DNA of 64,000 bases from Clostridiaceae bacterium (GTDB taxonomy: Bacteria > Bacillota > Clostridia > Acetivibrionales > DUMC01). Shown here one piece after another: positions 1 to 64,000 of this stretch. The notes below the pieces were generated by a model. The model was not told the DNA's origin and did no database searches. It saw nothing but the letters and a program-made list of their open reading frames with translations. The position numbers and the translations under genes are program-made. Within the stretch, counting starts at the first letter, position 1. Each line of letters opens with the position of its first letter. The stretch is from contig DUMC01000032.1 of the NCBI GenBank assembly GCA_012840075.1, forward strand, positions 1-64,000. Direction: 5' to 3'.

Positions 1-11
1 CCTAGAAGGTA

Positions 12-127
12 TCTGGTAGGAATAGCAAGGAGGCAACACCCGTTCCCATACCGAACACGGAAGTTAAGCTCCTTAGCGCCGATGATACTAGGATGGAGAC
101 GTCCTGGGAAAGTAGGTCCCTGCCAGA
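12..127 (+). rRNA. rrf: 5S ribosomal RNA
   Basis: The stretch carries the standard bacterial 5S core: the block CCCGTTCCCATACCGAACAC at about 40-59, then GAAGTTAAGC, then GTAGGTCCCTGCCAGA at the 3' end pairing with TCTGG near the 5' end. Length about 116 nt is normal. The 16S and 23S genes would lie upstream, outside the window. Exact ends are judged from the terminal helix and could be off by a few bases. Confidence 0.95.
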
Positions 128-134
128 ATTATTT

Positions 135-165
135 GGATAAACACAGGTGTAAGCCTGGTTTATCC
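135..165 (+). other. Hairpin between 5S rRNA and tRNA-Asn
   Basis: GGATAAAC pairs with GTTTATCC and, inside it, CAGG pairs with CCTG. No T-run follows and a tRNA starts 9 nt later, so a processing stem in the rRNA-tRNA transcript is more likely than a terminator. Confidence 0.5.
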
Positions 166-173
166 GGTTACGT

Positions 174-249
174 TCCTCAATAGCTCAGCTGGTAGAGCAT
201 GCGGCTGTTAACCGCAGGGTCGTAGGTTCGAGTCCTACTTGAGGAGCCA
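174..249 (+). tRNA. tRNA-Asn (GTT anticodon)
   Basis: A complete cloverleaf: acceptor TCCTCAA/TTGAGGA, D-arm with AGCTCAGCTGGTAGAGC, anticodon loop CTGTTAA giving anticodon GTT, T-arm GTAGG-TTCGAGT-CCTAC, discriminator G and an encoded CCA at 247-249. It sits 47 nt after 5S rRNA and is probably co-transcribed with it. Confidence 0.97.
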
Positions 250-251
250 AC

Positions 252-315
252 AAAAAGCCTTTGAAAACAAAAAAGCCCTTGTAAACAAGGGTTTTTTTGT
301 TTTCAAAGGCTTTTT
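252..315 (+). terminator. Long hairpin terminator after the rRNA/tRNA unit
   Basis: Positions 252-282 and 285-315 form a 31-bp inverted repeat with a single G-U mismatch and a 2-nt nominal centre. The outer end is A5/T5, and the G+C-rich part of the stem (GCCCTTGT/ACAAGGG) is at the tip, followed by seven T. It would stop the rRNA operon transcript and could work in both directions. Confidence 0.85.
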
Positions 316-570
316 ATTATATTTCAATGCATAATAATGCATAATAATGATAAAAACAATATATCAGTGCAAAAATAGCAGTTATAAAATTTTAAGTGTA
401 GTGTAGCATATACGGTATAAACATTATCATAAACTATCTTTATCGTAAATTATCGTATACACTATTTATCTATTTTCAATACCTCATTTATTCGAACTTT
501 TAAAAGGCAAGAAAGGTATTTCTCCTCTTAGTTATAGAAAAAGATTATCGCAGAATGAATTTCAAAATGA
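316..570. other. AT-rich intergenic region, nothing recognised
   Basis: About 250 bases between the rRNA/tRNA terminator and the terminator of the minus-strand gene. It is very AT-rich with no convincing reading frame or RNA structure. Confidence 0.6.
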
Positions 571-617
571 TTAAAAATATCCCTTATACTTTATTAAATT
601 TATTTGAGTATAAGGGA
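571..617 (-). terminator. Rho-independent terminator of the DUF4015 gene
   Basis: TCCCTTATAC (580-589) pairs with GTATAAGGGA (608-617). Read on the minus strand, the stem is followed by a T-rich run (complement of 571-580), placing it about 60 nt beyond the stop codon at 676. Confidence 0.7.
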
Positions 618-675
618 CATTTCATATTGGTTTATTGGTAATGTTTTGTTTTAAAATGCTTTTTTACAAAACTTA

Positions 676-2097
676 TTATTCTTTCTCGAAAGCCTCTATC
701 GGATATTTATTAGCAGGATCCCATATAATCCACTCTTTATAACCGGCATCATAAACCGCCTGTATCTGTTCTCGAATTTGTTTGGGACCGTAAACCTGGT
801 AATTACCGCTACGAAGCCAACTAGCTGTAAATCCCTGCAAATAAGGTCTTACATCTGCTTTATAACCTTCTACAGCGGCAATTCTGTTTTTAGCTTTTAC
901 TAGCGAGTTATAAACTACTCCGTAAGGATCTAAGTCAGGCTTCGGAAATGTAATTTTATTTACAATTTGCCCTAAAGCATAATGGGAGGGATATACCATA
1001 GGAGATATATAGTCAATATCCTTACCAATGAGTTCCAAATATTGCCCGATATCTTCAGTATCTTCAGGGCTTTCACATATAATTCCGAATACATCCGCCG
1101 ATATTATAGCTCCTGGAAGTTCGGATTTTGCATAAGCTAAAAATTCATTAATAACCTCATATTTCTTCTTATCATTAGCTTTAAAAACCATCGCACTTTT
1201 ATTTCCGTCGTTCGGAAAACGCACATAATCAAATTGAATTTCGTCAAATCCTTTGCTTAGTGCTTCTTTGGCTATATCTATTATATATGGCCAGGATTCT
1301 TTGTTGTATGGATCCAGCCAGGTTATTTTATGGTTGTCCTTCCACAATCCTCCTGAAACATCCTTTACTGCAAGATCCGGCCTTTTGGATGATAGAACAG
1401 GGTCTTTAAAGCAAACCAATCTACCGATTACATAAATTCCGTTGTCATGCAATGTAGTTATTAGTTTATCTATGTTGTATTTTTGCTTATAAGCATCATA
1501 TTCTTTTACCGCAGGAATATCCGAAGCATAACTTACATAACCGTCATCATCCTTAATATCGACCACAAAAGAATTGATTTCCGTTTGATGAGCAATTGTC
1601 AGTAAGCTATTTAATCTACCTGTATCTCCTGCAGACCAACCTGTAAGATAGATAGCTTTAACTGCATCAGGTTTCTTTATTTTTGGACCGTAAATATTAT
1701 CATCTTTAGAATTATTATTTATATCCTTATTTCCATCATTATCTATGTTGTTATCTTTATTTTTACCATCAGGAGAAGTCGGATTGCCAATGCTAGTAGT
1801 ACCAGTATTATTATTGTTGTTGCTGTTCTCCTGATTGTTTTTATCAGGTATTAAATTGTCGTTTTTTGTTTGTCCAATAGATTTGTTATCGTTAGTACTA
1901 TCATCGTTATGTCCTAACGTAGCACCTTTTTGTAGCGTATTATCGGCCTCATTATCAGCTATATTATTAAATTTGTCTTCAGGTTTTGTATTAATCTTAC
2001 TTGAAAAGTAAAAATATGAACTCACAAACCCGCTAAGAGCGATAGCAATTATTAAAATTATGCCTGTTCGTGTTTTTTTGTTTAATAATAATTTCAT
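676..2097 (-). CDS. Putative glycoside hydrolase, DUF4015 family, membrane-anchored
   Basis: A 473-residue protein. An N-terminal hydrophobic segment (about residues 10-32) is a signal anchor, followed by about 110 residues rich in Asn, Asp and Lys that look like a flexible linker. The C-terminal half carries the features I associate with the DUF4015 putative glycosyl hydrolase family (COG1306): YLTGWSAG, a DIKDDDG motif and QFDYVRFPNDG, in a likely TIM-barrel. The substrate is unknown; a cell-wall or extracellular glycan role is inference. The start is at 2097 because GGAGGA lies just upstream (2101-2106); an in-frame ATG at 2139 has no such site. It is a single-gene unit transcribed toward the rRNA operon. 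Confidence 0.8.
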   Translation of the reverse strand: MKLLLNKKTRTGIILIIAIALSGFVSSYFYFSSKINTKPEDKFNNIADNEADNTLQKGATLGHNDDSTNDNKSIGQTKNDNLIPDKNNQENSNNNNNTGTTSIGNPTSPDGKNKDNNIDNDGNKDINNNSKDDNIYGPKIKKPDAVKAIYLTGWSAGDTGRLNSLLTIAHQTEINSFVVDIKDDDGYVSYASDIPAVKEYDAYKQKYNIDKLITTLHDNGIYVIGRLVCFKDPVLSSKRPDLAVKDVSGGLWKDNHKITWLDPYNKESWPYIIDIAKEALSKGFDEIQFDYVRFPNDGNKSAMVFKANDKKKYEVINEFLAYAKSELPGAIISADVFGIICESPEDTEDIGQYLELIGKDIDYISPMVYPSHYALGQIVNKITFPKPDLDPYGVVYNSLVKAKNRIAAVEGYKADVRPYLQGFTASWLRSGNYQVYGPKQIREQIQAVYDAGYKEWIIWDPANKYPIEAFEKE

Positions 2098-2476
2098 AAT
2101 TCCTCCATCAAATATTTTTGTATTACTACTAATAAGCATGTCTTACTATGAGCTTAATTATTAAAGTAACATTTTGGTGTTTTATAAAATTTAAGATTTA
2201 ATAAAACATGTTTTACATAATCGGCATATAATTGCTAAACCCAGGTTATATACCGCAATTATAAAAGTAAATTATGTAAAATTTAGTCACATAATAAATA
2301 ATTATGTAAAATTTAAAAGTTACATGTTTAATTATACTTAATTTAAGATTGATTGCCAATAAAAATAATAATGAAGAAAATTTTACTAAAAAATCAAATA
2401 ATATGATATTCAATGATTACATTAGAAAATTTAAAGAAATGCTAAAGAATTCCTCTAAGGTAAAGTCAAATACACG

Positions 2477-2504
2477 TTGACTTATCCCAGTCAGTTGATA
2501 CAAT
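2477..2504 (+). promoter_or_regulatory. Predicted nrdJ promoter (TTGACT-N16-TACAAT)
   Basis: TTGACT at 2477-2482 and TACAAT at 2499-2504 are spaced by 16 nt, about 100 nt before the nrdJ start. The -10 box lies inside the first NrdR-like box, which fits repression by promoter occlusion. Confidence 0.55.
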
Positions 2505-2545
2505 ATATAGTGTTATGTAGCTATTTGTCATACAAAATGTAGTAA
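2498..2545 (+). promoter_or_regulatory. Tandem NrdR-box operator upstream of nrdJ
   Basis: Box 1 at 2498-2513 (ATACAATATATAGTGT) matches the NrdR consensus I know (acaCwATATATwGtgt) at 15 of 16 positions. Box 2 at 2530-2545 (ATACAAAATGTAGTAA) is weaker, about 11 of 16. The starts are 32 bp apart, the usual three-turn spacing of NrdR box pairs. NrdR is the ATP/dATP-sensing repressor of ribonucleotide reductase genes; its gene is not in this window. Confidence 0.7.
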
Positions 2546-2607
2546 CAATTGTTCAAAACTTATAAAATGTGGTTAAATTACACATATATCCCAAAGGAGG
2601 ATTTGTA

Positions 2608-4935
2608 ATGAAACTGTCGGAAAATGCTAAAAGGGTTCTTGAAAAAAGGTATTTTGCTAAAGATGAAAGCGGTAACTTATTGGAAGATGCAGAAGGAATG
2701 TTTAGACGAGTGGCAAAAGCTATAAGCGAAGCCGATGCTCCGTATGTGGATAAGAAAAGATTGGAAGAAATTGAAAATGAGTTTTATGATATGATGGTTA
2801 ATCTTGAGTTTTTACCTAATTCGCCTACATTGATGAATGCAGGAAGGCCGTTGGGCCAGCTTAGCGCATGTTTTGTTCTTCCTGTTGAAGATTCGATGGA
2901 AGGCATTTTTGAATCTATAAAAAATGCAGCGTTGATACATAAAAGCGGCGGTGGTACGGGATTTAGCTTTTCAAGGCTCCGACCTAAGGGATCCGCTGTA
3001 AAATCGACCGGAGGAGTAGCAAGCGGTCCTGTTAGCTTTATGAAGGTTTTTAATGCAGCTACAGAAGCAGTTAAGCAGGGAGGTACCCGAAGAGGGGCTA
3101 ATATGGGAATTCTCCGGGTTGATCATCCGGATATACGAGAATTCATAACATGCAAACAGGACAACAAGGATATTACAAATTTTAACATCAGTGTTGCTGT
3201 TACTGAAAAATTCATGGAAGCAGCTAAGAACAACCAGGAATATGACTTAATTGATCCCAGGACAGGTAAGCCTTGTGGCAAGGAAAATGCCAAGGAAATT
3301 TTTGATATGATCGTGGAGAACGCATGGAATAACGGAGAGCCGGGAATAATTTTCTTGGATAGAATTAACAAATATAACGTAACTCCTGCTTTAGGTGAGA
3401 TTGAAGCGACTAATCCGTGCGGTGAACAACCTCTGCTCCCTTATGAAGCATGCAATCTTGGCTCAATCAATCTAAGTGTTATGGTAAAGGAAAACGACGA
3501 AGGATATGAAATAGATTTTGATAAGTTGAAAAAAATAGTATGGTCTGCTGTCCATTTCCTGGATAATGTAATTGATGTAAATAAATATCCTCTTGAAGAG
3601 ATTGATAAAATGGCAAGAGGTACCAGAAAAATCGGTTTGGGGGTTATGGGATGGGCTGATCTCCTTTGCAAGCTTGGAATACCGTATAATTCCAGTAGAG
3701 CTGTAAAGCTTGCTGAAAAAGTTATGAGTTTCATCCAGGAGGAATCTAAAAAGGCGTCCATGGCTATTGCAGAAGTAAAAGGAGTATTTCCGTTTTACGA
3801 GCAAAGTATTTATAAAGATAAAGGGATTAAAATCAGAAATGCTACAACTACGACAATTGCTCCTACAGGAACATTAAGCATTATAGCCGGTGTATCAAGC
3901 GGTATTGAGCCATTGTTTGCAATATCATTTATACGCAACGTAATGGACAATGATGAGCTGATAGAAGTAAATCCGGTGTTTAAAGATGTAGCAATAAAGA
4001 GAGGTTTTTATTCTGACAATTTAATGAGAGAAATTGCTAAGAAAGGTACTGTGAGAGGAGTTGCAGGAGTTCCTTTGGATGTTCAGGAAGTTTTTGTAAC
4101 GGCTCATGATATTGATCCGGAGTGGCATGTAGAAATGCAGGCAGCTTTTCAGAAGTATACCGATAATGCTGTTTCAAAAACTGTTAACCTTCGCAATAGT
4201 GCAACTAAGGAAGATGTTAGAACTGTTTTCATGAAAGCTTATGAAAGCGGATGTAAAGGTGTAACAATTTACAGGGATGGAAGCAGAGAATCGCAAGTTT
4301 TAAATATCGGAAGTATCAAGGGGAAAGACAAAGATAGTCCAACAAAAACTCAAGAAGATAATCCGGCAGTAACTCAGACTCATACAACTAATACTGCAGC
4401 AGCCGGTAAATCAAGCGCGGGAACTTATACAAATAAAATTGTACCTAGAGAAAGACCGGTTATTACAACAGGTTTTACCGAAAAAGTAAGGATTGGCTGC
4501 GGCAATTTGTATATAACCGTTAACTATGATGAGCATGGTATATGCGAAGTGTTTACAAACCTTGGCAGGGGCGGCGGATGTCCTTCGCAGTCAGAAGCTA
4601 CCAGCCGTCTGGTTTCTATTGCCCTTAGAGCAGGTATGGATGTTCAATCTTTAGTTGAACAACTCAAAGGAATAAGATGTGCTACAACAATCAAGCAGAG
4701 GGGATTAAAGGTCATGTCCTGCCCTGATGCAATAGGAAAAGTAATCGAAAAAGTTGCAAAACTGCAAAGCAGCAATAATGGTAAGTATGAAGGTTTAAGT
4801 ATGCTATCGGAATTTAATGACGATGAACCCGATGATGAACCGACACAGCAGAAATGTCCGGAATGCGGAAGAAAGGTTGAACATGAGAGCGGGTGTGTTG
4901 TTTGCAGGCATTGCGGATATTCAAAGTGTGGTTGA
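2608..4935 (+). CDS. nrdJ: Adenosylcobalamin-dependent (class II) ribonucleotide reductase
   Basis: Reduces ribonucleotides to deoxyribonucleotides using coenzyme B12, supplying DNA precursors with or without oxygen. It has 775 residues. The active-site set is complete: N269-x-C271-x-E273 in NPCGEQ (thiyl radical Cys271) and the redox pair Cys88 (ACFVLPVEDS) and Cys282 (EACNLGSINL), in the same spacing as known class II enzymes. A Thr/Ser/Pro/Ala-rich linker (about residues 570-620) leads to a TSCPAD domain (GRGGGCPSQSEA) and a C-terminal CxxC pair cluster that may bind zinc or re-reduce the active site. Start 2608 follows AAAGGAGG at 2593-2600; an upstream in-frame start at 2569 lacks a ribosome site. 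No B12 riboswitch was seen; NrdR control is likely. Confidence 0.96.
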   Translation: MKLSENAKRVLEKRYFAKDESGNLLEDAEGMFRRVAKAISEADAPYVDKKRLEEIENEFYDMMVNLEFLPNSPTLMNAGRPLGQLSACFVLPVEDSMEGIFESIKNAALIHKSGGGTGFSFSRLRPKGSAVKSTGGVASGPVSFMKVFNAATEAVKQGGTRRGANMGILRVDHPDIREFITCKQDNKDITNFNISVAVTEKFMEAAKNNQEYDLIDPRTGKPCGKENAKEIFDMIVENAWNNGEPGIIFLDRINKYNVTPALGEIEATNPCGEQPLLPYEACNLGSINLSVMVKENDEGYEIDFDKLKKIVWSAVHFLDNVIDVNKYPLEEIDKMARGTRKIGLGVMGWADLLCKLGIPYNSSRAVKLAEKVMSFIQEESKKASMAIAEVKGVFPFYEQSIYKDKGIKIRNATTTTIAPTGTLSIIAGVSSGIEPLFAISFIRNVMDNDELIEVNPVFKDVAIKRGFYSDNLMREIAKKGTVRGVAGVPLDVQEVFVTAHDIDPEWHVEMQAAFQKYTDNAVSKTVNLRNSATKEDVRTVFMKAYESGCKGVTIYRDGSRESQVLNIGSIKGKDKDSPTKTQEDNPAVTQTHTTNTAAAGKSSAGTYTNKIVPRERPVITTGFTEKVRIGCGNLYITVNYDEHGICEVFTNLGRGGGCPSQSEATSRLVSIALRAGMDVQSLVEQLKGIRCATTIKQRGLKVMSCPDAIGKVIEKVAKLQSSNNGKYEGLSMLSEFNDDEPDDEPTQQKCPECGRKVEHESGCVVCRHCGYSKCG

Positions 4936-4945
4936 TACTTGTAAC

Positions 4946-4988
4946 AAAGGAACTGCATTAAATTATACTTCATGCAGTTCCTTTTTAT
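4946..4988 (+). terminator. Terminator of nrdJ
   Basis: AAAGGAACTGCAT (4946-4958) pairs perfectly with ATGCAGTTCCTTT (4972-4984), followed by further T residues; it begins about 10 nt after the nrdJ stop codon. Confidence 0.9.
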
Positions 4989-5037
4989 ATATTTATAAAC
5001 ATCTTTATAATTTGATTAATGGGATTTTAGAGGATTT

Positions 5038-5528
5038 GAAGCAAGGCTAAAATCCGCTGAAAGAAGACTTGAGGATTATATAACGGAAGATGTGAGATGT
5101 AGTGCTTTGTAATTTCACAGCCAAGTGGGAGCTTACACGGAAATATTAAAAATTGGCTGGGTATAGAAGGTCTAAGCTACCTATCTGTAGATGACGAAGA
5201 ATTATATAATGAAATAATAGATACTGTTGGTGATTTATGTTATAGAATTACCGAAACAATTCTTTCTACAGGGATTAAGTTTGATTTTGGCCACTTCTGG
5301 GAAGATATTTGCTTTAAAAACGGTCCTCTGGTAAGCCCATCAATTTTTTTTTATGGAAAAGTTGGTCCTCATTATAAAAGAATAGCCGATTTATTGAACA
5401 AACATGGAATAAACATAGTTTCAGTTGGTTGTGATGGATGCATTTGCGCTCTTATTCCTACCTGGATAGAAAATAATACACAATATTATTGTGAACAAAT
5501 GAGAAAAATATTATGCAATTTATACTAA
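5038..5528 (+). pseudogene. Remnant of a uroporphyrinogen decarboxylase-like gene
   Basis: From about 5101 to the TAA at 5526-5528 one frame reads about 140 residues ending in features of the URO-D/MtaA-like family: NWLGIEGLSYL, GHFWEDICFKNGPLVSP, HGINIVSVGCDG and ALIPTWIE. There is no start codon with a ribosome site; a TAG closes the frame at about 5098. A second frame just upstream (5038-5095, EARLKSAERRLEDYITEDVR) looks like the preceding piece, so a frameshift plus loss of the N-terminal half is likely. The relatives often act in cobamide-dependent methyl transfer or are uncharacterised; no function is claimed here. Confidence 0.7.
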
Positions 5529-5576
5529 TTTCCATATTTAAGTATTTATAATTTTCGAAATCTTTCAAGCAGGATT

Positions 5577-5612
5577 AGAGCTGATTAATATCAATATTCA
5601 GCTCTTTTTTTA
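5577..5612 (+). terminator. Terminator after the URO-D-like remnant
   Basis: AGAGCTGA (5577-5584) pairs with TCAGCTCT (5598-5605), followed by a run of T. The terminator survives although the gene it served is broken. Confidence 0.75.
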
Positions 5613-5903
5613 TATGGTCAATAAAAATTAAATTGTAAAATCAAGTAAACTTGCTCATGGGATGTTTTTTATGTAATACAAAAGTATTAAAATCATCTAA
5701 AATTCTGCTTAGGAATACTGGGTTTTACGTTGCATTAAGTGAAAAACATGTACATCAAGAAAGCTTTCCTTATGAGTAGTTGTTTATTTAATTCTTCTAT
5801 AGTAAAATATATACATATTGCAAAGACATGAAAATTCTAAATAACTGTTTTAAAGAACAAAGTTTTTTAAGGAAAGAACATATTTTGAGGTGAATTATTT
5901 ATT
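5613..5903. other. Intergenic region before yhaM
   Basis: About 290 AT-rich bases with no reading frame or RNA structure that I can support. It must hold the yhaM promoter, which I could not place with confidence. Confidence 0.5.
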
Positions 5904-6872
5904 ATGGTTGTTTCTAAATTCATAAACGAGATGAGAGTTGGGGATTCAATACAGTGCTTTTTTTTGATAAAGGCAGTTGATTGCAAATTATCTAATAATA
6001 ATAAGAAATATTTAGATTTTACATTGGTAGATAAAACAGGTGAAATAAATGCAAAGCTTTGGGATTGCAGCCCGGAGGACGAGGCTAATTATGTTATAAA
6101 TAAATTTATAAAAGTAAAAGGAACTGTCATTGAGTGGCAAGGAAACCTTCAAATAAGAATTGATAAAATAAGATTGGTGAAAGAGGAAGACGGAATAAAA
6201 ATAGAAGATTATATACCAAGTGCTCCCTATTCCGGGGAATATCTATTTAATGAAGTAATGAAATACATTGACAGGATTAAAAATGAAGATTTGTACCAAA
6301 TTGTAACCTATTTAGTAGAAATGAAAAAGGCAAAATTGCTTATTTACCCTGCTGCTATGAAGAATCATCATTCCATAAGATCAGGATTGCTTTATCATAT
6401 TGTAAGAATGCTCTATGCCGGTGATAAGTTATCGGATATATATAACATCGTTAATAAAGAATTGCTCTTTGCGGGGATAATACTGCATGACATTGCTAAA
6501 ATCGAAGAATATGATGCAAATGAACTGGGGATTGTTTCTGATTATAATGCTGAAGGACAGCTTCTGGGACATATAATACAAGGAATAACGATGATAGATA
6601 ATGCAGCTAATTATCTTGGCATAGATAGCGAAATAGCGATGTTACTAAAACATATGATACTTACCCATCATTATGAACCTGAGTATGGAAGCCCCAAAAA
6701 GCCCATGATACCGGAAGCCGAAATGCTTCACTACCTCGATGTATTAGATGCAAGGATGTATGATATGGAAAAAGCATTAAGCAGAGTAGAACCTGCCGGC
6801 TTTTCAGAGAGAATATGGAGTCTTGATAACAGGAAGATATATAAGTCAAAATTTAACATGGAGAGTCAATAA
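5904..6872 (+). CDS. yhaM: 3'-5' exoribonuclease YhaM family protein
   Basis: A 322-residue protein with an N-terminal OB-fold nucleic-acid binding domain (about residues 10-95, with FTLVDKTGEINAKLWD) and an HD-type phosphohydrolase domain. The metal-binding HD motif is seen in ILHDIAKIEEY, with an upstream His in NHHSIRSGLLYH and a further His pair in MILTHHYEPEYGSP. This is the layout and length of B. subtilis YhaM, a Mn-dependent 3'-5' exonuclease acting on RNA and single-stranded DNA. GAGGTG at 5887-5892 precedes the ATG by 11 nt. It stands alone, not in the recombination-gene neighbourhood it has in some bacilli. Confidence 0.9.
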   Translation: MVVSKFINEMRVGDSIQCFFLIKAVDCKLSNNNKKYLDFTLVDKTGEINAKLWDCSPEDEANYVINKFIKVKGTVIEWQGNLQIRIDKIRLVKEEDGIKIEDYIPSAPYSGEYLFNEVMKYIDRIKNEDLYQIVTYLVEMKKAKLLIYPAAMKNHHSIRSGLLYHIVRMLYAGDKLSDIYNIVNKELLFAGIILHDIAKIEEYDANELGIVSDYNAEGQLLGHIIQGITMIDNAANYLGIDSEIAMLLKHMILTHHYEPEYGSPKKPMIPEAEMLHYLDVLDARMYDMEKALSRVEPAGFSERIWSLDNRKIYKSKFNMESQ

Positions 6873-6930
6873 GAATAATTAACATGAGGAATGGAATGAG
6901 ATCAATGTAAAATTTGCTGTATTAATTTAA

Positions 6931-6960
6931 GGGACCGAAGTTTAGGGGACGGAAGCTTAT
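6931..6960. repeat. Short tandem GGGAC-type repeat
   Basis: Two imperfect copies side by side: GGGACCGAAGTTTA and GGGGACGGAAGCTTA. The GGGGAC core recurs in palindromes at 31.4, 34.4 and 51.4 kb and in a repeat at 49.7 kb. Confidence 0.5.
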
Positions 6961-6983
6961 TGTATTTAGTGAGGAGGCATAAA

Positions 6984-7895
6984 TTGACGGGAAACATTGT
7001 TATAAATCAGGTGATTATTTTATTTTTAATAATGATAGCAGGCTTTTATGCCAATAAAAGAGATATAATAAATCAGGAAACCAGAAAAAAACTTTCAGAG
7101 ATATTAGTAAGAATAACTTTACCTGCTATGATTATATATTCATATAACCAGGAGTTTTCGCAGGAGCTGTTGAAGAACAGTTGGATAATGATTGTTTACT
7201 CATTTGGCATTCACATATTTACAGCTATTATATCAAGTTTCATTTTCAACAGGTTCCCAAAGAATGTAAAAGATATTTTAAAATTTGCCACCATCTATTC
7301 AAATTGCGGTTATATGGGATTACCTATCTTGGAAGTTTTATATGGAAAAATTGGAATATTTTATGCTTCAATGTACATAACTGCTTTTAATATTTTTACC
7401 TGGACAAATGGGGTAATGATATTTACAGGAGAGAAGAACACCAAGGCATTAAAAAAGGCATTGTTAAATCCTGGTATTATAGCAGTTTTCGCAGGGATGA
7501 TGATTTTTATTTTCTCAATAAAATTACCATATCCTGTTTTTAAAACTTTTGAAATACTCGGTACCATGACAACACCTCTGTCAATGCTTATCATAGGTTC
7601 TTTGATAGCAGATGTTAAATTTAAGGAATTATTTTCAGGATGGGCTTTATATTATATATCGCTTATAAGACTCTTAATATTACCTTTATTTGTACTTTCA
7701 GTGCTAAAAATTTCAGGTGTTAATGATACAACTCTGCTCGGAGCTTGTGTGACAACTGTTGCAATGCCTGCAGCTGCAAATACAGCTGTCTTTGCAGAGA
7801 GATATAATGGAGATGCATACTTCGCATCAAGAACAGTTGCCTTCACAACTATATTATCAATGATAACTATTCCGGCTATTTTATATTTAATTTAG
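6984..7895 (+). CDS. AEC family transporter (auxin efflux carrier type)
   Basis: A 303-residue, very hydrophobic protein with about ten membrane segments in two five-helix halves, the layout of the AEC/bile-acid-type transporter superfamily. Family-like features are the N-terminal IAGFYANKRDIIN, the GCGYMGLP-like NCGYMGLPIL motif (which breaks a helix in the middle of the fold), and the C-terminal TVAMPAAANTAVFAERY. Relatives export or import malate and other organic anions; the substrate here cannot be told. I place the start at the TTG at 6984, 6 nt after GAGGAGG (6971-6977); an in-frame TTG at 6960 has no ribosome site. Confidence 0.85.
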   Translation: MTGNIVINQVIILFLIMIAGFYANKRDIINQETRKKLSEILVRITLPAMIIYSYNQEFSQELLKNSWIMIVYSFGIHIFTAIISSFIFNRFPKNVKDILKFATIYSNCGYMGLPILEVLYGKIGIFYASMYITAFNIFTWTNGVMIFTGEKNTKALKKALLNPGIIAVFAGMMIFIFSIKLPYPVFKTFEILGTMTTPLSMLIIGSLIADVKFKELFSGWALYYISLIRLLILPLFVLSVLKISGVNDTTLLGACVTTVAMPAAANTAVFAERYNGDAYFASRTVAFTTILSMITIPAILYLI

Positions 7896-8017
7896 AATCT
7901 CTGAACGAAATCAGTCTTATTAATTATTGGTTGATATGAGATTATTGGTTGAAATTGAGCGGTTAAATATAAAAAGGATCAAACTTAAAATTATTCACTT
8001 AAACTTCATAGTGAAAA

Positions 8018-8070
8018 TAAAAAGAAGGATAAAATAGAGTATTTCTGAGTATTTTATCCTTCTTTTTTCT
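8018..8070. terminator. Bidirectional terminator between the AEC gene and hppA
   Basis: AGAAGGATAAAATA pairs with TATTTTATCCTTCT around 8023-8063, with an A-run on the left and a T-run on the right. It lies between two convergent genes and can serve both. Confidence 0.85.
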
Positions 8071-8099
8071 TTTTAATATTTAAAATGTTATTCTACTAT

Positions 8100-10265
8100 T
8101 TACTTAAACAGTAAATTAAACAAGTTGTACTTACCAAAAATAGATACACCTATTAATGACACTACAGACATTATTTTAATAAGTATATCCAGTGAAGGAC
8201 CAACTGTATCTTTCAGAGGGTCACCTACTGTATCACCAATTACAGCTGCATCGTGTGCAGAAGTACCTTTACCCAAACCCTCAATACCGCCTGATTCAAT
8301 ATATTTCTTTCCATTGTCCCAGGCACCGCCTGCATTTGCAGTATAGAGAGCAAGCATAATTGCTGAAAGAGTTGAACCTATCAGAAGTCCTCCTACGAAA
8401 TCAGCACCGAATATGAAACCACCTACTAAAGGAGCCAGTACTGATATTAATGCAGGAATAACCATTTCTTTCAAAGCTCCACTAGAGGATATCTCTACAC
8501 ATGTTTTATAATCCGGACGGCCTTCTCCAGTTAGAATGCCCGGTATTTCATTAAACTGTCTTCTTACTTCCTGAACCATTTTTCTTGCAGCATTTGCTAC
8601 TGCTTCAATAAGCATGCCGGAGAAGAAAAACGGTAATGCTCCACCTACTATTGCACCTGTCAAAGCTAATGGATTTATTATGTTTAAAATCATTTCAAAA
8701 CCTACTTCTCCACCTGATTGAGCTACAGGTTGTGAATGGATATATGAAGTTAGTAGAGAAAGAGCTGCCAATGCAGCAGATCCAATTGCAAAACCCTTAC
8801 CGATTGCAGCAGTGGTATTTCCTACAGAGTCAAGTTTGTCAGTTATCTTACGTACTTCGGGATCTAGTTTGGACATTTCACTAATACCACCGGCATTGTC
8901 AGATATTGGACCGTAAGAGTCAACTGAAACTGTTGCACTTACAAAAGACAACATACCTAAAGCAGCCATGGTAACCCCGTAAATACCTGCGATCATGCTT
9001 GCAAATATTATAGTTAACCCTAAAAGAGCTACCGGTAAAAAGGTAGATTTCATACCCAGAGCCATACCTTGTGTAATAGTCAGTGCTGTTCCTTCAACAG
9101 AAGCTTTTGCAACATCTTTCGTTGGCTGAAAGTCATAGCTTGTATAATATTCTGCTATCCAGCCCATTGCTATACCACATATTATACCTAAAACTGCTGA
9201 ATACCACGGAGACAGAATACCTAGTTTAAATCCTACACTGCTTACATCTATACCTTTAAAGAAGGTATATGTATAAATCCCTGTACCTATGAGTGTAAGA
9301 AATGCTGAAGTCCACAAAGATATGTTTAACTCACGATGTGGTTTGTCTGAAGCATTTTTAAATGTCAAGTATGCAATACCAATTACACAAGAAATAATAC
9401 CTATAGAAGCAAATACCACCGGATAACTAAGCATCTTGGAAATGAGTGCATCCGAAATAGGGGTTGCAGGATCTATATACATGGATGCTGCCAGCGTAAT
9501 ACTTGCTATAATGGCACCTACATAGCTTTCAAGGAGATCTGAACCTAAACCAGCAACATCACCAACATTATCACCAACGTTATCTGCAATGGTAGCAGGA
9601 TTTCTTGGATCATCTTCAGGAATATGAGCTTCAGTTTTCCCAACAAGATCCGCACCCATATCAGCTGCTTTTGTAAATATACCTCCACCTACACGGTTGA
9701 ACATTGCTATTAGAGAACATCCCAGAGCATACCCGGAAACAGACATTGCAAAAGGTATAAATGTAACTCCCATCCAATTGCTTTCAATTATCAATTGTTC
9801 CGGAGATGTCTGACCTAAAAAATACCCGAATATAAGATAAACAATACCGAGACCCAGTAGAGCAAATCCTCCTACACAGAGTCCCATAACACTTCCACCC
9901 TGGAAAGCAACCTTAAGTGTATCACCGATTTTTCTAGTTTTCCTGGCTGTATTGGCTACTCTCACGTTTGCTATTGTTGCAATATTCATACCAACAAAAG
10001 CAGCCATTTGACTCATTGTCGCTCCTATCAAGAAAGCAACTCCAGTATACCAAGAAACTAAAATAAAAAGTGCAATAGCGATAAAAATTGCAATTCTCAG
10101 TATAACTTTAAACTCATGCATAATAAATGCATCTGCACCTTCGCGTATAGCTCCGGCAATTTCATTCATAAGTTCGGTACCTGTCTCACGTTTTTTTACT
10201 GAAAAAAAGTTGTAGGCAGCAAAGCCTAAAGCACCAATTACTGCAATTACGATAAAACCAAGCAT
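8100..10265 (-). CDS. hppA: Membrane-bound ion-pumping pyrophosphatase, K+-dependent type
   Basis: A 721-residue polytopic enzyme that couples hydrolysis of pyrophosphate to pumping H+ and/or Na+ across the membrane. The substrate-binding motifs are present: DMGADLVGKTE, then the Asp-rich PEDDPRNPATIADNVGDNVGD segment, and near the C-terminus a second Asp-rich block with GDTVGDPLKDTVGPSLD. In GNTTAAIGKG (about residue 485) the position that separates subfamilies is Ala, as in K+-dependent enzymes; K+-independent ones have Lys there. Whether the pumped ion is H+ or Na+ cannot be decided by eye. GGAGG lies 6 nt before the ATG. It is a single-gene unit, divergent from the glucan synthase gene. 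A pump of this type lets anaerobes recover energy from biosynthetic pyrophosphate. Confidence 0.96.
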   Translation of the reverse strand: MLGFIVIAVIGALGFAAYNFFSVKKRETGTELMNEIAGAIREGADAFIMHEFKVILRIAIFIAIALFILVSWYTGVAFLIGATMSQMAAFVGMNIATIANVRVANTARKTRKIGDTLKVAFQGGSVMGLCVGGFALLGLGIVYLIFGYFLGQTSPEQLIIESNWMGVTFIPFAMSVSGYALGCSLIAMFNRVGGGIFTKAADMGADLVGKTEAHIPEDDPRNPATIADNVGDNVGDVAGLGSDLLESYVGAIIASITLAASMYIDPATPISDALISKMLSYPVVFASIGIISCVIGIAYLTFKNASDKPHRELNISLWTSAFLTLIGTGIYTYTFFKGIDVSSVGFKLGILSPWYSAVLGIICGIAMGWIAEYYTSYDFQPTKDVAKASVEGTALTITQGMALGMKSTFLPVALLGLTIIFASMIAGIYGVTMAALGMLSFVSATVSVDSYGPISDNAGGISEMSKLDPEVRKITDKLDSVGNTTAAIGKGFAIGSAALAALSLLTSYIHSQPVAQSGGEVGFEMILNIINPLALTGAIVGGALPFFFSGMLIEAVANAARKMVQEVRRQFNEIPGILTGEGRPDYKTCVEISSSGALKEMVIPALISVLAPLVGGFIFGADFVGGLLIGSTLSAIMLALYTANAGGAWDNGKKYIESGGIEGLGKGTSAHDAAVIGDTVGDPLKDTVGPSLDILIKIMSVVSLIGVSIFGKYNLFNLLFK

Positions 10266-10605
10266 AAAAAACCTCCAATATAATTAATTTTTTGTCTGCA
10301 TTTTTGCGGTATACATTTAACAAATATATGATAAGCTGTATATCGCAAGTCTATGCTTTAAAAAATACACCCACAATATCATACATAAAAAATTAAACGC
10401 AGTCAAAGTATATCATAGACAAATTAGGCAATTTTTTATCACTTTTTGAATAGATTTAGGTTTTTGTTTCAATAATTATTAATTGCACTGAAAATGTTTT
10501 TCATAAATCATACAGTAAAAAATTATAAAAACGCCACATTAGGCAATACTAAAAAAGGATAATTGCTTTTTTTAAACAAAACATCAGGGAATGGTGGTTA
10601 ATTTT
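10266..10605. other. Divergent promoter region between hppA and the glucan synthase gene
   Basis: About 340 AT-rich bases between two outward-facing genes. Both promoters must lie here, but no single -35/-10 pair stood out and no riboswitch was recognised. Confidence 0.5.
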
Positions 10606-13600
10606 ATGGATTATATGATTGCTACATATGTAATCATTAGCATATTATTATTGCTCCTAATAAAAATGGCATTCAATTCAAATGGAAAAAAAAGGGATTT
10701 TGAGATAGATGATGCATATCTTGGTCTTGAAGAATTAAAAGCGCATGCTATTGGTATTGCAAGAAATCATTTTGTGAAAAACAAGAGCTTCAGAACGTCA
10801 AATTGGTTAATATTAAGAATGAATAAAAATTTTAATATAATTCAGGATGCTTTTAAAATATTAAATGATGACGTACAGAACGGATTTCCTGTACCGTCGG
10901 CCGCTGAATGGCTTCTGGATAATTTTTATGTTATTGAAGAAGAAGTTAAAGATATAAGACAGAGTTTGCCGGATAAACATTTGAACCGTTTACCGGTGCT
11001 AAAAAGCGGATATTTAAGAGGTTACCCCAGGATATTTGCTATTGCTTTGGAAATTGTATCCCATTCTGACGGAAAGATTGAAGAAACAGTAATAAAGGGA
11101 TTTATTGAAGCTTATCAAACACAAAAGACCCTTCTTTCAAAAGAATTATGGGCATTGGCCCTAATGTTGAGGATAGCTTTAATTGAAAAGGTGGCGCAAA
11201 TATGCATAAAAATGCTTGAAACCAGAAGACAATGGTTGAAAGCCGAAGAAGTAACGGAACTCTTATTAGCCGAAAAGGACAAAGGGAAAGAAGAGGTTTT
11301 GAATATCATTAATGAATATGTTAGGGAAAGAGGAGCAGTATATTCTTCCTTTATTGAGCATTTGCTGAATAAATTAAAGAAACAGGGAAAGAAAGGATTA
11401 GCAGCATTAAAATATATAGATGAAAGACTTTATGACCAAGGTCTAAAGAGTGAAGAAATAGCATCTTTTGAACATCAAGTACAGGCAGCTTCTCAGGTAT
11501 CCATAGGAAATGCTTTAACGAGTTTAAAGTTTATCTCCTCCATGGATTGGAATGAGATTTTTGAATCTTTAAGCCATGTGGAGATGATTCTTAAGCAGGA
11601 CCCTACAGGAATATACGGGAAAATGGACTTTGAATCCAGAGATTATTACAGGCATGCCATTGGAAAATTGGCTGAACTATACAATGTTTCGGAAACGCTT
11701 GTGGTTTTAAAAGCACTGGAATGTGCAAAAGAAAGTGAAGCTTTAAACGGTGAGGGGTTAAAAAACAAAGAGGCAAGGTATGGAAATTTAAATCTTAACC
11801 ACATTGGTTATTATATAATCGGAAGAGGGAGAACAAAACTTCTTTCAAAAATAGGAAACAGGTATAAGCTGTATAAGTCATTCAGCGAATTAATAAGAAT
11901 GCAGCCGGAAGGTTTTTATATCGGAAGCATACTTTTTATTACTTCCGTAATTACAAGCTTATCCGTATATTATGTTATAAGAAAATCCGTATATATTGAA
12001 ATTCAACCTGCTATTGCTGCTCTATTAGCTTTTATTTCCTCGATTATTCCTGCAAGTGAGATCGCAGTTGCGTTAGTTAATACTTTTACAAACAGCATAT
12101 TGAAGCCTACTTTAATACCAAAGTTGCAACTGAAGGAAGGTATACCGGAAGAATACTCTACTATGGTCATAGTACCTACGCTGCTTCCTAATGAAAAAAG
12201 AGTTGATGAATTAGTGGAACAGCTTGAAATCCATTATTTGTCCAACAGAGAGAAAAACCTTTATTTTGCACTGGTAGGAGATTTTAAAGACAGTGATGAG
12301 GAATCCAATCCTGAGGATGAGAAAATAATTGACAGAGCTTTGAAAGGTATTGAAAAACTAAATAAACAATATTCAACTGATGAAAAGGATATATTTTACT
12401 TCTTTCACAGAAAAAGGCAATATAATAATGCCCAGAAAAGGTGGATGGGCTGGGAGCGCAAAAGAGGCGCAATAATAGAATTAAACGAATTGCTAAGGGG
12501 TTCAAAAAATACCAGTTATAATATCATGAGCTGTGAATTTGATAAGATACCAAATGTCAGATTTATTATCACTCTTGATGCTGATACGAAATTACCTATA
12601 GGTGCTGCTAAGAGGCTTATTGGAACATTGGCTCATCCCTTGAATAAAGCAATTGTTGATGAATCAAAAAATATAGTGGTTGAAGGATATGGTATTCTAC
12701 AGCCTAGAATCGTTATTAATACTTTAAGTACCATTATTTCACCTTTTACTAAAATATTCTCAGGTCAAGGAGGAATAGATCCATATACAAACGCAATCTC
12801 TGATGTTTACCAGGACTTATTCGGTGAAGGTATTTTCACGGGAAAAGGAATATATGACCTTGACATTTTTCAAAAAGTCCTTAAGGATGCTATACCTGAT
12901 AACGCTATATTGAGCCATGACCTATTGGAAGGTTGCTATATACGGGCAGGTCTGGTAAGTGATATAAGCTTGGTTGACGGTTATCCTGCCAGATACAATT
13001 CATTTTCCATGAGGTTGCACCGCTGGGTAAGGGGCGACTGGCAGCTTTTACCCTGGTTGTCATCGAAGATTAGAAACAGGGAAGGAGAAAAGGTAAAAAA
13101 TCCACTTTCTTTGATATGTAAATGGAAAATATTGGATAACTTAAGAAGGAGTCTCGTAAGTCCCGGATTATTTTTCCTTATAGTATTCGGATTGTTAATA
13201 TTGCCCGGCAGTATGTATGTCTGGCTTGGGTTTGCGATTTTGTCCCTGTCAGTTTATTTATTGATACAAGTTGTAAGAGATTTCTTGGATGGAAGTTATT
13301 TTAAGTATAAACAAGGAAAATATGCCGCAGGGATAAATCCTTTAAAGGCCGGCATTTATCAGGTTATTCTCCAAATAGTTTTTTTACCTTACCAAGCTTA
13401 TTTAATGATAGATGCAATAATAAGAACGATAGTAAGACTGTATTTTACGAAAAGGAATATGCTGGAATGGGTAACGGCAGCAGATATGGAAGCCTCTCTT
13501 AAAAATGATGCAAAGAGTTTTCTAAGACGAATGTGGATGGCACCAATAGCAGGTTTAATTCTGTTTGCCGCTGCAGCCCAAATTAGACCTTCAGCATTAA

Positions 13601-16600
13601 TTCCTTCCGTCATTATTGCGCTTATGTGGGTATCATCATTCTATACGGCATATATAATAAGCAAACCATATAAGCCAAAAGCTCCTAAGCTAAAAAGCGA
13701 TGAAATTGAACTATTGAGGGAAATTGCAAGAAAGACATGGGCTTTCTTTGAAGATTTTGTTACTGAAAAGGAGAATTTTTTGCCTCCCGACAACTACCAG
13801 GAGGATCCGTATAAAGGCATAGCTCACAGGACATCGCCTACCAATATTGGATTAATGATGGCTTCTGTCATTTCAGCAGCGGATTTGGGATATATAAGCC
13901 AATACGATATGGTTGAATTTCTAAATAATGTTGTAAACACATTGGATAAGCTGGATAAATGGGAAGGTCACCTGTACAATTGGTATAATACAACAAATTT
14001 AAAAGTGCTGCGTCCTGCTTACGTTTCAACAGTAGACAGCGGCAACTTTATAGGGTATCTTATGGTGATTTCCGAAGCTTTGAAGGAATTTCCGAAATTG
14101 GATTGTAAAAAAATGGCTCAAGGATTAATAGACACTATGAATGCTGCGCAAGAAGAATATAATAACGTTACTAATATTAATGACTGGAAGATGCAACTTA
14201 AAGTATATTTGGATAAGTATCAGGATGTACAAAACCAAAAGGAAGAACTAAGAAAAATACTTGAACAAATAATATCTGAAATAGAAGTTTTAAAAAGTGA
14301 AAGGAAGCTGAAAAAGCATCCATGGATCAAAAAGATTAATTATATGTGTGAAAGTTTTATAATAGAGCTTGACAAATCTGATTTCGATGACTTAAGAGTT
14401 AGTTGTGGCAATCTTAAGAAACGAATTGACACAATTATAAATAATACTAAGTTTCTTCCTTTATATGATACAAAAAGGCAGTTGTTTTATATCGGGTATG
14501 ACGCGGAAAAAAATAAGTTCAGTAAATCATACTATGACTTACTTGCTTCGGAGGCAAGGCAGGCTAGCTATATTGCAATAGCAAGGGGAGAAGTAGATGT
14601 AAAACACTGGTTTAAATTGGGCAGAAGATTTACCATGATAGGAGATTATAGGGGCTTGGTTTCTTGGACGGGAACGATGTTTGAATATCTCATGCCTCTG
14701 TTGATTATAAAAAATTATGAAAATACTCTCATGGATGAAACCTATAGATTTGTTATAGCCGCTCAAAAGAGATATAGCAAGATGAGGAATATTCCGTGGG
14801 GAGTTACTGAATCTGCTTATTTTGCTTTTGATATGAACTTGAATTATCAATATAAAGCATTTGGTGTGCCTGAGCTTGGTCTGAAAAGGGGATTGGTCAA
14901 CGATATGGTTGTTGCACCATATGCGGTTATGCTTGCTTTTCTTGTAGATCCTTTAAGTGCATTGGAAAACTTGAAATGGTTGGCAAAAGAAGGACTTTGC
15001 GGCAAGTACGGATTTTACGAAGCAATAGATTATACTCCTTCACGCCTCTCGCAGGATCAGAGAGGGGCTGTTGTAAAATCCTTTATGGCACACCATCAGG
15101 GGATGATACTTCTATCACTAAATAACGTATTAAACAACAATATAATGCAGTCCAGATTTCATGCTAATCCTATAATAAAATCCGCGGAATTGCTTTTACA
15201 GGAGAAGGTACCTTTAAGAGTCGTATTAACCAAAGGATATAATAAAGATAAGTATATACCTAGGAAGAAACCTAAAATTGAATCTAATAAAGTTATTAGA
15301 AGATACGGAATACCGGAGGGTTATATGCCTCATATGCATATACTGTCCAACGGAAAGTATTCCGTAATGATAACTAACGGAGGTTCAGGATACAGCAAAT
15401 ATAATAATATAGCGGTAACTAGATGGACCGGTCTAATTAATGAGATTAACGGATCGTATATCTATATAAGAAACGTCAATAAAAACAATGTTTGGTCGGC
15501 AAGTTACGAACCTTATAACATAAAACCGGATAAATATAGGGTGGAGTTTTCTCCTGAAAAAGCTGAATTCCGAAGAAGGGACGGAGATATTGAAACGCGT
15601 ACTGAAATTATTGTTTCGACTGAAGATAATACTGAAATAAGAAGAGTGTCTTTAACAAATCATGATAATGAAGCTGCTGTAATTGAATTGACAAGCTATC
15701 TGGAAATAGTGCTTTCACATCCGGACGCGGACATTGCTCACCCTGCGTTTAACAAACTTTTTGTAACAACGGAATTTAATAGTCAATACAACTTCATCCT
15801 GGCTAAAAGAAGACCTAGATCAGATAATGATACTAGGTGGTATGCATTGCACATGGTTAATGTTGAAGGAGAAGTTATAGGAAATATTCAATATGAAACT
15901 GACAGGGCCAAATTTATCGGAAGAAACAGGACTCTTCGAAATCCTGAAGCCATGGATGTGGACAGACCTTTATCCAACACTACAGGTGCAGTGCTTGACC
16001 CTGTTATGAGTATAAGACACAGGGTTAAAATAAATCCTGGTAAAACAGTAGTTTTATCATATATAACATCAATTAGCGATAATGAGAAAGAAATTTTTGA
16101 AATTGCAGAAAAATACAGTCAAGCAAGTGCAATAGAGAGAGCTTTTGAATTAGCGTGGACCAGAAGTCAGATAGAATCCGGCTATTTGGGCTTCAAATCG
16201 GACGAAATCAGTTTGTATTTAAAAATGATACCTCATATTCTATTGCCTAGCCTATTAAGGAGAAACTGGGAAAAACAGATAGCTGCAAACGTCAAAGGCC
16301 AGTCAGAATTATGGGTATTCGGAATATCAGGGGACGTTCCTGTTATTTTGCTCATTATTGACAAGAAAGAAGATATTGAAGTTGTATACACGCTTCTGAA
16401 AGGACATGAATACTGGAGGATGAAAGGACTGGAAGTTGACCTGGTCATTTTGGTAGGAGAAGAAGCCAGCTATATACAACCTTTGCAAGACCTAGTGAAA
16501 GAAGCTGTTTCATCGGGATATGCAAGGGACTTGCTTGGCAAGAGGGGTGGTATTTTCATTTTAAATAAAACTTTACTATCGGAAGAAGACAACAACCTGC

Positions 16601-19230
16601 TTTATGCAACAGCCAGGATAGTGCTCAATAGTGGACTGGGTCCGTTGGATGATCAGTTGGAATTGTTATACAAAACTGCTCTTGAAAATAAGTTGATAAT
16701 ACAGGATAGAGTACCTTATGAAAATAAACCGGACGTACAACATGAAAAAATAAATAGTAAAGGTTTAAATAATGAAAATACTTCAAGTAATGAATTAGGA
16801 AAATTGGATACAATTAGCAGTTTGGACACATTGAGCTATTTTAACGGTTTGGGAGGTTTTGATACAAGAGCAAACGAGTATGTAATCTACTTAAAAAAAG
16901 ATAGTGTAACGCCGGTTCCCTGGTCCAATATTATAGCCAATGAGAGTTTTGGTTTTATAGTAACTGAGTCGGGAGGAGGGTATACATGGTCATGCAACAG
17001 TAGGGAAAATAAGCTTACACCCTGGTCAAACGACCCTATTAAGGATACGGCAGGTGAAGTTATTTATTTAAGAGATGATGTAACAGGTGATTATAACAGT
17101 TTGACACCTTCTCCCGTCAGAGGTAAGGGAGATTATATAATCAGACACGGACAAGGTTATACAAGTTTTATGAGCTTAGTTAACGATTTTGAACAGGAAC
17201 TTTGCCAGTTTGTGTCAGTTAAAGATCCGGTGAAAATATCATTAATAAGGTTAAAAAATAAAAACGGCAATACAAGGAAGATATCATTATTTTACTATGT
17301 ACGCCCGGTACTTGGAGTAAATGAAAAAGTTACTTCTCAATATATTGTTACAAGTATAGATATGGGAACAGGTATTGGAATTATTAAGAATAATTTCAAT
17401 ACTGAGTTTCCGAATAAAACAGCTTTCATTGATAGTTCGGAAACAGAAAGGAGTTTTACGGGTGATAACTTGGAATTTCTGGGACCTGACGGAAGTCTTG
17501 AAAAACCGGAGGCTATTTTTAGAGAAAAATTATCCGGTACAATTGGTGCAGGTCTTGTTCCATGTGCGGCAATGCAAATTAGGATAACCATAAACCCAGG
17601 TGAAGAAAAGAATATAGTATTCTTACTCGGCCAGAGTGATAGCATTGAAAAGATACGTGATATATGTTTTAGGTACAGGGATATCAATAATGTAAAAAAC
17701 GAATTAAATCTTGTTAAGGAAATGTGGGAAAGCAAATTGGGGGTTGTCCAGGTTAATACACCTGATTCTTCAATGAATATAATGGTAAATAGATGGCTAC
17801 TTTATCAGGTAATATCCTGCCGGCTTTTCAGCAGGTCGGCTTTTTATCAGTCAGGAGGAGCTTTTGGTTTTAGGGATCAACTCCAGGATGTAATGGCTTT
17901 GATTTATGCATGGCCGGATGCTATAAAAAGACAGATTCTTTTACATGCATCCAGGCAATTTCCGGAGGGAGACGTTCAACACTGGTGGCATATGGAAGCA
18001 GGAAAAGGAATTCGTACAAGGTATTCCGATGATTTGCTCTGGCTGCCTTATGTAACGATAGATTATATTACTGCTACGGAAGATTGGTCAATTCTTGACA
18101 TTGAAGTACCTTATATTGAGGATGAACCTTTGCCTGAAGGCCATGATGAAAGGTACAGCATACCAAGAATATCGGACAAAAAGGGTACCATTTATGAGCA
18201 CTGTATAAAAGCAATTGACAGAGCTTTAAGATTCGGTGAGCACGGAATACCGCTTATGGGTTCAGGAGACTGGAACGACGGGATGAATAAAGTAGGGAAC
18301 AAAGGCAAAGGAGAAAGCGTATGGTTGGGATGGTTCTTAAGCAGCATTCTTAATGGTTTCATTCCTATTTGCAAAAAATATGGAGATGAAGAAAGGGCAG
18401 AGCTCTATAAGAAAAATCTTGAAAATATAGTTCAATCAATTGAAAAGCATGCCTGGGACGGAAGCTGGTATAGAAGAGCATATTTTGATGATGGAAAGCC
18501 TTTGGGTTCAAATCAGAATTCGGAATGCAAAATAGACTCCCTGGCGCAATCCTGGGCGGGAATCACCGGCTTTGGAGATATAAATCGCACCAAAGAAGCG
18601 CTAAAAGCCGTTCAATATTATTTGATTGATAAGGAAGAGGGTATTATTAAGCTGCTTACACCTGCCTTTAATGATGGAGATCTTGAACCTGGTTATATAA
18701 AGGGATATGTGCCGGGTGTAAGAGAAAACGGAGGTCAGTACACACACGCTGCTGTCTGGGTTATACTTGCTTTTGCAAAAATGGGAGAAGGAGATAAAGC
18801 TCACCAGTTATACAACATGATAACTCCGATAAATCATTCCTGCAGCCAGATTGAGGCAGCCAGGTACAAAACGGAACCCTATGTAATGGCAGCCGATGTA
18901 TATGCAATACCACCCAATACGGGAAGAGGTGGATGGACCTGGTATACAGGTGCTGCGGGCTGGATGTACCGAGTTGGAGTCGAGCATATTTTAGGTATAA
19001 AAAGACGAGGAGACAAATTAGTTGTTGACCCGTGCATTCCTTCGGACTGGTCGGAATATTCGGTTGTTTACAAGTACGGGAATACTAAATACAATATAAC
19101 TGTTAAAAATCCGAATAGAGTTAATAAAGGTATAGGAAGGGTTACTGTTGATAATATTGATGTAAAGGATAAAGTGATTCATTTGGTAGATGATGGGAAG
19201 GACCATTTTGTTATAGTGGAAATGCAGTGA
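10606..19230 (+). CDS. Cyclic beta-1,2-glucan synthase-like protein (GT84 + glycoamylase-like + GH94)
   Basis: A single 2874-residue protein with the full domain order of NdvB/Cgs enzymes. In order: an N-terminal alpha-helical region; membrane segments near residues 440-500; a GT84 glycosyltransferase core with LDADTKLP (Asp658 region), HDLLEGCYIRAG and RWVRGDWQLLPWL; more membrane segments at about 850-1020; a glycoamylase-like domain at about 1040-1520 (TSPTNIGLMMAS, AHHQGMILLSLNN); a GH94 region at about 1590-1900; a low-complexity linker near 2040-2080; and a second GH94 half with the catalytic-acid motif GSGDWNDGMN (Asp about 2555). Family knowledge: GT84 extends beta-1,2-glucan, the glycoamylase-like domain cyclises it, and the GH94 part trims by phosphorolysis. 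Start 10606 is preferred because GGTGG lies 8 nt upstream; 10591 is the alternative. It is monocistronic. Confidence 0.88.
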   Translation: MDYMIATYVIISILLLLLIKMAFNSNGKKRDFEIDDAYLGLEELKAHAIGIARNHFVKNKSFRTSNWLILRMNKNFNIIQDAFKILNDDVQNGFPVPSAAEWLLDNFYVIEEEVKDIRQSLPDKHLNRLPVLKSGYLRGYPRIFAIALEIVSHSDGKIEETVIKGFIEAYQTQKTLLSKELWALALMLRIALIEKVAQICIKMLETRRQWLKAEEVTELLLAEKDKGKEEVLNIINEYVRERGAVYSSFIEHLLNKLKKQGKKGLAALKYIDERLYDQGLKSEEIASFEHQVQAASQVSIGNALTSLKFISSMDWNEIFESLSHVEMILKQDPTGIYGKMDFESRDYYRHAIGKLAELYNVSETLVVLKALECAKESEALNGEGLKNKEARYGNLNLNHIGYYIIGRGRTKLLSKIGNRYKLYKSFSELIRMQPEGFYIGSILFITSVITSLSVYYVIRKSVYIEIQPAIAALLAFISSIIPASEIAVALVNTFTNSILKPTLIPKLQLKEGIPEEYSTMVIVPTLLPNEKRVDELVEQLEIHYLSNREKNLYFALVGDFKDSDEESNPEDEKIIDRALKGIEKLNKQYSTDEKDIFYFFHRKRQYNNAQKRWMGWERKRGAIIELNELLRGSKNTSYNIMSCEFDKIPNVRFIITLDADTKLPIGAAKRLIGTLAHPLNKAIVDESKNIVVEGYGILQPRIVINTLSTIISPFTKIFSGQGGIDPYTNAISDVYQDLFGEGIFTGKGIYDLDIFQKVLKDAIPDNAILSHDLLEGCYIRAGLVSDISLVDGYPARYNSFSMRLHRWVRGDWQLLPWLSSKIRNREGEKVKNPLSLICKWKILDNLRRSLVSPGLFFLIVFGLLILPGSMYVWLGFAILSLSVYLLIQVVRDFLDGSYFKYKQGKYAAGINPLKAGIYQVILQIVFLPYQAYLMIDAIIRTIVRLYFTKRNMLEWVTAADMEASLKNDAKSFLRRMWMAPIAGLILFAAAAQIRPSALIPSVIIALMWVSSFYTAYIISKPYKPKAPKLKSDEIELLREIARKTWAFFEDFVTEKENFLPPDNYQEDPYKGIAHRTSPTNIGLMMASVISAADLGYISQYDMVEFLNNVVNTLDKLDKWEGHLYNWYNTTNLKVLRPAYVSTVDSGNFIGYLMVISEALKEFPKLDCKKMAQGLIDTMNAAQEEYNNVTNINDWKMQLKVYLDKYQDVQNQKEELRKILEQIISEIEVLKSERKLKKHPWIKKINYMCESFIIELDKSDFDDLRVSCGNLKKRIDTIINNTKFLPLYDTKRQLFYIGYDAEKNKFSKSYYDLLASEARQASYIAIARGEVDVKHWFKLGRRFTMIGDYRGLVSWTGTMFEYLMPLLIIKNYENTLMDETYRFVIAAQKRYSKMRNIPWGVTESAYFAFDMNLNYQYKAFGVPELGLKRGLVNDMVVAPYAVMLAFLVDPLSALENLKWLAKEGLCGKYGFYEAIDYTPSRLSQDQRGAVVKSFMAHHQGMILLSLNNVLNNNIMQSRFHANPIIKSAELLLQEKVPLRVVLTKGYNKDKYIPRKKPKIESNKVIRRYGIPEGYMPHMHILSNGKYSVMITNGGSGYSKYNNIAVTRWTGLINEINGSYIYIRNVNKNNVWSASYEPYNIKPDKYRVEFSPEKAEFRRRDGDIETRTEIIVSTEDNTEIRRVSLTNHDNEAAVIELTSYLEIVLSHPDADIAHPAFNKLFVTTEFNSQYNFILAKRRPRSDNDTRWYALHMVNVEGEVIGNIQYETDRAKFIGRNRTLRNPEAMDVDRPLSNTTGAVLDPVMSIRHRVKINPGKTVVLSYITSISDNEKEIFEIAEKYSQASAIERAFELAWTRSQIESGYLGFKSDEISLYLKMIPHILLPSLLRRNWEKQIAANVKGQSELWVFGISGDVPVILLIIDKKEDIEVVYTLLKGHEYWRMKGLEVDLVILVGEEASYIQPLQDLVKEAVSSGYARDLLGKRGGIFILNKTLLSEEDNNLLYATARIVLNSGLGPLDDQLELLYKTALENKLIIQDRVPYENKPDVQHEKINSKGLNNENTSSNELGKLDTISSLDTLSYFNGLGGFDTRANEYVIYLKKDSVTPVPWSNIIANESFGFIVTESGGGYTWSCNSRENKLTPWSNDPIKDTAGEVIYLRDDVTGDYNSLTPSPVRGKGDYIIRHGQGYTSFMSLVNDFEQELCQFVSVKDPVKISLIRLKNKNGNTRKISLFYYVRPVLGVNEKVTSQYIVTSIDMGTGIGIIKNNFNTEFPNKTAFIDSSETERSFTGDNLEFLGPDGSLEKPEAIFREKLSGTIGAGLVPCAAMQIRITINPGEEKNIVFLLGQSDSIEKIRDICFRYRDINNVKNELNLVKEMWESKLGVVQVNTPDSSMNIMVNRWLLYQVISCRLFSRSAFYQSGGAFGFRDQLQDVMALIYAWPDAIKRQILLHASRQFPEGDVQHWWHMEAGKGIRTRYSDDLLWLPYVTIDYITATEDWSILDIEVPYIEDEPLPEGHDERYSIPRISDKKGTIYEHCIKAIDRALRFGEHGIPLMGSGDWNDGMNKVGNKGKGESVWLGWFLSSILNGFIPICKKYGDEERAELYKKNLENIVQSIEKHAWDGSWYRRAYFDDGKPLGSNQNSECKIDSLAQSWAGITGFGDINRTKEALKAVQYYLIDKEEGIIKLLTPAFNDGDLEPGYIKGYVPGVRENGGQYTHAAVWVILAFAKMGEGDKAHQLYNMITPINHSCSQIEAARYKTEPYVMAADVYAIPPNTGRGGWTWYTGAAGWMYRVGVEHILGIKRRGDKLVVDPCIPSDWSEYSVVYKYGNTKYNITVKNPNRVNKGIGRVTVDNIDVKDKVIHLVDDGKDHFVIVEMQ

Positions 19231-19263
19231 TTAAGTAATCAGCAATTTAATAATTAAAACATG

Positions 19264-19358
19264 TAAAGGAATACCCTAACTTTCAGAAGCTCTTCAAAGC
19301 AATATAAATATTGATTGCCGGTTAGAGGAGTTTCAGTGAATGAGGGTATTCCTCTTTT
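19264..19358 (+). terminator. Long terminator hairpin after the glucan synthase gene
   Basis: AGGAATACCCT near 19268 pairs with AGGGTATTCCT near 19342, followed by CTTTTAG. Inside, GAAGCTCTTC can pair with GAGGAGTTTC using G-U pairs, giving a long multi-part stem. Confidence 0.7.
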
Positions 19359-19410
19359 AGTTAATTAATAGAATAAAATTCTAGTGAAAATAGAAGGAAT
19401 TAAAGGAAAA

Positions 19411-19624
19411 ATGTAGAATATTAGCAATAAACTATGAAGCTAGAGACAAAAAATCACTAATTAATAAAATAAAAGATAACGAAAAATGGATTTTTATTGT
19501 TTTTGTAGTAGTTTTAATGATATTTTTGAAACTTACATTTAACACTATTGTACTTATAATAGTTAACATAAGTATTGTTTTACCACTTTGTTATATATTA
19601 TTCGATAAAAAGAAAAATGATTAG
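19411..19624 (+). pseudogene. Small single-pass membrane protein, probably frameshifted near its start
   Basis: A frame ending at the TAG at 19622-19624 encodes about 65 residues with a charged N-terminal part (YEARDKKSLINKIKDNEKW), two hydrophobic stretches (FIVFVVVLMIFL and IVLIIVNISIVLPLCYILF) and a DKKKND tail. It has no start codon of its own. An ATG at 19411 after AAAGGA is one base out of frame and hits TAG at once, so a one-base insertion at the start would explain the picture. I do not recognise the family. Confidence 0.4.
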
Positions 19625-19730
19625 TCATTAAGAGAGCAATATAAAAAATTATGAAAATTTTACCATAAATTGAATAATACCGTCATTAATTCAAAACATT
19701 ACAAAGAAAAGTATTGAGAGGTGAGAAAAT

Positions 19731-20474
19731 ATTGGCAAAATTAAGCTTCAAGATTTAATTATAGTGTTAAAAAGTGATGTAGTAAAATATAATTCATGTA
19801 TAGAAATGAATTTTTGTATTGATAATGATACAGAATATCAAGATTGTTGGCTTGGAAAAATGCCGGACAAAAATAATTTTATGTTAGGAGACGGAAACAT
19901 GGATGTCCCTATTGATGTTACAAATATAACTATAGAAACCGATAGATTGATTTTGCGAGCCTGGAAGGAAACTGATTTAGATGACTTCTACGAATATGCG
20001 TCAGTAGAAGGTGTAGGTGAAATGGCAGGCTGGAAACATCATGAATCAATCGATGTTACTAAAAAAGTATTGGAGTCATTTATTTCAGAAAAAAATGTTT
20101 TTGCAATCGTATATAAAGAAAATAACAAGGTAATTGGTTCTTTAGGATTACATAAATCATGGGCTAATGATGAAAGTGAGTATGCGCATTTAAAAGTTAA
20201 AGAAATCGGTTATGTTTTATCCAAAGTATATTGGGGAAGAGGACTGATGCCCGAAGCTGTCAAAGCAGTTATTAGATTTTGTTTTGACGAATGCAAATTA
20301 GATGCATTAACGGTCGGTCATTTTTCATTTAACAACCAATCCAAAAGAGTTATAGAGAAATGCGGATTTGCTTTTGTAAAGAAAGGTCAATATTATGCTA
20401 ATCAATTGCAGTTAACTTTTGAGGATATGAAATATATACTGTTTAATAAAGACCTTATGTATTTTAACGTATAA
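19731..20474 (+). CDS. GNAT-family N-acetyltransferase with an extra N-terminal segment
   Basis: The C-terminal about 180 residues form a RimJ/RimL-type GNAT domain: ITIETDRLILRAWKETDLDDF at the start, the acetyl-CoA binding stretch GYVLSKVYWGRGLMPEAVKAV, and FNNQSKRVIEKCGF. Such enzymes acetylate protein N-termini or small amines; the substrate is unknown. The first about 60 residues (YNSCIEMNFCIDNDTEYQDCWLGKMP) are not GNAT and look like part of another small domain. The earliest usual start is GTG at 19764 with no ribosome site. The same frame continues upstream to an ATT at 19731, six nt after GAGGTGAG, and that would be the start if ATT is used. Low G+C and neighbouring remnants suggest an accessory region. 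Confidence 0.7.
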   Translation: MGKIKLQDLIIVLKSDVVKYNSCIEMNFCIDNDTEYQDCWLGKMPDKNNFMLGDGNMDVPIDVTNITIETDRLILRAWKETDLDDFYEYASVEGVGEMAGWKHHESIDVTKKVLESFISEKNVFAIVYKENNKVIGSLGLHKSWANDESEYAHLKVKEIGYVLSKVYWGRGLMPEAVKAVIRFCFDECKLDALTVGHFSFNNQSKRVIEKCGFAFVKKGQYYANQLQLTFEDMKYILFNKDLMYFNV

Positions 20475-20571
20475 ACATAGTATACAATACTTATTAAGGA
20501 GAAAACTAATAAAAATTTGTCACATTTAAAAAAGGGTTCCTAAGTTAATTAGATTAAGTGTTTTATTGTTT

Positions 20572-20603
20572 GTGGTACAATAATAATGTGGTACAATAAT
20601 AAT
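20572..20603. repeat. Tandem duplication of a 16-bp promoter-like unit
   Basis: GTGGTACAATAATAAT occurs twice without a gap (20572-20587 and 20588-20603). Each unit contains TACAAT, a good -10 box, and TTGTTT lies just upstream at 20567, so a duplicated -10 element is possible. Confidence 0.65.
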
Positions 20604-20633
20604 ATAGATAAAAAAGAAAGAGGTGATGCTCCA

Positions 20634-20750
20634 TGAAAGGTGTGGAGATATTGTTACATTTTTAAGAAAATAAACATGAATTTGATAAATATGGAGTTAG
20701 AAAAAATGGGTTGTTTGGCATTTAACTAAAAGAGAGGATGAAAATAAGAT
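20634..20750 (+). pseudogene. Remnant of a MNT-type nucleotidyltransferase (antitoxin-like) gene
   Basis: After GAGGTGATGCTCC, an ATG at 20634 opens a frame reading MKGVEILLHF, a TAA stop, then ENKHEFDKYGVRKNGLFGI, a second stop, then LKERMKIRS. This resembles the N-terminus of small nucleotidyltransferases (KKYGVKKIGLFGS followed by a charged stretch and SDIDIL), but the catalytic GSxxxG Ser is replaced by a stop and the rest is absent. Such genes are commonly the antitoxin half of HEPN/MNT pairs. It is broken and short, so the assignment is tentative. Confidence 0.5.
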
Positions 20751-20751
20751 C

Positions 20752-21411
20752 ATGCCATATCATATGACACATTTGCATATAGCAAAGAATATATATCAAC
20801 GTTTTCCAGAGAAAATCAAGGATTTATCCCAGTTTTATTTAGGAAACTTGGCTCCTGATGCTGTGCATAACAGAGCAGGGTATATATCGGATTATAAAAA
20901 AATATCTCATTTATGTGTAGGGGATGCACATTGGGGAAGGGTTACGAATAATGATGAATGGATCGATAATGTATTGAGTTTTCTGGATAAAAATAAAAAC
21001 CCGGAGAACTATGATTTTATACTGGGTTATTGTTGTCATATTTTGTCGGATATCTACAATAATATAACTATGTGGATGCCTTTTATATTGAAATATCCTG
21101 ATGAATTAGAAAAAGGATATGGATCCTTATATCATAAAGAGGGTTATAAAGTTGATATTGAATTAGCATTAAAAGATGACAATAGAGAAAATTTTTGGGT
21201 TTATCTTGAGAAAGCAAAACCAATAAATGTAAATAGTATTGTATTTGAAGAAGAAATTGAAATACATAGAAATAATATACTGTATAATTGGTATAAAGAT
21301 AAGAAACCCCAGGATTTATCATCAAATAAAATAATAACAATTGAAAGCATCATGAATTTTATAAAAGATGCAACGGATTTTATTTCCAAAAAAATAAATT
21401 TGTACCTCTGA
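20752..21411 (+). CDS. Zinc-dependent phospholipase C-like protein
   Basis: A 219-residue protein that starts MPYHMTHLHIAKNI. The pattern of His and Asp residues is that of the zinc-dependent phospholipase C/S1-P1 nuclease fold as found in many uncharacterised clostridial proteins: THLHIA, YLGNLAPDAVH, SHLC...DAHWG, and FILGYCCHILSDIYNN, which supply likely metal ligands. There is no signal peptide, so it is probably cytoplasmic, unlike the secreted toxins of the family. The substrate is unknown. GAGAGG is upstream at a long distance. It follows a nucleotidyltransferase remnant and may have moved in with it. Confidence 0.75.
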   Translation: MPYHMTHLHIAKNIYQRFPEKIKDLSQFYLGNLAPDAVHNRAGYISDYKKISHLCVGDAHWGRVTNNDEWIDNVLSFLDKNKNPENYDFILGYCCHILSDIYNNITMWMPFILKYPDELEKGYGSLYHKEGYKVDIELALKDDNRENFWVYLEKAKPINVNSIVFEEEIEIHRNNILYNWYKDKKPQDLSSNKIITIESIMNFIKDATDFISKKINLYL

Positions 21412-21728
21412 TAAATTCAGATCTTTGAAATCATATCATTTTAGAACAGCATCTTGCCTTTGGCATCCTTCTAACAGCTCCAGATATATTTAGTATTGTT
21501 GAAAAATTGATACAAATAATTAATCAAATAGTTACAACAACTATTTACAATAACTGATTTAAATAATCAGTTTTATGTTGACCATATGTGATAATATCGT
21601 CCTTTTATTGGATTCCTTTAGAGAAATTCTTTATATTTATACTTCTTTCACCTTTATTGAAAATTCTGCGAAAAGAAATTAAAATAAGGATTAAAAGAAC
21701 TAAAAAATAACATATAACAATATTAATA
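21412..21728. other. AT-rich intergenic region before the RNA candidate
   Basis: No gene of usual length. A short frame around 21477-21557 (APDIFSIVEKLIQIINQIV) has no start or ribosome site and is not supported as a gene. Confidence 0.5.
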
Positions 21729-21857
21729 CGGATAACTAGGGTAGGAACTATCCGAAGTAAGATGCCTGTGAAGTTATAGTAGATGACGAGGACGAAGAAG
21801 CAGGAAATTCTGTTGGTGACAACAGAAGCACGTGACTTTAGTCAAGTGAGGTTCACA
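21729..21857 (+). ncRNA. Unassigned structured RNA candidate
   Basis: An island of higher G+C in AT-rich DNA with several compatible stems. TGTGAA (21767-21772) pairs with TTCACA (21852-21857) and encloses a perfect 8-bp stem with a GTGA loop (TTCTGTTG/CAACAGAA, 21808-21827) and a second stem (CACGTGACT/AGTCAAGTG, 21829-21848). GGATA/TATCC at 21730-21753 forms a 5' hairpin. The purine-rich joining segment GATGACGAGGACGAAGAAG looks like a conserved RNA core rather than random sequence. No good reading frame runs through it. It is not a T-box and does not match riboswitch classes that I can recall fully; the raiA RNA family should be tested. The strand is inferred from the downstream gene at 22063. 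Confidence 0.45.
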
Positions 21858-22062
21858 AATAATTGATAGTTTATTTTTTTAAGTATATAATTTTATAAAG
21901 TGTATAATAACTAAATGAAATCAATATGAAATCGATGCAAGTGCTTTAATTTGTAATATTTAAGTAATCTTTAGAAAATTAATCAATTTATATTTTATAT
22001 TACAAATTAATCAATTTATATAATTGTTTGGCTGAAACCAAGTTTGGAGGATATAAACGACA

Positions 22063-23391
22063 ATGATTGACGGAAAAAAAATTAATGATGAAAATTTGCA
22101 TAAAAAAATCAGCACTGATTTATACAAGCGAGATTTTAATATAGATAGTGATATTCTAAAAATTGCCGAAGAAGCAGAAGAAGAATGCAGGGATATATTC
22201 AGGGAAGTTGAAGTTGTAAGAGAATATAATCAATTAAAAGTTATCAAAGCCATGCAGGACAATAATTTAAGCGATTCACATTTTGCAGGTTCCACCGGTT
22301 ACGGTTACGGTGATACGGGCAGGGAAATACTGGAAAATATATATTCACAAATTTTTAAAGCCGAAGACGCACTGGTAAGGCAGCAGATAGTATCCGGCAC
22401 TCATGCCCTGACTCTATGCCTTTTCGGAAACTTAAGACCCGGTGATGAATTGCTTTCGGTAACGGGGAAACCTTACGATACTCTCGAAGAAGTCATAGGT
22501 ATCAGGGAGAATAACGAAGGTTGCCTTAAAGAATTCGGCATCGGTTATAAACAAGTGGATTTGCTTTCCGACGGAAATGTTGATTTCGAAGGTATTAAAA
22601 AAGCCGTAAACAATAAGACCAAGATGGTATTAATACAGCGTTCAAGAGGATATGACTGGAGAAAAGCTTTAAGAATTAGCGATATTAAAGAAATAATAAG
22701 TTTTGTAAAAAATATTAAAAATGATGTTATTGTTTTAGTAGATAACTGCTACGGGGAGTTTTTGGAAATACAGGAACCAATAGAAGTCGGTGCTGACCTG
22801 ATTGCAGGTTCCCTTATTAAAAATCCCGGCGGCGGACTGGCTCCTACAGGTGGATATGTAGCAGGTAAAAAGTCTTTTGTTAATAATGCTGCATGCAGGT
22901 TGACTTCACCGGGTATAGGCAAGGAAGTGGGTCCTACACTTAACGTTAATAGAATGTTTTTTCAAGGGTTGCTTTTTGCTCCCCACGTAGTTGCTGAAAG
23001 TTTAAAAGGAGCTATTTTTACGGCAGCTATAATGAAAAAGGCAGGCTTTGAAGTTTCACCCGATGTAAATGAACCGCGAGGAGACATAATACAGGCTATA
23101 AAATTCAATAATCCTGAAAGTCTCATACTATTTTGCCAGGGAATCCAAAAAGGTTCTCCGGTAGATGCTTTTGTTACCCCCGAACCCTGGGATATGCCGG
23201 GATACGACAGTAAGGTGATAATGGCGGCAGGTGGTTTTATACAAGGAGCTTCTATAGAATTAAGTGCCGATGCACCGATAAAATCTCCTTATATTGCTTA
23301 CATGCAGGGAGGATTAGTATATGAAACCGTAAAACTAGGCGTAATAAAAGCTTTGCAGTTTATGAAAGAAAAACGTATACTTTTATTATAG
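22063..23391 (+). CDS. PLP-dependent methionine gamma-lyase family (aluminium resistance-like) protein
   Basis: A 442-residue fold-type I PLP enzyme of the family often annotated as aluminium resistance or methionine gamma-lyase family protein. The PLP-binding Lys is in GSLIKNPGGGLAPTGGYVAG; other marks are GSTGYGYGDTGRE, VRQQIVSGTHAL, VLIQRSRGYDWRKAL and LVDNCYGEF. True function is not established for most members; cleavage of a C-S bond is inferred from homology. GGAGG at 22046-22050 lies a rather long 12 nt before the ATG. The gene sits just before the division cluster, an arrangement common in clostridia. Confidence 0.88.
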   Translation: MIDGKKINDENLHKKISTDLYKRDFNIDSDILKIAEEAEEECRDIFREVEVVREYNQLKVIKAMQDNNLSDSHFAGSTGYGYGDTGREILENIYSQIFKAEDALVRQQIVSGTHALTLCLFGNLRPGDELLSVTGKPYDTLEEVIGIRENNEGCLKEFGIGYKQVDLLSDGNVDFEGIKKAVNNKTKMVLIQRSRGYDWRKALRISDIKEIISFVKNIKNDVIVLVDNCYGEFLEIQEPIEVGADLIAGSLIKNPGGGLAPTGGYVAGKKSFVNNAACRLTSPGIGKEVGPTLNVNRMFFQGLLFAPHVVAESLKGAIFTAAIMKKAGFEVSPDVNEPRGDIIQAIKFNNPESLILFCQGIQKGSPVDAFVTPEPWDMPGYDSKVIMAAGGFIQGASIELSADAPIKSPYIAYMQGGLVYETVKLGVIKALQFMKEKRILLL

Positions 23392-23486
23392 AGATAATAA
23401 TGTTCTTTTGCTGAGGGTATTAAAGCCGTTCTTTATAGCATGGAAAGATAAATTCGTTAATTATGTCTATTTTAGGTGAGGTTAAT

Positions 23487-24929
23487 ATGGGGTACAAAAG
23501 AAAAGATTTAAAGCTGAATTCTGCCAATAAAACAAACTCTCTCAATAACGGAAAAACGTACGATTATCAAAGTTACCGCAAAAAAAGGATAAACCGCGTA
23601 AATGAGAAGGTTAGATATAATGATGCATCTAATGATGATAACGATGACAATAAGGAAAATAGGCAACTTAGCAAGAATCGTAAATTAAAGAGAAGAAGAA
23701 AAATAACAAGCCTTATAATTATTGCTTTTATAATAATATATATACCTTCACTATTTAATTGGTTTTACGGGGACAGTGTCGCAACGGCTATAATATATAA
23801 CGGTAAAATTGAGGATTCAATAAATACCGATGCACTTATAGTAAGAAATGAGATACTTATTGAAGCTCCTTTTGATGGTGAGTATATACCGCTGTATGAG
23901 GAAGGGGAAAAGGTCTCTGCGAATTCAGTAATTGCTACCGTGTTAAAAGAATCAGCCTCCGGACTGTTGAATGAAGTAAACGAGATTAATAAAAAAATAA
24001 TATTTGCAAAACAGGAGAAAAACAAAATATCAGGAATTTTTAATAGTGACATTGAAAAATTGGATAATGAAATCTGCAATAAGATAAATTTACTTGTAGA
24101 CGATATTAATAATAACAGAATGGATGGAATTGTAAAGCTGAAAAAGGAAATAGACGATATTATTCAAAAGAAAGCCATGATAATCGGGAGCGATCAAAAC
24201 AATGATGTGTATATACAATCTCTGATTGAACAGAAAGAAGACTTAGAAAAACAAATGAGTCAAAGCATTGAGGAAAAAAGTATACCCTTTTCGGGTATAG
24301 TATCTTATTCAGTTGATGGATATGAAGATATTCTTAAACCGGATGCAATTAAAGATATAACACCTGAGTTTTTTACAAGACTGATGGCTGATAAAGAACA
24401 AGATATTGATAGGCTGAGCAGAAAGACAAGCGCAGGTAAACCTTTCGCGAAAGTTGCAATTGAGCTTGAATTCTACCTGGTAATTTGTAAGGATGCGGAA
24501 AACCTGGGCTTTTTAGATGTAGGGGATGTTATATTGATAAGAATCAATGGTACAAATAAAGTTGTACAGGGTACAGTTGATTATATTTCAGAAGAACAAT
24601 CAGGCAAAAAAATAGTGTCCTTTAAAATTGATAAATATGCAAATGAACTATCCGATTTACGTAAACTTAACATAGATATTATAAAATCAACTTATGAGGG
24701 ACTAATGGTACCTTTAAAAAGCCTATTAAACATAAATAAGACAAATATGACAGCCAACATTGCATTAGTAAAAGCAAATTATGCAAGCATAAGGGAAGTT
24801 CGAATTGAAGGCTACAATAGCGAATATGCTATAATAAGCAGCCTGAATCCTGAAAAAGGAGTATCTTTATACGATACATATGTTACTAATCCAAAAAACA
24901 TAGAAGATGGACAGGTGATTTCACAATGA
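23487..24929 (+). CDS. HlyD-like periplasmic-adaptor-type membrane protein
   Basis: A 480-residue protein with a very basic, hydrophilic cytoplasmic N-terminus (to about residue 70), one membrane segment (ITSLIIIAFIIIYIPSLFNWF), then an extracytoplasmic part. That part has a biotinyl-lipoyl-like half (IEAPFDGEYIPLYEEGEKVSANSVIATV), a helical coiled-coil section (about residues 165-275), and beta-barrel elements, as in HlyD/RND adaptors. There is no partner transporter next to it. Its constant position before yggS-sepF in clostridia suggests an envelope or division role (inference). Start 23487 has GGTGAGG 5 nt upstream; the ATG at 23463 has none. Its stop overlaps the yggS start (ATGA). Confidence 0.8.
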   Translation: MGYKRKDLKLNSANKTNSLNNGKTYDYQSYRKKRINRVNEKVRYNDASNDDNDDNKENRQLSKNRKLKRRRKITSLIIIAFIIIYIPSLFNWFYGDSVATAIIYNGKIEDSINTDALIVRNEILIEAPFDGEYIPLYEEGEKVSANSVIATVLKESASGLLNEVNEINKKIIFAKQEKNKISGIFNSDIEKLDNEICNKINLLVDDINNNRMDGIVKLKKEIDDIIQKKAMIIGSDQNNDVYIQSLIEQKEDLEKQMSQSIEEKSIPFSGIVSYSVDGYEDILKPDAIKDITPEFFTRLMADKEQDIDRLSRKTSAGKPFAKVAIELEFYLVICKDAENLGFLDVGDVILIRINGTNKVVQGTVDYISEEQSGKKIVSFKIDKYANELSDLRKLNIDIIKSTYEGLMVPLKSLLNINKTNMTANIALVKANYASIREVRIEGYNSEYAIISSLNPEKGVSLYDTYVTNPKNIEDGQVISQ

Positions 24930-25675
24930 GCATTCAGGAGAAATTAATGGATAATGCATATGATGATGTTAAGAAAAATATTACCTCAGTAATGGAAAGA
25001 GTTTCAAAAGCAGCCATAAGGTCAGGGCGAAAACCTGAAATGATAAAAGTTGTTGCAGTAACAAAGAATGTAGAACCGGAACGAATTATGAAAGCCTTAA
25101 GTACGAATGTCATCCGGAATTTAGGTGAAAACAGAGTTCAAGAACTGGTTGAAAAGTATGAGTTTTTCAGCTCCAATGAAATGTACGGGAAAATTATTAA
25201 TTGGCATCTTATAGGACATCTTCAAAGTAATAAAGTAAAATATATTGTCGATAAAGTAAAGATGATACATTCTTTAGACAGCATCAAACTTGCCCGGGAA
25301 ATAAATGACCGTATGGAAAAAATCCAAAAAATCATGGATGTATTGGTTGAAGTTAATGTAGCTGAAGAAGAAACCAAGTATGGTATAAGAGCAAATGAAG
25401 TGGAAGATTTCCTGGAGGAAGTTAAGGACTTAAAGTACATCAAGGTTAAAGGGTTGATGACAGTAGCACCGAAAGTTACTGACCCCGAGGAAGTAAGACC
25501 TGTTTTTAGGGAGCTAAAAAAAATATTTATTGACATAAGCAGGAAAAACATTGATAATATAGATATGGTCTACCTTTCTATGGGAATGAGCAATGATTTT
25601 GAAGTTGCAATTGAGGAAGGTGCCAATATAGTAAGAATAGGAACTTCCATATTTGGGAAAAGGGAGTACAAATAA
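24926..25675 (+). CDS. PLP homeostasis protein, YggS/YlmE (PLPBP) family
   Basis: A 249-residue single-domain TIM-barrel PLP-binding protein that controls free PLP and amino-acid pools rather than catalysing a known reaction. Family motifs: VVAVTKNV with the PLP Lys47, NLGENRVQEL, WHLIGHLQSNKVK, KGLMTVAP and LSMGMSNDFEVAIEEGANIVRIGTSIFG. It begins by overlapping the preceding stop codon (translational coupling). A second start at 24947 with AGGAGA 5 nt upstream would remove seven residues and fit the family length equally well. The yggS-sepF-yggT-divIVA order is the standard Gram-positive division cluster. Confidence 0.94.
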   Translation: MSIQEKLMDNAYDDVKKNITSVMERVSKAAIRSGRKPEMIKVVAVTKNVEPERIMKALSTNVIRNLGENRVQELVEKYEFFSSNEMYGKIINWHLIGHLQSNKVKYIVDKVKMIHSLDSIKLAREINDRMEKIQKIMDVLVEVNVAEEETKYGIRANEVEDFLEEVKDLKYIKVKGLMTVAPKVTDPEEVRPVFRELKKIFIDISRKNIDNIDMVYLSMGMSNDFEVAIEEGANIVRIGTSIFGKREYK

Positions 25676-25902
25676 CCATGTTTTGTAATATTTCTTTACA
25701 AAAATAGCTTATTAAATTAAACCACATTGAAAAGTAAATCTTAAGACCGGATGTGCCTGCTGTTAAAAAGTATACTACTATAGGACTTTCATATATCAAA
25801 GAAAAATTATAAGATAGGAAATACAATAAAAATATTCTGATTCAAAGTTTAAACTTAGGAAAAAATATATTTGTTTTCACAAAAGAAAAGGGAGGAAATA
25901 AT

Positions 25903-26373
25903 ATGTCAAGGTTATTAGATAAGATGTTAAATCTTGTAGGCTGGGAATTAGCAGAGGAAGAGCTGGAAGAAAATAACGGGGAAAATGAGGAGAAAGGACG
26001 TTTATCGGAGGAAACTTATTCGAAGCTTTCAATTAATGCAAACTCAAATAAAAAGCATCACAGTAAGGTAGTAAACATACATTCATCTTCCCAGTTAAAG
26101 GTTGTTGTAATCCAGCCGCAAAATATTGATGATGCGCAAGAAATATCAAACCATTTAAAAGAAAATAAACCTGTGATTGTTAACTTAGAATCCATGGAAA
26201 AAGAACCTGCTCAAAGAATAGTAGACTTTTTCTGTGGAGCTGTTTATGCCCTTGATGGAAGCATTTATAGAGTTTCAAATTCCATATTCTTAATTGCGCC
26301 TTATAATGTAGACGTGATGGGCGACTTTAAAGATGATTTAAAAAGCAAAAGCGTTTTTCCTTGGATGAAGTGA
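25903..26373 (+). CDS. sepF: Cell division protein SepF
   Basis: A 156-residue FtsZ-tethering protein. The N-terminus (MSRLLDKMLNLVGWE) is the amphipathic membrane-binding helix, followed by an acidic linker of about 60 residues and the C-terminal SepF domain with VVVIQPQNIDDAQEISNHL and the conserved RIVDFFCGAVYALDGSIYRVSNSIFLIAP. SepF forms rings that link FtsZ filaments to the membrane at mid-cell. AAAGGGAGG lies 6 nt upstream of the ATG. A 227-nt gap separates it from yggS. Confidence 0.96.
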   Translation: MSRLLDKMLNLVGWELAEEELEENNGENEEKGRLSEETYSKLSINANSNKKHHSKVVNIHSSSQLKVVVIQPQNIDDAQEISNHLKENKPVIVNLESMEKEPAQRIVDFFCGAVYALDGSIYRVSNSIFLIAPYNVDVMGDFKDDLKSKSVFPWMK

Positions 26374-26516
26374 AAAACGGGATCATCTTTAAATTGTTGA
26401 GATAAATTATTGAAATTATACATGCTTGAATTTTTGCTACATACATAATAGAAAAATTTGTAAATAAACAGAATTATTAAAAGAAAATAGAATTATATAA
26501 TGGAGGACTCTTTGTT

Positions 26517-26786
26517 GTGTGGATGGTATACAGAGCAATAGATTATTTGTTAATATTTATTCAATGGGCAATATTTGCGCGCGTGATAATATCATGGATA
26601 CCAATACCAAGGGATAATAATATAATAAGACTTTTGTACCAGATAACAGAACCAATTTTGGCACCATTAAGAAGTATTATACAAAGGTCTGCTTTGGGAA
26701 GAAGTATGATGCTTGATTTTTCACCGGTGCTGGCATTTTTGATAATAAGCTTTTTAAGGAATTTGGTATTTAATTTGATGTTTTAA
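26517..26786 (+). CDS. YggT family membrane protein
   Basis: An 89-residue protein with two hydrophobic segments flanking the family motif: YLLIFIQWAIFARVIISWIP and, after LYQITEPILAPLRSII, a C-terminal membrane segment. The family is linked to ion homeostasis and to positioning of membrane or plastid nucleoid structures; the exact role is unknown. It uses a GTG start at 26517 with GGAGG 10 nt upstream. It lies between sepF and divIVA, as is usual. Confidence 0.92.
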   Translation: MWMVYRAIDYLLIFIQWAIFARVIISWIPIPRDNNIIRLLYQITEPILAPLRSIIQRSALGRSMMLDFSPVLAFLIISFLRNLVFNLMF

Positions 26787-26906
26787 ACATGTCTTGCATA
26801 TGTAGAATATAAATATTGCATTTATGTATGAATTTTTGTATATATGTTCCGGTATGTTGAACAAGTTTGTGCCATTTTTACCTTTACCATGAACAAGAGG
26901 AAAGGA

Positions 26907-27374
26907 ATGGTTGTAACTATGAATTATACTCCCAATGATTTGCAGAATTTAACTTTTAAGAAAACCATAATGGGATATAGCGAAGATGAAGTAAATGAAG
27001 TCTTGGATAGAATAATAGAAGATTATAACGCTTACATAAAAGAAAATCTTGAATTAAAAGACAAGCTTGCTGTGCTAAATGAAGGACTGCAGCATTACAA
27101 GACCATTGAAGAATCATTGCAAAACGCACTCATAGTAGCCCAACAGACAGGAGAAGAAATTAAAAAGAATTCATATAGTAAAGCTGAAAATATTATCAAA
27201 GAGGCTGAAATAAAAGCGCAAAAAATAATAAATGATGCAAATCAGGAAGTACTTAAGATAAAAATTGAATATGAAGAAATCAAAAAAAAGTTTTATGCTT
27301 TTAAAGCAAAAGCAGAGTCCCTTCTTTTGTCTCAAATGGAAATTTTAAGACAACTGGACATAGATGACGAGTAG
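26907..27374 (+). CDS. divIVA: DivIVA domain protein
   Basis: A 155-residue protein with the DivIVA N-terminal domain (LTPNDLQNLTFKKTIMGYS-like start, EDEVNEVLDRIIEDY) followed by a long coiled coil rich in Glu and Lys. DivIVA proteins sense negative membrane curvature at poles and septa and recruit division or sporulation partners. The start at 26907 has AGAGG 6 nt upstream; 26919 is another possible start and the in-frame ATG at 26844 has no ribosome site. It ends 160 nt before the ileS promoter. Confidence 0.92.
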   Translation: MVVTMNYTPNDLQNLTFKKTIMGYSEDEVNEVLDRIIEDYNAYIKENLELKDKLAVLNEGLQHYKTIEESLQNALIVAQQTGEEIKKNSYSKAENIIKEAEIKAQKIINDANQEVLKIKIEYEEIKKKFYAFKAKAESLLLSQMEILRQLDIDDE

Positions 27375-27532
27375 TAAAAAATAATGACTTAAATTATTTT
27401 TATATGTTTGTTTTATCTATTATTGTACACAATATCTGTAAATAAATTTGTGGCATTTGTTTCGTTTATTTATTTATATTTGAGATGTTATGTCATGCGC
27501 ACTTAACAACTGAAATATATTCAAATCTGCCC

Positions 27533-27562
27533 TTGACATCCGATTAAAACTTATTGTATAAT
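27533..27562 (+). promoter_or_regulatory. Strong predicted promoter of the ileS T-box transcript
   Basis: A perfect TTGACA (27533-27538) and a perfect TATAAT (27557-27562) are spaced by 18 nt, about 80 nt ahead of the first recognisable T-box elements. Confidence 0.85.
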
Positions 27563-27639
27563 TCTTCATAATTCGATGGTTTATTTTTATTCTTAAGTTG
27601 ATTCAATATTTATGTGTTAATTAATTTAAAACTGAATAT

Positions 27640-28005
27640 TTTAAAAACGATGACTAGAACGAGTAGGAGTACTCTACCTTTAGAGAGAGCAGGTAGTTGG
27701 TGGAAATCCTGTAAGGGGAGGCTTCGAAAATCATCTACGAGTTGCAGACTGAAATTATGTAATAATTAGTACCTTGCTGATTATTACGTAAGAGTAAGTT
27801 AAGCCGGTGAAAGCCGTTATCGAAAATGAGGTGATTACATTATTACCGATAGGTAATAAGCCAGGGGATAATGATCCAAATTATAATAATTGCAAATGTT
27901 TGGTAATTTGCCATTTAATGAAATATGCCGGTAATAATGTAATAATTTGGGTGGTAACGCGTGAAGTAGAACCTTCTCGTCCCTTTACGGATGAGAAGGT
28001 TTTTT
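27640..28005 (+). promoter_or_regulatory. Isoleucine T-box riboswitch upstream of ileS
   Basis: Stem I elements run from about 27640, with AGAGAGC and GGTGGAAATCC (about 27683-27710). The specifier codon is read as ATC (27730-27732, Ile) in the context GAAAATCATCTACGAG. The T-box sequence TGGGTGGTAACGCG is at 27948-27961. The terminator is AACCTTCTC (27970-27978) pairing with GAGAAGGTT (27993-28001) plus a T-run. Uncharged tRNA-Ile should pair with specifier and T-box bulge to form the antiterminator and allow ileS transcription. Confidence 0.95.
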
Positions 28006-28136
28006 ATTTAGGATATAACTTTATGCAGTATAAACACTATATGGCAAAAAACGCAATTATAAGCATGTTTATAATCATTTGTATATTATTTGTATAATTA
28101 TATATTGCTAACAAAGAGAAGAGGAGTGAATTCTAA

Positions 28137-31100
28137 TTGTATAAGAAGGTATCTACAAGCTTAAATTTTGTTGAACGCGAACTTGAAGTCTTAAAGTTCT
28201 GGAAGGAACATAAGATATTTGAAAAAAGTATTGAATTAAGAAAGGGCAAACCTACTTTTACCTTTTATGACGGGCCTCCGACGGCTAACGGCAAACCCCA
28301 TATCGGTCATGTTTTAACAAGAGTTATAAAAGATATAATTCCAAGATACAAAACCATGAAAGGTTATGATGTTTTAAGAAAAGCCGGCTGGGATACACAC
28401 GGGTTGCCTGTTGAATTGGAAGTGGAAAAAGAGCTGGGAATTAACGGCAAACCACAAATAGAAGAATACGGTGTAGAGCCTTTCATTCACAAGTGCAAGG
28501 AAAGTGTATGGAGATATGAAGGCGAATGGCGTAAAATGAGTGATAGGGTAGGTTTTTGGGCTGATATGGATAATCCGTATGTAACCTATCACAACACTTA
28601 TATAGAATCGGAATGGTGGGCATTAAAACAAATCTGGGAAAAAGGTCTTATTTATAAAGGACACAAGGTAGTGCCTTATTGCCCACGCTGTGGTACTTCG
28701 CTGTCCAGCCATGAAGTTGCACAAGGTTATAAAGATGTAAAGGAAGCTTCAATTTATGTTAAGTTTAAGGTAAAGAATGAAGATAATGTGTATCTTTTAG
28801 CGTGGACCACAACACCATGGACGCTGCCTTCAAACGTGGCATTAACGGTAAATCCTGTTGAGTCATACATTAAGGTGAAATGCGAAAACGAAATATATAT
28901 ACTTGCAGAAGCCCTTGCTTTAAGTGTATTACCTGAAAAATTGGAAATTCTTGAAAGAGTGAAAGGCCAGGATTTATTTGGAATGGAGTATGAGCCTTTA
29001 TTCGACTTTGCACTTGATACAATTGATAAGAAAGCTTTTTATGTTGTTACTGATGATTTTGTTACATTAACGGACGGTACCGGAATTGTTCATACTGCAC
29101 CTGCATTTGGCGAAGACGACGCCAAGGTAGGCAAAAAGTTTGACCTGCCTTTTGTACAGCTTGTCGATGAAGAAGGTAAATTTGTAGAAAGCGTAACTCC
29201 TTGGAAAGGTATTTTCGTAAAAGATGCAGATCCTGATATAATTAAGAACCTTGACGGAAGGAATCTAATATATAAAGTACTGGAATATGAACACTCATAT
29301 CCTTTCTGTTGGAGATGTGATACTCCGTTATTGTACTATGCAAGGAGCACATGGTATATAAAAACTACGGCTGTAAAAGATAATATGGTAAGAAATAATC
29401 AGAAAATTAATTGGTATCCCGATAGTATTAAAAACGGAAGATTCGGGAACTTCCTTGAAAACAATATTGACTGGGCCTTAAGCCGTGAAAGATATTGGGG
29501 AACTCCATTGCCAATTTGGGAATGTAGTTGCGGTTATCAGCATATGGTGGGAAGCATAGCCGAATTAAAAGAAATGGGAGAAAACGTGCCGGATGACATA
29601 GAACTTCATAAACCGTATATAGATAATGTATATCTGAAGTGTCCAAAATGTAACGGTAGGATGAAGAGGGTACCTGAAGTAATAGATTGTTGGTTCGATT
29701 CCGGATCAATGCCCTTTGCTCAATGGCATTACCCGTTTGAAAACGAGAAACTTTTTAAAGAGCACTATCCGGCAGATTTTATAAGTGAAGCTCTTGATCA
29801 GACAAGAGGATGGTTCTACACACTTCATGCCATCTCGACTCTTCTTTTTGACCAACCTGCATACAAGAACTGTATAGTTCTGGGTTTGGTTCAAGATAAA
29901 GAAGGTCAAAAGATGAGTAAGCATAAGGGAAATGTTGTAGACCCATGGACTGTCCTCAATAAGCAGGGTGCAGATGCCGTACGCTGGTATTTTTACACTG
30001 CAAGTGCTCCATGGCTGCCAAGCAGATTTTATGAAGAAGCAGTAAGTGAAGTCCAAAGAAAGTTCATGGGAACTTTATGGAATACTTATGCATTTTATAT
30101 CCTATATGCTAATATTGACAATTTTGATCCATCCAAATACAACCTAGAGTATGACAAACTTTCGGTTATGGATAAATGGATATTGTCAAGGCTTAATACA
30201 CTTGTAAAAACCGTAGATGCAAACCTTGAAAATTACAAAATTACTGAAGCAGCAAGAGCAATTCAAGACTTTACGGATGAACTTAGTAACTGGTATGTAA
30301 GAAGAAACAGGGAGCGCTTTTGGGGCAATGAAATGGAGCAAGACAAGATAAATGCTTACATGACTTTATTTACCGTTCTGGATACATTAATAAAGGTTTC
30401 AGCTCCTTTTATTCCATTTATGTCCGAGGCAATATATCAAAATCTGGTTAGAAGTATAAATCCTGAAGCTCCGGAAAGCGTTCATTTATGTGATTTCCCG
30501 ATATGTGATGAAGAAATGATAGACAAAGAGCTTGAAAAGAATATGGACCTTGTTCTGAAGATAGTTGTGTTAGGGCGAGCAGGAAGAAATGAAGCAAATG
30601 TAAAAACAAGGCAGCCACTTAGCAAAATGCTTGTAAAAGCTGACTTCCAATTACCTGCTATATTTGTTGATATCATTAAAGATGAATTAAATGTTAAAGA
30701 AGTTATTTTCACTCAAGAAGCTTTAAACTTTGTCGATTACAAGTTAAAGCCACAACTGAAAACAGTAGGACCCAAATACGGTAAACTCGTACCCAAGATT
30801 GGAAAAGCTTTAAGTGAAGCTAATGGAATTGAAGTTGTAAATACATTCAAAAAGGGTGAAAGTTATTTCTTAGACATTGACGGTATAAAAGTTGAATTGA
30901 CGGCAGAAGATGTGCTTATAGAAGAAACACATAAAGAAGGTTATATAACAGCAAGTGAAAATGATGTAACTGTTGTACTTGATATAGCCCTCACTCCTGA
31001 ACTAATAGAGGAAGGCTTTGTAAGAGAAATCATCAGTAAAATACAAGTCATGAGGAAAGAAGCAGGATTTGAAGTTCAGGACAGAATAGAGTTTTATTAC

Positions 31101-31262
31101 TGCAATAACGAGAAAATAGCTGAAATAATAAATAAAAACAAAAAGTTGATAGCTGATGAGATTCTTGCAAATAAAATAGAAGAAGGAAAAGGGTCAGAAG
31201 GTTCTTATATAAAAGAATGGAACATCAACGGTGAAAAAGTTGAGTTTGCCGTAAAACGTTAA
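28137..31262 (+). CDS. ileS: Isoleucyl-tRNA synthetase, type 2 (long form)
   Basis: Charges tRNA-Ile; a class Ia synthetase of 1041 residues. Signature HIGH is at 55-58 (GKPHIGHV) and KMSKHKG at 592-598. There are Cys clusters typical of zinc sites (CPRCG near residue 182; ECSCGY near 462; KCPKCNGR near 501). The length, the N-terminal GPPTANGKPHIGH and the C-terminal extension fit the eukaryote-like type 2 IleRS rather than the roughly 920-residue type 1. Type 2 enzymes are generally much less sensitive to pseudomonic acid. It starts with TTG at 28137, with GAGGAG 10 nt upstream. It is expressed from its own T-box-controlled promoter. Confidence 0.96.
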   Translation: MYKKVSTSLNFVERELEVLKFWKEHKIFEKSIELRKGKPTFTFYDGPPTANGKPHIGHVLTRVIKDIIPRYKTMKGYDVLRKAGWDTHGLPVELEVEKELGINGKPQIEEYGVEPFIHKCKESVWRYEGEWRKMSDRVGFWADMDNPYVTYHNTYIESEWWALKQIWEKGLIYKGHKVVPYCPRCGTSLSSHEVAQGYKDVKEASIYVKFKVKNEDNVYLLAWTTTPWTLPSNVALTVNPVESYIKVKCENEIYILAEALALSVLPEKLEILERVKGQDLFGMEYEPLFDFALDTIDKKAFYVVTDDFVTLTDGTGIVHTAPAFGEDDAKVGKKFDLPFVQLVDEEGKFVESVTPWKGIFVKDADPDIIKNLDGRNLIYKVLEYEHSYPFCWRCDTPLLYYARSTWYIKTTAVKDNMVRNNQKINWYPDSIKNGRFGNFLENNIDWALSRERYWGTPLPIWECSCGYQHMVGSIAELKEMGENVPDDIELHKPYIDNVYLKCPKCNGRMKRVPEVIDCWFDSGSMPFAQWHYPFENEKLFKEHYPADFISEALDQTRGWFYTLHAISTLLFDQPAYKNCIVLGLVQDKEGQKMSKHKGNVVDPWTVLNKQGADAVRWYFYTASAPWLPSRFYEEAVSEVQRKFMGTLWNTYAFYILYANIDNFDPSKYNLEYDKLSVMDKWILSRLNTLVKTVDANLENYKITEAARAIQDFTDELSNWYVRRNRERFWGNEMEQDKINAYMTLFTVLDTLIKVSAPFIPFMSEAIYQNLVRSINPEAPESVHLCDFPICDEEMIDKELEKNMDLVLKIVVLGRAGRNEANVKTRQPLSKMLVKADFQLPAIFVDIIKDELNVKEVIFTQEALNFVDYKLKPQLKTVGPKYGKLVPKIGKALSEANGIEVVNTFKKGESYFLDIDGIKVELTAEDVLIEETHKEGYITASENDVTVVLDIALTPELIEEGFVREIISKIQVMRKEAGFEVQDRIEFYYCNNEKIAEIINKNKKLIADEILANKIEEGKGSEGSYIKEWNINGEKVEFAVKR

Positions 31263-31289
31263 TCGGTTGCTCGGGTTAAAGGGGGATAA

Positions 31290-31385
31290 ACAGCAGTTAA
31301 ACGTAGTTAAACGGCACCTAAATGCGGCTAAACGAAGCTAAATAGCAGTTAAACCTAAACACAGCTAAATGAACACAGCTAAGTG
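31290..31385. repeat. Degenerate TAAA repeat with about 10-bp period
   Basis: The motif (A/G)N(T/C)TAAA recurs with TAA starting at 31298, 31308, 31319, 31329, 31339, 31350, 31356, 31366 and 31380. The main spacings are 10, 11, 10, 10 and 11. It lies directly after ileS with no reading frame. Confidence 0.55.
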
Positions 31386-31417
31386 GTATCAGGTTTTAGT
31401 ATTTGGTGTAAGGAAAG

Positions 31418-31471
31418 GGGACACATCTCGCTCGACTAAGAAGTATTTCTTTTAGGTTGAGATGTGTTCCC
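31418..31471. repeat. Imperfect palindrome of the GGGGAC type
   Basis: GGGACACATCTC (31418-31429) pairs with GAGATGTGTTCCC (31459-31471) with one bulged base; inside, AAGAA-GTAT-TTCTT forms a tip stem. No T-run follows, so it is not a classical terminator. It resembles the palindromes at 34406 and 51447. Confidence 0.65.
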
Positions 31472-31688
31472 ATGTTGAAGAATGTCTCATACTGAAGTAT
31501 GTTATTATATGAATGAAAGGATGTTCCGTTTTTGTTAAGGAAATCCATTTCTTCTATTACTTAAGAGTTTTATGGGCAATTTTACATAGAATTATGAGTT
31601 TTTTTACACAAACTGTATTGATAATATATTCTTTTGAAACAAAAACCTAAGAAAGTGAAACAAAACCCTAAGAAAGGGTGTATGTAAA
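31472..31688. other. Intergenic region before aroB
   Basis: About 215 AT-rich bases. A near-repeat, GTGAAACAAAACCTAAGAAAG after a similar GAAACAAAAACCTAAGAAAG, lies just upstream of aroB. No promoter was placed with confidence. Confidence 0.4.
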
Positions 31689-32768
31689 TTGTATACCTTA
31701 ACAGTCGGATTGGGCGAAAGAAGCTACCCTATATATATTACAGGGGATTACGGTAATATTGGTACTGCTCTGAAAAAATTAGGGGTAGAAGGCAAAATTA
31801 TAGTGATTACAGATAATAATGTTGATAAAGCTCAAGGACCTGCTTTTACTGAAGCTTTGAATAATGCAGGGTTTGTGGCTGAAAAGTTTGTTATAGAAGC
31901 AGGAGAAAACAGCAAGAATCTTGATACGATATCAAAAATATATAAATTTCTAATAAACATAAAAGCTGATCGAAAATCTTGCCTGATCGCACTAGGCGGC
32001 GGAGTAATAGGTGATATTACGGGTTTTGCAGCTGCTACTTACTTAAGAGGCATTGATTTTGTTCAGGTTCCAACAACATTGTTAGCTCAAGCGGACAGCA
32101 GCGTTGGCGGCAAGACAGGTGTTGATTTCGAAGGGGTAAAGAATGTCATAGGTGCTTTTTATCAACCAAGGTTTGTTTACATAAATGTTAATTCTTTGCG
32201 CACATTACCGGTACGAGAAATTAGGGCAGGTTTAGCTGAAACAATAAAACACGGTATAATAAGAGATAAAGATTTTTTCAATTATGTTAGTGAAAATATT
32301 GAGAAAATTATGAATTTTGATGAGGAAACTCTTAAGCATATAAGCAGGATCAATTGTTCAATAAAAGCAAATATTGTTGAGCAGGATGAAAAAGAAAGCG
32401 GATTAAGAGCCATACTTAATTTTGGTCATACATTTGGTCATGCAATAGAAAGTGCTTCAAACTTTATGCTTCTTCACGGGGAATGTGTTTCAATAGGTAT
32501 GGTTGGTGCCTGTAAGATGGCAAATTATCTTGGCATGATTAAAGAAAAAGTAACTGACAAAGTATGCCAAGTATTATTAAAAACAGGTTTGCCTATTAAA
32601 GCAAAAGGCATAGACATAGATGAAGTATATAGGAATCTGTATCATGACAAAAAAATGCGAAAAGGTAAATTACTATTTATATTACCGGAGGATATAGGCA
32701 AGGTAACTCAATGTGTTGTCAACGATGAGAATTTGATTAAAAGAGTTTTATCTGAAATATTACAGTAA
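31689..32768 (+). CDS. aroB: 3-dehydroquinate synthase
   Basis: Second step of the shikimate pathway: converts DAHP to 3-dehydroquinate with NAD and a divalent metal. It has 359 residues, normal for the family. Seen are the NAD-binding GGGVIGDITGFAAATY, VPTTLLAQADSSVGGKTGVDF, the metal-ligand Glu in LAETIKHG, and metal-ligand His residues in LNFGHTFGHAIE and LLHGECVSIGM. It uses a TTG start with GGGTG about 9 nt upstream. Other aro genes are not adjacent, so it is a stand-alone unit. Confidence 0.95.
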   Translation: MYTLTVGLGERSYPIYITGDYGNIGTALKKLGVEGKIIVITDNNVDKAQGPAFTEALNNAGFVAEKFVIEAGENSKNLDTISKIYKFLINIKADRKSCLIALGGGVIGDITGFAAATYLRGIDFVQVPTTLLAQADSSVGGKTGVDFEGVKNVIGAFYQPRFVYINVNSLRTLPVREIRAGLAETIKHGIIRDKDFFNYVSENIEKIMNFDEETLKHISRINCSIKANIVEQDEKESGLRAILNFGHTFGHAIESASNFMLLHGECVSIGMVGACKMANYLGMIKEKVTDKVCQVLLKTGLPIKAKGIDIDEVYRNLYHDKKMRKGKLLFILPEDIGKVTQCVVNDENLIKRVLSEILQ

Positions 32769-32853
32769 TTCGGGATTACAATATTTGGGTGCGATAATAA
32801 GGAATTACATAAACTGGAAAGTTTAGCGTGGGAAGAGGCATACCCCTTCCCTG

Positions 32854-33654
32854 TTAAAATCCGCCTTGCAAGTGGCAACCACACTCATTGTAATCTAAAT
32901 CAATTGATTTAATCATCTCAAAAAGCAAACTTTTTACTTTTTCAATATTTGAATTAAATACTTTCAATACTTCATCATGAGTAACGGGTTTTATGTCGTC
33001 ATGTCCTTCCAACCCCACATCATAATCGGTTACCAAAGAGATATTAGCATAGCAAATACCTAGTTCTCTTGCAAGATAGCATTCAGGGTATTGAGTCATA
33101 TTTATTACATCCCAACCCATTTTGCTAAACCAACGGCTTTCTGCTACAGTTGAAAATCTTGGACCTTGGATAACTACAACGGTACCTTTTTCGTGAATAG
33201 TTATACCAAGCTTTTTACCGGTATCTATCGCAAGCTTTCTCAAATATGGGCAGTAAGGATAAGCCGAACTTATATGTTTGGTTTCGGGTCCGTCAAAAAA
33301 AGTATCTTTTCTTCCGCTTGTCCTATCTACAAATTGATCACATACAACAAAATCACCTGGCTTTATATGTGGTTGAAGGCTTCCTGACGACGTTGGTGCT
33401 ATTATTTTTTTCACGCCTAACTCTTTCATTGCATATAAATTAGCTCTATAAGGTATCATATGCGGAGGATACTGATGCTTTTTACCATGGCGGGGCAAAA
33501 ATGCTATTCTTTTGCCTTCAAACTCTGCTAATGCGATAGAATCACTTGGTTTTCCATAAGGAGTCTCAATTTCGATTTCTTCAACATTATTAAGAAATGA
33601 ATAAAATCCTGAACCACCAAAAACTCCTATATCAGCTTTTAAATTCATAATCAT
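32854..33654 (-). CDS. mtnP: S-methyl-5'-thioadenosine phosphorylase (or related purine nucleoside phosphorylase)
   Basis: A 266-residue member of the MTAP/PNP family that splits methylthioadenosine (or a 6-oxopurine nucleoside) with phosphate, feeding methionine and purine salvage. Motifs: GVFGGSGFYSF, FLPRHGKKHQYPPHMIPYRAN, the phosphate-binding APTSSGSLQPHIKPGDF, and VIQGPRFSTVAESRWFSKMGWDVINMTQYPE. Substrate choice between MTA and inosine types cannot be settled by eye. I start it at 33654 because AGGAGG (33660-33665) is 5 nt upstream; the in-frame ATG at 33711 has none. It is divergent from the DksA-like gene. Confidence 0.9.
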   Translation of the reverse strand: MIMNLKADIGVFGGSGFYSFLNNVEEIEIETPYGKPSDSIALAEFEGKRIAFLPRHGKKHQYPPHMIPYRANLYAMKELGVKKIIAPTSSGSLQPHIKPGDFVVCDQFVDRTSGRKDTFFDGPETKHISSAYPYCPYLRKLAIDTGKKLGITIHEKGTVVVIQGPRFSTVAESRWFSKMGWDVINMTQYPECYLARELGICYANISLVTDYDVGLEGHDDIKPVTHDEVLKVFNSNIEKVKSLLFEMIKSIDLDYNECGCHLQGGF

Positions 33655-34000
33655 CACAACCTCCTGTAAAAAATTGTATAAATAAATTAATCTAACTTTG
33701 TTGGTCTTCACCTTTACGGTTTGTACTATTTTTGTTGTTTGTGCTATTGCAGTTTCTTTACAGTATGAACCATTATGTTTTCAATTATTAGTCTTTTTAT
33801 TTTACCGCAAAAATGCAAAAAATAATTTTATAAAAATTTCAGATAATAATTTCAGATAATAAAGGTATGCACAATTTAATTTTATTTTATCCTACATTTA
33901 TCAAAAATCAAGGATAAAAGCACATTAATTAAAAATTATTAGGAATCAAAGGTAAAACATTGTTTAAATTGAATGAAATTTTTTCAGGAGGTTTTGATAT

Positions 34001-34408
34001 ATGAATAATATAGAAAAGTTCAAGCAAAAATTAATCAAATACGGACAGGAAATAGAAAATGTAATAAGGACTATGAATGAAAATCGAACTGCAGATCAGG
34101 AAAATGATTATCCCACTGAATTGTCAAATTATGATAATCATCCGGCAGAGTTAGGTACTGAACTGTATATGATAAGTTTAAATAATGCTTTAATGATACA
34201 TCAGGAAAATCTCCTACAAGAAGTACGAAATGCTTTGGAAAAAATAGAAAAAGGAGAATATGGCAAATGCGAGCTATGCGGGAAAAAAATTCCCGAAGAA
34301 AGACTTGAAGCAATTCCGTATGCACGTTTGTGTCTTGAATGTCAGGAAGAAAATGAACAAAAGGAAGAACCGGAAAGAGAAGTTCGTTCTAATGAAGAAT
34401 TGGAATGA
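34001..34408 (+). CDS. TraR/DksA family C4 zinc-finger protein
   Basis: A 135-residue protein with an N-terminal coiled-coil (EKFKQKLIKYGQEIENVIRT) and a C-terminal four-cysteine zinc finger, CELCGKKIPEERLEAIPYARLCLEC. It is like YteA/YocK of bacilli and related to DksA, which enters the RNA polymerase secondary channel. The acidic residues at the coiled-coil tip needed for DksA activity cannot be judged here, so a polymerase-binding role is only possible. AGGAGG lies 8 nt upstream. Its TGA stop (34406-34408) forms the first bases of a 68-nt perfect palindrome. Confidence 0.9.
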   Translation: MNNIEKFKQKLIKYGQEIENVIRTMNENRTADQENDYPTELSNYDNHPAELGTELYMISLNNALMIHQENLLQEVRNALEKIEKGEYGKCELCGKKIPEERLEAIPYARLCLECQEENEQKEEPEREVRSNEELE

Positions 34409-34473
34409 GACAGGGGGACGGTTCTTCTGTCTCACTCCAAAAGGTGAGACAGAAGAACCGTCCCCCTGTCTCA
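34406..34473. repeat. Perfect 30-bp palindrome, GGGGGACGG/CCGTCCCCC type
   Basis: Positions 34406-34435 and 34444-34473 are exact reverse complements around an 8-nt loop (TCCAAAAG). Each arm itself begins and ends with GAGAC/GTCTC, so the arms contain a nested TGAGACAG...CTGTCTCA repeat. There is no T-run, and a promoter starts 4 nt later. It looks like an inserted REP-like unit rather than a terminator. Confidence 0.9.
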
Positions 34474-34476
34474 CTC

Positions 34477-34506
34477 TTTACATTTTTCCTAAAGCTTTGG
34501 TAGAAT
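34477..34506 (+). promoter_or_regulatory. Predicted mutS2 promoter
   Basis: TTTACA (34477-34482) and TAGAAT (34501-34506) are spaced by 18 nt, about 65 nt before the mutS2 start and immediately after the palindrome. Confidence 0.6.
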
Positions 34507-34571
34507 ATAATCTTGAGAGCTAAAGAGATAATATAATTACGGATATAACTTTGATTTGGGAGTAGTTGTTT

Positions 34572-36959
34572 ATGAATGAAAAAACCCTGAAGGTTTTGGA
34601 ATTTGATAAAATAATTAACAGGCTTTCTTCCATGGCAGCGTCGCAGCTTGGGAAAGAAATAATTGAGAATTTGGTTCCTTCTACTGATATTGCAGAAGTT
34701 GATGAAATGTTAAAAGAGACTGAAGACGGAGTGAATTATATAATAAAGAGAGGTAATCCGCCTCTTGGTGGTATTCATGATATAAGAAACAGTTTAAAGA
34801 GAGCTGAAATCGGAGCTGTTTTGAGTCAAGGAGAATTACTAAGGATATCCGATGTTCTTAGGCTTTGCAGAAATTTAAAGGCTCATGCTATAGAAAATGT
34901 CAGATCAAAGGAAGATGATGAAAATAATGTAGTTGTTAATTTAATAAACCAACTTACCATAAATAAGCCAATAGAAGAGAAAATAAACCGTGCAATTATC
35001 AGCGAAGAAGAAATGTCTGATGAAGCAAGCCCGTTGCTCGGAAATATAAGAAGGCAGATTAGAAATAAGCAGGAAGTTATAAAAGACAAATTAAATAACA
35101 TGATAAGATCACCTCATTACCTAAAATATTTGCAGGAACCTATAGTCACGATAAGAGCGGGTCGTTATGTAATACCTGTTAAACAGGAATATCGCAGTGA
35201 AGTACCGGGACTGGTACATGATTCTTCTGCCAGCGGAGCTACGGTATATATAGAACCTATGGCTGTTGTAGAGGCAAACAATGAAATAAAGCAACTTCAA
35301 CTAAAAGAGCAGGCTGAAATAGAAAGGATTCTAAAAGAGTTAACTGACGAGGTAATCGGTATACTGCCGGATTTGAAAAACAATATATCTCTTTTAGCAA
35401 AGCTGGACTTTATACTTGCAAAAGCAAACTTCAGCATTCAATACAACGGAGTTAAACCGAACCTCAATACCAACGGTCGTATAAACATAAGAAAAGGAAG
35501 ACATCCGCTTTTAGATCCTAAGACAGTTGTCCCAATTGATTTTTGGGTAGGAGATAAATTTAGCTCTCTTATAATTACCGGACCTAATACCGGGGGAAAA
35601 ACAGTCACTTTAAAAACAGTAGGCTTGCTCACACTGATGGCGCAAGCAGGATTAAATGTTCCTGCATCGGATAATACCGATTTATGTGTATTTAAAAAGA
35701 TATTTGCGGATATCGGTGACGAACAGAGTATAGAACAAAGTTTAAGCACTTTTTCATCACATATGACAAATATAGTGAACATAATTAAGAATTCGGATGA
35801 TAGCTCTCTTATTCTCTTGGATGAGCTGGGAGCCGGAACAGACCCTACAGAAGGTGCAGCACTTGCAATAGCAATACTTGAGGCTCTTCATGAAAAGGGT
35901 TCAATTACTGTAGCTACAACCCATTACAGTGAGCTTAAACTTTATGCAATGACATCAGAATATGCTGAAAATGCAAGTTGCGAATTTGATGTTGAAACAC
36001 TTAGACCGACATATAAGCTGCTGATAGGCATTCCCGGAAAAAGTAATGCTTTTGCAATATCAAAAAAGCTCGGACTTCCGGAATATATACTGGCTAATGC
36101 AAAAAATTATCTTACGAAGGAAAACATAAGATTTGAAGATGTGCTGTTAGAAATAGACAAGGAACGGAAAACAGCCGAAAAGGAAAGAATTAAAGCTGAA
36201 GTGCACAGGCTTGAAATAGAAAGACTTAAAAAGGAATTGGATGAACAAAAAAGAAAATTTGAAGCCGAAAGAGAAAAAATAATGCGTCAAGCTAAAGAAG
36301 AAGCTCGTCGCATAGTTCTCGAAGCTAAAACAGAAGCTGAAAATATAATTGAAGAACTTAGAAGAATTGAAAAAGAAAAAGAAAAATCGGAGAGGAATAA
36401 AGCGATTGAAGCAATAAAAAGTAAGCTGAGGGAAAAAGTTAATGAACTCGATTCATCACTTATTGAAACATTAATGCCAAGACAAGGCTATATAAAACCT
36501 CCTGAAAACCTTAAACCGGGAGACAGCGTATTAATTGTTAATCTAGGACAAAAAGGAATAGTTATAGAGCCTCCGAATAATAACGATGAGGTAGTTGTCC
36601 AGGCAGGAATAATGAAAATAAATGTTCATATCACAAACCTGAAACTGATAGATGAGCAGAGAGCGGAAATTGAGAAAATTGGCTCTGGTGAGATCGGAAA
36701 GTCAAAAGCTGTAAATATATCTCCGGAGATTGATTTAAGAGGATTAAATTTGGATGATGCCATAATTAGCGTAGATAAATATTTAGACGATGCGTCAATG
36801 ACCGGGTTGAAAACAGTAACTATTATCCACGGCAAAGGTACGGGAATTCTAAGAGCAGGTATTCAAAAACATTTGAGAACAAATCCTCATGTGAAATCTT
36901 TCAGACCAGGTAAATTCGGAGAGGGTGAAACCGGAGTAACAATTGTGGAGTTGAAGTAA
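34572..36959 (+). CDS. mutS2: MutS2 family endonuclease / ribosome-rescue factor
   Basis: A 795-residue MutS2 protein. In order: core and lever region, P-loop ATPase with Walker A GPNTGGKT (about residue 337) and Walker B LILLDELGAGTDPTEG, a signature TTHYSELK, a long Lys/Glu-rich coiled coil (about 510-640), a KOW-like segment (PGDSVLIVNLGQKGIV) and a C-terminal Smr nuclease domain (EIDLRGLNLDDAI, HGKGTGILR). Unlike MutS it has no mismatch-recognition domain. It is known to suppress recombination in some bacteria and to split collided ribosomes in B. subtilis. Start ATG 34572 with GGGAG upstream; TTG 34566 is an alternative. Confidence 0.95.
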   Translation: MNEKTLKVLEFDKIINRLSSMAASQLGKEIIENLVPSTDIAEVDEMLKETEDGVNYIIKRGNPPLGGIHDIRNSLKRAEIGAVLSQGELLRISDVLRLCRNLKAHAIENVRSKEDDENNVVVNLINQLTINKPIEEKINRAIISEEEMSDEASPLLGNIRRQIRNKQEVIKDKLNNMIRSPHYLKYLQEPIVTIRAGRYVIPVKQEYRSEVPGLVHDSSASGATVYIEPMAVVEANNEIKQLQLKEQAEIERILKELTDEVIGILPDLKNNISLLAKLDFILAKANFSIQYNGVKPNLNTNGRINIRKGRHPLLDPKTVVPIDFWVGDKFSSLIITGPNTGGKTVTLKTVGLLTLMAQAGLNVPASDNTDLCVFKKIFADIGDEQSIEQSLSTFSSHMTNIVNIIKNSDDSSLILLDELGAGTDPTEGAALAIAILEALHEKGSITVATTHYSELKLYAMTSEYAENASCEFDVETLRPTYKLLIGIPGKSNAFAISKKLGLPEYILANAKNYLTKENIRFEDVLLEIDKERKTAEKERIKAEVHRLEIERLKKELDEQKRKFEAEREKIMRQAKEEARRIVLEAKTEAENIIEELRRIEKEKEKSERNKAIEAIKSKLREKVNELDSSLIETLMPRQGYIKPPENLKPGDSVLIVNLGQKGIVIEPPNNNDEVVVQAGIMKINVHITNLKLIDEQRAEIEKIGSGEIGKSKAVNISPEIDLRGLNLDDAIISVDKYLDDASMTGLKTVTIIHGKGTGILRAGIQKHLRTNPHVKSFRPGKFGEGETGVTIVELK

Positions 36960-36996
36960 AAAGGATGATTTTATAAGTTTTGCATTATAAGTTTTG

Positions 36997-37038
36997 AAAA
37001 CGATTTCTACGTGTAATTATTCGTTAGAAATCGTTTTT
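36997..37038 (+). terminator. Terminator of mutS2
   Basis: AAAACGATTTCTACG pairs with CGTTAGAAATCGTTTT (one bulged base), followed by T residues, about 40 nt past the stop codon. Confidence 0.8.
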
Positions 37039-37241
37039 ACTGTGAAAGTTGACAACCTAATATTGATAATTTAAAATAGATTAGTTTTGAAAATTAACTT
37101 TGCTAAATTGAACAAAGCAAGTTGATTAATAAAGGCATGTTGCCTAATAAATCATGGCATGTACGTAAATATTTACGAACTGCTTACATCATAAACATAA
37201 TACTTTTTAATTCTACATTATTGAAAAAGAGGGAATATATT

Positions 37242-39071
37242 GTGATTGAAGTTAGAAATGACATTCGAAATATAGCAATTATAGCGCATGTTGATCATGG
37301 TAAAACGACTTTAGTTGACGGTATGTTAAAACAAAGCGGAATATTTAGGGAAAATGAAAAGCTTGACGAAAGAATTTTAGATTCTAACGAATTGGAAAAA
37401 GAACGTGGCATAACCATACTAGCTAAAAATACGGCAATAGTATATAATGATGTGAGAATAAACATAGTTGATACACCGGGCCATGCAGATTTTGGCGGAG
37501 AAGTGGAAAGAACTTTAAAAATGGTGGATGGTGTACTGCTATTGGTTGATGCATTTGACGGTCCAATGCCTCAGACACGTTTTGTTTTAAAAAAGGCTTT
37601 ACAGCTTAATTTAAAGCCCATTGTAGTAATAAATAAAATTGACAGACCAGGTGCAAGGCCGAATGAAGTGTTGGACGAAGTCTTAGAGTTATTCATCGAA
37701 CTAGGAGCTGATGATGAGCAGATAGATTTCCCCGTGGTATATACGTCAGCCCGTGACGGAGTAGCCGTACTTAATCTTGACGACGAAAAGGTTAATCTTA
37801 AACCTTTATTTAATACGATATTAAATGAAGTACCTGCTCCAAGAGGTGATACAGAAGCACCGCTACAAATGCTTGTATCCAGTATTGAGTATGATGAATA
37901 TACCGGCAGGATAGCTATAGGACGTATTGAGAGAGGAAAAATGAAACGTGGTCAGCAGGCCGTTATATGTAAGAAAAACGGCAGCTTGCAGGAGGTAAAG
38001 TTGAGCAAGATATTCATGTTTGAAGGATTAAAGAAGATTGAATGCCAGCAAGCCTCCGTTGGTGATATTGTAGCTATTCCGGGATTAGAAGAAATTAATA
38101 TTGGTGAAACTATATCTGATGCTGATTTTCCTGAACCACTGCCCTTTGTAAATATTGATGAGCCTACAGTGTCAATGACATTTTTAGTTAACAACAGTCC
38201 CTTTGCAGGGCAGGAAGGTACTTATGTTACTTCGAGGCATCTAAGGGAAAGACTTTTTAGAGAATTAGACAATGATGTAAGTTTAAAAGTAGAGGAAACA
38301 GATACACCGGATGCGTTTATTGTTTCAGGCAGAGGTGAGTTGCATCTTTCAATATTAATCGAAAAAATGAGAAGACAAGGTTATGAATTCCAGGTATCTA
38401 AGCCTAAAGTAATAATGAAGGAAATTGACGGAGTTTTGCATGAACCTATAGAATACTTAGTAATTGATGTTCAGGAAGACTATATGGGCGTAGTTATGGA
38501 AAAGCTGGGTGGAAGAAAAGCTGAATTAATTAATATGCATTCAACAAATGAAGGTTATATGCGTCTTGAATTCAAAATACCGGCTCGAGGATTAATAGGA
38601 TACCACTCTGAATTCATGACCGATACAAAGGGCAATGGAATAATGAATCATGTTTTTTATGGCTATGAACCTTATAAAGGGGATATACAAACAAGAACCA
38701 GAGGTTCAATAATAGCATGGGAAAACGGTGAATCTACCACTTACGGGCTATATAACGCACAGGAAAGAGGAACTTTGTTTATCGGTCCCGGGGTTAGAGT
38801 TTATGAGGGAATGATAGTCGGAGAAAGTTCACGTCCGGAAGATATTGTTATAAACGTGTGCAAGAAAAAACATGTTACCAACTTAAGAGCTGCCGGTTCC
38901 GAAGAAACCTTAAGACTTACTCCGCCTAAAATATTATCCCTTGAGCAATGCCTTGAGTTTATATCTGATGACGAACTTGTAGAAATTACTCCCAAAACAA
39001 TCAGGCTTAGAAAAAAGATACTTGATACTGAACAAAGAGCTAAGGCTAAAGCAAGAGAAATAAAAAAATGA
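37242..39071 (+). CDS. typA: Ribosome-binding GTPase TypA/BipA
   Basis: A 609-residue translational GTPase of the EF-G/LepA class involved in ribosome assembly and stress adaptation. G-motifs: AHVDHGKTT, DTPGHADFGGE, NKIDRP and TSAR. The C-terminal half shows the BipA-specific PARGLIGYHSEFMTDTKGNGIMNH and GPGVRVYEGMIVGE. The start is GTG 37242 with AGAGGG 8 nt upstream, giving the typical length; the frame is open further upstream to 37122 but without a ribosome site. It ends 10 nt before mltG, suggesting an operon typA-mltG-trmR-trhP. Confidence 0.96.
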   Translation: MIEVRNDIRNIAIIAHVDHGKTTLVDGMLKQSGIFRENEKLDERILDSNELEKERGITILAKNTAIVYNDVRINIVDTPGHADFGGEVERTLKMVDGVLLLVDAFDGPMPQTRFVLKKALQLNLKPIVVINKIDRPGARPNEVLDEVLELFIELGADDEQIDFPVVYTSARDGVAVLNLDDEKVNLKPLFNTILNEVPAPRGDTEAPLQMLVSSIEYDEYTGRIAIGRIERGKMKRGQQAVICKKNGSLQEVKLSKIFMFEGLKKIECQQASVGDIVAIPGLEEINIGETISDADFPEPLPFVNIDEPTVSMTFLVNNSPFAGQEGTYVTSRHLRERLFRELDNDVSLKVEETDTPDAFIVSGRGELHLSILIEKMRRQGYEFQVSKPKVIMKEIDGVLHEPIEYLVIDVQEDYMGVVMEKLGGRKAELINMHSTNEGYMRLEFKIPARGLIGYHSEFMTDTKGNGIMNHVFYGYEPYKGDIQTRTRGSIIAWENGESTTYGLYNAQERGTLFIGPGVRVYEGMIVGESSRPEDIVINVCKKKHVTNLRAAGSEETLRLTPPKILSLEQCLEFISDDELVEITPKTIRLRKKILDTEQRAKAKAREIKK

Positions 39072-39081
39072 AGGTGATATT

Positions 39082-40191
39082 GTGCGTAAGTCGATAATAG
39101 TATGGTTAATAATATTGATGTATATTGCAATTACATTAGGATGCGGTTATGCCACGTATTCGTATATTGTAGAAAATTACAGCGCAACCAGCACGATCAG
39201 CGAAATCCCCTTAGAAGATCAACTGTTGATAGAAATACCAATGGGTGCGGGAACTGCGACTATTGCTAATATACTCAAGGAAAAAGGAATTATTAAATAT
39301 CCGTTAATTTTCAGGATCTACTCGAAAATTAATGGTTATGACGGTGTTTATAGATCAGGGGTGCACGCCATTGATAAAAATGTTAACTATAATACGCTAA
39401 AAGGTTATGATATGCTTATGGAAATAATATCCAGCAACCCGTTATCTTATGTGGGTGTTAGGGTTACTATACCTGAAGGCTATAATAACGAACAAATAAT
39501 CGAAACTCTGGAAAAATCAAATCTTATAGATAGAGAAAGCTTTATATCTATACTCGAGAATTCTCAATTTGATTTTGAATTTTTAAAAGATAACAAAAGA
39601 AAGCAGAATAAGCTCGAAGGATATTTATTTCCCGACACATACGAATTTGATCCTGATGAAAATGACAGGGAAATTATACTCAAAATGCTTAGAAACTTCA
39701 ATCAAAAGTTTAAACCTGAGTATTACAGGCGAGCTGAAGAATTAAATATGACGATAGATGAAATTATTATCCTCGCTTCCATTATAGAAAAAGAGGCAAA
39801 GTTACCTGAAGAGAGACCAATAATAGCCGGTGTTTTTTATAACAGGCTGAAAAGCAAGGATCCAAACCTAAGAAAACTGCAATCTTGTGCAACCATTCAA
39901 TACATTTTATACAAAAGAGACGGAGTTATAAAAGATGTAATTACTGCCGAGGATGAAAAGATTGAGGATCCATATAATACTTATCTGTACGAAGGATTAC
40001 CACCCGGACCAATATGCAATCCCGGACTTGCTTCAATTGAAGCGGCTTTATATCCGGCAGAGCATGATTATTTATACTTCGTTTCAAAAGAAGACGGTAC
40101 CGGAGGACATTATTTTTCCAGAACTTATACGGAACACCTGAGTGCGCAGCTAAAAGCACAGTTAAACCGTCAGGTGAAGAAGAGTGAGTAG
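39082..40191 (+). CDS. mltG: Endolytic murein transglycosylase MltG
   Basis: A 369-residue YceG-like protein that cuts nascent peptidoglycan strands and sets their length. It has an N-terminal membrane segment (residues about 5-27), an extracytoplasmic LysM-like subdomain, and the YceG catalytic domain. The catalytic Glu is Glu236 in LASIIEKEA; also seen are NRLKS, LQSCATIQYI and a PGPICNPGLASIEAAL stretch. It uses a GTG start with AAGGTGAT just upstream. It is followed by trmR and trhP as in B. subtilis (yrrL-yrrM-yrrN/O). Confidence 0.95.
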   Translation: MRKSIIVWLIILMYIAITLGCGYATYSYIVENYSATSTISEIPLEDQLLIEIPMGAGTATIANILKEKGIIKYPLIFRIYSKINGYDGVYRSGVHAIDKNVNYNTLKGYDMLMEIISSNPLSYVGVRVTIPEGYNNEQIIETLEKSNLIDRESFISILENSQFDFEFLKDNKRKQNKLEGYLFPDTYEFDPDENDREIILKMLRNFNQKFKPEYYRRAEELNMTIDEIIILASIIEKEAKLPEERPIIAGVFYNRLKSKDPNLRKLQSCATIQYILYKRDGVIKDVITAEDEKIEDPYNTYLYEGLPPGPICNPGLASIEAALYPAEHDYLYFVSKEDGTGGHYFSRTYTEHLSAQLKAQLNRQVKKSE

Positions 40192-40251
40192 GAATTATAA
40201 ATTGCAAAGCATAAACTTGATAAAGCTTTTTTTAAGAAAGGCAAATCTTGT

Positions 40252-40917
40252 ATGATTAACTATGATTATATTAACGAGTATATAAGAAATACTATTAAAA
40301 AAGAAGAAGGTCTATTATTAGAACTGCGCAATTATGCGGAAGAAAATAATATACCGATTATACAGCCGGAAGTTGCAAAACTTTTGACCGTTCTGGGTTT
40401 AATTTTAAGACCCTCAAAAATATTGGAAATAGGAACGGCTATTGGTTATTCATCTATTTTACTTTCTCGTATTTTAGGTCCGGATGGAACTATAGATACA
40501 ATAGAAAGCGACGATATAATGGCAGGATTGGCTAGAGAAAATGTAAAAAAAGCAGGATGTAAGGATATAATAAATGTTATTGAAGGAGATGCAATGGACG
40601 TATTACCCTACTTGGATAAAAAATATGATTTTATTTTCCTTGATGCTGCTAAAGGTCAGTATGTAGAGTTTTTCCCCTTTTGTTTTAGATTGCTTAACGT
40701 AGGGGGTGTACTGGTATCGGATAATGTGCTCTACAAAGGCATGGTAGCTAATGATGAGCTTGTTGTAAGAAGAAAAAAAACAATTGTTAAAAGATTGAGA
40801 ACGTATTTACACGATATTTGTAATAACCCGAATCTAGAAACTTCTATACTGCCAATCGGAGATGGGGTTGCTATTAGCTATCATATCGGTGTGAGCAGGG
40901 ATATTTCTGTTAAATAA
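40252..40917 (+). CDS. trmR: tRNA 5-hydroxyuridine methyltransferase (O-methyltransferase family)
   Basis: A 221-residue class I SAM-dependent O-methyltransferase. SAM motif EIGTAIGYSSILLS; acidic motif TIESDD; FIFLDAAKGQYVEFF with metal-ligand Asp; and VSDNVLYKGMV. The gene order mltG-this-U32 peptidase is that of B. subtilis yrrL-yrrM-yrrN, where YrrM (TrmR) methylates 5-hydroxyuridine at wobble position 34 to 5-methoxyuridine. The function is assigned by family plus context. AAAGG lies upstream of the ATG. Confidence 0.85.
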   Translation: MINYDYINEYIRNTIKKEEGLLLELRNYAEENNIPIIQPEVAKLLTVLGLILRPSKILEIGTAIGYSSILLSRILGPDGTIDTIESDDIMAGLARENVKKAGCKDIINVIEGDAMDVLPYLDKKYDFIFLDAAKGQYVEFFPFCFRLLNVGGVLVSDNVLYKGMVANDELVVRRKKTIVKRLRTYLHDICNNPNLETSILPIGDGVAISYHIGVSRDISVK

Positions 40918-40960
40918 ACCGTATTAAAATGGGAAAAAATTGTAATAAACAGGTGATAAA

Positions 40961-42190
40961 ATGAAAAAACTTGAGTTGCTGGCTCCGGCGGGAAATCTTG
41001 AAAAACTAAAGATGGCAATTATATATGGTGCAGATGCAGTGTATTTGGGAGGAGAAGCCTATGGCTTAAGGGCATATGCAGACAATTTTTCTTTTGAAGA
41101 AATGAAAGAAGGCATAGAATTTGCTCATTCCAGAGGCAAAAAAGTTTATGTCACGATGAATATAATACCTCACAATGCAGATTTGATCGGGATCAAGGAA
41201 TATGCGAGAGAAGTTAAAGCCATAGGGGCAGATGCCATAATTTTATCTGATCCAGGAATGTTTATGTTGGTAAGAGAAGCAGTACCTGATATGGAATTGC
41301 ATCTTAGCACACAAGCTAATAATACAAATTGGGCAAGTGCCATGTTTTGGTATAACCAAGGCATTAAACGCATAATTTTGGCAAGAGAACTCTCGTTAAA
41401 AGAAATAAGCGAAATAAGAGAAAAAGTTAATAAAGACCTGGAATTAGAAATATTCGTACATGGCTCAATGTGCATATCGTATTCGGGACGTTGTCTATTA
41501 AGTAATTATATGGCCGGAAGGGATTCAAACCGTGGTTTATGTGCTCATCCATGCAGGTGGAAATATTACCTGGTGGAAGAAAAAAGGCCGGGGGAATATA
41601 TGCCGGTTTTTGAAAATGAAAGGGGCACTTTTATTTTTAATTCAAAAGATTTGTGTATGATAGAACATATTCCTGAAATAGTCAAAGCCGGCGTTAACAG
41701 CGTAAAAATTGAAGGAAGGATGAAAAGTTCTTATTATGTGGCAACCGTTGTAAAAGCATATCGAGAAGCTATAGATGCTTATTATATTGATACAGAAAAC
41801 TACAAATTTGATCCTACTTGGTTGGAAGAAGTAGCAAAGGTAAGCCACAGAAACTTCACCACAGGTTTTTATTTCAAAAAGCCTGCCAGTGAAGACCAGG
41901 GATATTCTTCAAGTTTATATATTAGAAATTATGATTTTGTAGGACTTGTAAAAAGCTATGATAAAAAGACAGGGATTGCAAAAGTTGAACAGAGAAACCG
42001 CATGTTTACAGGTGAAAGAATTGAAGTTGTAGTACCGGGAAGGAAAGGGTATTTTACTCAGATAATTAAAAGCATGAAAAATGAAGACGGTGAAGAAATA
42101 ACGTCAGCACCTCATCCCCAGATGACCGTTTACATGCCTATGGATCAAGATGTTACCGAGTACAGCATGCTAAGGCGCAAGGCTGAGTAA
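40961..42190 (+). CDS. trhP: U32 peptidase family protein, tRNA uridine hydroxylation factor TrhP
   Basis: A 409-residue U32-family protein. The N-terminal TIM-barrel-like part has ELLAPAGNLEKLKMAI and GADAVYLGGEAYGLRA. The Cys-rich signature MCISYSGRCLLSNYMAGRDSN with GLCAHPCRWKYYL is the expected iron-sulfur ligand set, and the C-terminal beta domain includes SHRNFTTGFY. In B. subtilis and E. coli such proteins are needed for prephenate-dependent 5-hydroxylation of U34, the substrate of TrmR next door. Only one copy is seen, against two (yrrN, yrrO) in B. subtilis. GGTGATAA is upstream of the ATG. Confidence 0.88.
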   Translation: MKKLELLAPAGNLEKLKMAIIYGADAVYLGGEAYGLRAYADNFSFEEMKEGIEFAHSRGKKVYVTMNIIPHNADLIGIKEYAREVKAIGADAIILSDPGMFMLVREAVPDMELHLSTQANNTNWASAMFWYNQGIKRIILARELSLKEISEIREKVNKDLELEIFVHGSMCISYSGRCLLSNYMAGRDSNRGLCAHPCRWKYYLVEEKRPGEYMPVFENERGTFIFNSKDLCMIEHIPEIVKAGVNSVKIEGRMKSSYYVATVVKAYREAIDAYYIDTENYKFDPTWLEEVAKVSHRNFTTGFYFKKPASEDQGYSSSLYIRNYDFVGLVKSYDKKTGIAKVEQRNRMFTGERIEVVVPGRKGYFTQIIKSMKNEDGEEITSAPHPQMTVYMPMDQDVTEYSMLRRKAE

Positions 42191-42234
42191 TTTTGCTTTT
42201 CATGTCATTGTTGCTTTTTGTCGCTTTTTCACGC

Positions 42235-42276
42235 TCCCTCATGCATAAAATAGCACTCGTGTTCCCTCATGCATAA
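42235..42276. repeat. 14-bp direct repeat between trhP and the PBP gene
   Basis: TCCCTCATGCATAA occurs at 42235-42248 and 42263-42276, with a 28-bp period. It could be an operator pair, but no regulator is known to fit. Confidence 0.5.
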
Positions 42277-42352
42277 TATGACACAAATATTGGAAAAATA
42301 ATTTATATAAATCATCATGGTTTATATAGTATTTAGCATGAAGGGAGCGATT

Positions 42353-44017
42353 TTGCTGAATAACAAAAGAGCTTTTCTGTTACTTTTAGTGTTTACAATA
42401 GCCTTTGTAGGGCTTGTAATCAGACTTTTTGACATACAAATCGTAAACGGGGAAAGACTCTCCAAAGCAGCCTACGCTCAGAGAATAAATTCCATAGAAA
42501 TTGAAAAATTAAGGGGAGATATTCTTGACAGGAATGAAATCCCTTTTACTAATAGAAGTAAAAAATTTTTAATCGTGCTTAAACCTTTATTTTTACAGGA
42601 ACATGAGGAACAACTGAAAAAAATATGCAGCATCCTTGGAATGGACTATGAAAAGATTAAAAGTTCTATGAGATCTATGCTTGAGCCTATAGTGATAGAA
42701 ACAGACGAACACAGGAAAAATATAATAATGAACTTAAATTATGAGGGAGTCTCCATTATTAATTCTTTACACAGGTATGACGATAACTCCTTAGCAAAAC
42801 ATATTATTGGTTATATCAATTCCGTCGACGGTGTTGGCAGCACAGGTATAGAAAAATTTTACAACAATGCTTTGACATATGATGCAGAGACTCTTGTTGC
42901 GGTAGTAACTGACGGTAGGAATAATATTCTCCCCGGAATGGGATACAGAATAATGAAAATACCGGGAACTAATAAGAAGCTAAACGTTAAATTGACCTTA
43001 GATTATCATATACAAAAAATCGTAGAAGATGTAATGGAAAAACATGATATTAAAGGGGCAGTAGTCGTAGAAGACGTAAATAACGGAGATATTGTGGCAA
43101 TAGCCAGTAAACCGGATTTTGATCAAAACAACATAGCTAAATATCTTAACAGCACTGAACAAGAATTGTTTAATAGGGCCGTAGCGTCGTATGATCTTGG
43201 TTCCATATTCAAGATAATAGACCTGGCGGTTATGTTAGAAGTTAAAGATAATTGGGATGAAGAGTATTTTTGTACCGGATCAATAAAAATAGGAGATAGG
43301 GAATTCAAATGTTATAACCATGAGGAAGGAGGACATGGTTACGTTAACCTCGAGAAAGCTTTTGCCCTGTCCTGCAATACTTATTTTATTAATGCAGTAG
43401 TTAATGAAATTGATATTCGGAAATTATTGCAAAAAGCACATGAATTTGGTTTAGATAATAATACCGGAATAAACGAACAAGGAATTGATGAAGCAAAAGG
43501 AAATCTTCCGTTAGATAAGAAGTTTTTTTCATATGGAGATATTGCGAATATTTCAATAGGACAAGGCGAAATTATGGCTACTCCCATTCAAGTAGCCGAT
43601 ATTGTTGCTACAATAGCAAACGGAGGTATTAAAAACAAGATAAACATTGTAGATTCAATCGTAAATGAAAATGGAAATAAAGTAAGGGGCATCAAAGTTG
43701 AAAGAGGGTACAGGGTATTAGATAAAAAAATAGCAGACAAAATAAAAAGAATGATGGAGAATGTAATAGATTACGGAACAGGAAGAATGATAAGCTTGGA
43801 AAAATACGGCGGTGCAGCCGGAAAAACAGGCAGTGCCGAAACAGGACAATATGTAAACGGTCAAAGTGTTGTACATGGCTGGTTTGCAGGTTATTTTCCA
43901 AGGGTTAATCCGAAGTATTCAGTAGCTGTGTTTGTAGAAAACGGAAGAGCAGGTGGGACTGCCGGAGGACCGGTCTTTGAGGAAATTGCAAAGAGAGTTA
44001 TGGAAAAGGGGTATTAA
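42353..44017 (+). CDS. Class B penicillin-binding protein (peptidoglycan transpeptidase)
   Basis: A 554-residue bitopic protein with one membrane segment near the N-terminus (FLLLLVFTIAFVGLVIRLF) and the motif RGDILDRN in the dimerisation domain. The transpeptidase domain carries S284-I-F-K (SxxK), S340-C-N (SxN) and K491-T-G. It lacks PASTA repeats. Proteins of this type cross-link peptidoglycan at division, elongation or in the spore cortex. Facing sigK and ytvI, a sporulation role is possible but not shown. I choose the TTG at 42353 with AGGGAG 5 nt upstream; ATG 42338 and 42317 lack a good ribosome site. Confidence 0.9.
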   Translation: MLNNKRAFLLLLVFTIAFVGLVIRLFDIQIVNGERLSKAAYAQRINSIEIEKLRGDILDRNEIPFTNRSKKFLIVLKPLFLQEHEEQLKKICSILGMDYEKIKSSMRSMLEPIVIETDEHRKNIIMNLNYEGVSIINSLHRYDDNSLAKHIIGYINSVDGVGSTGIEKFYNNALTYDAETLVAVVTDGRNNILPGMGYRIMKIPGTNKKLNVKLTLDYHIQKIVEDVMEKHDIKGAVVVEDVNNGDIVAIASKPDFDQNNIAKYLNSTEQELFNRAVASYDLGSIFKIIDLAVMLEVKDNWDEEYFCTGSIKIGDREFKCYNHEEGGHGYVNLEKAFALSCNTYFINAVVNEIDIRKLLQKAHEFGLDNNTGINEQGIDEAKGNLPLDKKFFSYGDIANISIGQGEIMATPIQVADIVATIANGGIKNKINIVDSIVNENGNKVRGIKVERGYRVLDKKIADKIKRMMENVIDYGTGRMISLEKYGGAAGKTGSAETGQYVNGQSVVHGWFAGYFPRVNPKYSVAVFVENGRAGGTAGGPVFEEIAKRVMEKGY

Positions 44018-44035
44018 ACCCCGATTAATTACACT

Positions 44036-44764
44036 TTATAAATTACAGTTTTCAGGTTTCAATTCTCTACTTAGTTTTTTTATAGCTTTCTTTTCAATCC
44101 TTGATACGTAAGATCTTGAAATGCCAAGCATTTTTGCTATTTCTCTTTGTGTTTTACTGGAGCCGTTTAACAGACCGTATCTTAACTCAATTACAAGTTT
44201 CTCTCTGTTTTTAAGTACTGATTTCATAATATTATATAGTTTTTTTACCTGCATTTTAAGTTCAACTTTATCCACTATTGACTCATTGTCATTTTCGATA
44301 ATATCTATTAATGTTATTTCATTACCGTCTCTGTCTATGCCGATAGGGTCTTGAAGATAAACTTCATTTTGAATTTTTCTTGAATATCTTAACTGCATGA
44401 GTATCTCATTCTCTATGCAGCGAGCGGCATAAGTAGCAAGGCGGACTCCTTTTTCATTATCGAATGTAGTAATAGCTTTTATTAAACCTATAGTTCCTAT
44501 GGAAATTAAATCATCAACATCATCAGTATTGTTGCTGTATTTTTTTACAATGTGAGCTACCAATCTTAAATTGCGTTCTATTAAAATATTTCTGGCTTCT
44601 TCATTACCATTTTTGAATTCTTCCAGGTACTTAGCTTCTTCCTCAGGAGTCAAAGGTTGTGGGAAAGAATTTGGATTCGATATATAACCTACAAATAAGC
44701 AAGTATTGTGCAGAACTTCAAATAAGGCAGAAAAAAATCCGGCAAACAAATAAGGCACCCCCAT
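44036..44764 (-). CDS. sigK: Sporulation sigma factor SigK, uninterrupted
   Basis: A 242-residue late mother-cell sigma factor. It has a hydrophobic pro-sequence (about residues 1-27, ending near LFVGYISNPNSFPQPL) that is removed by regulated proteolysis in known systems. Region 2 reads NLRLVAHIVKKYSN, DDLISIGTIGLIKAI and ATYAARCIENEILM; region 4 ends REIAKMLGISRSYVSRIEKKA. The gene is complete, with no skin-type insertion, so no excision is needed to make the protein. It lies 62 nt after ytvI in the same direction. Confidence 0.95.
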   Translation of the reverse strand: MGVPYLFAGFFSALFEVLHNTCLFVGYISNPNSFPQPLTPEEEAKYLEEFKNGNEEARNILIERNLRLVAHIVKKYSNNTDDVDDLISIGTIGLIKAITTFDNEKGVRLATYAARCIENEILMQLRYSRKIQNEVYLQDPIGIDRDGNEITLIDIIENDNESIVDKVELKMQVKKLYNIMKSVLKNREKLVIELRYGLLNGSSKTQREIAKMLGISRSYVSRIEKKAIKKLSRELKPENCNL

Positions 44765-44826
44765 AATAACAGTACCTTATAAGTATATGACCGGAAACAA
44801 TATTTTGTGCTTGTACTTTTATAATT

Positions 44827-45918
44827 TTATTTATTTTTATTTTCAATAAATTCTTTGAGAGGACGGTTCCTGAGCATTCCCGAAATAATGTTTTTAAAGA
44901 GTAAGGCTGTTATAGGACCTAAAATTAAACCTATGAAACCAAGCAATTTTAGACCTGTATACATTGCAATAAGAGTAACCAGTGGATGGACGCCTATCTG
45001 ATTACCTAATATTTTCGGCTCAACGGTCTGTCTGACTATAAGAACGATGAAGTAAAGAATAAACAAGGATATACCCATTCTAATACTACCGGTAAAGAAA
45101 CTATATATTGCCCAGGGTATTAAAAAGCCACCTACTCCAAATATAGGGAAAGCATCAAAAACACTTATAATAAAAGCCAGCAACAAGGAATAACTAACAC
45201 CTATTATATTAAATCCTATAAAAAGCTCAAAAAAGGTAATAGCCATTAAAATGCATTGGGCTTTAATATATCCGACAAGTGCAGAAAACATATTGGTAAT
45301 GATATTTTTTATTTGATTAATCCATTTTTCCGGTAACTGGTAAGAAAAAAAAGCGGATATTCTCTCCCTGTCACTTGCTATAAAATAAGTAGAAACAATT
45401 GTTATTACCGTAAAGATTATAGCTTGAGGTATGGAAGCTGCAGTAATATAAGCACCTCTTATAACTTTGTTAAGGATATCGGACACGGTTTCATATAATT
45501 TTGACAAAATATTTCCAACATTTCCGGTGATATCTTTAGGCAGCCATTCAAATATATACAATCCCCTGTTAATTAAGTTGATAACGTATGCATATATTTC
45601 GTTACTAAGCTGGGGAAGAACAGCGTATATTGATCTTATTTCCTGGATCAATCTCGCAACTACCAACGTGATAATCAGCGCAAAAGCAAGTATAAAAAAC
45701 GTCAATATTACTGGTGCTGCAACTCTGCGCGGAATTTTAGCCTTATTCATCAAAAGTCTTATAATAGGCTCAATAATAGAAGCTATAATAAATGCAATGA
45801 TAAAAGGTATAACATAAGGGTATACTTTTATAATTAGAAATAAAGCCAATAATACTCCAATTAAAGCTAATGCAATTCTTAACAGTTTTATTTTTCTGAG
45901 TTCAGAAAATTTTGACAT
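44827..45918 (-). CDS. ytvI: Sporulation membrane protein YtvI (AI-2E/PerM transporter family)
   Basis: A 363-residue protein with about eight membrane segments and the AI-2E transporter family layout: IAFIIASIIEPIIRLLM near the N-terminus, a hydrophilic middle section, then FIISVFDAFPIFGVGGFLIPWA and EPKILGNQIGVHPLVTLIAMYTGLKLLG. YtvI-type members belong to sporulation gene sets, and the neighbour sigK supports this. The transported substrate is unknown. AAAGGTG is rather far (about 14 nt) from the ATG. Confidence 0.85.
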   Translation of the reverse strand: MSKFSELRKIKLLRIALALIGVLLALFLIIKVYPYVIPFIIAFIIASIIEPIIRLLMNKAKIPRRVAAPVILTFFILAFALIITLVVARLIQEIRSIYAVLPQLSNEIYAYVINLINRGLYIFEWLPKDITGNVGNILSKLYETVSDILNKVIRGAYITAASIPQAIIFTVITIVSTYFIASDRERISAFFSYQLPEKWINQIKNIITNMFSALVGYIKAQCILMAITFFELFIGFNIIGVSYSLLLAFIISVFDAFPIFGVGGFLIPWAIYSFFTGSIRMGISLFILYFIVLIVRQTVEPKILGNQIGVHPLVTLIAMYTGLKLLGFIGLILGPITALLFKNIISGMLRNRPLKEFIENKNK

Positions 45919-46112
45919 TTTTTTGACAACAGCACCTTTCTTGCTTGATTTATTTTTTTATTCGTGTATTAATTTTACCTATTTTTTCATAATTAATATA
46001 TATTTCCTTTGGCAAAAAATTTGATATGAATATACATGAATAAGTATATTATAAATTGCGCAAACTTTACAATAAAATTGTAAATTTTTTCACGAAAAAA
46101 TTTGCAAAAATG

Positions 46113-46141
46113 TTGCTTTAAAAAAAAGTATATGCTATACT
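46113..46141 (+). promoter_or_regulatory. Predicted rpsB promoter (TTGCTT-N17-TATACT)
   Basis: TTGCTT at 46113-46118 and TATACT at 46136-46141 with a 17-nt spacer containing an A-run. It gives a leader of about 120 nt before rpsB. Confidence 0.75.
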
Positions 46142-46173
46142 ACAATACGGAAAATACACACATAGTAAGATTT

Positions 46174-46218
46174 ATGAAAGAGTGCCATTTTATGGTACAT
46201 CATAAAATGGCCTTTCAT
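46174..46218 (+). promoter_or_regulatory. Leader hairpin of the rpsB-tsf operon
   Basis: ATGAAAG-AGT-GCCATTTTATG (46174-46194) pairs with CATAAAATGGC-CTTTCAT (46201-46218), interrupted by a 3-nt bulge, with a 6-nt loop. It has no T-run and lies 47 nt before the rpsB start, so it could be a binding site for autoregulation by S2 (inference). Confidence 0.5.
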
Positions 46219-46265
46219 AAAGGTGATTACTATGGAGGTATAAAACTAAACATAGGAGGAATTGT

Positions 46266-47108
46266 ATGTCTGTAATATCAATGAAACAACTGCTGGAAGC
46301 AGGAGTACATTTTGGGCATCAAACAAGAAGATGGAACCCCAAAATGGCAGAATATATTTTTACCGAAAGAAACGGTATATACATTATTGATTTGCAAAAA
46401 ACCGTAAAGAAAGTTGAAGAGGCTTATTTATTTGTAAGAGAGGTAGCTGCAAACGGTGAGGATATTCTGTTTGTAGGTACTAAAAAGCAAGCACAGGAAT
46501 CCATAAAAGAAGAAGCTGAAAGATGTGGACAATTCTATGTAAATACAAGATGGCTTGGCGGAATGTTGACAAATTTTAAGACCATTAGAGGCAGATTGGA
46601 ACGTTTAAAAGAACTCGAAAGAATGGAACAAGAAGGTATTTTTGAAGTTTTACCAAAAAAGGAAGTTATTAAATTAAGAGCCGAAATGGAAAGGCTGCAA
46701 AAATACCTTGGCGGCATTAAAAATATGAATCGTTTGCCGGGTGCGGTTTTCATCGTAGACCCTAAAAAAGAAAGAATTGCTGTTTTAGAAGCGAGAAAAC
46801 TTGGCATACCGATAGTAGCGATAGTTGATACTAATTGCGATCCGGATGAAATTGATTATGTAATACCTGGAAACGATGATGCTATAAGAGCTGTAAAACT
46901 TATTGCAAGTAAAGTTGCAGATGCTGTATTAGAAGGTAAACAAGGAGAACAATTGACAAGTACAAGTACAGATATAAGCTCAGACTTAAATGAGGATTCA
47001 ATTGTTTATGATGATAATGTTGAGGGCGAAAGCGATTCAGATAGCATTGACATTATAGAAGAAATTCTAGAGGATACTGTTGATGAAATAGTAAGTGAAG
47101 TCCAATAA
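46266..47108 (+). CDS. rpsB: 30S ribosomal protein S2 with acidic C-terminal extension
   Basis: Small-subunit protein S2, needed for S1 binding and initiation. The S2 body ([74 protein letters not shown]) is normal. After about residue 225 there is an extra tail of about 55 residues made largely of Asp, Glu, Ser, Ile and Val; many S2 proteins end within 235-260 residues. GGAGGA is upstream of the ATG. It is followed 105 nt later by tsf, the usual operon. Confidence 0.97.
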
Positions 47109-47213
47109 CAGCTTAATGACGATAAAATATGTAAACTATTGAGGTTAATAATTTTAGAAGGTAGATAAATAATATAAGAAGGTAGATAATAATATAAGTT
47201 TGGAGGAATATAA

Positions 47214-47861
47214 ATGGTTACTGCTGAAATGGTAAAACAGCTTCGTGAAAGAACAGGGGCCGGCATGATGGATTGCAAAAAGGCTCTTGTTGAAACTAAC
47301 GGAGATATGGAAAAAGCTATCGAATATTTAAGAGAAAAAGGATTGGCCACGGCTGCTAAGAAAGCCGGCAGAATTGCTGCCGAAGGTATGGTAGATGCTT
47401 ACATCCACGGCGACGGAAGAATAGGCGTATTAGTAGAAGTTAACGTTGAAACAGACTTTGCAGCAAAGAATAAGGAATTTAGAGAGTTTGTAAAAGATAT
47501 AGCAATGCAGATCGCTGCAAGCAAACCTGAATATATTAGAAGAGAAGATATACCTGCAGAAGTAATAGAAAAGGAAAAGGAGATTTTAAGAGTCCAGGCT
47601 ATTAATGAAGGTAAGCCTGAAAAAGTAGTAGATAAGATAGTTGAAGGAAGATTGGAAAAATTCTATAAAGAAGTTTGCTTGTTAGAGCAACCATGGATCA
47701 AAGATCCTGATAAAACCATAAACCAACTTCTTATGGAAAAAATTGCTATCATAGGAGAAAATATTAATATAAGAAGATTTGCAAGGTTTGAAAGAGGAGA
47801 AGGAATAGCAAAGAAAAGTGAAAACTTTGCAGAAGAAGTAATGAAACAAATAGGTAAATAA
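47214..47861 (+). CDS. tsf: Elongation factor Ts
   Basis: A 215-residue nucleotide exchange factor for EF-Tu. It has the UBA-like N-terminal helix ([34 protein letters not shown]), the core ([16 protein letters not shown]) and an N-terminal-proximal dimer part. It has the short length typical of many Firmicutes (single core subdomain plus tail). GGAGG lies 7 nt before the ATG. A strong terminator closes the rpsB-tsf operon. Confidence 0.97.
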
Positions 47862-47863
47862 AC

Positions 47864-47900
47864 AAAAAAGGAACATATGTAATAATATGTTCCTTTTTTT
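47864..47900 (+). terminator. Terminator of rpsB-tsf
   Basis: AAAAAAGGAACATAT pairs with ATATGTTCCTTTTTT, followed by T; it starts 2 nt after the tsf stop. Confidence 0.92.
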
Positions 47901-47991
47901 AAAATGTTTATACATAATTACTTTTGTGTTAAGTTTTTTTAAAATTTGTATTCAACTGTTAATTAGCAGACGGTTCAGCCTAAAAATATAC

Positions 47992-48020
47992 TTGATTCAA
48001 GGTTGAATTGATAATATAAT
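47992..48020 (+). promoter_or_regulatory. Predicted pyrH promoter (TTGATT-N17-TATAAT)
   Basis: TTGATT (47992-47997) and a perfect TATAAT (48015-48020) are spaced by 17 nt, about 105 nt upstream of pyrH. Confidence 0.75.
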
Positions 48021-48091
48021 AGTCTAAGGGCAAGATTATAAATGACAGTTATTATTCGTTATTATTTAATTAATTAAAATATTTTGACTAA

Positions 48092-48832
<741 letters not shown>

Positions 48833-48847
48833 CAGGAGGAGAGATTA

Positions 48848-49405
48848 ATGGCTAGTGAAGATTTAAAAGTTACGGAAGAAAAGATGAAAAAATCAGTTTC
48901 TTTGTTAAAGCAAGAATTGTCTCGCTTAAGAGCTGGAAGGGCCAATCCGGCAATATTGGATAAGATAAAGGTAGATTATTACGGTGTACCTACTCCAATC
49001 AATCAGATCGCTAGCATTAATGTACCTGAAGCAAGAGTAATAGTAATTCAACCATGGGATAGCAAAAATTTGAAAGATATTGAAAAAGCAATTCAAAAAT
49101 CCGACATTGGGATTAATCCAAGTAATGACGGAAGAGTAATAAGATTGGTATTTCCTGTGCTAACAGAAGAAAGAAGAAAAGAACTGACAAAAACAGTAAA
49201 GAAAATAGGTGAAGATACAAAAGTTGCAATTAGAGCTATTAGAAGAGATGCCATAGAGGAATACAGAATTCAGAAGAAAAACGGTGAAATCACCGAAGAT
49301 GACTTGAAAATGGCAGAAAAAGATATCCAAGCATTAACTGATAAGTATATTGAAGAAGTTGACAAAATCGTTGAAGCTAAAGAAAAGGAAATTTTGGAAA
49401 TTTAA
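48848..49405 (+). CDS. frr: Ribosome recycling factor
   Basis: A 185-residue protein that, with EF-G, splits post-termination ribosomes. Typical features: [58 protein letters not shown] and [11 protein letters not shown], followed by the helical RRDAIEEYR part. GGAGG is upstream. Its stop overlaps the next ATG by one base. Confidence 0.97.
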
Positions 49406-49626
49406 TGAATGGCAATAAATTCACTTATCCGGATATTATTGGCTATACTTTAGCAGATGCTACGAATATATTAAAAGAATATGGTATTGAGATAACAGAA
49501 ATAAAAACAACGGCACCGCCAAGGCAGGTTGCTGATGCTTTTGACGGCAATTTTAGAGTTTTGAAAATAATAGCCGTTGATAGCAGTAGAGTGAGTCTTT
49601 TATTATGTAAACCAATGGATAATTAA
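49405..49626 (+). CDS. Single PASTA-domain mini-protein
   Basis: A 73-residue protein consisting of one PASTA-like domain: FTYPDIIGYTLADATNILKE is the usual opening (PD-x-x-G-x-x-x-x-A), and the C-terminal beta strands end VSLLLCKP. PASTA domains normally bind muropeptides outside the cell, but this one has no signal peptide or membrane segment, so the ligand and place of action are unclear. Its start overlaps the frr stop by one base (translational coupling), and a terminator follows. Confidence 0.8.
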   Translation: MNGNKFTYPDIIGYTLADATNILKEYGIEITEIKTTAPPRQVADAFDGNFRVLKIIAVDSSRVSLLLCKPMDN

Positions 49627-49676
49627 CTGATTATTGAAATAAAAAGGAAACACTTATGAAACTAATAATATAGCTC

Positions 49677-49712
49677 ATTTGCTCCTCCTAAAGCGGAGGA
49701 GCAAATTTTTTA
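49677..49712 (+). terminator. Terminator after pyrH-frr-PASTA gene
   Basis: ATTTGCTCCTCC (49677-49688) pairs perfectly with GGAGGAGCAAAT (49695-49706), followed by T residues. Confidence 0.92.
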
Positions 49713-49718
49713 AAGTAG

Positions 49719-49751
49719 TGGACAAATTATTAAAAGTTGGGGACAAATTAT
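49719..49751. repeat. Direct repeat GGACAAATTAT upstream of uppS
   Basis: TGGACAAATTAT at 49719-49730 and GGGGACAAATTAT at 49739-49751, about 21 bp apart. It includes the GGGGAC core seen in several intergenic repeats of this window. Confidence 0.5.
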
Positions 49752-49776
49752 AGAATTTTAGGTGATGGAGGATAGA

Positions 49777-50520
49777 ATGCAAAATAAAGATCTTTTTAAA
49801 GACAATAACATTTTGGATCCTAATAAATTACCAATGCACATTGCCATAATACCGGACGGTAACGGACGTTGGGCAAAACAAAGGGGATTACCGAGAAGTA
49901 CAGGTCACAGGCGTGGTTCAGAGACTCTTAAGGAAATAGTAAAATGTTGTGCCAGGATAGGTATAAAATATATTACTGCATATGCATTTTCAACTGAAAA
50001 TTGGAAGAGACCGAAAGAAGAAGTTGATTCTTTGATGAATCTCTTGGAGGAATTTCTATCTAGAGCTCATGAAGAATTAAAAGAAAGTGACATCAGGATA
50101 AATGTAATAGGAGATATATCAAAGCTTCCCAAATCTCTGGCAGAAAAAATACATGATGTTGAAAAAATGACTAAAAACAACACCGGTTTACAATTTAATA
50201 TAGCCCTTAATTACGGGGGAAGAGATGAAATCGTATCGGCAATAAGGAAGATATGCCAAGATGTTAAGGACGGGAAGTTGGATATTAATGATATAAATGA
50301 GCAGGTTGTTAAAAGCAAGCTATATACATATGATATCCCCGATCCTGATCTCATAATAAGAACGGCTGGTGAGAAAAGGGTAAGCAACTTCCTACTATGG
50401 CAATTAGCTTATTCTGAACTTTGGACCAGCGATGTTTTGTGGCCGGATTTTACTGAAAAACATTTGCTCGAAGCCCTATTTGAGTATCAAAAAAGAGAAA
50501 GAAGATACGGGGGATTATAA
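49777..50520 (+). CDS. uppS: Isoprenyl transferase (undecaprenyl diphosphate synthase)
   Basis: A 247-residue cis-prenyltransferase that makes the C55 lipid carrier for peptidoglycan. Motifs: HIAIIPDGNGRWAKQRGLPR with catalytic Asp, GHRRGSETLKEIV, AYAFSTENWKRP, FNIALNYGGRDEI and the C-terminal DLIIRTAGEKRVSNFLLWQLAYSE. The usual RTSGExRLSNFLLWQ reads RTAGEKRVSNF here, a mild variation. Start 49777 has GGAGG 5 nt upstream; GTG 49762 and ATG 49765 are in frame but the ribosome site lies downstream of them. It is followed by cdsA, as usual. Confidence 0.95.
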   Translation: MQNKDLFKDNNILDPNKLPMHIAIIPDGNGRWAKQRGLPRSTGHRRGSETLKEIVKCCARIGIKYITAYAFSTENWKRPKEEVDSLMNLLEEFLSRAHEELKESDIRINVIGDISKLPKSLAEKIHDVEKMTKNNTGLQFNIALNYGGRDEIVSAIRKICQDVKDGKLDINDINEQVVKSKLYTYDIPDPDLIIRTAGEKRVSNFLLWQLAYSELWTSDVLWPDFTEKHLLEALFEYQKRERRYGGL

Positions 50521-50522
50521 AA

Positions 50523-51398
50523 GTGTTAAAAACCAGGGTAATCAGTGCAATTGTGGGGTTAATATTAATAATAGGGACAATTGTAATATCGAAGGAAACT
50601 TTTTCAATAGCGGTTTTTTTATTGGCATTAGTAGGGATACATGAATATTATTCATCAATGAATAATATTGGTTTAAAGCCTATAAAACCTGTTGGTTATT
50701 TTGCCAGTTTGGTTATTCTATTAGCAGGTAATGGGGATTGGCTTCTTGCTAAGATATCCAAACCCGAGCTTTTTATTAATAGTCACTCTTATGATGCGGG
50801 GAGTATATCAAAAGAAGGTGCAGCTATTTTATTTGTTATTTTTATTTTCACTTTTTTTCTTTTTGCAATATCCGTATTCAAATTTGGCAAATATAATGTA
50901 ACTGATATATCAATAACACTATACGGTATATTCTATGTAATATTTTTATTTTTATTTGCCGTTTTGACAAGGAATCTTGAACATGGTTTATTTTATATAT
51001 GGTTTGTTTTAATAGGTGCCTGGTCCACCGATACATCCGCATATTTTATCGGGAGGAAATTCGGAAAGAAGAAGCTTGCACCCCTGCTAAGCCCAAATAA
51101 AACTATTGAAGGGTCTATAGCAGGAGTAATCGGTTCCATAGCAGGAGTGGCTATATACGGTATTTATTTGCAGAAGTATTTAAGCCACGTACCATTTTAT
51201 CATTATATAATAATCGGTTTACTTTGTGGTATAATATCTCAGGTGGGGGATTTAGTTGCATCATCAATAAAAAGGTACACAAAGGTAAAAGATTTCGGGA
51301 AAATAATACCCGGCCACGGTGGTGTACTGGATAGATTTGACAGCGTACTACTCACCACCCCGGTGATATATTTTTACATTATAACCTTTATGTTATAA
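50523..51398 (+). CDS. cdsA: Phosphatidate cytidylyltransferase
   Basis: A 291-residue integral membrane enzyme that makes CDP-diacylglycerol, the precursor of phospholipids. About seven to eight hydrophobic segments. The C-terminal signature is QVGDLVASSIKRYTKVKDFG with IIPGHGGVLDRFDS; the SPNKTIEGSIAG motif is also present. It uses a GTG start 2 nt after the uppS stop, with GGGGG inside the end of uppS as the likely ribosome site. Confidence 0.95.
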   Translation: MLKTRVISAIVGLILIIGTIVISKETFSIAVFLLALVGIHEYYSSMNNIGLKPIKPVGYFASLVILLAGNGDWLLAKISKPELFINSHSYDAGSISKEGAAILFVIFIFTFFLFAISVFKFGKYNVTDISITLYGIFYVIFLFLFAVLTRNLEHGLFYIWFVLIGAWSTDTSAYFIGRKFGKKKLAPLLSPNKTIEGSIAGVIGSIAGVAIYGIYLQKYLSHVPFYHYIIIGLLCGIISQVGDLVASSIKRYTKVKDFGKIIPGHGGVLDRFDSVLLTTPVIYFYIITFML

Positions 51399-51446
51399 CC
51401 CGGATTTCCGTATATTCCCGGGGTCAGTAGGGACATCCCAAAACAT

Positions 51447-51500
51447 GGGGACATTCCTCTCCCCGGAAGAAATACCCGTACCTCGAGAGAGGTGTGTCCC
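51447..51500. repeat. Imperfect GGGGAC-type palindrome between cdsA and dxr
   Basis: GGGACATTCCTCTC (51448-51461) pairs with GAGAGGTGTGTCCC (51487-51500) at 12 of 14 positions, with a 25-nt loop holding CCCCGGAAG and TACCCGTACC. Another GGGACATCCC lies at 51430. No T-run follows and dxr starts 31 nt later. Confidence 0.65.
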
Positions 51501-51531
51501 ATAACCTTAATCAATCGATCGGAGGACTCAA

Positions 51532-52734
51532 ATGCAAAAAAAAATATCAATATTAGGCTCAACAGGATCCATAGGAATTCAAGCTCTTGAAGTAGTGAGA
51601 AATCTAAAAAAAAACAATTACAACATTGAAATAAAGGGACTAGCAGCCGGAAAAAACATAGATTTGCTTGAAAAACAAGTACTTGAATTTAAACCTGAAG
51701 CTGTATCTGTTATGGACGAAGAACTTGCCGATATATTAAATAAGAGACTTAAAAGCACAGGTACAGATGTATTCTATGGTATTGAAGGGCTAATTAAAGT
51801 AGCGACTTTGGAAAATACGGATTTAGTTTTAAATTCCGTGGTTGGAGTAGTCGGCTTGTTACCGACTTTGGAGGCTATACGCAAAGGTAAGAATATAGCT
51901 CTTGCTAATAAAGAAACTCTGGTGGCTGCAGGAAAGATTGTGATGGAAGAAGCTCAGAAACATAATGTAAGTATTATTCCCGTGGACAGTGAACATTCTG
52001 CAATATTTCAATGCCTAGTCGGAAATGACAAAAAAAGCATATCAAAACTTCTATTAACGGCTTCCGGAGGGCCGTTTAGAGGAAAAAAGACGGAGCAGCT
52101 TGAAATGGTAAAACCTGAAGATGCCTTAAAACACCCTAACTGGAAAATGGGTAATAAAATAACCATAGATTCGGCAACTTTAATGAATAAGGGTCTTGAA
52201 GTGATTGAAGCAAGGTGGTTGTTTGATGTATCACCTGAAAAAATAGAAGTTTTAATACATCCTCAAAGCATAATTCATTCAATGGTAGAATATGTAGATG
52301 GATCTATTATTGCTCAGTTAGGAATGCCGGATATGAGAATTCCGATTCAATATGCCATTACCTATCCAAATAGGCAATACAGTCGCTTTAACAAGATGGA
52401 TTTTAAAATTCACAGGGAACTTACTTTTGAAGAACCTGATTATGTAAATTTTCCCTGTTTGAGGATTGCTTTTGAAGCATTAAAAGAATCAGGCACTATG
52501 CCTACTGTTATGAATGCTGCTAATGAGGTTGCAGTCAACTTGTTTTTGAATAATAAAATTAGATTTACACAGATTCCTGTTATTATAAGTAATGTAATGG
52601 ATAAACATATAGTGAATAATAACCCTACTATTGATGATATAATAGAAGTAGACGAATGGGCAAGAATTGAAGCAATGAAAGTTTATAATAACATAGCCGA
52701 CACTGTAAGCAAAAATTCGGTTGTCATACTTTAA
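51532..52734 (+). CDS. dxr: 1-deoxy-D-xylulose-5-phosphate reductoisomerase
   Basis: First committed step of the MEP isoprenoid pathway: DXP to MEP with NADPH. It has 400 residues. NADPH motif ILGSTGSIGIQALEV; IALANKETLVAAG; PVDSEHSAIFQCL with metal-ligand Glu; LTASGGPFRG; HPNWKMGNKITIDSATLMNKGLE with a second metal site; and the SIIHSMVEY region. GGAGG is 7-8 nt upstream. It begins a run dxr-rseP-ispG that also appears in other Firmicutes. Confidence 0.97.
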   Translation: MQKKISILGSTGSIGIQALEVVRNLKKNNYNIEIKGLAAGKNIDLLEKQVLEFKPEAVSVMDEELADILNKRLKSTGTDVFYGIEGLIKVATLENTDLVLNSVVGVVGLLPTLEAIRKGKNIALANKETLVAAGKIVMEEAQKHNVSIIPVDSEHSAIFQCLVGNDKKSISKLLLTASGGPFRGKKTEQLEMVKPEDALKHPNWKMGNKITIDSATLMNKGLEVIEARWLFDVSPEKIEVLIHPQSIIHSMVEYVDGSIIAQLGMPDMRIPIQYAITYPNRQYSRFNKMDFKIHRELTFEEPDYVNFPCLRIAFEALKESGTMPTVMNAANEVAVNLFLNNKIRFTQIPVIISNVMDKHIVNNNPTIDDIIEVDEWARIEAMKVYNNIADTVSKNSVVIL

Positions 52735-52754
52735 GAAAGGGGGTAGTTGGCTGA

Positions 52755-54050
52755 ATGAATTTGTTATTGGCTATTCTTGCTTTTAACCTTATAGTGATTA
52801 TACATGAATTAGGACACTTTTTAGTAGCCAAGCTTGCAGATATTAAAGTCCTTGAATTCTCGCTTTTTGTAGGACCAAAATTGTTTAGTATAAAAAAAGG
52901 CGAAACAACCTATTCCTTAAGATTAATCCCAATGCTGGCTTATGTAAAAATGGAAGGGGAAGAAGAATACTCAGAAAGTGAAAGAGCTTATAATAAAAAA
53001 CCGGTGTTGACAAGGGCAGCTGTAATAGCGGCAGGTCCGTTAGCAAATATTTTTACTGCTGTAATTTTGCTCGTAATACTTTTTTCTTTTACAGGTTATT
53101 CAACAAATAAACTAAGTTACGTTGAAGAAAATTCACCTGCATATAATGCATCATTAAGAGAAGGCGACATAATAGTTAAATACGATGGGAAAAGGATTTA
53201 TCAGCCTGCAGACCTTATCCAGTTCCTATATGTCTATAGAGGTAAAACGGCTGAAATTGAATATATACGAGATAATCACAAATATACAACAAGAATTACC
53301 CCAACTGTGATTCCTGAACAGGTAAGATACTTGTTTGGATTTAACGTTAAGCAGATTTCGGGAAAGTTAACAAATATAGTTGATGCTGTAATTCCTGACA
53401 GTCCCGCTGAAAAGGCAGGACTGCAAAGCGGTGATGTAATAATTAAGCTTGATAGTGTTTCTGTATCTGCTAAAGAAGATATGGATGAATTTATGTCGAA
53501 AAATAAAGGTGAAACCGTTAAAGTCACAATTCTTAGAAATGGAGAAGAAATCAGCCTTGATATAACGCCTTTTGCTAACAAAATTCCTGAACAGTACTAT
53601 TTAGGAATTGATTTTAGCAGGGAAAAAGGAAATTTGATGGATATAATAAAGCAATCAATAGCGTATGCTTATTCTAATGTTAGAAATGTAGCTTACAGTG
53701 TAGGATGGTTGTTAACAGGTTACGTTTCGGTAAGTCATATGACAGGTCCGGTTGGTATAGTAAGTTCAATTGGTGAAACGGTAAAACAAGCATCCACATT
53801 TTGGGATAAATTACTTTATCTAATTGACATAACTGCCTTTATAAGTGCAGCTTTAGGCGCAACTAACTTAATTCCTTTTCCTGCTCTCGACGGAAGCAAG
53901 CTTTTGCTCCTTTTAATTGAGGGGATCAGAAAAAAACCTATACCTCCGGAAAAAGAAGCTTTTATTTCCATGATAGGCTTTGTATTCCTAATAGTCCTTG
54001 CACTGTTTACTCTCTACAATGATATTCTCAGGATTTCCAGTGGCGGTTAA
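52755..54050 (+). CDS. rseP: Site-2 intramembrane metalloprotease RseP
   Basis: A 431-residue polytopic protease that cleaves membrane-spanning substrates such as anti-sigma factors or remnant signal peptides. Zinc motif H17-E-L-G-H21 in the first membrane segment, partner Asp in NLIPFPALDGSK, and a membrane segment IAAGPLANIFTAVILLVIL. Two PDZ-like regions are suggested: SYVEENSPAYNASLREGDII and VDAVIPDSPAEKAGLQSGDVII. It starts 20 nt after dxr with AAAGGGGG upstream, so it is co-transcribed. Confidence 0.96.
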   Translation: MNLLLAILAFNLIVIIHELGHFLVAKLADIKVLEFSLFVGPKLFSIKKGETTYSLRLIPMLAYVKMEGEEEYSESERAYNKKPVLTRAAVIAAGPLANIFTAVILLVILFSFTGYSTNKLSYVEENSPAYNASLREGDIIVKYDGKRIYQPADLIQFLYVYRGKTAEIEYIRDNHKYTTRITPTVIPEQVRYLFGFNVKQISGKLTNIVDAVIPDSPAEKAGLQSGDVIIKLDSVSVSAKEDMDEFMSKNKGETVKVTILRNGEEISLDITPFANKIPEQYYLGIDFSREKGNLMDIIKQSIAYAYSNVRNVAYSVGWLLTGYVSVSHMTGPVGIVSSIGETVKQASTFWDKLLYLIDITAFISAALGATNLIPFPALDGSKLLLLLIEGIRKKPIPPEKEAFISMIGFVFLIVLALFTLYNDILRISSGG

Positions 54051-54184
54051 AATTATAAAGTGTCGGAAAAGAGCGAGCATAAACGGAAAAGTACCTGGCT
54101 GGTTACTCAAAAGTAGTTTACGGATTATTTGGAAGAATAACCGTTAATTTTAAGTTCAGGTTATAAATTGGGAGAGATAAATTG

Positions 54185-55273
54185 ATGCGTTCTGTTGATA
54201 AGTTTGATATTGGTTTTATAAAAAGAAGAAAAACGAAGAAAATAAGAATCGGAGATATTTTTATCGGCGGAGATTCACATATTGCCGTGCAATCAATGAC
54301 AAACACAGATACCCGTGATGTTAATGCGACCGTTAACCAAATAAGAAGACTGGAAGATGAAGGATGCGAGATTGTGAGGGTTGCCGTGCCTGATATGGAG
54401 GCAGCCGTTGCCATAAAGGAAATCAAAAAAGAAATTAGGATTCCGCTTGTTGCCGATATACATTTTGATTATAGGCTGGCTATAGCAAGCATGGAAAACG
54501 GTGCAGATAAAATAAGAATTAACCCTGGAAATATAGGCGGTAAAGAAAGGGTAAAGCAAGTAGTTGAAGTAGCTCGTGCCATGGATATTCCAATACGCAT
54601 AGGTGTTAACTCAGGATCCGTAGAAAAACACATAATTGAAAAGTACGGTGGAGTAACTCCAGAAGGTATGGTAGAAAGCACCGTTAATAGTGTTAGATTA
54701 TTAGAGGATTTCAACTTTGACAAAATTGTTATTTCGGTAAAAGCATCAAATGTACCTATGACAATAGCCGCTTATAGGTTAATATCCGAGACTTTGGATT
54801 ATCCCTTGCATTTAGGAGTAACAGAAGCCGGAACTCCATTTAGAGGCACTATTAAGTCTTCTGTTGCCCTGGGATGTTTATTGTCAGAAGGAATCGGCGA
54901 TACAATAAGAGTATCTCTTACAGGAGATCCGGTAGAAGAAGTGAGAGTAGGGCATGAAATATTAAAGGCACTTGAGCTTGAAAAAAAAGGTGTTGAAATA
55001 GTATCTTGTCCTACATGCGGCAGGTGTAACATTAACCTCATCGATATAGCAGAAAAAGTTGAAAAAAATCTTAAGAATTACAAAAAGAATGTAAAAATAG
55101 CCATAATGGGTTGTGCAGTAAACGGACCGGGAGAAGCAAGGGATGCGGATATAGGAATAGCAGGGGGAAAATGTGAGGCATTACTGTTTAAAAAAGGTAA
55201 AATTATAAGAAAGATATCGGAGGACAGAATTGCAGAAGAGCTAATTGAAGAGATTCTTAACTCTGACTTTTAG
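54185..55273 (+). CDS. ispG: 4-hydroxy-3-methylbut-2-enyl diphosphate synthase
   Basis: Penultimate step of the MEP pathway, converting MEcPP to HMBPP with a [4Fe-4S] cluster. It has 362 residues, the short bacterial form without the plant-type insert. N-terminal TIM barrel: GGDSHIAVQSMTNTDTRDV, PLVADIHFDYRLA, RINPGNIGGKERV, HLGVTEAGTPFRGTIKSS. C-terminal cluster ligands: CPTCGRC and GCAVNGPGEARDADIG. The start is ATG 54185 after GGGAGAG; TTG 54182 is adjacent. There is a gap of 134 nt from rseP. Confidence 0.96.
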   Translation: MRSVDKFDIGFIKRRKTKKIRIGDIFIGGDSHIAVQSMTNTDTRDVNATVNQIRRLEDEGCEIVRVAVPDMEAAVAIKEIKKEIRIPLVADIHFDYRLAIASMENGADKIRINPGNIGGKERVKQVVEVARAMDIPIRIGVNSGSVEKHIIEKYGGVTPEGMVESTVNSVRLLEDFNFDKIVISVKASNVPMTIAAYRLISETLDYPLHLGVTEAGTPFRGTIKSSVALGCLLSEGIGDTIRVSLTGDPVEEVRVGHEILKALELEKKGVEIVSCPTCGRCNINLIDIAEKVEKNLKNYKKNVKIAIMGCAVNGPGEARDADIGIAGGKCEALLFKKGKIIRKISEDRIAEELIEEILNSDF

Positions 55274-55360
55274 TGCCGAGATATTAATACCTAAGATTAG
55301 CATCGAAGAATTAACACCGAAGTACAAAAGAAAAACAAATGATAATTCCAGGTGGTAATT

Positions 55361-55987
55361 ATGATCATTAGTGCGATTATCCCTGCTTATAACGAAGAAA
55401 AAACAGTCGGAAAAATAATTGATACACTCAAGAACGTGGATATTATTAGTGAAATAATAGTTGTAAGCGACGGTTCCGAAGACAAGACCGCTCAAATAGC
55501 AAGGGAGCGTCAAGTCACAGTAATTGAACTACCAAAAAACATGGGGAAAGGCGCCGCAATCAAAACCGGACTGGATGCAAGCAAAGGAGAAGTATTGCTC
55601 TTTCTAGATGCCGATTTAATAGGTCTAAAAGAAATGCATGTAAAAAAACTTCTGGAACCTGTATTAAAAGATGAATGCGATATGACGGTGGGAGTATTTA
55701 ATAAAGGGAGAATTTCCACTGATATCGCACAACTGTTGACGCCTCATCTTTCAGGTCAGCGTGTAGTAAAAAGGTCTGTTATTGAAAAAATTGATAAGAT
55801 TGAAATAACAGGATACGGAATTGAAATAGCTTTAACAAGGCATGCAAAGAATTGTGGTATTCGGGTGAAGAAAATAAAAATGGATAACATGACCCATGTT
55901 ACAAAAGAAGAAAAATACGGCGTTGCTAAAGGATTAATAAAGAGATTTAGAATGTATTGGCAAATATATAAGGGATTAAGGGTATGA
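55361..55987 (+). CDS. Family 2 glycosyltransferase
   Basis: A 208-residue cytoplasmic GT-A type glycosyltransferase. It has the N-terminal SAIIPAYNEEKTVGKIIDTL, VVSDGSEDKT, GKGAAIKTGLDASKGEVLLFLDADL (DxD motif) and a C-terminal ITGYGIEIALTRHAKNCGIR. There is no membrane anchor. It resembles small GT2 enzymes near polC/ispG in other clostridia; donor and acceptor are unknown. Start ATG 55361 has AGGTGG 5 nt upstream; the in-frame GTG at 55352 is inside that site. Confidence 0.88.
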   Translation: MIISAIIPAYNEEKTVGKIIDTLKNVDIISEIIVVSDGSEDKTAQIARERQVTVIELPKNMGKGAAIKTGLDASKGEVLLFLDADLIGLKEMHVKKLLEPVLKDECDMTVGVFNKGRISTDIAQLLTPHLSGQRVVKRSVIEKIDKIEITGYGIEIALTRHAKNCGIRVKKIKMDNMTHVTKEEKYGVAKGLIKRFRMYWQIYKGLRV

Positions 55988-56063
55988 AGTGCTGAGGGAG
56001 TACATCCCTCTTGATGTGTTTAAGAGATTAAGAGAAACAACTTCAATATAATGCAGAAAATAA

Positions 56064-56107
56064 GGGTGCATTTAATAGATATTTCTTCACATAAATTAAA
56101 TGCACTC
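56064..56107 (+). other. Hairpin in the polC leader
   Basis: GTGCATTTAAT (56066-56076) pairs perfectly with ATTAAATGCAC (56095-56105), extended by one G-U and one G-C pair. The loop is 18 nt. It lies about 30 nt before the polC start, with no T-run. Confidence 0.5.
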
Positions 56108-56138
56108 CGGAAATAACGCATGATAAGGGGTTATAGCT

Positions 56139-59100
56139 ATGCAAGAATTGGCGTTTAAGGATGGCTTTGCAAAAATATTATCTAAAGAGGCATTAGATGT
56201 TCAGGATATAAGAACCTTATTTTCCAATGTTAAAGTACAGGAGATCAATTTTTATAAAAAGTCAAAGAAAATGGAAGTTAAAATTATATCTGACAGATTA
56301 ATACCGGCGCAAACAATAGCAGAAATAGAAGAGAGGTTTGCGGGATATTTTTGTCTTGATTGCGTAGATATAAGAATAAAGTATAAAATTGACGAAGAAT
56401 TTGAGGAATTACTTTACTCTTACTGGGATGATGTAGTATTTTGTGTAGGAAGAAAACTTGCAACAAGCCGTGGACTACTCTCGGGTTGTGATTGGAGCCT
56501 ATTAGGAAATAAACTTACCGTTCATTTAAAAACGAAGGGTGCTAATATTCTTAATGCTCAAAGATGCGGAGAATACATTGAAGACATAATTGAAGATTTT
56601 TTTTCCAAAAAAGTCAGGGTGGAATTTATTGATTGTGTAATTGATGAAAACTATAACAATAAATACGTTGAAGAAAAAAAAGCACAAGAAGAAAAGATTT
56701 TGAAGAATGTCATTTACATGGCAGGTAATAGTGAAAAAAGAAAAAAGAAATCCCAAGAATCAGAAAAAGAAAGTGAAAATAATGTGATTCTTGGTAAAGA
56801 TTTTAAAGATGAAATATTGAAAATGAAAGACGTTAATCAAGATTCCGGAAAGATTGCAATAAAAGGTGAGATATTAAATGTTGATTCAAGAGAGATAAGA
56901 GGAGAAAAATACTTATTTATATTTGATATAACAGATAAAACAAATTCCTTCACTGTTAAATTTTTTATTAAAAAAGAAAAATACGAAGAAATTAAAGACA
57001 GAATCAAGCCGGGAATAACAGTAAAAGTCCGTGGGGAAACGGTATATGATAAATTTGCCGGAGAAGTAATCATAATGGCAACAGATATTGTCAAAAGAGA
57101 GAATCAAAATCAGCGAATTGATGCCGCACCGGAGAAAAGAATAGAGCTGCATTTACATACTCAAATGAGTTCCATGGACGGAGTAACTCCCGTGGAAGAG
57201 CTGGTCAAAAGAGCCGCCGAATGGGGTCATAAAGCTATTGCCGTAACGGACCACGGGGTGGTACAAGCTTATCCGGGAGCTTCCGAAGCATCTTCAAAAT
57301 ACAAGATTAAAATTATATACGGTGTTGAATGCTATTTAGTTGATGATACGAAAGATAAAAATTTTGATTTTACAAAAGCGAAATCTTACCATGCAATTAT
57401 ACTTGTAAAGAATACAACGGGATTGAAAAACCTTTATAAACTAATATCCCAATCCCATCTTAATTATTTTTATAAAAGACCCAGGATGACTAAGAGCATG
57501 ATAATGGAACACCGCGAAGGGCTAATATTAGGCACTGCATGTGAAGCAGGTGAATTATACACCGCTTTCTTAAATAATGCCGATGAAGATGAAATAATAA
57601 GAATTGCAAGTTTTTATGATTATTTGGAAATACAACCTTTGGATAATAACCAGTTTCTTGTAAATGAAGGGAAGGTTGAAAGTAGGGAAGCATTAATAGA
57701 AATTAATAAAAAGATAGTAGAATTGGGAGAAAGGATAAATAAACCTGTTGTTGCCACCTGTGATGTCCATTTTATGGATCCGGAAGATGAAATATTCAGA
57801 CGTATACTTATGGCAGGACAGGGTTATGATGATGCGGACAAGCAAGCACCGCTATATTTTAGAACAACAGATGAAATGCTGGAGGAGTTTTCTTATCTTG
57901 GGACTCAAAAAGCATATGAAGTTGTAGTTATAAATCCTAATAAGATCAACGATATGGTCGAGGATATTGCTCCTATTCCCGAAGGTACTTTTCCTCCCAA
58001 AATTGAAGGTGCTGAGGATGAGATTAAAAATATATCCTTACAGCAAGCAAAAGAATTATATGGAGATCCATTGCCTCAAATAGTTGAAGAGAGACTATGG
58101 AAGGAACTTGATTCAATAATTAAAAATGGATTCTCAGTTATGTATCTTATTGCGATGAAGCTGGTAAAAAAATCTTTAAGCGACGGTTATCTTGTAGGAT
58201 CAAGGGGATCCGTGGGATCTTCGTTTGTCGCTTATCTTACGGGTATAACTGAAGTGAATCCGTTGCAAGCTCATTACTTATGCAGAAAATGCAAATATTC
58301 GGAATTCATTACTGACGGAAGCGTTGACTGCGGGCTGGATTTAGAGGATAAAAACTGTCCTGTTTGCGGAGAAAAGCTTGGTAAAGGTGGTTATGACATA
58401 CCTTTTGAAACTTTTCTAGGTTTCAACGGCGATAAAGAACCTGATATTGACTTAAATTTCTCAGGTGAATATCAGCCAGTAGCGCATAAATATGTAGAAG
58501 AATTATTCGGTGAAGGGCATGTTTTTAGAGCCGGTACCATTGCATCGGTGGCTGAAAAAACTGCTTACGGATTTGTGAAAAAATATCTTGATGAAAGAAG
58601 CATTATTACAACAAATGCAGAACTAAACCGCTTGATAAAAGGATGTACAGGTGTGAAAAGAACCACCGGCCAGCATCCCGGAGGAGTTATGATTATTCCT
58701 CAGGACAAGGAGATATATGATTTTACGCCAATACAATATCCTGCCGATGATGTTGATGCCAGGAACATTACTACCCATTTTGACTATAACTTTCTGCATG
58801 GAAGTATATTAAAGCTTGATATATTAGGACATGATGACCCGACTACAATTAAAATGTTAGAGAACTTGACCGGTGTTAATGCCAGGGAAATTCCACTGGA
58901 TGATAAGGATACAATGGAAATATTTAGCAGTACAAAATCATTAGGAGTCACCCCGGAAGAAATAAACAGTGAAGTAGGAACTATAGGTATACCTGAGTTC
59001 GGTACAAAATTTGTAAGGCAAATGCTTGTTGAAACCAGACCCAAGACTATGTCTGAGCTTATAAAAATATCAGGTTTGTCCCATGGAACCGATGTATGGT

Positions 59101-59861
59101 TAAATAATGCTCAGGATTTGATAAGGAGCAATATCGCCACTCTTTCCGAGGTAATATGTACAAGGGACGACATTATGCTTTACCTCTTACATTCAGGGCT
59201 ACCTCCAATAACCGCTTTTAAAATAATGGAAGATGTAAGAAAGGGTAAAGGTCTAAAACCGGAGTACGTAGAAATAATGCGATCAAATAATGTGCCGGAA
59301 TGGTACATTGAATCCTGTAAAAAAATAAAGTATATGTTTCCGAAAGCTCACGCAGCAGCTTATGTAATGATGGCATTCAGGATAGCCTGGTTTAAAGTTC
59401 ATTATCCTCTGGAATTTTATGCTACTTATTTAACCGTAAAAGCCGATGAATTTGATGCTGACATTATGACTCAATCTCACGAAAAAATAAGGGAGAAAAT
59501 AAAGGAAATGGAAGAGACAGGCAACAATCTTTCACAAAAAGATAAAAACGTATTAACTATATTGGAAGTAATAAATGAAATGTATGCAAGGGGAATAAGA
59601 TTTCTTAAAACTGATCTTTATAAATCAGACGCAAAAATATTTCTTATTGAAAACGGAAGCATAAGACCACCGCTTAATGGTCTCCCAGGATTGGGAATTG
59701 CGGCAGCCCAAAGCATTGTAGAAGAAAGAAAAAAGAGAAAATTTTCTTCAGTAGAGGACCTGCGGCTCAGAACAAAAGTTGGTAAAAACGTTATTGATAT
59801 TTTAAGACAGCATAAATGCCTTGAAGGGTTACCGGAAAGTGACCAGATCAGCTTATTTTAA
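56139..59861 (+). CDS. polC: PolC-type replicative DNA polymerase III alpha, lacking the DnaQ-like exonuclease domain
   Basis: The main replicase of low-GC Gram-positives. It has 1240 residues, about 200 fewer than B. subtilis PolC. Domains: N-terminal domain (1-220), OB fold (about 235-325), PHP (about 335-550), polymerase core (about 600-1150) with CRKC...CPVC zinc knuckle, PDIDLNFSGEYQP and the (HhH)2 C-terminus ending DQISLF. In B. subtilis the 3'-5' exonuclease is inserted in PHP after YGMEANLVDD; here YGVECYLVDD (394-403) is followed within 15 residues by SYHAI, so the whole exonuclease is missing. The nine canonical PHP metal ligands are all present: H338, H340, D347, H372, E397, H418, C468, D542, H544. 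No exonuclease motif lies elsewhere in the protein. AAGGGG lies 8 nt before the ATG. Confidence 0.95.
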   Translation: MQELAFKDGFAKILSKEALDVQDIRTLFSNVKVQEINFYKKSKKMEVKIISDRLIPAQTIAEIEERFAGYFCLDCVDIRIKYKIDEEFEELLYSYWDDVVFCVGRKLATSRGLLSGCDWSLLGNKLTVHLKTKGANILNAQRCGEYIEDIIEDFFSKKVRVEFIDCVIDENYNNKYVEEKKAQEEKILKNVIYMAGNSEKRKKKSQESEKESENNVILGKDFKDEILKMKDVNQDSGKIAIKGEILNVDSREIRGEKYLFIFDITDKTNSFTVKFFIKKEKYEEIKDRIKPGITVKVRGETVYDKFAGEVIIMATDIVKRENQNQRIDAAPEKRIELHLHTQMSSMDGVTPVEELVKRAAEWGHKAIAVTDHGVVQAYPGASEASSKYKIKIIYGVECYLVDDTKDKNFDFTKAKSYHAIILVKNTTGLKNLYKLISQSHLNYFYKRPRMTKSMIMEHREGLILGTACEAGELYTAFLNNADEDEIIRIASFYDYLEIQPLDNNQFLVNEGKVESREALIEINKKIVELGERINKPVVATCDVHFMDPEDEIFRRILMAGQGYDDADKQAPLYFRTTDEMLEEFSYLGTQKAYEVVVINPNKINDMVEDIAPIPEGTFPPKIEGAEDEIKNISLQQAKELYGDPLPQIVEERLWKELDSIIKNGFSVMYLIAMKLVKKSLSDGYLVGSRGSVGSSFVAYLTGITEVNPLQAHYLCRKCKYSEFITDGSVDCGLDLEDKNCPVCGEKLGKGGYDIPFETFLGFNGDKEPDIDLNFSGEYQPVAHKYVEELFGEGHVFRAGTIASVAEKTAYGFVKKYLDERSIITTNAELNRLIKGCTGVKRTTGQHPGGVMIIPQDKEIYDFTPIQYPADDVDARNITTHFDYNFLHGSILKLDILGHDDPTTIKMLENLTGVNAREIPLDDKDTMEIFSSTKSLGVTPEEINSEVGTIGIPEFGTKFVRQMLVETRPKTMSELIKISGLSHGTDVWLNNAQDLIRSNIATLSEVICTRDDIMLYLLHSGLPPITAFKIMEDVRKGKGLKPEYVEIMRSNNVPEWYIESCKKIKYMFPKAHAAAYVMMAFRIAWFKVHYPLEFYATYLTVKADEFDADIMTQSHEKIREKIKEMEETGNNLSQKDKNVLTILEVINEMYARGIRFLKTDLYKSDAKIFLIENGSIRPPLNGLPGLGIAAAQSIVEERKKRKFSSVEDLRLRTKVGKNVIDILRQHKCLEGLPESDQISLF

Positions 59862-59917
59862 AATTTTGTTGGTTTACAAAAAAATCTAAAAATATTACAA
59901 AAATATTAATAATTTAT

Positions 59918-59946
59918 TTGCTTATTTCAAAAAATAGTGTTATAAT
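59918..59946 (+). promoter_or_regulatory. Predicted promoter of the rimP-nusA-infB operon
   Basis: TTGCTT (59918-59923) and TATAAT (59941-59946) with a 17-nt spacer. The -35 box and spacing equal those of the rpsB promoter at 46113. Confidence 0.8.
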
Positions 59947-60098
59947 ATACTTGGTATTTACTCAAAAGCTAATATTATTTACAAAACGCTAAAAATACAA
60001 GAGCTACTTCAAATTTTTTCGTTTAGGAAGAAGTTTTAGATGCTATATAGCTAAGCGTTTGACAAACATTAAAAGCAAAATCTTTGATGAATGATGGT

Positions 60099-60187
60099 AA
60101 AGAGTGGGAAAGTCCCACTCTTTCGCATTATAATAAGCTCATTGAAAGGTGTCTTGTTCTTGTAAAGAAAAGCAAAAGACACCTTTT
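60099..60187 (+). promoter_or_regulatory. Structured leader of the rimP-nusA operon
   Basis: Two stems lie between promoter and rimP. AAAGAGTGGG (60099-60108) pairs perfectly with CCCACTCTTT (60114-60123), loop AAAGT. AAAGGTGTCTT (60145-60155) pairs with AAGACACCTTT (60176-60186). The second is followed by only one T then ACAAC, so it would be at best a weak terminator. Feedback by NusA or another product is possible (inference). Confidence 0.6.
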
Positions 60188-60215
60188 ACAACGTATTGAA
60201 AATGGAGGAAATTGT

Positions 60216-60680
60216 ATGTCGAAAAAAAAGATTGAAAATCAGGTTGAAGAGCTTGTATTACCGATACTCGAAGAAAGAGCTTTTGATTTGGTTGATGTAG
60301 AATTCGTTAAAGAAGGCAGGAATTGGTACCTGAGAGTGTATATAGATAAACCAGGCGGGATAAACATTGATGATTGTGAAGAAGTAAGTATAAGACTCAG
60401 TGAAGAACTGGATAGGGAGGATCCTATAAAACACAGCTATATTTTGGAAGTTTCGTCTCCTGGCTTAGATAGACCTTTAAAAAGGGATAAAGATTTTGAA
60501 AGATACAAAGGAGAGTTAGTTGAAGTAAAGCTTTTTAAAGCTATAGACGGTAAAAAGGTTTTTGAAGGAGAATTGTTAGGATTAATAGACAACAGGATCA
60601 CAATAAAGCAAAGCAATGATCAAATATTATCTTTTAATAAAGAAGAGGTAGCTACTACAAAAAGGATTATTAAGTTTTAA
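60216..60680 (+). CDS. rimP: Ribosome maturation factor RimP
   Basis: A 154-residue 30S assembly factor. N-terminal domain: LVLPILEERAFDLVDVEFVKEGRNWYLRVYIDKPGGI; then DDCEEVSIRLSEELD and SHIYILEVSSPGLDRPLKRDKDF-like signature (SPGLDRPL); and a C-terminal SH3-like domain. GGAGG (60204-60208) is 7 nt before the ATG at 60216; the frame is open upstream to 60084 through the leader hairpins, which is not translated by this reading. Confidence 0.95.
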   Translation: MSKKKIENQVEELVLPILEERAFDLVDVEFVKEGRNWYLRVYIDKPGGINIDDCEEVSIRLSEELDREDPIKHSYILEVSSPGLDRPLKRDKDFERYKGELVEVKLFKAIDGKKVFEGELLGLIDNRITIKQSNDQILSFNKEEVATTKRIIKF

Positions 60681-60703
60681 ACTCAAGGAGGTTGTTGTCA
60701 AGG

Positions 60704-61804
60704 ATGAGTGCGGAATTAATCCATGCTTTAGAGCAGTTGGAAAAGGAAAAGGGTATAAATAAGGAATTGTTGATAGATGCGATTGAAGCAGCTTTATTGT
60801 CTGCTTATAAAAAGAACTTTGGTACAGGGCAAAATGTCAGAATAAATATAGATCACGATACTGGAGAGGTTAAAGTATTTGCACTTAAGAAGGTTACTGC
60901 CGTTCCTCAAAACGAGAAGACGGAAATTTCCGTAGAATCTGCAAGAAAAATAAATGTCAGAGCCCAGGAGAATGATGTTATAGAGGTGGAAGTAACACCG
61001 AGAAAATTTGGAAGAATTGCTGCTCAAGCTGCAAAACAGGTAGTTGTTCAAAGAATTAAGGAAGCAGAAAGAAAATTGATATACGAAGAGTTTTACAATA
61101 AGGAAGGCGATATAGTAAGCGGTTTGGTTCAAAGATATGACAAAAAGAATGTCATAATCGACCTGGGAAAAACGGAAGCAATATTGCTGCCTACTGAACA
61201 GATTCCCGGCGAGGAATACAATTTTAACGACAGAATAAAAGTCTACGTGGTTGAAGTCAAGAAAACTACCAAAGGACCTCAAATATTTGTATCAAGAACT
61301 CATCCTGGACTTGTAAAGAGGTTGTTTGAACTGGAGGTTCCGGAAATTCACGATGGTATAGTTGAAATAAAGGCAATTTCAAGAGAGCCGGGTTCCAGAA
61401 CCAAAATTGCTGTTTTTTCGAGGGATGAAAATGTTGATCCTGTTGGAGCATGCGTCGGTCATAAAGGAACAAGGGTGCAAGCAGTAGTAGACGAGCTCAG
61501 AGGTGAAAAAATAGATATAATAAAGTGGAGTATAAATCCTGCTGAATTTATATCAAGCAGTTTAAGTCCGGCTAAAGTGTTAAGGGTTGACATAAATGAA
61601 GAAGAAAAAAGTGCAAGGGTTATAGTTCCCGATTATCAGTTATCCCTTGCAATTGGGAAAGAAGGTCAGAATGCCAGGTTGGCTGCGAAGTTAACAGGTT
61701 GGAAAATTGACATAAAAAGTGAATCACAGTTAAGATCAGAAATAGAAAACCAGTTTTTTAGTACCGGCATAAATAACAATTATGATCAAGGACTTAATGT
61801 ATAG
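60704..61804 (+). CDS. nusA: Transcription termination/antitermination factor NusA
   Basis: A 366-residue RNA polymerase-binding protein. N-terminal domain (ELIHALEQLEKEKGINKELL), S1 domain (GDIVSGLVQRYDKKNVIIDLGKTEAILLP), KH1 (GACVGHKGTRVQAVVDELRGEKIDI) and KH2 (LAIGKEGQNARLAAKLTGWKIDI). It lacks the C-terminal acidic repeats of E. coli, as is usual in Firmicutes. AAGGAGG at 60685-60691 is 12 nt from the ATG at 60704; a TTG at 60695 is an alternative start three residues earlier. Confidence 0.96.
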   Translation: MSAELIHALEQLEKEKGINKELLIDAIEAALLSAYKKNFGTGQNVRINIDHDTGEVKVFALKKVTAVPQNEKTEISVESARKINVRAQENDVIEVEVTPRKFGRIAAQAAKQVVVQRIKEAERKLIYEEFYNKEGDIVSGLVQRYDKKNVIIDLGKTEAILLPTEQIPGEEYNFNDRIKVYVVEVKKTTKGPQIFVSRTHPGLVKRLFELEVPEIHDGIVEIKAISREPGSRTKIAVFSRDENVDPVGACVGHKGTRVQAVVDELRGEKIDIIKWSINPAEFISSSLSPAKVLRVDINEEEKSARVIVPDYQLSLAIGKEGQNARLAAKLTGWKIDIKSESQLRSEIENQFFSTGINNNYDQGLNV

Positions 61805-61870
61805 CCTGCAGAGTGAAGAACAATTAAGAAAAGAAAGAAAATATGCACGTTTATGATATGGAGGTTTAGT

Positions 61871-62146
61871 ATGAAACAGAAAAAAGTGCCAATGCGTATG
61901 TGTATTGGTTGTAAAACCGTAAAACCTAAGAAGGAATTAATAAGGGTGGTAAAAAATAAGGAAAATGAAATTTTTATAGATTTTACAGGAAAGAAAAACG
62001 GCAGAGGTGCTTATTTTTGCAATAACATCAATTGTTTGGAAAACGCAATTAAATCAAAAAGGTTAGAAAAAGCTTTTGGAGCTGTTGTCAACCCTGAAAT
62101 ATATGATTTATTAAGAAAACAAATGGAGGAGAATAATGAACTCTAG
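61871..62146 (+). CDS. rnpM: RNase P modulator RnpM (YlxR, DUF448)
   Basis: A 91-residue protein with the YlxR signature: VPMRMCIGCKTVKPKKELIRVV, then FTGKKNGRGAYFCNNINCLENAIKSKRLEKAF. Recent work in B. subtilis names it RnpM and shows that it binds RNase P RNA. GGAGG is 6 nt before the ATG at 61871. It overlaps ylxQ by 11 nt, in the standard nusA-ylxR-ylxQ-infB order. Confidence 0.93.
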   Translation: MKQKKVPMRMCIGCKTVKPKKELIRVVKNKENEIFIDFTGKKNGRGAYFCNNINCLENAIKSKRLEKAFGAVVNPEIYDLLRKQMEENNEL

Positions 62147-62462
62147 AATATATGGTTTAATAGGATTGGCAACAAAAGCTGGTAAAACAGTGTCCGGAGA
62201 GGAAAGCTGTGAAAAAGCTTTAAAAAGGGGTAATGTCAAACTGGTATTGGTAGCTCAGGATGCTTCTGATAATACAAAAAAACATTTTACAAACATGTGT
62301 AAGTACAGGGGAGTTGATATAAGGATATTTGGGGAAAAGAATTTGTTAGGTAAGTATACCGGCAAAGTTATGAGAGCTGTTGTAGGAATTCTGGATGAGA
62401 ATTTCTCTAAGCAACTCATAAAACTAATAGATAACCAAAATTCAGGAACTGGGGGTGTTTAA
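62136..62462 (+). CDS. ylxQ: Ribosomal L7Ae-like K-turn RNA-binding protein YlxQ
   Basis: A 108-residue L7Ae/L30e-fold protein. IGLATKAGKTVSGEESCEKALKRGNVKLVLVAQDASDNTKKHF is the L7Ae-like RNA-binding part. Members bind kink-turn RNAs; the role in the nusA-infB operon is not settled. GGAGG lies within the end of rnpM, 6 nt before the ATG. Its stop is 3 nt before infB. Confidence 0.92.
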   Translation: MNSRIYGLIGLATKAGKTVSGEESCEKALKRGNVKLVLVAQDASDNTKKHFTNMCKYRGVDIRIFGEKNLLGKYTGKVMRAVVGILDENFSKQLIKLIDNQNSGTGGV

Positions 62463-62465
62463 ACT

Positions 62466-64000
62466 TTGGAAAAGGTTAGAATATATGAACTTGCTAAAGA
62501 ATTGAATACTACAAGTAAAAGACTGATAGAAAAACTAGCAGAAATTGATATAAATGTTAAAAATCATATGAGTTATTTGGAAGGACATGAAATTGAAGCA
62601 CTATATAAGCATATAGGTGTAATTTCCCATAGTGGAGAAAAGAAAGGTGACGAGCAAAAAAACGTCTCCTCCTTTACACCCCAAACTAGAACTGACCAAA
62701 AACGAAATGAGAAAAAAGATGTACCAAGAATAATAAGGACAACTGAGATTAGCCATACATCATCGGGTGACGGGCAAAAAGATAATGTTGAAACATTAAA
62801 AAGAAGCGATAATAAATATAAAGATACTGATAAAAAGAAAAATAGCGGTCATCAAGGTTCTAAAAGTAAAAATGATTATAAATCCGGCAAAAAATATGGC
62901 GGAATTAAAGTGAATGTTGCTAGTTCCGGTTTACGGGCCGGTTTAGTTAGGGAAACTGATACAATGATACACCAACTTTTGACTAAAAAGTTAAATACTG
63001 ATAAGAAAGATAAAGATATAAAGCAAAGTCATGATAAAGATGGTAAGGATTTATCGGGCAGCAAAGAAGGTCAAGCTTCTACACAAACTACCACACAAAC
63101 GACTGCACAAGCTATCGGAGCAGAAGTAAAAACTGAAGCAAAAACAAATGTCCCATCCGTACAAAAACAAGACACTAAAGCTGAGGTTAAAAGCAAGGAA
63201 AAGCAAGATAAAATAGAGGTAAAAACTAAAAAAGAAACTCCGGTTAAAGAAGGCAAAACTGAAGCTAAAGCTGAAGTTAAGGCGGAAGTAAAAGCAGAAA
63301 TAAAAGCAAAAGAAGAAATGAAATCTGAAACCAAAACTGAAGTTAGAGACGAAATAAAAGGAGAAATAAAGAGTAAAGATGAAACAAGAGCTGAAAGCAA
63401 GCCTGCAGAAAAAACAAAACATGAAGTTGAAGTAAAAAGTATAAAGACAGATGAGTCTAAAGAAAGTAAAGTAAGTGGAGTAAAATCTGAAGAAAGCGTC
63501 AAAACACAGGAAACAGAAACTTTAGTTAAGCAGGATGATGCTAAATCCGTTACCGTCAGTGATGCTGAAAATGTGCCGAAGGTTGATAAGAGCAAAGCTA
63601 AACAAGATGATAAAAGTATTAGTTACCAAGATAACATTGTACAGACTTCAGGTTCTAAGAAAAGATCGGGATATAACAGAAATAAAAACTTCGTAAGCGA
63701 GAAAAAGAACGTAAAAACCATTTTGATGGCTGACATTGAAGAAGAAGAGCGTCTGGAAGGAAAACGCGATTATCAAAGCAAAGATTTTGATAAAAGCATT
63801 AAACGCGAGCAGAAGAGGGATGTATCAAAATCAAAGAGTTCTTCTATTAAAAGAAAGAAATTCAGACCTCATAATATAAATTTAGATTCAAGTATTGGTG
63901 TTTCTAAAATTCTGCAAGAAGATGAACTGTTTATTGATGATCTGTTGGAAAATACAAAAAATGTATCTAAGAAAGCGAAAAAATCATCAAAAACGAAAAA
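62466..64000 (+). CDS. infB: Translation initiation factor IF-2, N-terminal part (runs off the window)
   Basis: The frame is open from a TTG at 62466 to the window end (511 complete codons), so the gene is cut by the window border. The first about 50 residues are the IF2 N-terminal fold (VRIYELAKELNTTSKRLIEKLAEIDINVKNHMSYLE). The rest is a long, low-complexity linker rich in Lys, Glu, Thr, Ser and Asp (about 63000-63600), including a run of KAEVKAE-like repeats. The GTPase core has not yet begun by 64000, so the linker is longer than in many IF-2 proteins. GGGGGTG lies upstream. Last gene of the rimP-nusA-rnpM-ylxQ-infB operon seen here. Confidence 0.93.
   Translation, partial: MEKVRIYELAKELNTTSKRLIEKLAEIDINVKNHMSYLEGHEIEALYKHIGVISHSGEKKGDEQKNVSSFTPQTRTDQKRNEKKDVPRIIRTTEISHTSSGDGQKDNVETLKRSDNKYKDTDKKKNSGHQGSKSKNDYKSGKKYGGIKVNVASSGLRAGLVRETDTMIHQLLTKKLNTDKKDKDIKQSHDKDGKDLSGSKEGQASTQTTTQTTAQAIGAEVKTEAKTNVPSVQKQDTKAEVKSKEKQDKIEVKTKKETPVKEGKTEAKAEVKAEVKAEIKAKEEMKSETKTEVRDEIKGEIKSKDETRAESKPAEKTKHEVEVKSIKTDESKESKVSGVKSEESVKTQETETLVKQDDAKSVTVSDAENVPKVDKSKAKQDDKSISYQDNIVQTSGSKKRSGYNRNKNFVSEKKNVKTILMADIEEEERLEGKRDYQSKDFDKSIKREQKRDVSKSKSSSIKRKKFRPHNINLDSSIGVSKILQEDELFIDDLLENTKNVSKKAKKSSKTK

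Follow-up and report, generated by a model that had tools for sequence, protein, structure and literature searches.

A structured RNA in a clostridial intergenic gap as the probable stranded right end of an IS200/IS605 TnpB element

An AT-rich gap in the 64,000-nucleotide stretch analysed here (the window), upstream of a methionine gamma-lyase-like gene, holds a segment with several RNA-like stems, and the question is whether it represents a regulatory leader, a new class of RNA or part of something else. The best explanation overall, which we regard as very probable, is the right end of an IS200/IS605 element encoding a TnpB omegaRNA scaffold, stranded at this locus and most likely an inert fossil. 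TnpB is the nuclease from which CRISPR-Cas12 descends.

Fold and parts of the RNA

The segment 21734-21856 has a G+C content of 0.44, compared to 0.26 upstream and 0.18 downstream, in agreement with the elevated G+C described in the initial annotation. The + strand of 21720-21870 folds with -35 kcal/mol (z -3.05) and is more stable than 200 of 200 shuffles; the minus-strand fold is weaker (z -1.94). The individual parts are arranged as follows.

21658 to 21710 (end approximate), + strand: decayed 3' tail of tnpB (ENSAK..., then a frameshift and stops); 85% identity to the copy at C144 over 205 nt (window 21658-21857)
21734 to 21856, + strand: putative omegaRNA (reRNA) scaffold, right end of an IS200/IS605 TnpB element; nine genome copies, and the RNA lies 3' of intact tnpB at L044, L046 and L069
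21739 to 21753, + strand: stem 1, GGGUA[GGAAC]UAUCC; covariation GC/CG and UA/CG, with CCGCA[GGAAC]UGCGG in L043
21745 to 21748, + strand: GAAC, candidate 5' half of a pseudoknot with GTTC at 21851-21854; 97% of cells paired, no double changes, analogy with ISDra2
21765 to 21804, + strand: stem 2, CCUG (21765-21768) with CAGG (21801-21804), enclosing the purine-rich strand; 97% of cells paired, one CG to UA double change
21782 to 21800, + strand: purine-rich strand GATGACGAGGACGAAGAAG; its part CGAGGACGAAGAAG is kept in nearly all copies of the window's genome
21808 to 21827, + strand: stem 3, UUCUGUUG[GUGA]CAACAGAA; both-side changes in four pairs
21829 to 21848, + strand: stem 4, the right-end hairpin, CACGUGAC[UUUA]GUCAAGUG; both-side changes in four pairs over two segments
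21850 to 21856, + strand: GGTTCAC, 3' end of the element; copy-to-copy alignments stop here and the flanks differ
21857 to 21872, + strand: 16-nt flank AAATAATTGATAGTTT, which would be the guide position in an active element, by analogy with the ~16-nt flank of ISDra2

The structured multi-stem RNA proposed in the initial annotation is real, with its stems where they had been placed. TTCTGTTG and CAACAGAA form the perfect 8-bp hairpin with a GTGA loop (stem 3), CACGTGACT and AGTCAaGTG form a hairpin with a single G.A mismatch (stem 4), and both are supported by covariation. Stem 1, GGGTA[GGAAC]TATCC, is a third conserved hairpin that had been missed. In the alignment of copies and relatives, a model consisting of stems 1 to 4 and a pseudoknot leaves 95% of cells paired. 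Covariation, which had been named as a check on the fold, is seen as double changes in 11 pairs, and the main covariation measures are reached by none of 500 shuffles. Stems 1, 3 and 4 covary, and stem 2 has one covarying pair (UCUG/CAGA in L038 and L044). The stem 4 mismatch, G21832.A21845, is private to the window copy.

The pairing of the 3' end is less straightforward. TGTGAA and TTCACA, annotated as an enclosing helix, are both found in the sequence, as is the strand GATGACGAGGACGAAGAAG, and the alignment allows this helix (97% of cells paired), yet its letters are near-invariant. The pairing of the terminal GTTC with the stem 1 loop GGAAC is just as invariant. The group of L043 and L041 lacks the TGTGGA strand while retaining GGAAC and GTTC, and in the cryo-EM structure of ISDra2 a GAA further upstream is the pseudoknot partner of the corresponding UUC (PMC10097598). 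On these grounds, which are analogy and not covariation, the stem 1 loop is a more plausible partner for the 3' GTTC than the other strand of an enclosing helix.

Dispersed copies and association with tnpB

An Rfam scan of the RNA region returned no family at gathering score, and with permissive settings the only scores, to snoRNA and sRNA families, were at chance level (best E 1.7). The initial suggestion of raiA, and with it any other Rfam class, is dropped accordingly; raiA, presumed to be in the Rfam release, was not among the permissive matches. The HEARO RNA (IscB omegaRNA), an Rfam family, is likewise a transposon-encoded guide RNA; it belongs with another nuclease, and the window RNA does not match it or any other Rfam family. 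An exact search of viral contigs with the purine-rich strand gave no matches. Elsewhere in the window, at 27641-27987, the Rfam scan identifies a T-box leader (RF00230, 99.6 bits).

When the 3.78-Mb genome that contains the window was searched at the DNA level, nine full-length copies (the window RNA among them) and some fragments were revealed, 79-92% identical, on different contigs and scattered among unrelated contexts. Against the covariance model R1, built from 19 members that include the window copy, the nine score 110-136 bits and the window copy 131 bits. Similarity between copies ends at GGTTCAC (21850-21856), beyond which the sequences differ, as is to be seen at a right end. At the other side, the similarity of the window to C144 starts at 21658 and therefore begins ~75 nt before the RNA. 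At C144, an open frame runs through the stretch ahead of the RNA; its 41 residues correspond to the zinc-ribbon C-terminus of TnpB, with 71% identity to an intact TnpB over 45 residues (tblastn).

The same arrangement is preserved more completely in relatives. When named genomes were scanned for the pattern of the right-end hairpin, 41 stretches were returned, and at three of them (L044, a Sebaldella MAG; L046, Tissierella sp. P1; L069, a Paceibacterota MAG) the same RNA lies directly 3' of a tnpB frame of 391-393 amino acids on the same strand. Upstream, all three have a left-end hairpin of the CTCGTGACTTCAGTCATGAG type and a Y1 tnpA-like frame, which is interrupted in L046. The TnpBs of L069 and L046 carry the Pfam domains OrfB_IS605, Cas12f1-like_TNB and HTH_OrfB_IS605, and L069 TnpB matches the ISDra2 TnpB structures 8h1j and 8bf8 with E~1e-94. 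A Nostoc element (L063) has the same right-end hairpin, with a long zinc-ribbon frame reaching into it. The covariance model from this analysis also finds TnpB loci: it has matches in 16 other genomes among 245 of class Clostridia, and tnpB lies within 1.5 kb on the 5' side of the RNA at seven of the loci read (L097, L098, L101, L105, L109, L113, L119). Several other loci found by the model are solo, with no tnpB beside the RNA.

From sequence comparison, the feature is almost certainly the omegaRNA (reRNA) scaffold at the right end of an IS200/IS605 TnpB element. The initial annotation had left it between a known class that it could not name and a new one; a structured non-coding RNA of a known kind is what stands, unrecognised by Rfam, and the new class falls away. 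An RNA missed by the Rfam scan is now named. The intact TnpB loci match no Rfam family either, so right ends of this kind, in the gaps of clostridial genomes, can pass for novel sRNAs or riboswitches.

While this identity rests on homology and synteny, a mechanism can be proposed by analogy with ISDra2 of Deinococcus radiodurans, whose reRNA or omegaRNA (PMC8612924, PMC10097598) is likewise located at the 3' end of tnpB. Its right-end hairpin with a UUUA tetraloop and its GGTTCA end (PMC10097598) resemble those of the window RNA, as do its four stems and 3'-end pseudoknot (here a predicted one), and the guide would similarly be drawn from the flank. The window RNA differs in that its putative pseudoknot partner sits in the 5-nt loop of stem 1, and in that tnpB is lost at the locus, with no active partner found. 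In ISDra2, the reRNA corresponds to the 3' end of tnpB, the right end and ~16 nt of the flanking DNA. This flank-derived portion directs TnpB to the empty donor joint next to TTGAT, and cleavage there has been proposed to promote recovery of the element from a sister copy (PMC8612924). We postulate that in an intact element of the present family, the 16 nt following GGTTCAC (21857-21872) would act as guide, TnpB would cut the empty donor site beside a TTGAT-like motif, and repair of this cut could restore the transposon.

State of the window copy and alternative readings

At the window locus, the position of the omegaRNA at the 3' end of tnpB is visible just as a decayed tail, frameshifted relative to C144. 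No left-end hairpin was matched in the window at up to three mismatches, and tblastn of TnpB on 21412-21733 gave nothing convincing beyond the DNA-level tail. A complete IS200/IS605 element is thereby rejected, as the left-end hairpin and intact tnpA and tnpB are lacking and only the frameshifted tail is present. The palindrome-associated transposable elements (PATEs) of Haloquadratum (PMC3119063) are IS605 derivatives reduced to their ends, with no genes for proteins. As the window copy lacks a recognisable left end but still holds a tnpB relic, it represents a truncation and not a PATE. In relatives, where an empty site was sought, the gene neighbourhood is not conserved. Every tnpB of this family detected in the genome is broken or fragmentary (the draft is 97% complete, and an intact one could be missing), and the window copy is without its left end and the greater part of tnpB; the copy is therefore most likely an inert fossil. 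Decay has gone less far in the RNA body than in the tnpB tail, possibly as a result of selection. At C144 of genome G000, ~9 kb separate the C-terminal tnpB piece, with its omegaRNA, from a broken Y1 tnpA beside the N-terminal part of a broken tnpB (26476-26954).

The scaffold of the window copy, still largely intact at 131 bits despite the decay of tnpB, would also fit a solo omegaRNA with continuing transcription, serving in trans a TnpB (or a dead relative of it) encoded elsewhere, with a role in retention or in gene regulation; TldR proteins, which are RNA-guided transcription factors, show that TnpB relatives can be exapted (PMC13418256). We consider this improbable. An intact TnpB partner was not found in the genome, stem 4 carries its private mismatch, and the RNA is absent from both same-family genomes searched (G001 and G002). 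The would-be guide AAATAATTGATAGTTT occurs only once as an exact sequence in the genome; with one or two mismatches it occurs at 35 places including its own site, compared to 24 for the reversed control, in an AT-rich genome.

Far less probable still is a cis-regulatory leader, an unnamed riboswitch or raiA-like RNA serving the downstream gene (start 22063), which the initial annotation had described as encoding a PLP lyase-like enzyme. The RNA does lie ~200 nt upstream on the same strand, but the nine copies occupy unrelated contexts, the regions upstream of the orthologues in G001 and G002 share no similarity with the window, Rfam gives no match, and a promoter-like site (consensus match only) follows the element at 21863-21891. 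A chance fold in an AT-rich gap is refuted by the z-score, the dispersed copies, the covariation and the tnpB synteny, and we give it next to no weight.

Miniature protein-less elements

Apart from the right end in the window, the analysis shows miniature elements that retain the guide scaffold without a protein. A left-end hairpin joined straight to the omegaRNA was seen in three genomes (G000, G137 and G004). These miniature elements are PATE-like (PMC3119063), in that the copies of C112, C38, G137 and G004 fit terminal-only derivatives, with the guide scaffold kept. In G000, those at C112 (~42823-42996, minus strand) and C38 (~3389-3560, + strand) are 93% identical over 172 nt and have different flanks. 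Two G137 copies, at C19 and C7 (L103 and L115), agree at 143 of 144 positions, occupy different sites and start at TTGAT; among the loci read in G137, no TnpB was a close fit to them. It is conceivable, though unlikely, that the solo omegaRNA copies, above all C112 and C38, form a class of protein-less, guide-RNA-only transposons in which every fresh insertion would acquire a guide directed at its own empty site and would depend on TnpA and TnpB borrowed in trans, for movement as well as retention. G004 C1 holds a single miniature element at ~1001190 (L031), between two frames whose translations resemble a translation initiation factor and a ribosomal protein. A further omegaRNA copy, at G000 C74 (3258-3409), carries GCCTGTGGAGT repeats inside the scaffold and is ~28 nt longer.

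Follow-up and report, generated by a model that had tools for sequence, protein, structure and literature searches.

An exonuclease-less PolC with a complete PHP metal site in a clostridial genome: the PHP domain as a candidate proofreader

Results

A PolC without the exonuclease insert

The window (the whole stretch of 64,000 nucleotides analyzed here) encodes a PolC-type DNA polymerase III alpha that belongs to the exonuclease-less variant and carries a complete PHP metal site. PolC is usually described as proofreading via an inserted exonuclease. The gene, polC (56139–59861, forward strand, as are all features below), starts with ATG and specifies 1240 amino acids. It was assigned by Pfam and NCBIfam, with scores well above the cut-offs of the NCBIfam PolC models NF001688 (1666.5 bits; cut-off 873) and TIGR01405 (1487.3; cut-off 1043.45). 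Upstream lies ispG (54182–55273); downstream are rimP (60084–60680) and nusA (60692–61804).

The PolC-specific N-terminal domains NI and NII fall within residues 12–207 (56172–56759; PF14480, PF11490) and are followed by an OB domain (residues 240–317; 56856–57089; PF01336) that precedes the PHP domain (residues 336–493 in Pfam). The polymerase part spans residues 629–1042 (58023–59264; PF07733, PF17657), with PDIDLNF at 768–774; the Pol3 alpha, finger and HHH domains are also matched in Pfam. A helix-hairpin-helix (HhH) region (residues 1152–1231; 59592–59831; PF14579) leads to a C-terminal QISLF (59844–59858), which fits the sliding-clamp binding motif (consensus QL[S/D]LF, PMC3919608). NI and NII, the N-terminal OB domain before PHP, the C-terminal HhH and the clamp motif place the protein among the PolC-type polymerases. 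What it lacks is the DEDDh exonuclease that is inserted in the PHP domain in the typical PolC architecture.

A sequence-only reading of this DNA had proposed that the DnaQ-like exonuclease is absent, and both Pfam and the alignment agree: no RNase_T domain is found by Pfam anywhere in the 1240 residues, which also answers that reading's caveat that an exonuclease might sit elsewhere in the protein. In exonuclease-intact PolCs ∼197–232 residues (mostly 203–212) lie between aligned positions 400 and 416. In the window protein YGVECYLVDD (394–403) and SYHAI (416–420) are joined by a loop of 12 residues (404–415; 57348–57383) at the site of the ∼200-residue exonuclease. The figure of 15 residues given in the earlier reading is the distance from D403 to H418.

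The assembly is a draft, and an error of assembly or gene calling could in principle have dropped the coding part for the exonuclease. However, the open frame is clean, and the same architecture, with a loop slightly different in length and sequence, recurs in the two other genomes of the family (L213 in G001 and L005 in G002); an artefact is scarcely credible.

The PHP metal site and predicted structure

All nine PHP ligands named in the sequence-only reading are present in the alignment of PolCs: H338, H340, D347, H372, E397, H418, C468, D542 and H544 (HHDHEHCDH), in a stretch covering 57150–57770. By its place among the nine, D542 is the counterpart of D226 in Mycobacterium tuberculosis DnaE1, where replacement by Asn abolishes the PHP exonuclease (PMC5636811). 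The same source reports that Geobacillus kaustophilus PolC, with one ligand changed, is inactive, and that millimolar Mg inhibited the M. tuberculosis activity.

Asn (GNVH) where the window protein has Asp (CDVH), described in that reading for B. subtilis PolC, is seen in G. kaustophilus PolC (3f2b) and Enterococcus faecium PolC (9qpc; PMC12592400), and the Bacilli loci L100 and L103 also have Asn; L088, from an Alicyclobacillaceae MAG, has Asp and all nine ligands. Judged from these five sequences and a 2026 survey, Asn in the PHP site is common, yet not universal, in Bacilli.

The structure prediction that had been suggested gave a model with a mean pLDDT of 91.8. It has a PolC-like fold, predicted to be close overall to Zn-bound PolC (3f2b; rmsd 2.4 Å over 987 residues), and would include the PHP fold of C-family polymerases. 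Against 9qpc the rmsd is 1.7 Å over 994 residues, and against M. tuberculosis DnaE1 (5lew) 3.4 Å over 758 residues (Z 31.2); the list of structure matches was used for polymerases only.

Distribution of exonuclease-less PolC

PolC without the exonuclease occurs in at least 38 genomes of the window's class, out of 228 in which a PolC was matched; a named example is Heliobacterium mobile (L037). The 38, tallied by hand and including the window's own, are a lower bound, since PolCs that break off at the site or beyond it (G061, G144, G169, G180, G190, G258, G269) were left out; fetched sequences confirm 36, and G235 is counted on a partial match across the site. An RNase_T protein of some kind is found in 13 of the 38 genomes, one of them (G263) on a marginal match (E 8.2e-4), and in 25 there is none. 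Of the 32 genomes scored as lacking RNase_T, 20 were listed as such and 12 were assigned from their absence among the listed matches.

The architecture is not new: PolC without exonuclease was reported in 2013 in Clostridia and Negativicutes (Timinskas et al., PMC3919608). The window adds one more lineage (two genera, one family), while the other readable PolCs of its order retain the insert, and we infer that in this lineage the insert was lost rather than never gained. On the best tree the exonuclease state requires 13 changes. The trees favor a loss separate from that in family f23; the AU test of a single clade joining the two losses gave p 0.053.

Among the PolCs compared below, 11 were scored as decayed: one has a clearly dead exonuclease (L224), seven from one genus are moderate cases, two are weak, and L152 has only a 52-residue linker at the site. 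A literature search of listings and passages returned no description of a PolC with a dead exonuclease, and only PMC3919608 as describing PolC without one; the passages of PMC3656037, PMC12592400 and PMC3774996 added nothing on either. PolCs that retain a dead exonuclease (the one clear, seven moderate and two weak cases) thus appear to be undescribed so far.

Exonuclease state and PHP site across PolCs

The state of the two sites was compared in 226 PolCs (223 distinct sequences). The sampling was not random: 80 loci came from the top of one search and those of another search are likewise its best matches, part was fetched deliberately as exonuclease-less or odd PolCs, further loci were chosen after odd families had appeared, and another part comprises mostly one exonuclease-bearing PolC per family. 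Left out were L001 (the window's copy), L034 (interrupted by a frameshift), L084 and L104 (truncated at contig ends) and L213, which is in two pieces, the first likewise without insert and with nine of nine ligands.

The exonuclease is absent or decayed in 59 PolCs, every one with all nine PHP ligands. Where it is intact the PHP site is complete in 157 of 167. The ten PolCs with a broken PHP site all have an intact DEDDh exonuclease, and in seven of them six to eight of the nine ligands are changed; in family f44 only L198, of the members fetched, has the full set, and seven others fall short of it. Within this partly hand-picked sample no PolC lacks both sites. The correlation that had been proposed between absence of the exonuclease and retention of the PHP site leans in the expected direction (Fisher's test with relatedness ignored: two-sided p 0.067, one-sided p 0.045), but the lineage-aware pair test (p 1) is without power.

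Two ideas were rejected. A complete PHP site is no marker of exonuclease loss, given the 157 exonuclease-intact PolCs that share it. Nor is PHP conservation tighter after loss: its conservation is close to that of the polymerase core in both groups (ratio near 1). Exonuclease-absent pairs lie slightly above intact ones at core identities under 65% (1.04 vs 1.01, for instance) and slightly below them at higher identities (0.93 vs 0.98 at 70–80%), and the pairs are not independent. Among pairs of PHP-broken PolCs, 43 of 45 show PHP identity down to ∼0.66 of that of the core. By this comparison of sequences PolCs of the window's class as a rule have a complete PHP site, whether or not they carry the exonuclease. 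Because nine of nine is equally usual beside an intact exonuclease, and conservation is not clearly higher where the exonuclease is absent, retention of the site does not specifically point to a new role.

Other proofreaders in the genome

The draft genome, in 193 contigs and 97% complete, encodes one PolC and one DnaE; the search for a second dnaE that had been advised thus ended with a single gene, full length and with all nine PHP ligands. MutS is present. By eye, the editing motif of Pol I has apparently been lost. A separate DnaQ-like protein, offered earlier as one possible proofreader, did not appear: RNase_T has no match in the draft at E≤0.001, and a profile built from 13 PolC exonucleases found nothing at E≤10. 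The RNase_T protein by which DnaQ/epsilon editing in trans would be recognized therefore has no match in the 97% complete draft, nor in either of the two other genomes of the family. Since RNase_T is found neither in the protein nor in the draft genome, and the PHP ligands are complete in a model near Zn-bound PolC, the PHP domain is the only recognizable candidate for a replicative proofreader here.

Discussion

Together these analyses make it, on balance, probable that the PHP domain of the exonuclease-less PolC proofreads, in PolC itself and/or through DnaE. In this proposal the inserted DEDDh exonuclease of the cell's only PolC was deleted down to the 12-residue loop, and the PHP domain would act as a zinc-dependent 3′–5′ exonuclease that edits the primer end at replication, as in M. 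tuberculosis DnaE1. Editing could be located in PolC itself, act through DnaE, or both, with mismatch repair as a possible backup. Repeated loss of the exonuclease in the class would have been possible because the PHP site still functioned. Points that speak against PHP proofreading are that the site may serve another reaction, that Mg inhibited the M. tuberculosis enzyme, and that some exonuclease-less genomes do encode an RNase_T protein.

The main alternative, which we regard as unlikely though worth serious attention, is that the window PolC does not proofread: its PHP site would be kept for structure or for some other chemistry, for example hydrolysis of pyrophosphate, with DnaE carrying out the accurate or bulk synthesis or editing PolC errors in trans. 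The PHP domain is constrained even beside an intact exonuclease, so another role is possible, and a pyrophosphatase role has been claimed for the PHP domain of Escherichia coli DnaE (PMC4822814). The full-length DnaE with its complete PHP site would be available for such a division of labor, and Timinskas et al. asked whether DnaE1 normally replicates DNA in cells with PolC and DnaE1 (PMC3919608). However, the window PolC retains its polymerase and clamp motifs, and the changed ligands in ten exonuclease-intact PolCs indicate that the metal site is dispensable to PolC as such, which is easier to reconcile with redundant editing than with a structural or chemical requirement. It is less probable still that a separate proofreader was missed, either a dnaQ in the unassembled part or a trans-acting nuclease from some other family. 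The draft state of the genome leaves room for this, as do the RNase_T proteins of other exonuclease-less genomes (for example 277 and 320 aa in G063 and G067), but gaps are unlikely to strike the same gene every time: RNase_T has no match in any of the family's three genomes or in 25 of the 38 exonuclease-less ones, and the PolC-exonuclease profile drew a blank in the window's own.

A broader version of PHP proofreading, to which we give not quite an even chance, is that in the window's and several other lineages replicative proofreading depends solely on the PHP domains of PolC (and DnaE). The DEDDh and PHP sites of PolC would then be alternatives, a PolC being able to lose one as long as it kept the other, and loss of DEDDh would pass through PolCs with a dead exonuclease.

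A natural exonuclease-less PolC with no other recognizable DEDD proofreader offers a clean system for the question of PHP editing; according to Timinskas et al., there was apparently no experimentally characterized PolC plus DnaE1 system in 2013 (PMC3919608). A list of clostridia without one PolC domain is also of practical use because PolC is a drug target (PMC12592400).

Comparison with known systems

The closest relatives in design are the exonuclease-less PolCs of PMC3919608, which share the OB domain, PHP, polymerase core and HhH, lack the Exo insert, and occur beside a DnaE, there of the DnaE1 group, as the window PolC occurs beside its full-length DnaE; from those described there the window PolC shows no categorical difference, being one more lineage. 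The G. kaustophilus construct 3f2b has the same overall fold without Exo, but by design, whereas the window PolC is so naturally, and the construct has Asn at the position of Asp542. In E. faecium PolC (9qpc) the exonuclease lies between PHP strands 3 and 4 (PMC12592400) and the PHP site again has Asn. With M. tuberculosis DnaE1 (5lew) the window protein shares the nine ligands, among them the Asp on which activity depends there (PMC5636811); unlike that enzyme it is of the PolC type, has 12 residues between VDD and SYH in place of a 29-residue loop, and is known here from its sequence and predicted model.

An exonuclease-less PolC in the window

The protein encoded at 56139-59861 (+ strand; 1240 aa) is a PolC by two equivalog models of NCBIfam, both far over cut-off. 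Its Pfam domains are NI, NII, OB, PHP, Pol3 alpha, finger and HhH; no RNase_T domain was found in it by Pfam. The gene lies with rseP, ispG, a glycosyltransferase gene, rimP and nusA, the usual surroundings of polC in Firmicutes. The C-terminal end, QISLF, matches the clamp-binding motif, using the consensus given in PMC3919608.

The sequence-only reading held that this PolC lacks the exonuclease insert and retains all nine PHP ligands. Both observations are confirmed: VDD (401-403) and SYH (416-418) are separated by 12 residues, against about 197-232 (mostly 203-212) in aligned exonuclease-intact PolCs, and the alignment shows every ligand at its proposed position. The architecture itself was known before; the window protein adds one member.

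Candidate proofreaders in the genome

The window genome (3.78 Mb, 193 contigs, 97% complete) contains two C-family polymerases, one PolC and a single DnaE (best model NF005298); a weak PHP-only match is also present in a 351-aa ORF. RNase_T (PF00929) has no match anywhere in this genome, in a search positive in 10 of 14 control genomes, nor in G001 or G002, the remaining genomes of the family. A profile built from 13 PolC exonucleases gave no hit in the window genome at E<=10; among the six genomes searched with it, weak hits (E 0.29 and above) came from G058 and G001. No stand-alone DnaQ homologue, the other proofreader proposed, was recognised in this draft assembly by either search.

The Pol I ORF (L238, contig G000:C129; 967 aa) matches DNA_pol_A_exo1 over positions 63-149 of 173 only and its DxE region reads, by eye, AIFPIMEDT; for these reasons its 3′-5′ editing motif looks lost. 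DnaE has all nine PHP ligands by pairwise alignment. Given the absence of RNase_T matches and the apparent loss in Pol I, the PHP sites of PolC and DnaE are the sole replicative proofreader candidates recognisable from sequence. MutS was found in the genome. Within the window, a MutS-family match under the MutS1 cut-off lies at 35232-36230, inside a 797-aa open frame, and we take it to be perhaps MutS2.

Distribution of exonuclease-less PolCs

In a comparison of 60 genomes, the window genome included, an alignment that read through the insertion site was taken to mean no insert. Such alignments occur only in the window genome, G002 and an N-terminal piece of G001, all of one family, and in G058, from another order. 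In the other readable PolCs the match begins at about residue 383-414, with RNase_T just upstream. Two genomes, G003 and G015, gave no RNase_T match, and their PolCs break off beyond the site. In G056 PolC is matched from residue 591 only, and its contig has RNase_T close by; at E<=1e-150 PolC was not matched in G011 or G057.

Across the window's class, PolC was matched in 228 of 243 sampled genomes, and by hand tally the match crosses the site in at least 38 of the 228 (16.7%), a share close to the 16% given for PolC + DnaE1 systems by Timinskas et al. (PMC3919608). RNase_T is absent from 32 of the 243. By hand tally, 25 of these have an exonuclease-less PolC; in G115 and G138 the exonuclease is decayed, G090, G159 and G261 gave no PolC match, and G169 and G269 have PolC fragments. 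For G090 and G159, both of family f50, neither PolC (at E<=1e-120) nor RNase_T was matched; their PolC may have been lost, may have diverged, or may lie in an unassembled part of the genome.

Thirteen of the 38 exonuclease-less genomes do contain an RNase_T protein of some sort, and the two inspected are stand-alone (277 and 320 aa). The 320-aa protein, a DEDDh-type exonuclease, lies at L240:815-1777 (- strand) in G067; by eye, its C-terminal part resembles a BRCT domain.

Probable repeated loss and exonuclease remnants

On the best polymerase-core tree (FastTree), 13 changes of exonuclease state are required, and polymerase-core trees yield 11 independent pairs on well-supported branches, these counts being without direction as to gain or loss. 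Loss is the natural reading, because the window PolC and L005, the PolC of G002, nest among exonuclease-bearing PolCs of the same order and because fossil exonucleases exist. The AU test narrowly fails to reject a tree joining the window's family with family f23 (p 0.053).

The fossils all accompany a complete set of PHP ligands. In L224, a PolC from G240, the insert is still full-length and exonuclease-like but its catalytic residues are gone (hhalign 97%, E 3.5e-11); over 171 columns it is 32% identical to the intact one in L203. In genus g75, seven PolCs (L204, L205, L225-L229) have inserts of 295-346 residues that have lost DEDDh (trace 74%, E 2.9e-5), as have the inserts of 149 and 160 residues in L150 and L151 of family f50 (37%, E 3.6e-4). 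At the same site L152, another PolC, has a 52-residue linker. Together these appear to be visible steps of exonuclease decay, the signal being clear in L224, moderate in g75 and weak in f50. No mention of a dead exonuclease within PolC was found in the accessible portions of the PolC literature.

Exonuclease state and the PHP site

The sequence-only reading also proposed testing whether exonuclease absence correlates with retention of the PHP ligands. In a partly hand-chosen sample of 226 PolCs all nine are present in 48 of 48 lacking the exonuclease, in 11 of 11 with an insert without DEDDh, and in 157 of the 167 with DEDDh intact (changed in 10). With the exonuclease motif intact, six to eight ligands are changed in L207 and L218-L223 of family f44 (an eighth member, L198, has an intact site), three in L230 (f51), and Asp is replaced by Asn in L100 and L103 of the Bacilli. 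No PolC among the 226 has lost both sites. Because PolCs of this class normally have an intact PHP site, the proposed correlation is not a strong signal.

The pattern fits the prediction that one or other site is kept, but is weak evidence for such a rule: Fisher's test ignores relatedness (p = 0.067 two-sided, 0.045 one-sided), some of the sequences were hand-picked, and a lineage-aware pair test is without power because PHP state changed just four times. For PolC pairs binned by polymerase-core identity, the ratio of PHP to core identity ranges over 0.97-1.05 where the exonuclease is intact, 0.93-1.06 where it is absent and 0.90-1.01 where it has decayed. Of the 45 pairs of PHP-broken PolCs, 43 have a ratio of ~0.66 and the other two have 0.79 and 0.84. 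These ratios indicate a PHP domain constrained where its site is intact and decaying where it is broken; they do not clearly indicate tighter constraint after exonuclease loss.

Putative PHP proofreading and comparison with known polymerases

By elimination, putative PHP proofreading by the window PolC is the best-supported explanation: the primer end would gain access to the PHP site for editing. Some or all of the editing may be carried out by DnaE, and the PHP site of PolC may serve another use, such as pyrophosphate hydrolysis. The main additions made here are that RNase_T has no match in the genome, that the exonuclease has been lost repeatedly on the natural reading of the trees, that some PolCs keep a dead exonuclease, and that no double loss occurs in the sample.

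According to PMC5636811, the PHP domain of M. tuberculosis DnaE1 holds three zinc ions by nine residues and D226N abolishes its exonuclease; the required Asp is present in the window PolC too. The same paper describes Gka PolC as having one PHP ligand changed, no PHP exonuclease, and a DEDD exonuclease placed within the loop next to the PHP site, where the window PolC has a short loop. An AlphaFold2 model of residues 228-1240 (mean pLDDT 91.8, pTM 0.82) lies 1.7 Å from E. faecium PolC (9qpc) over 994 residues, 2.4 Å from Gka PolC with Mg and Zn (3f2b) over 987, and 3.4 Å from M. tuberculosis DnaE1 (5lew) over 758.
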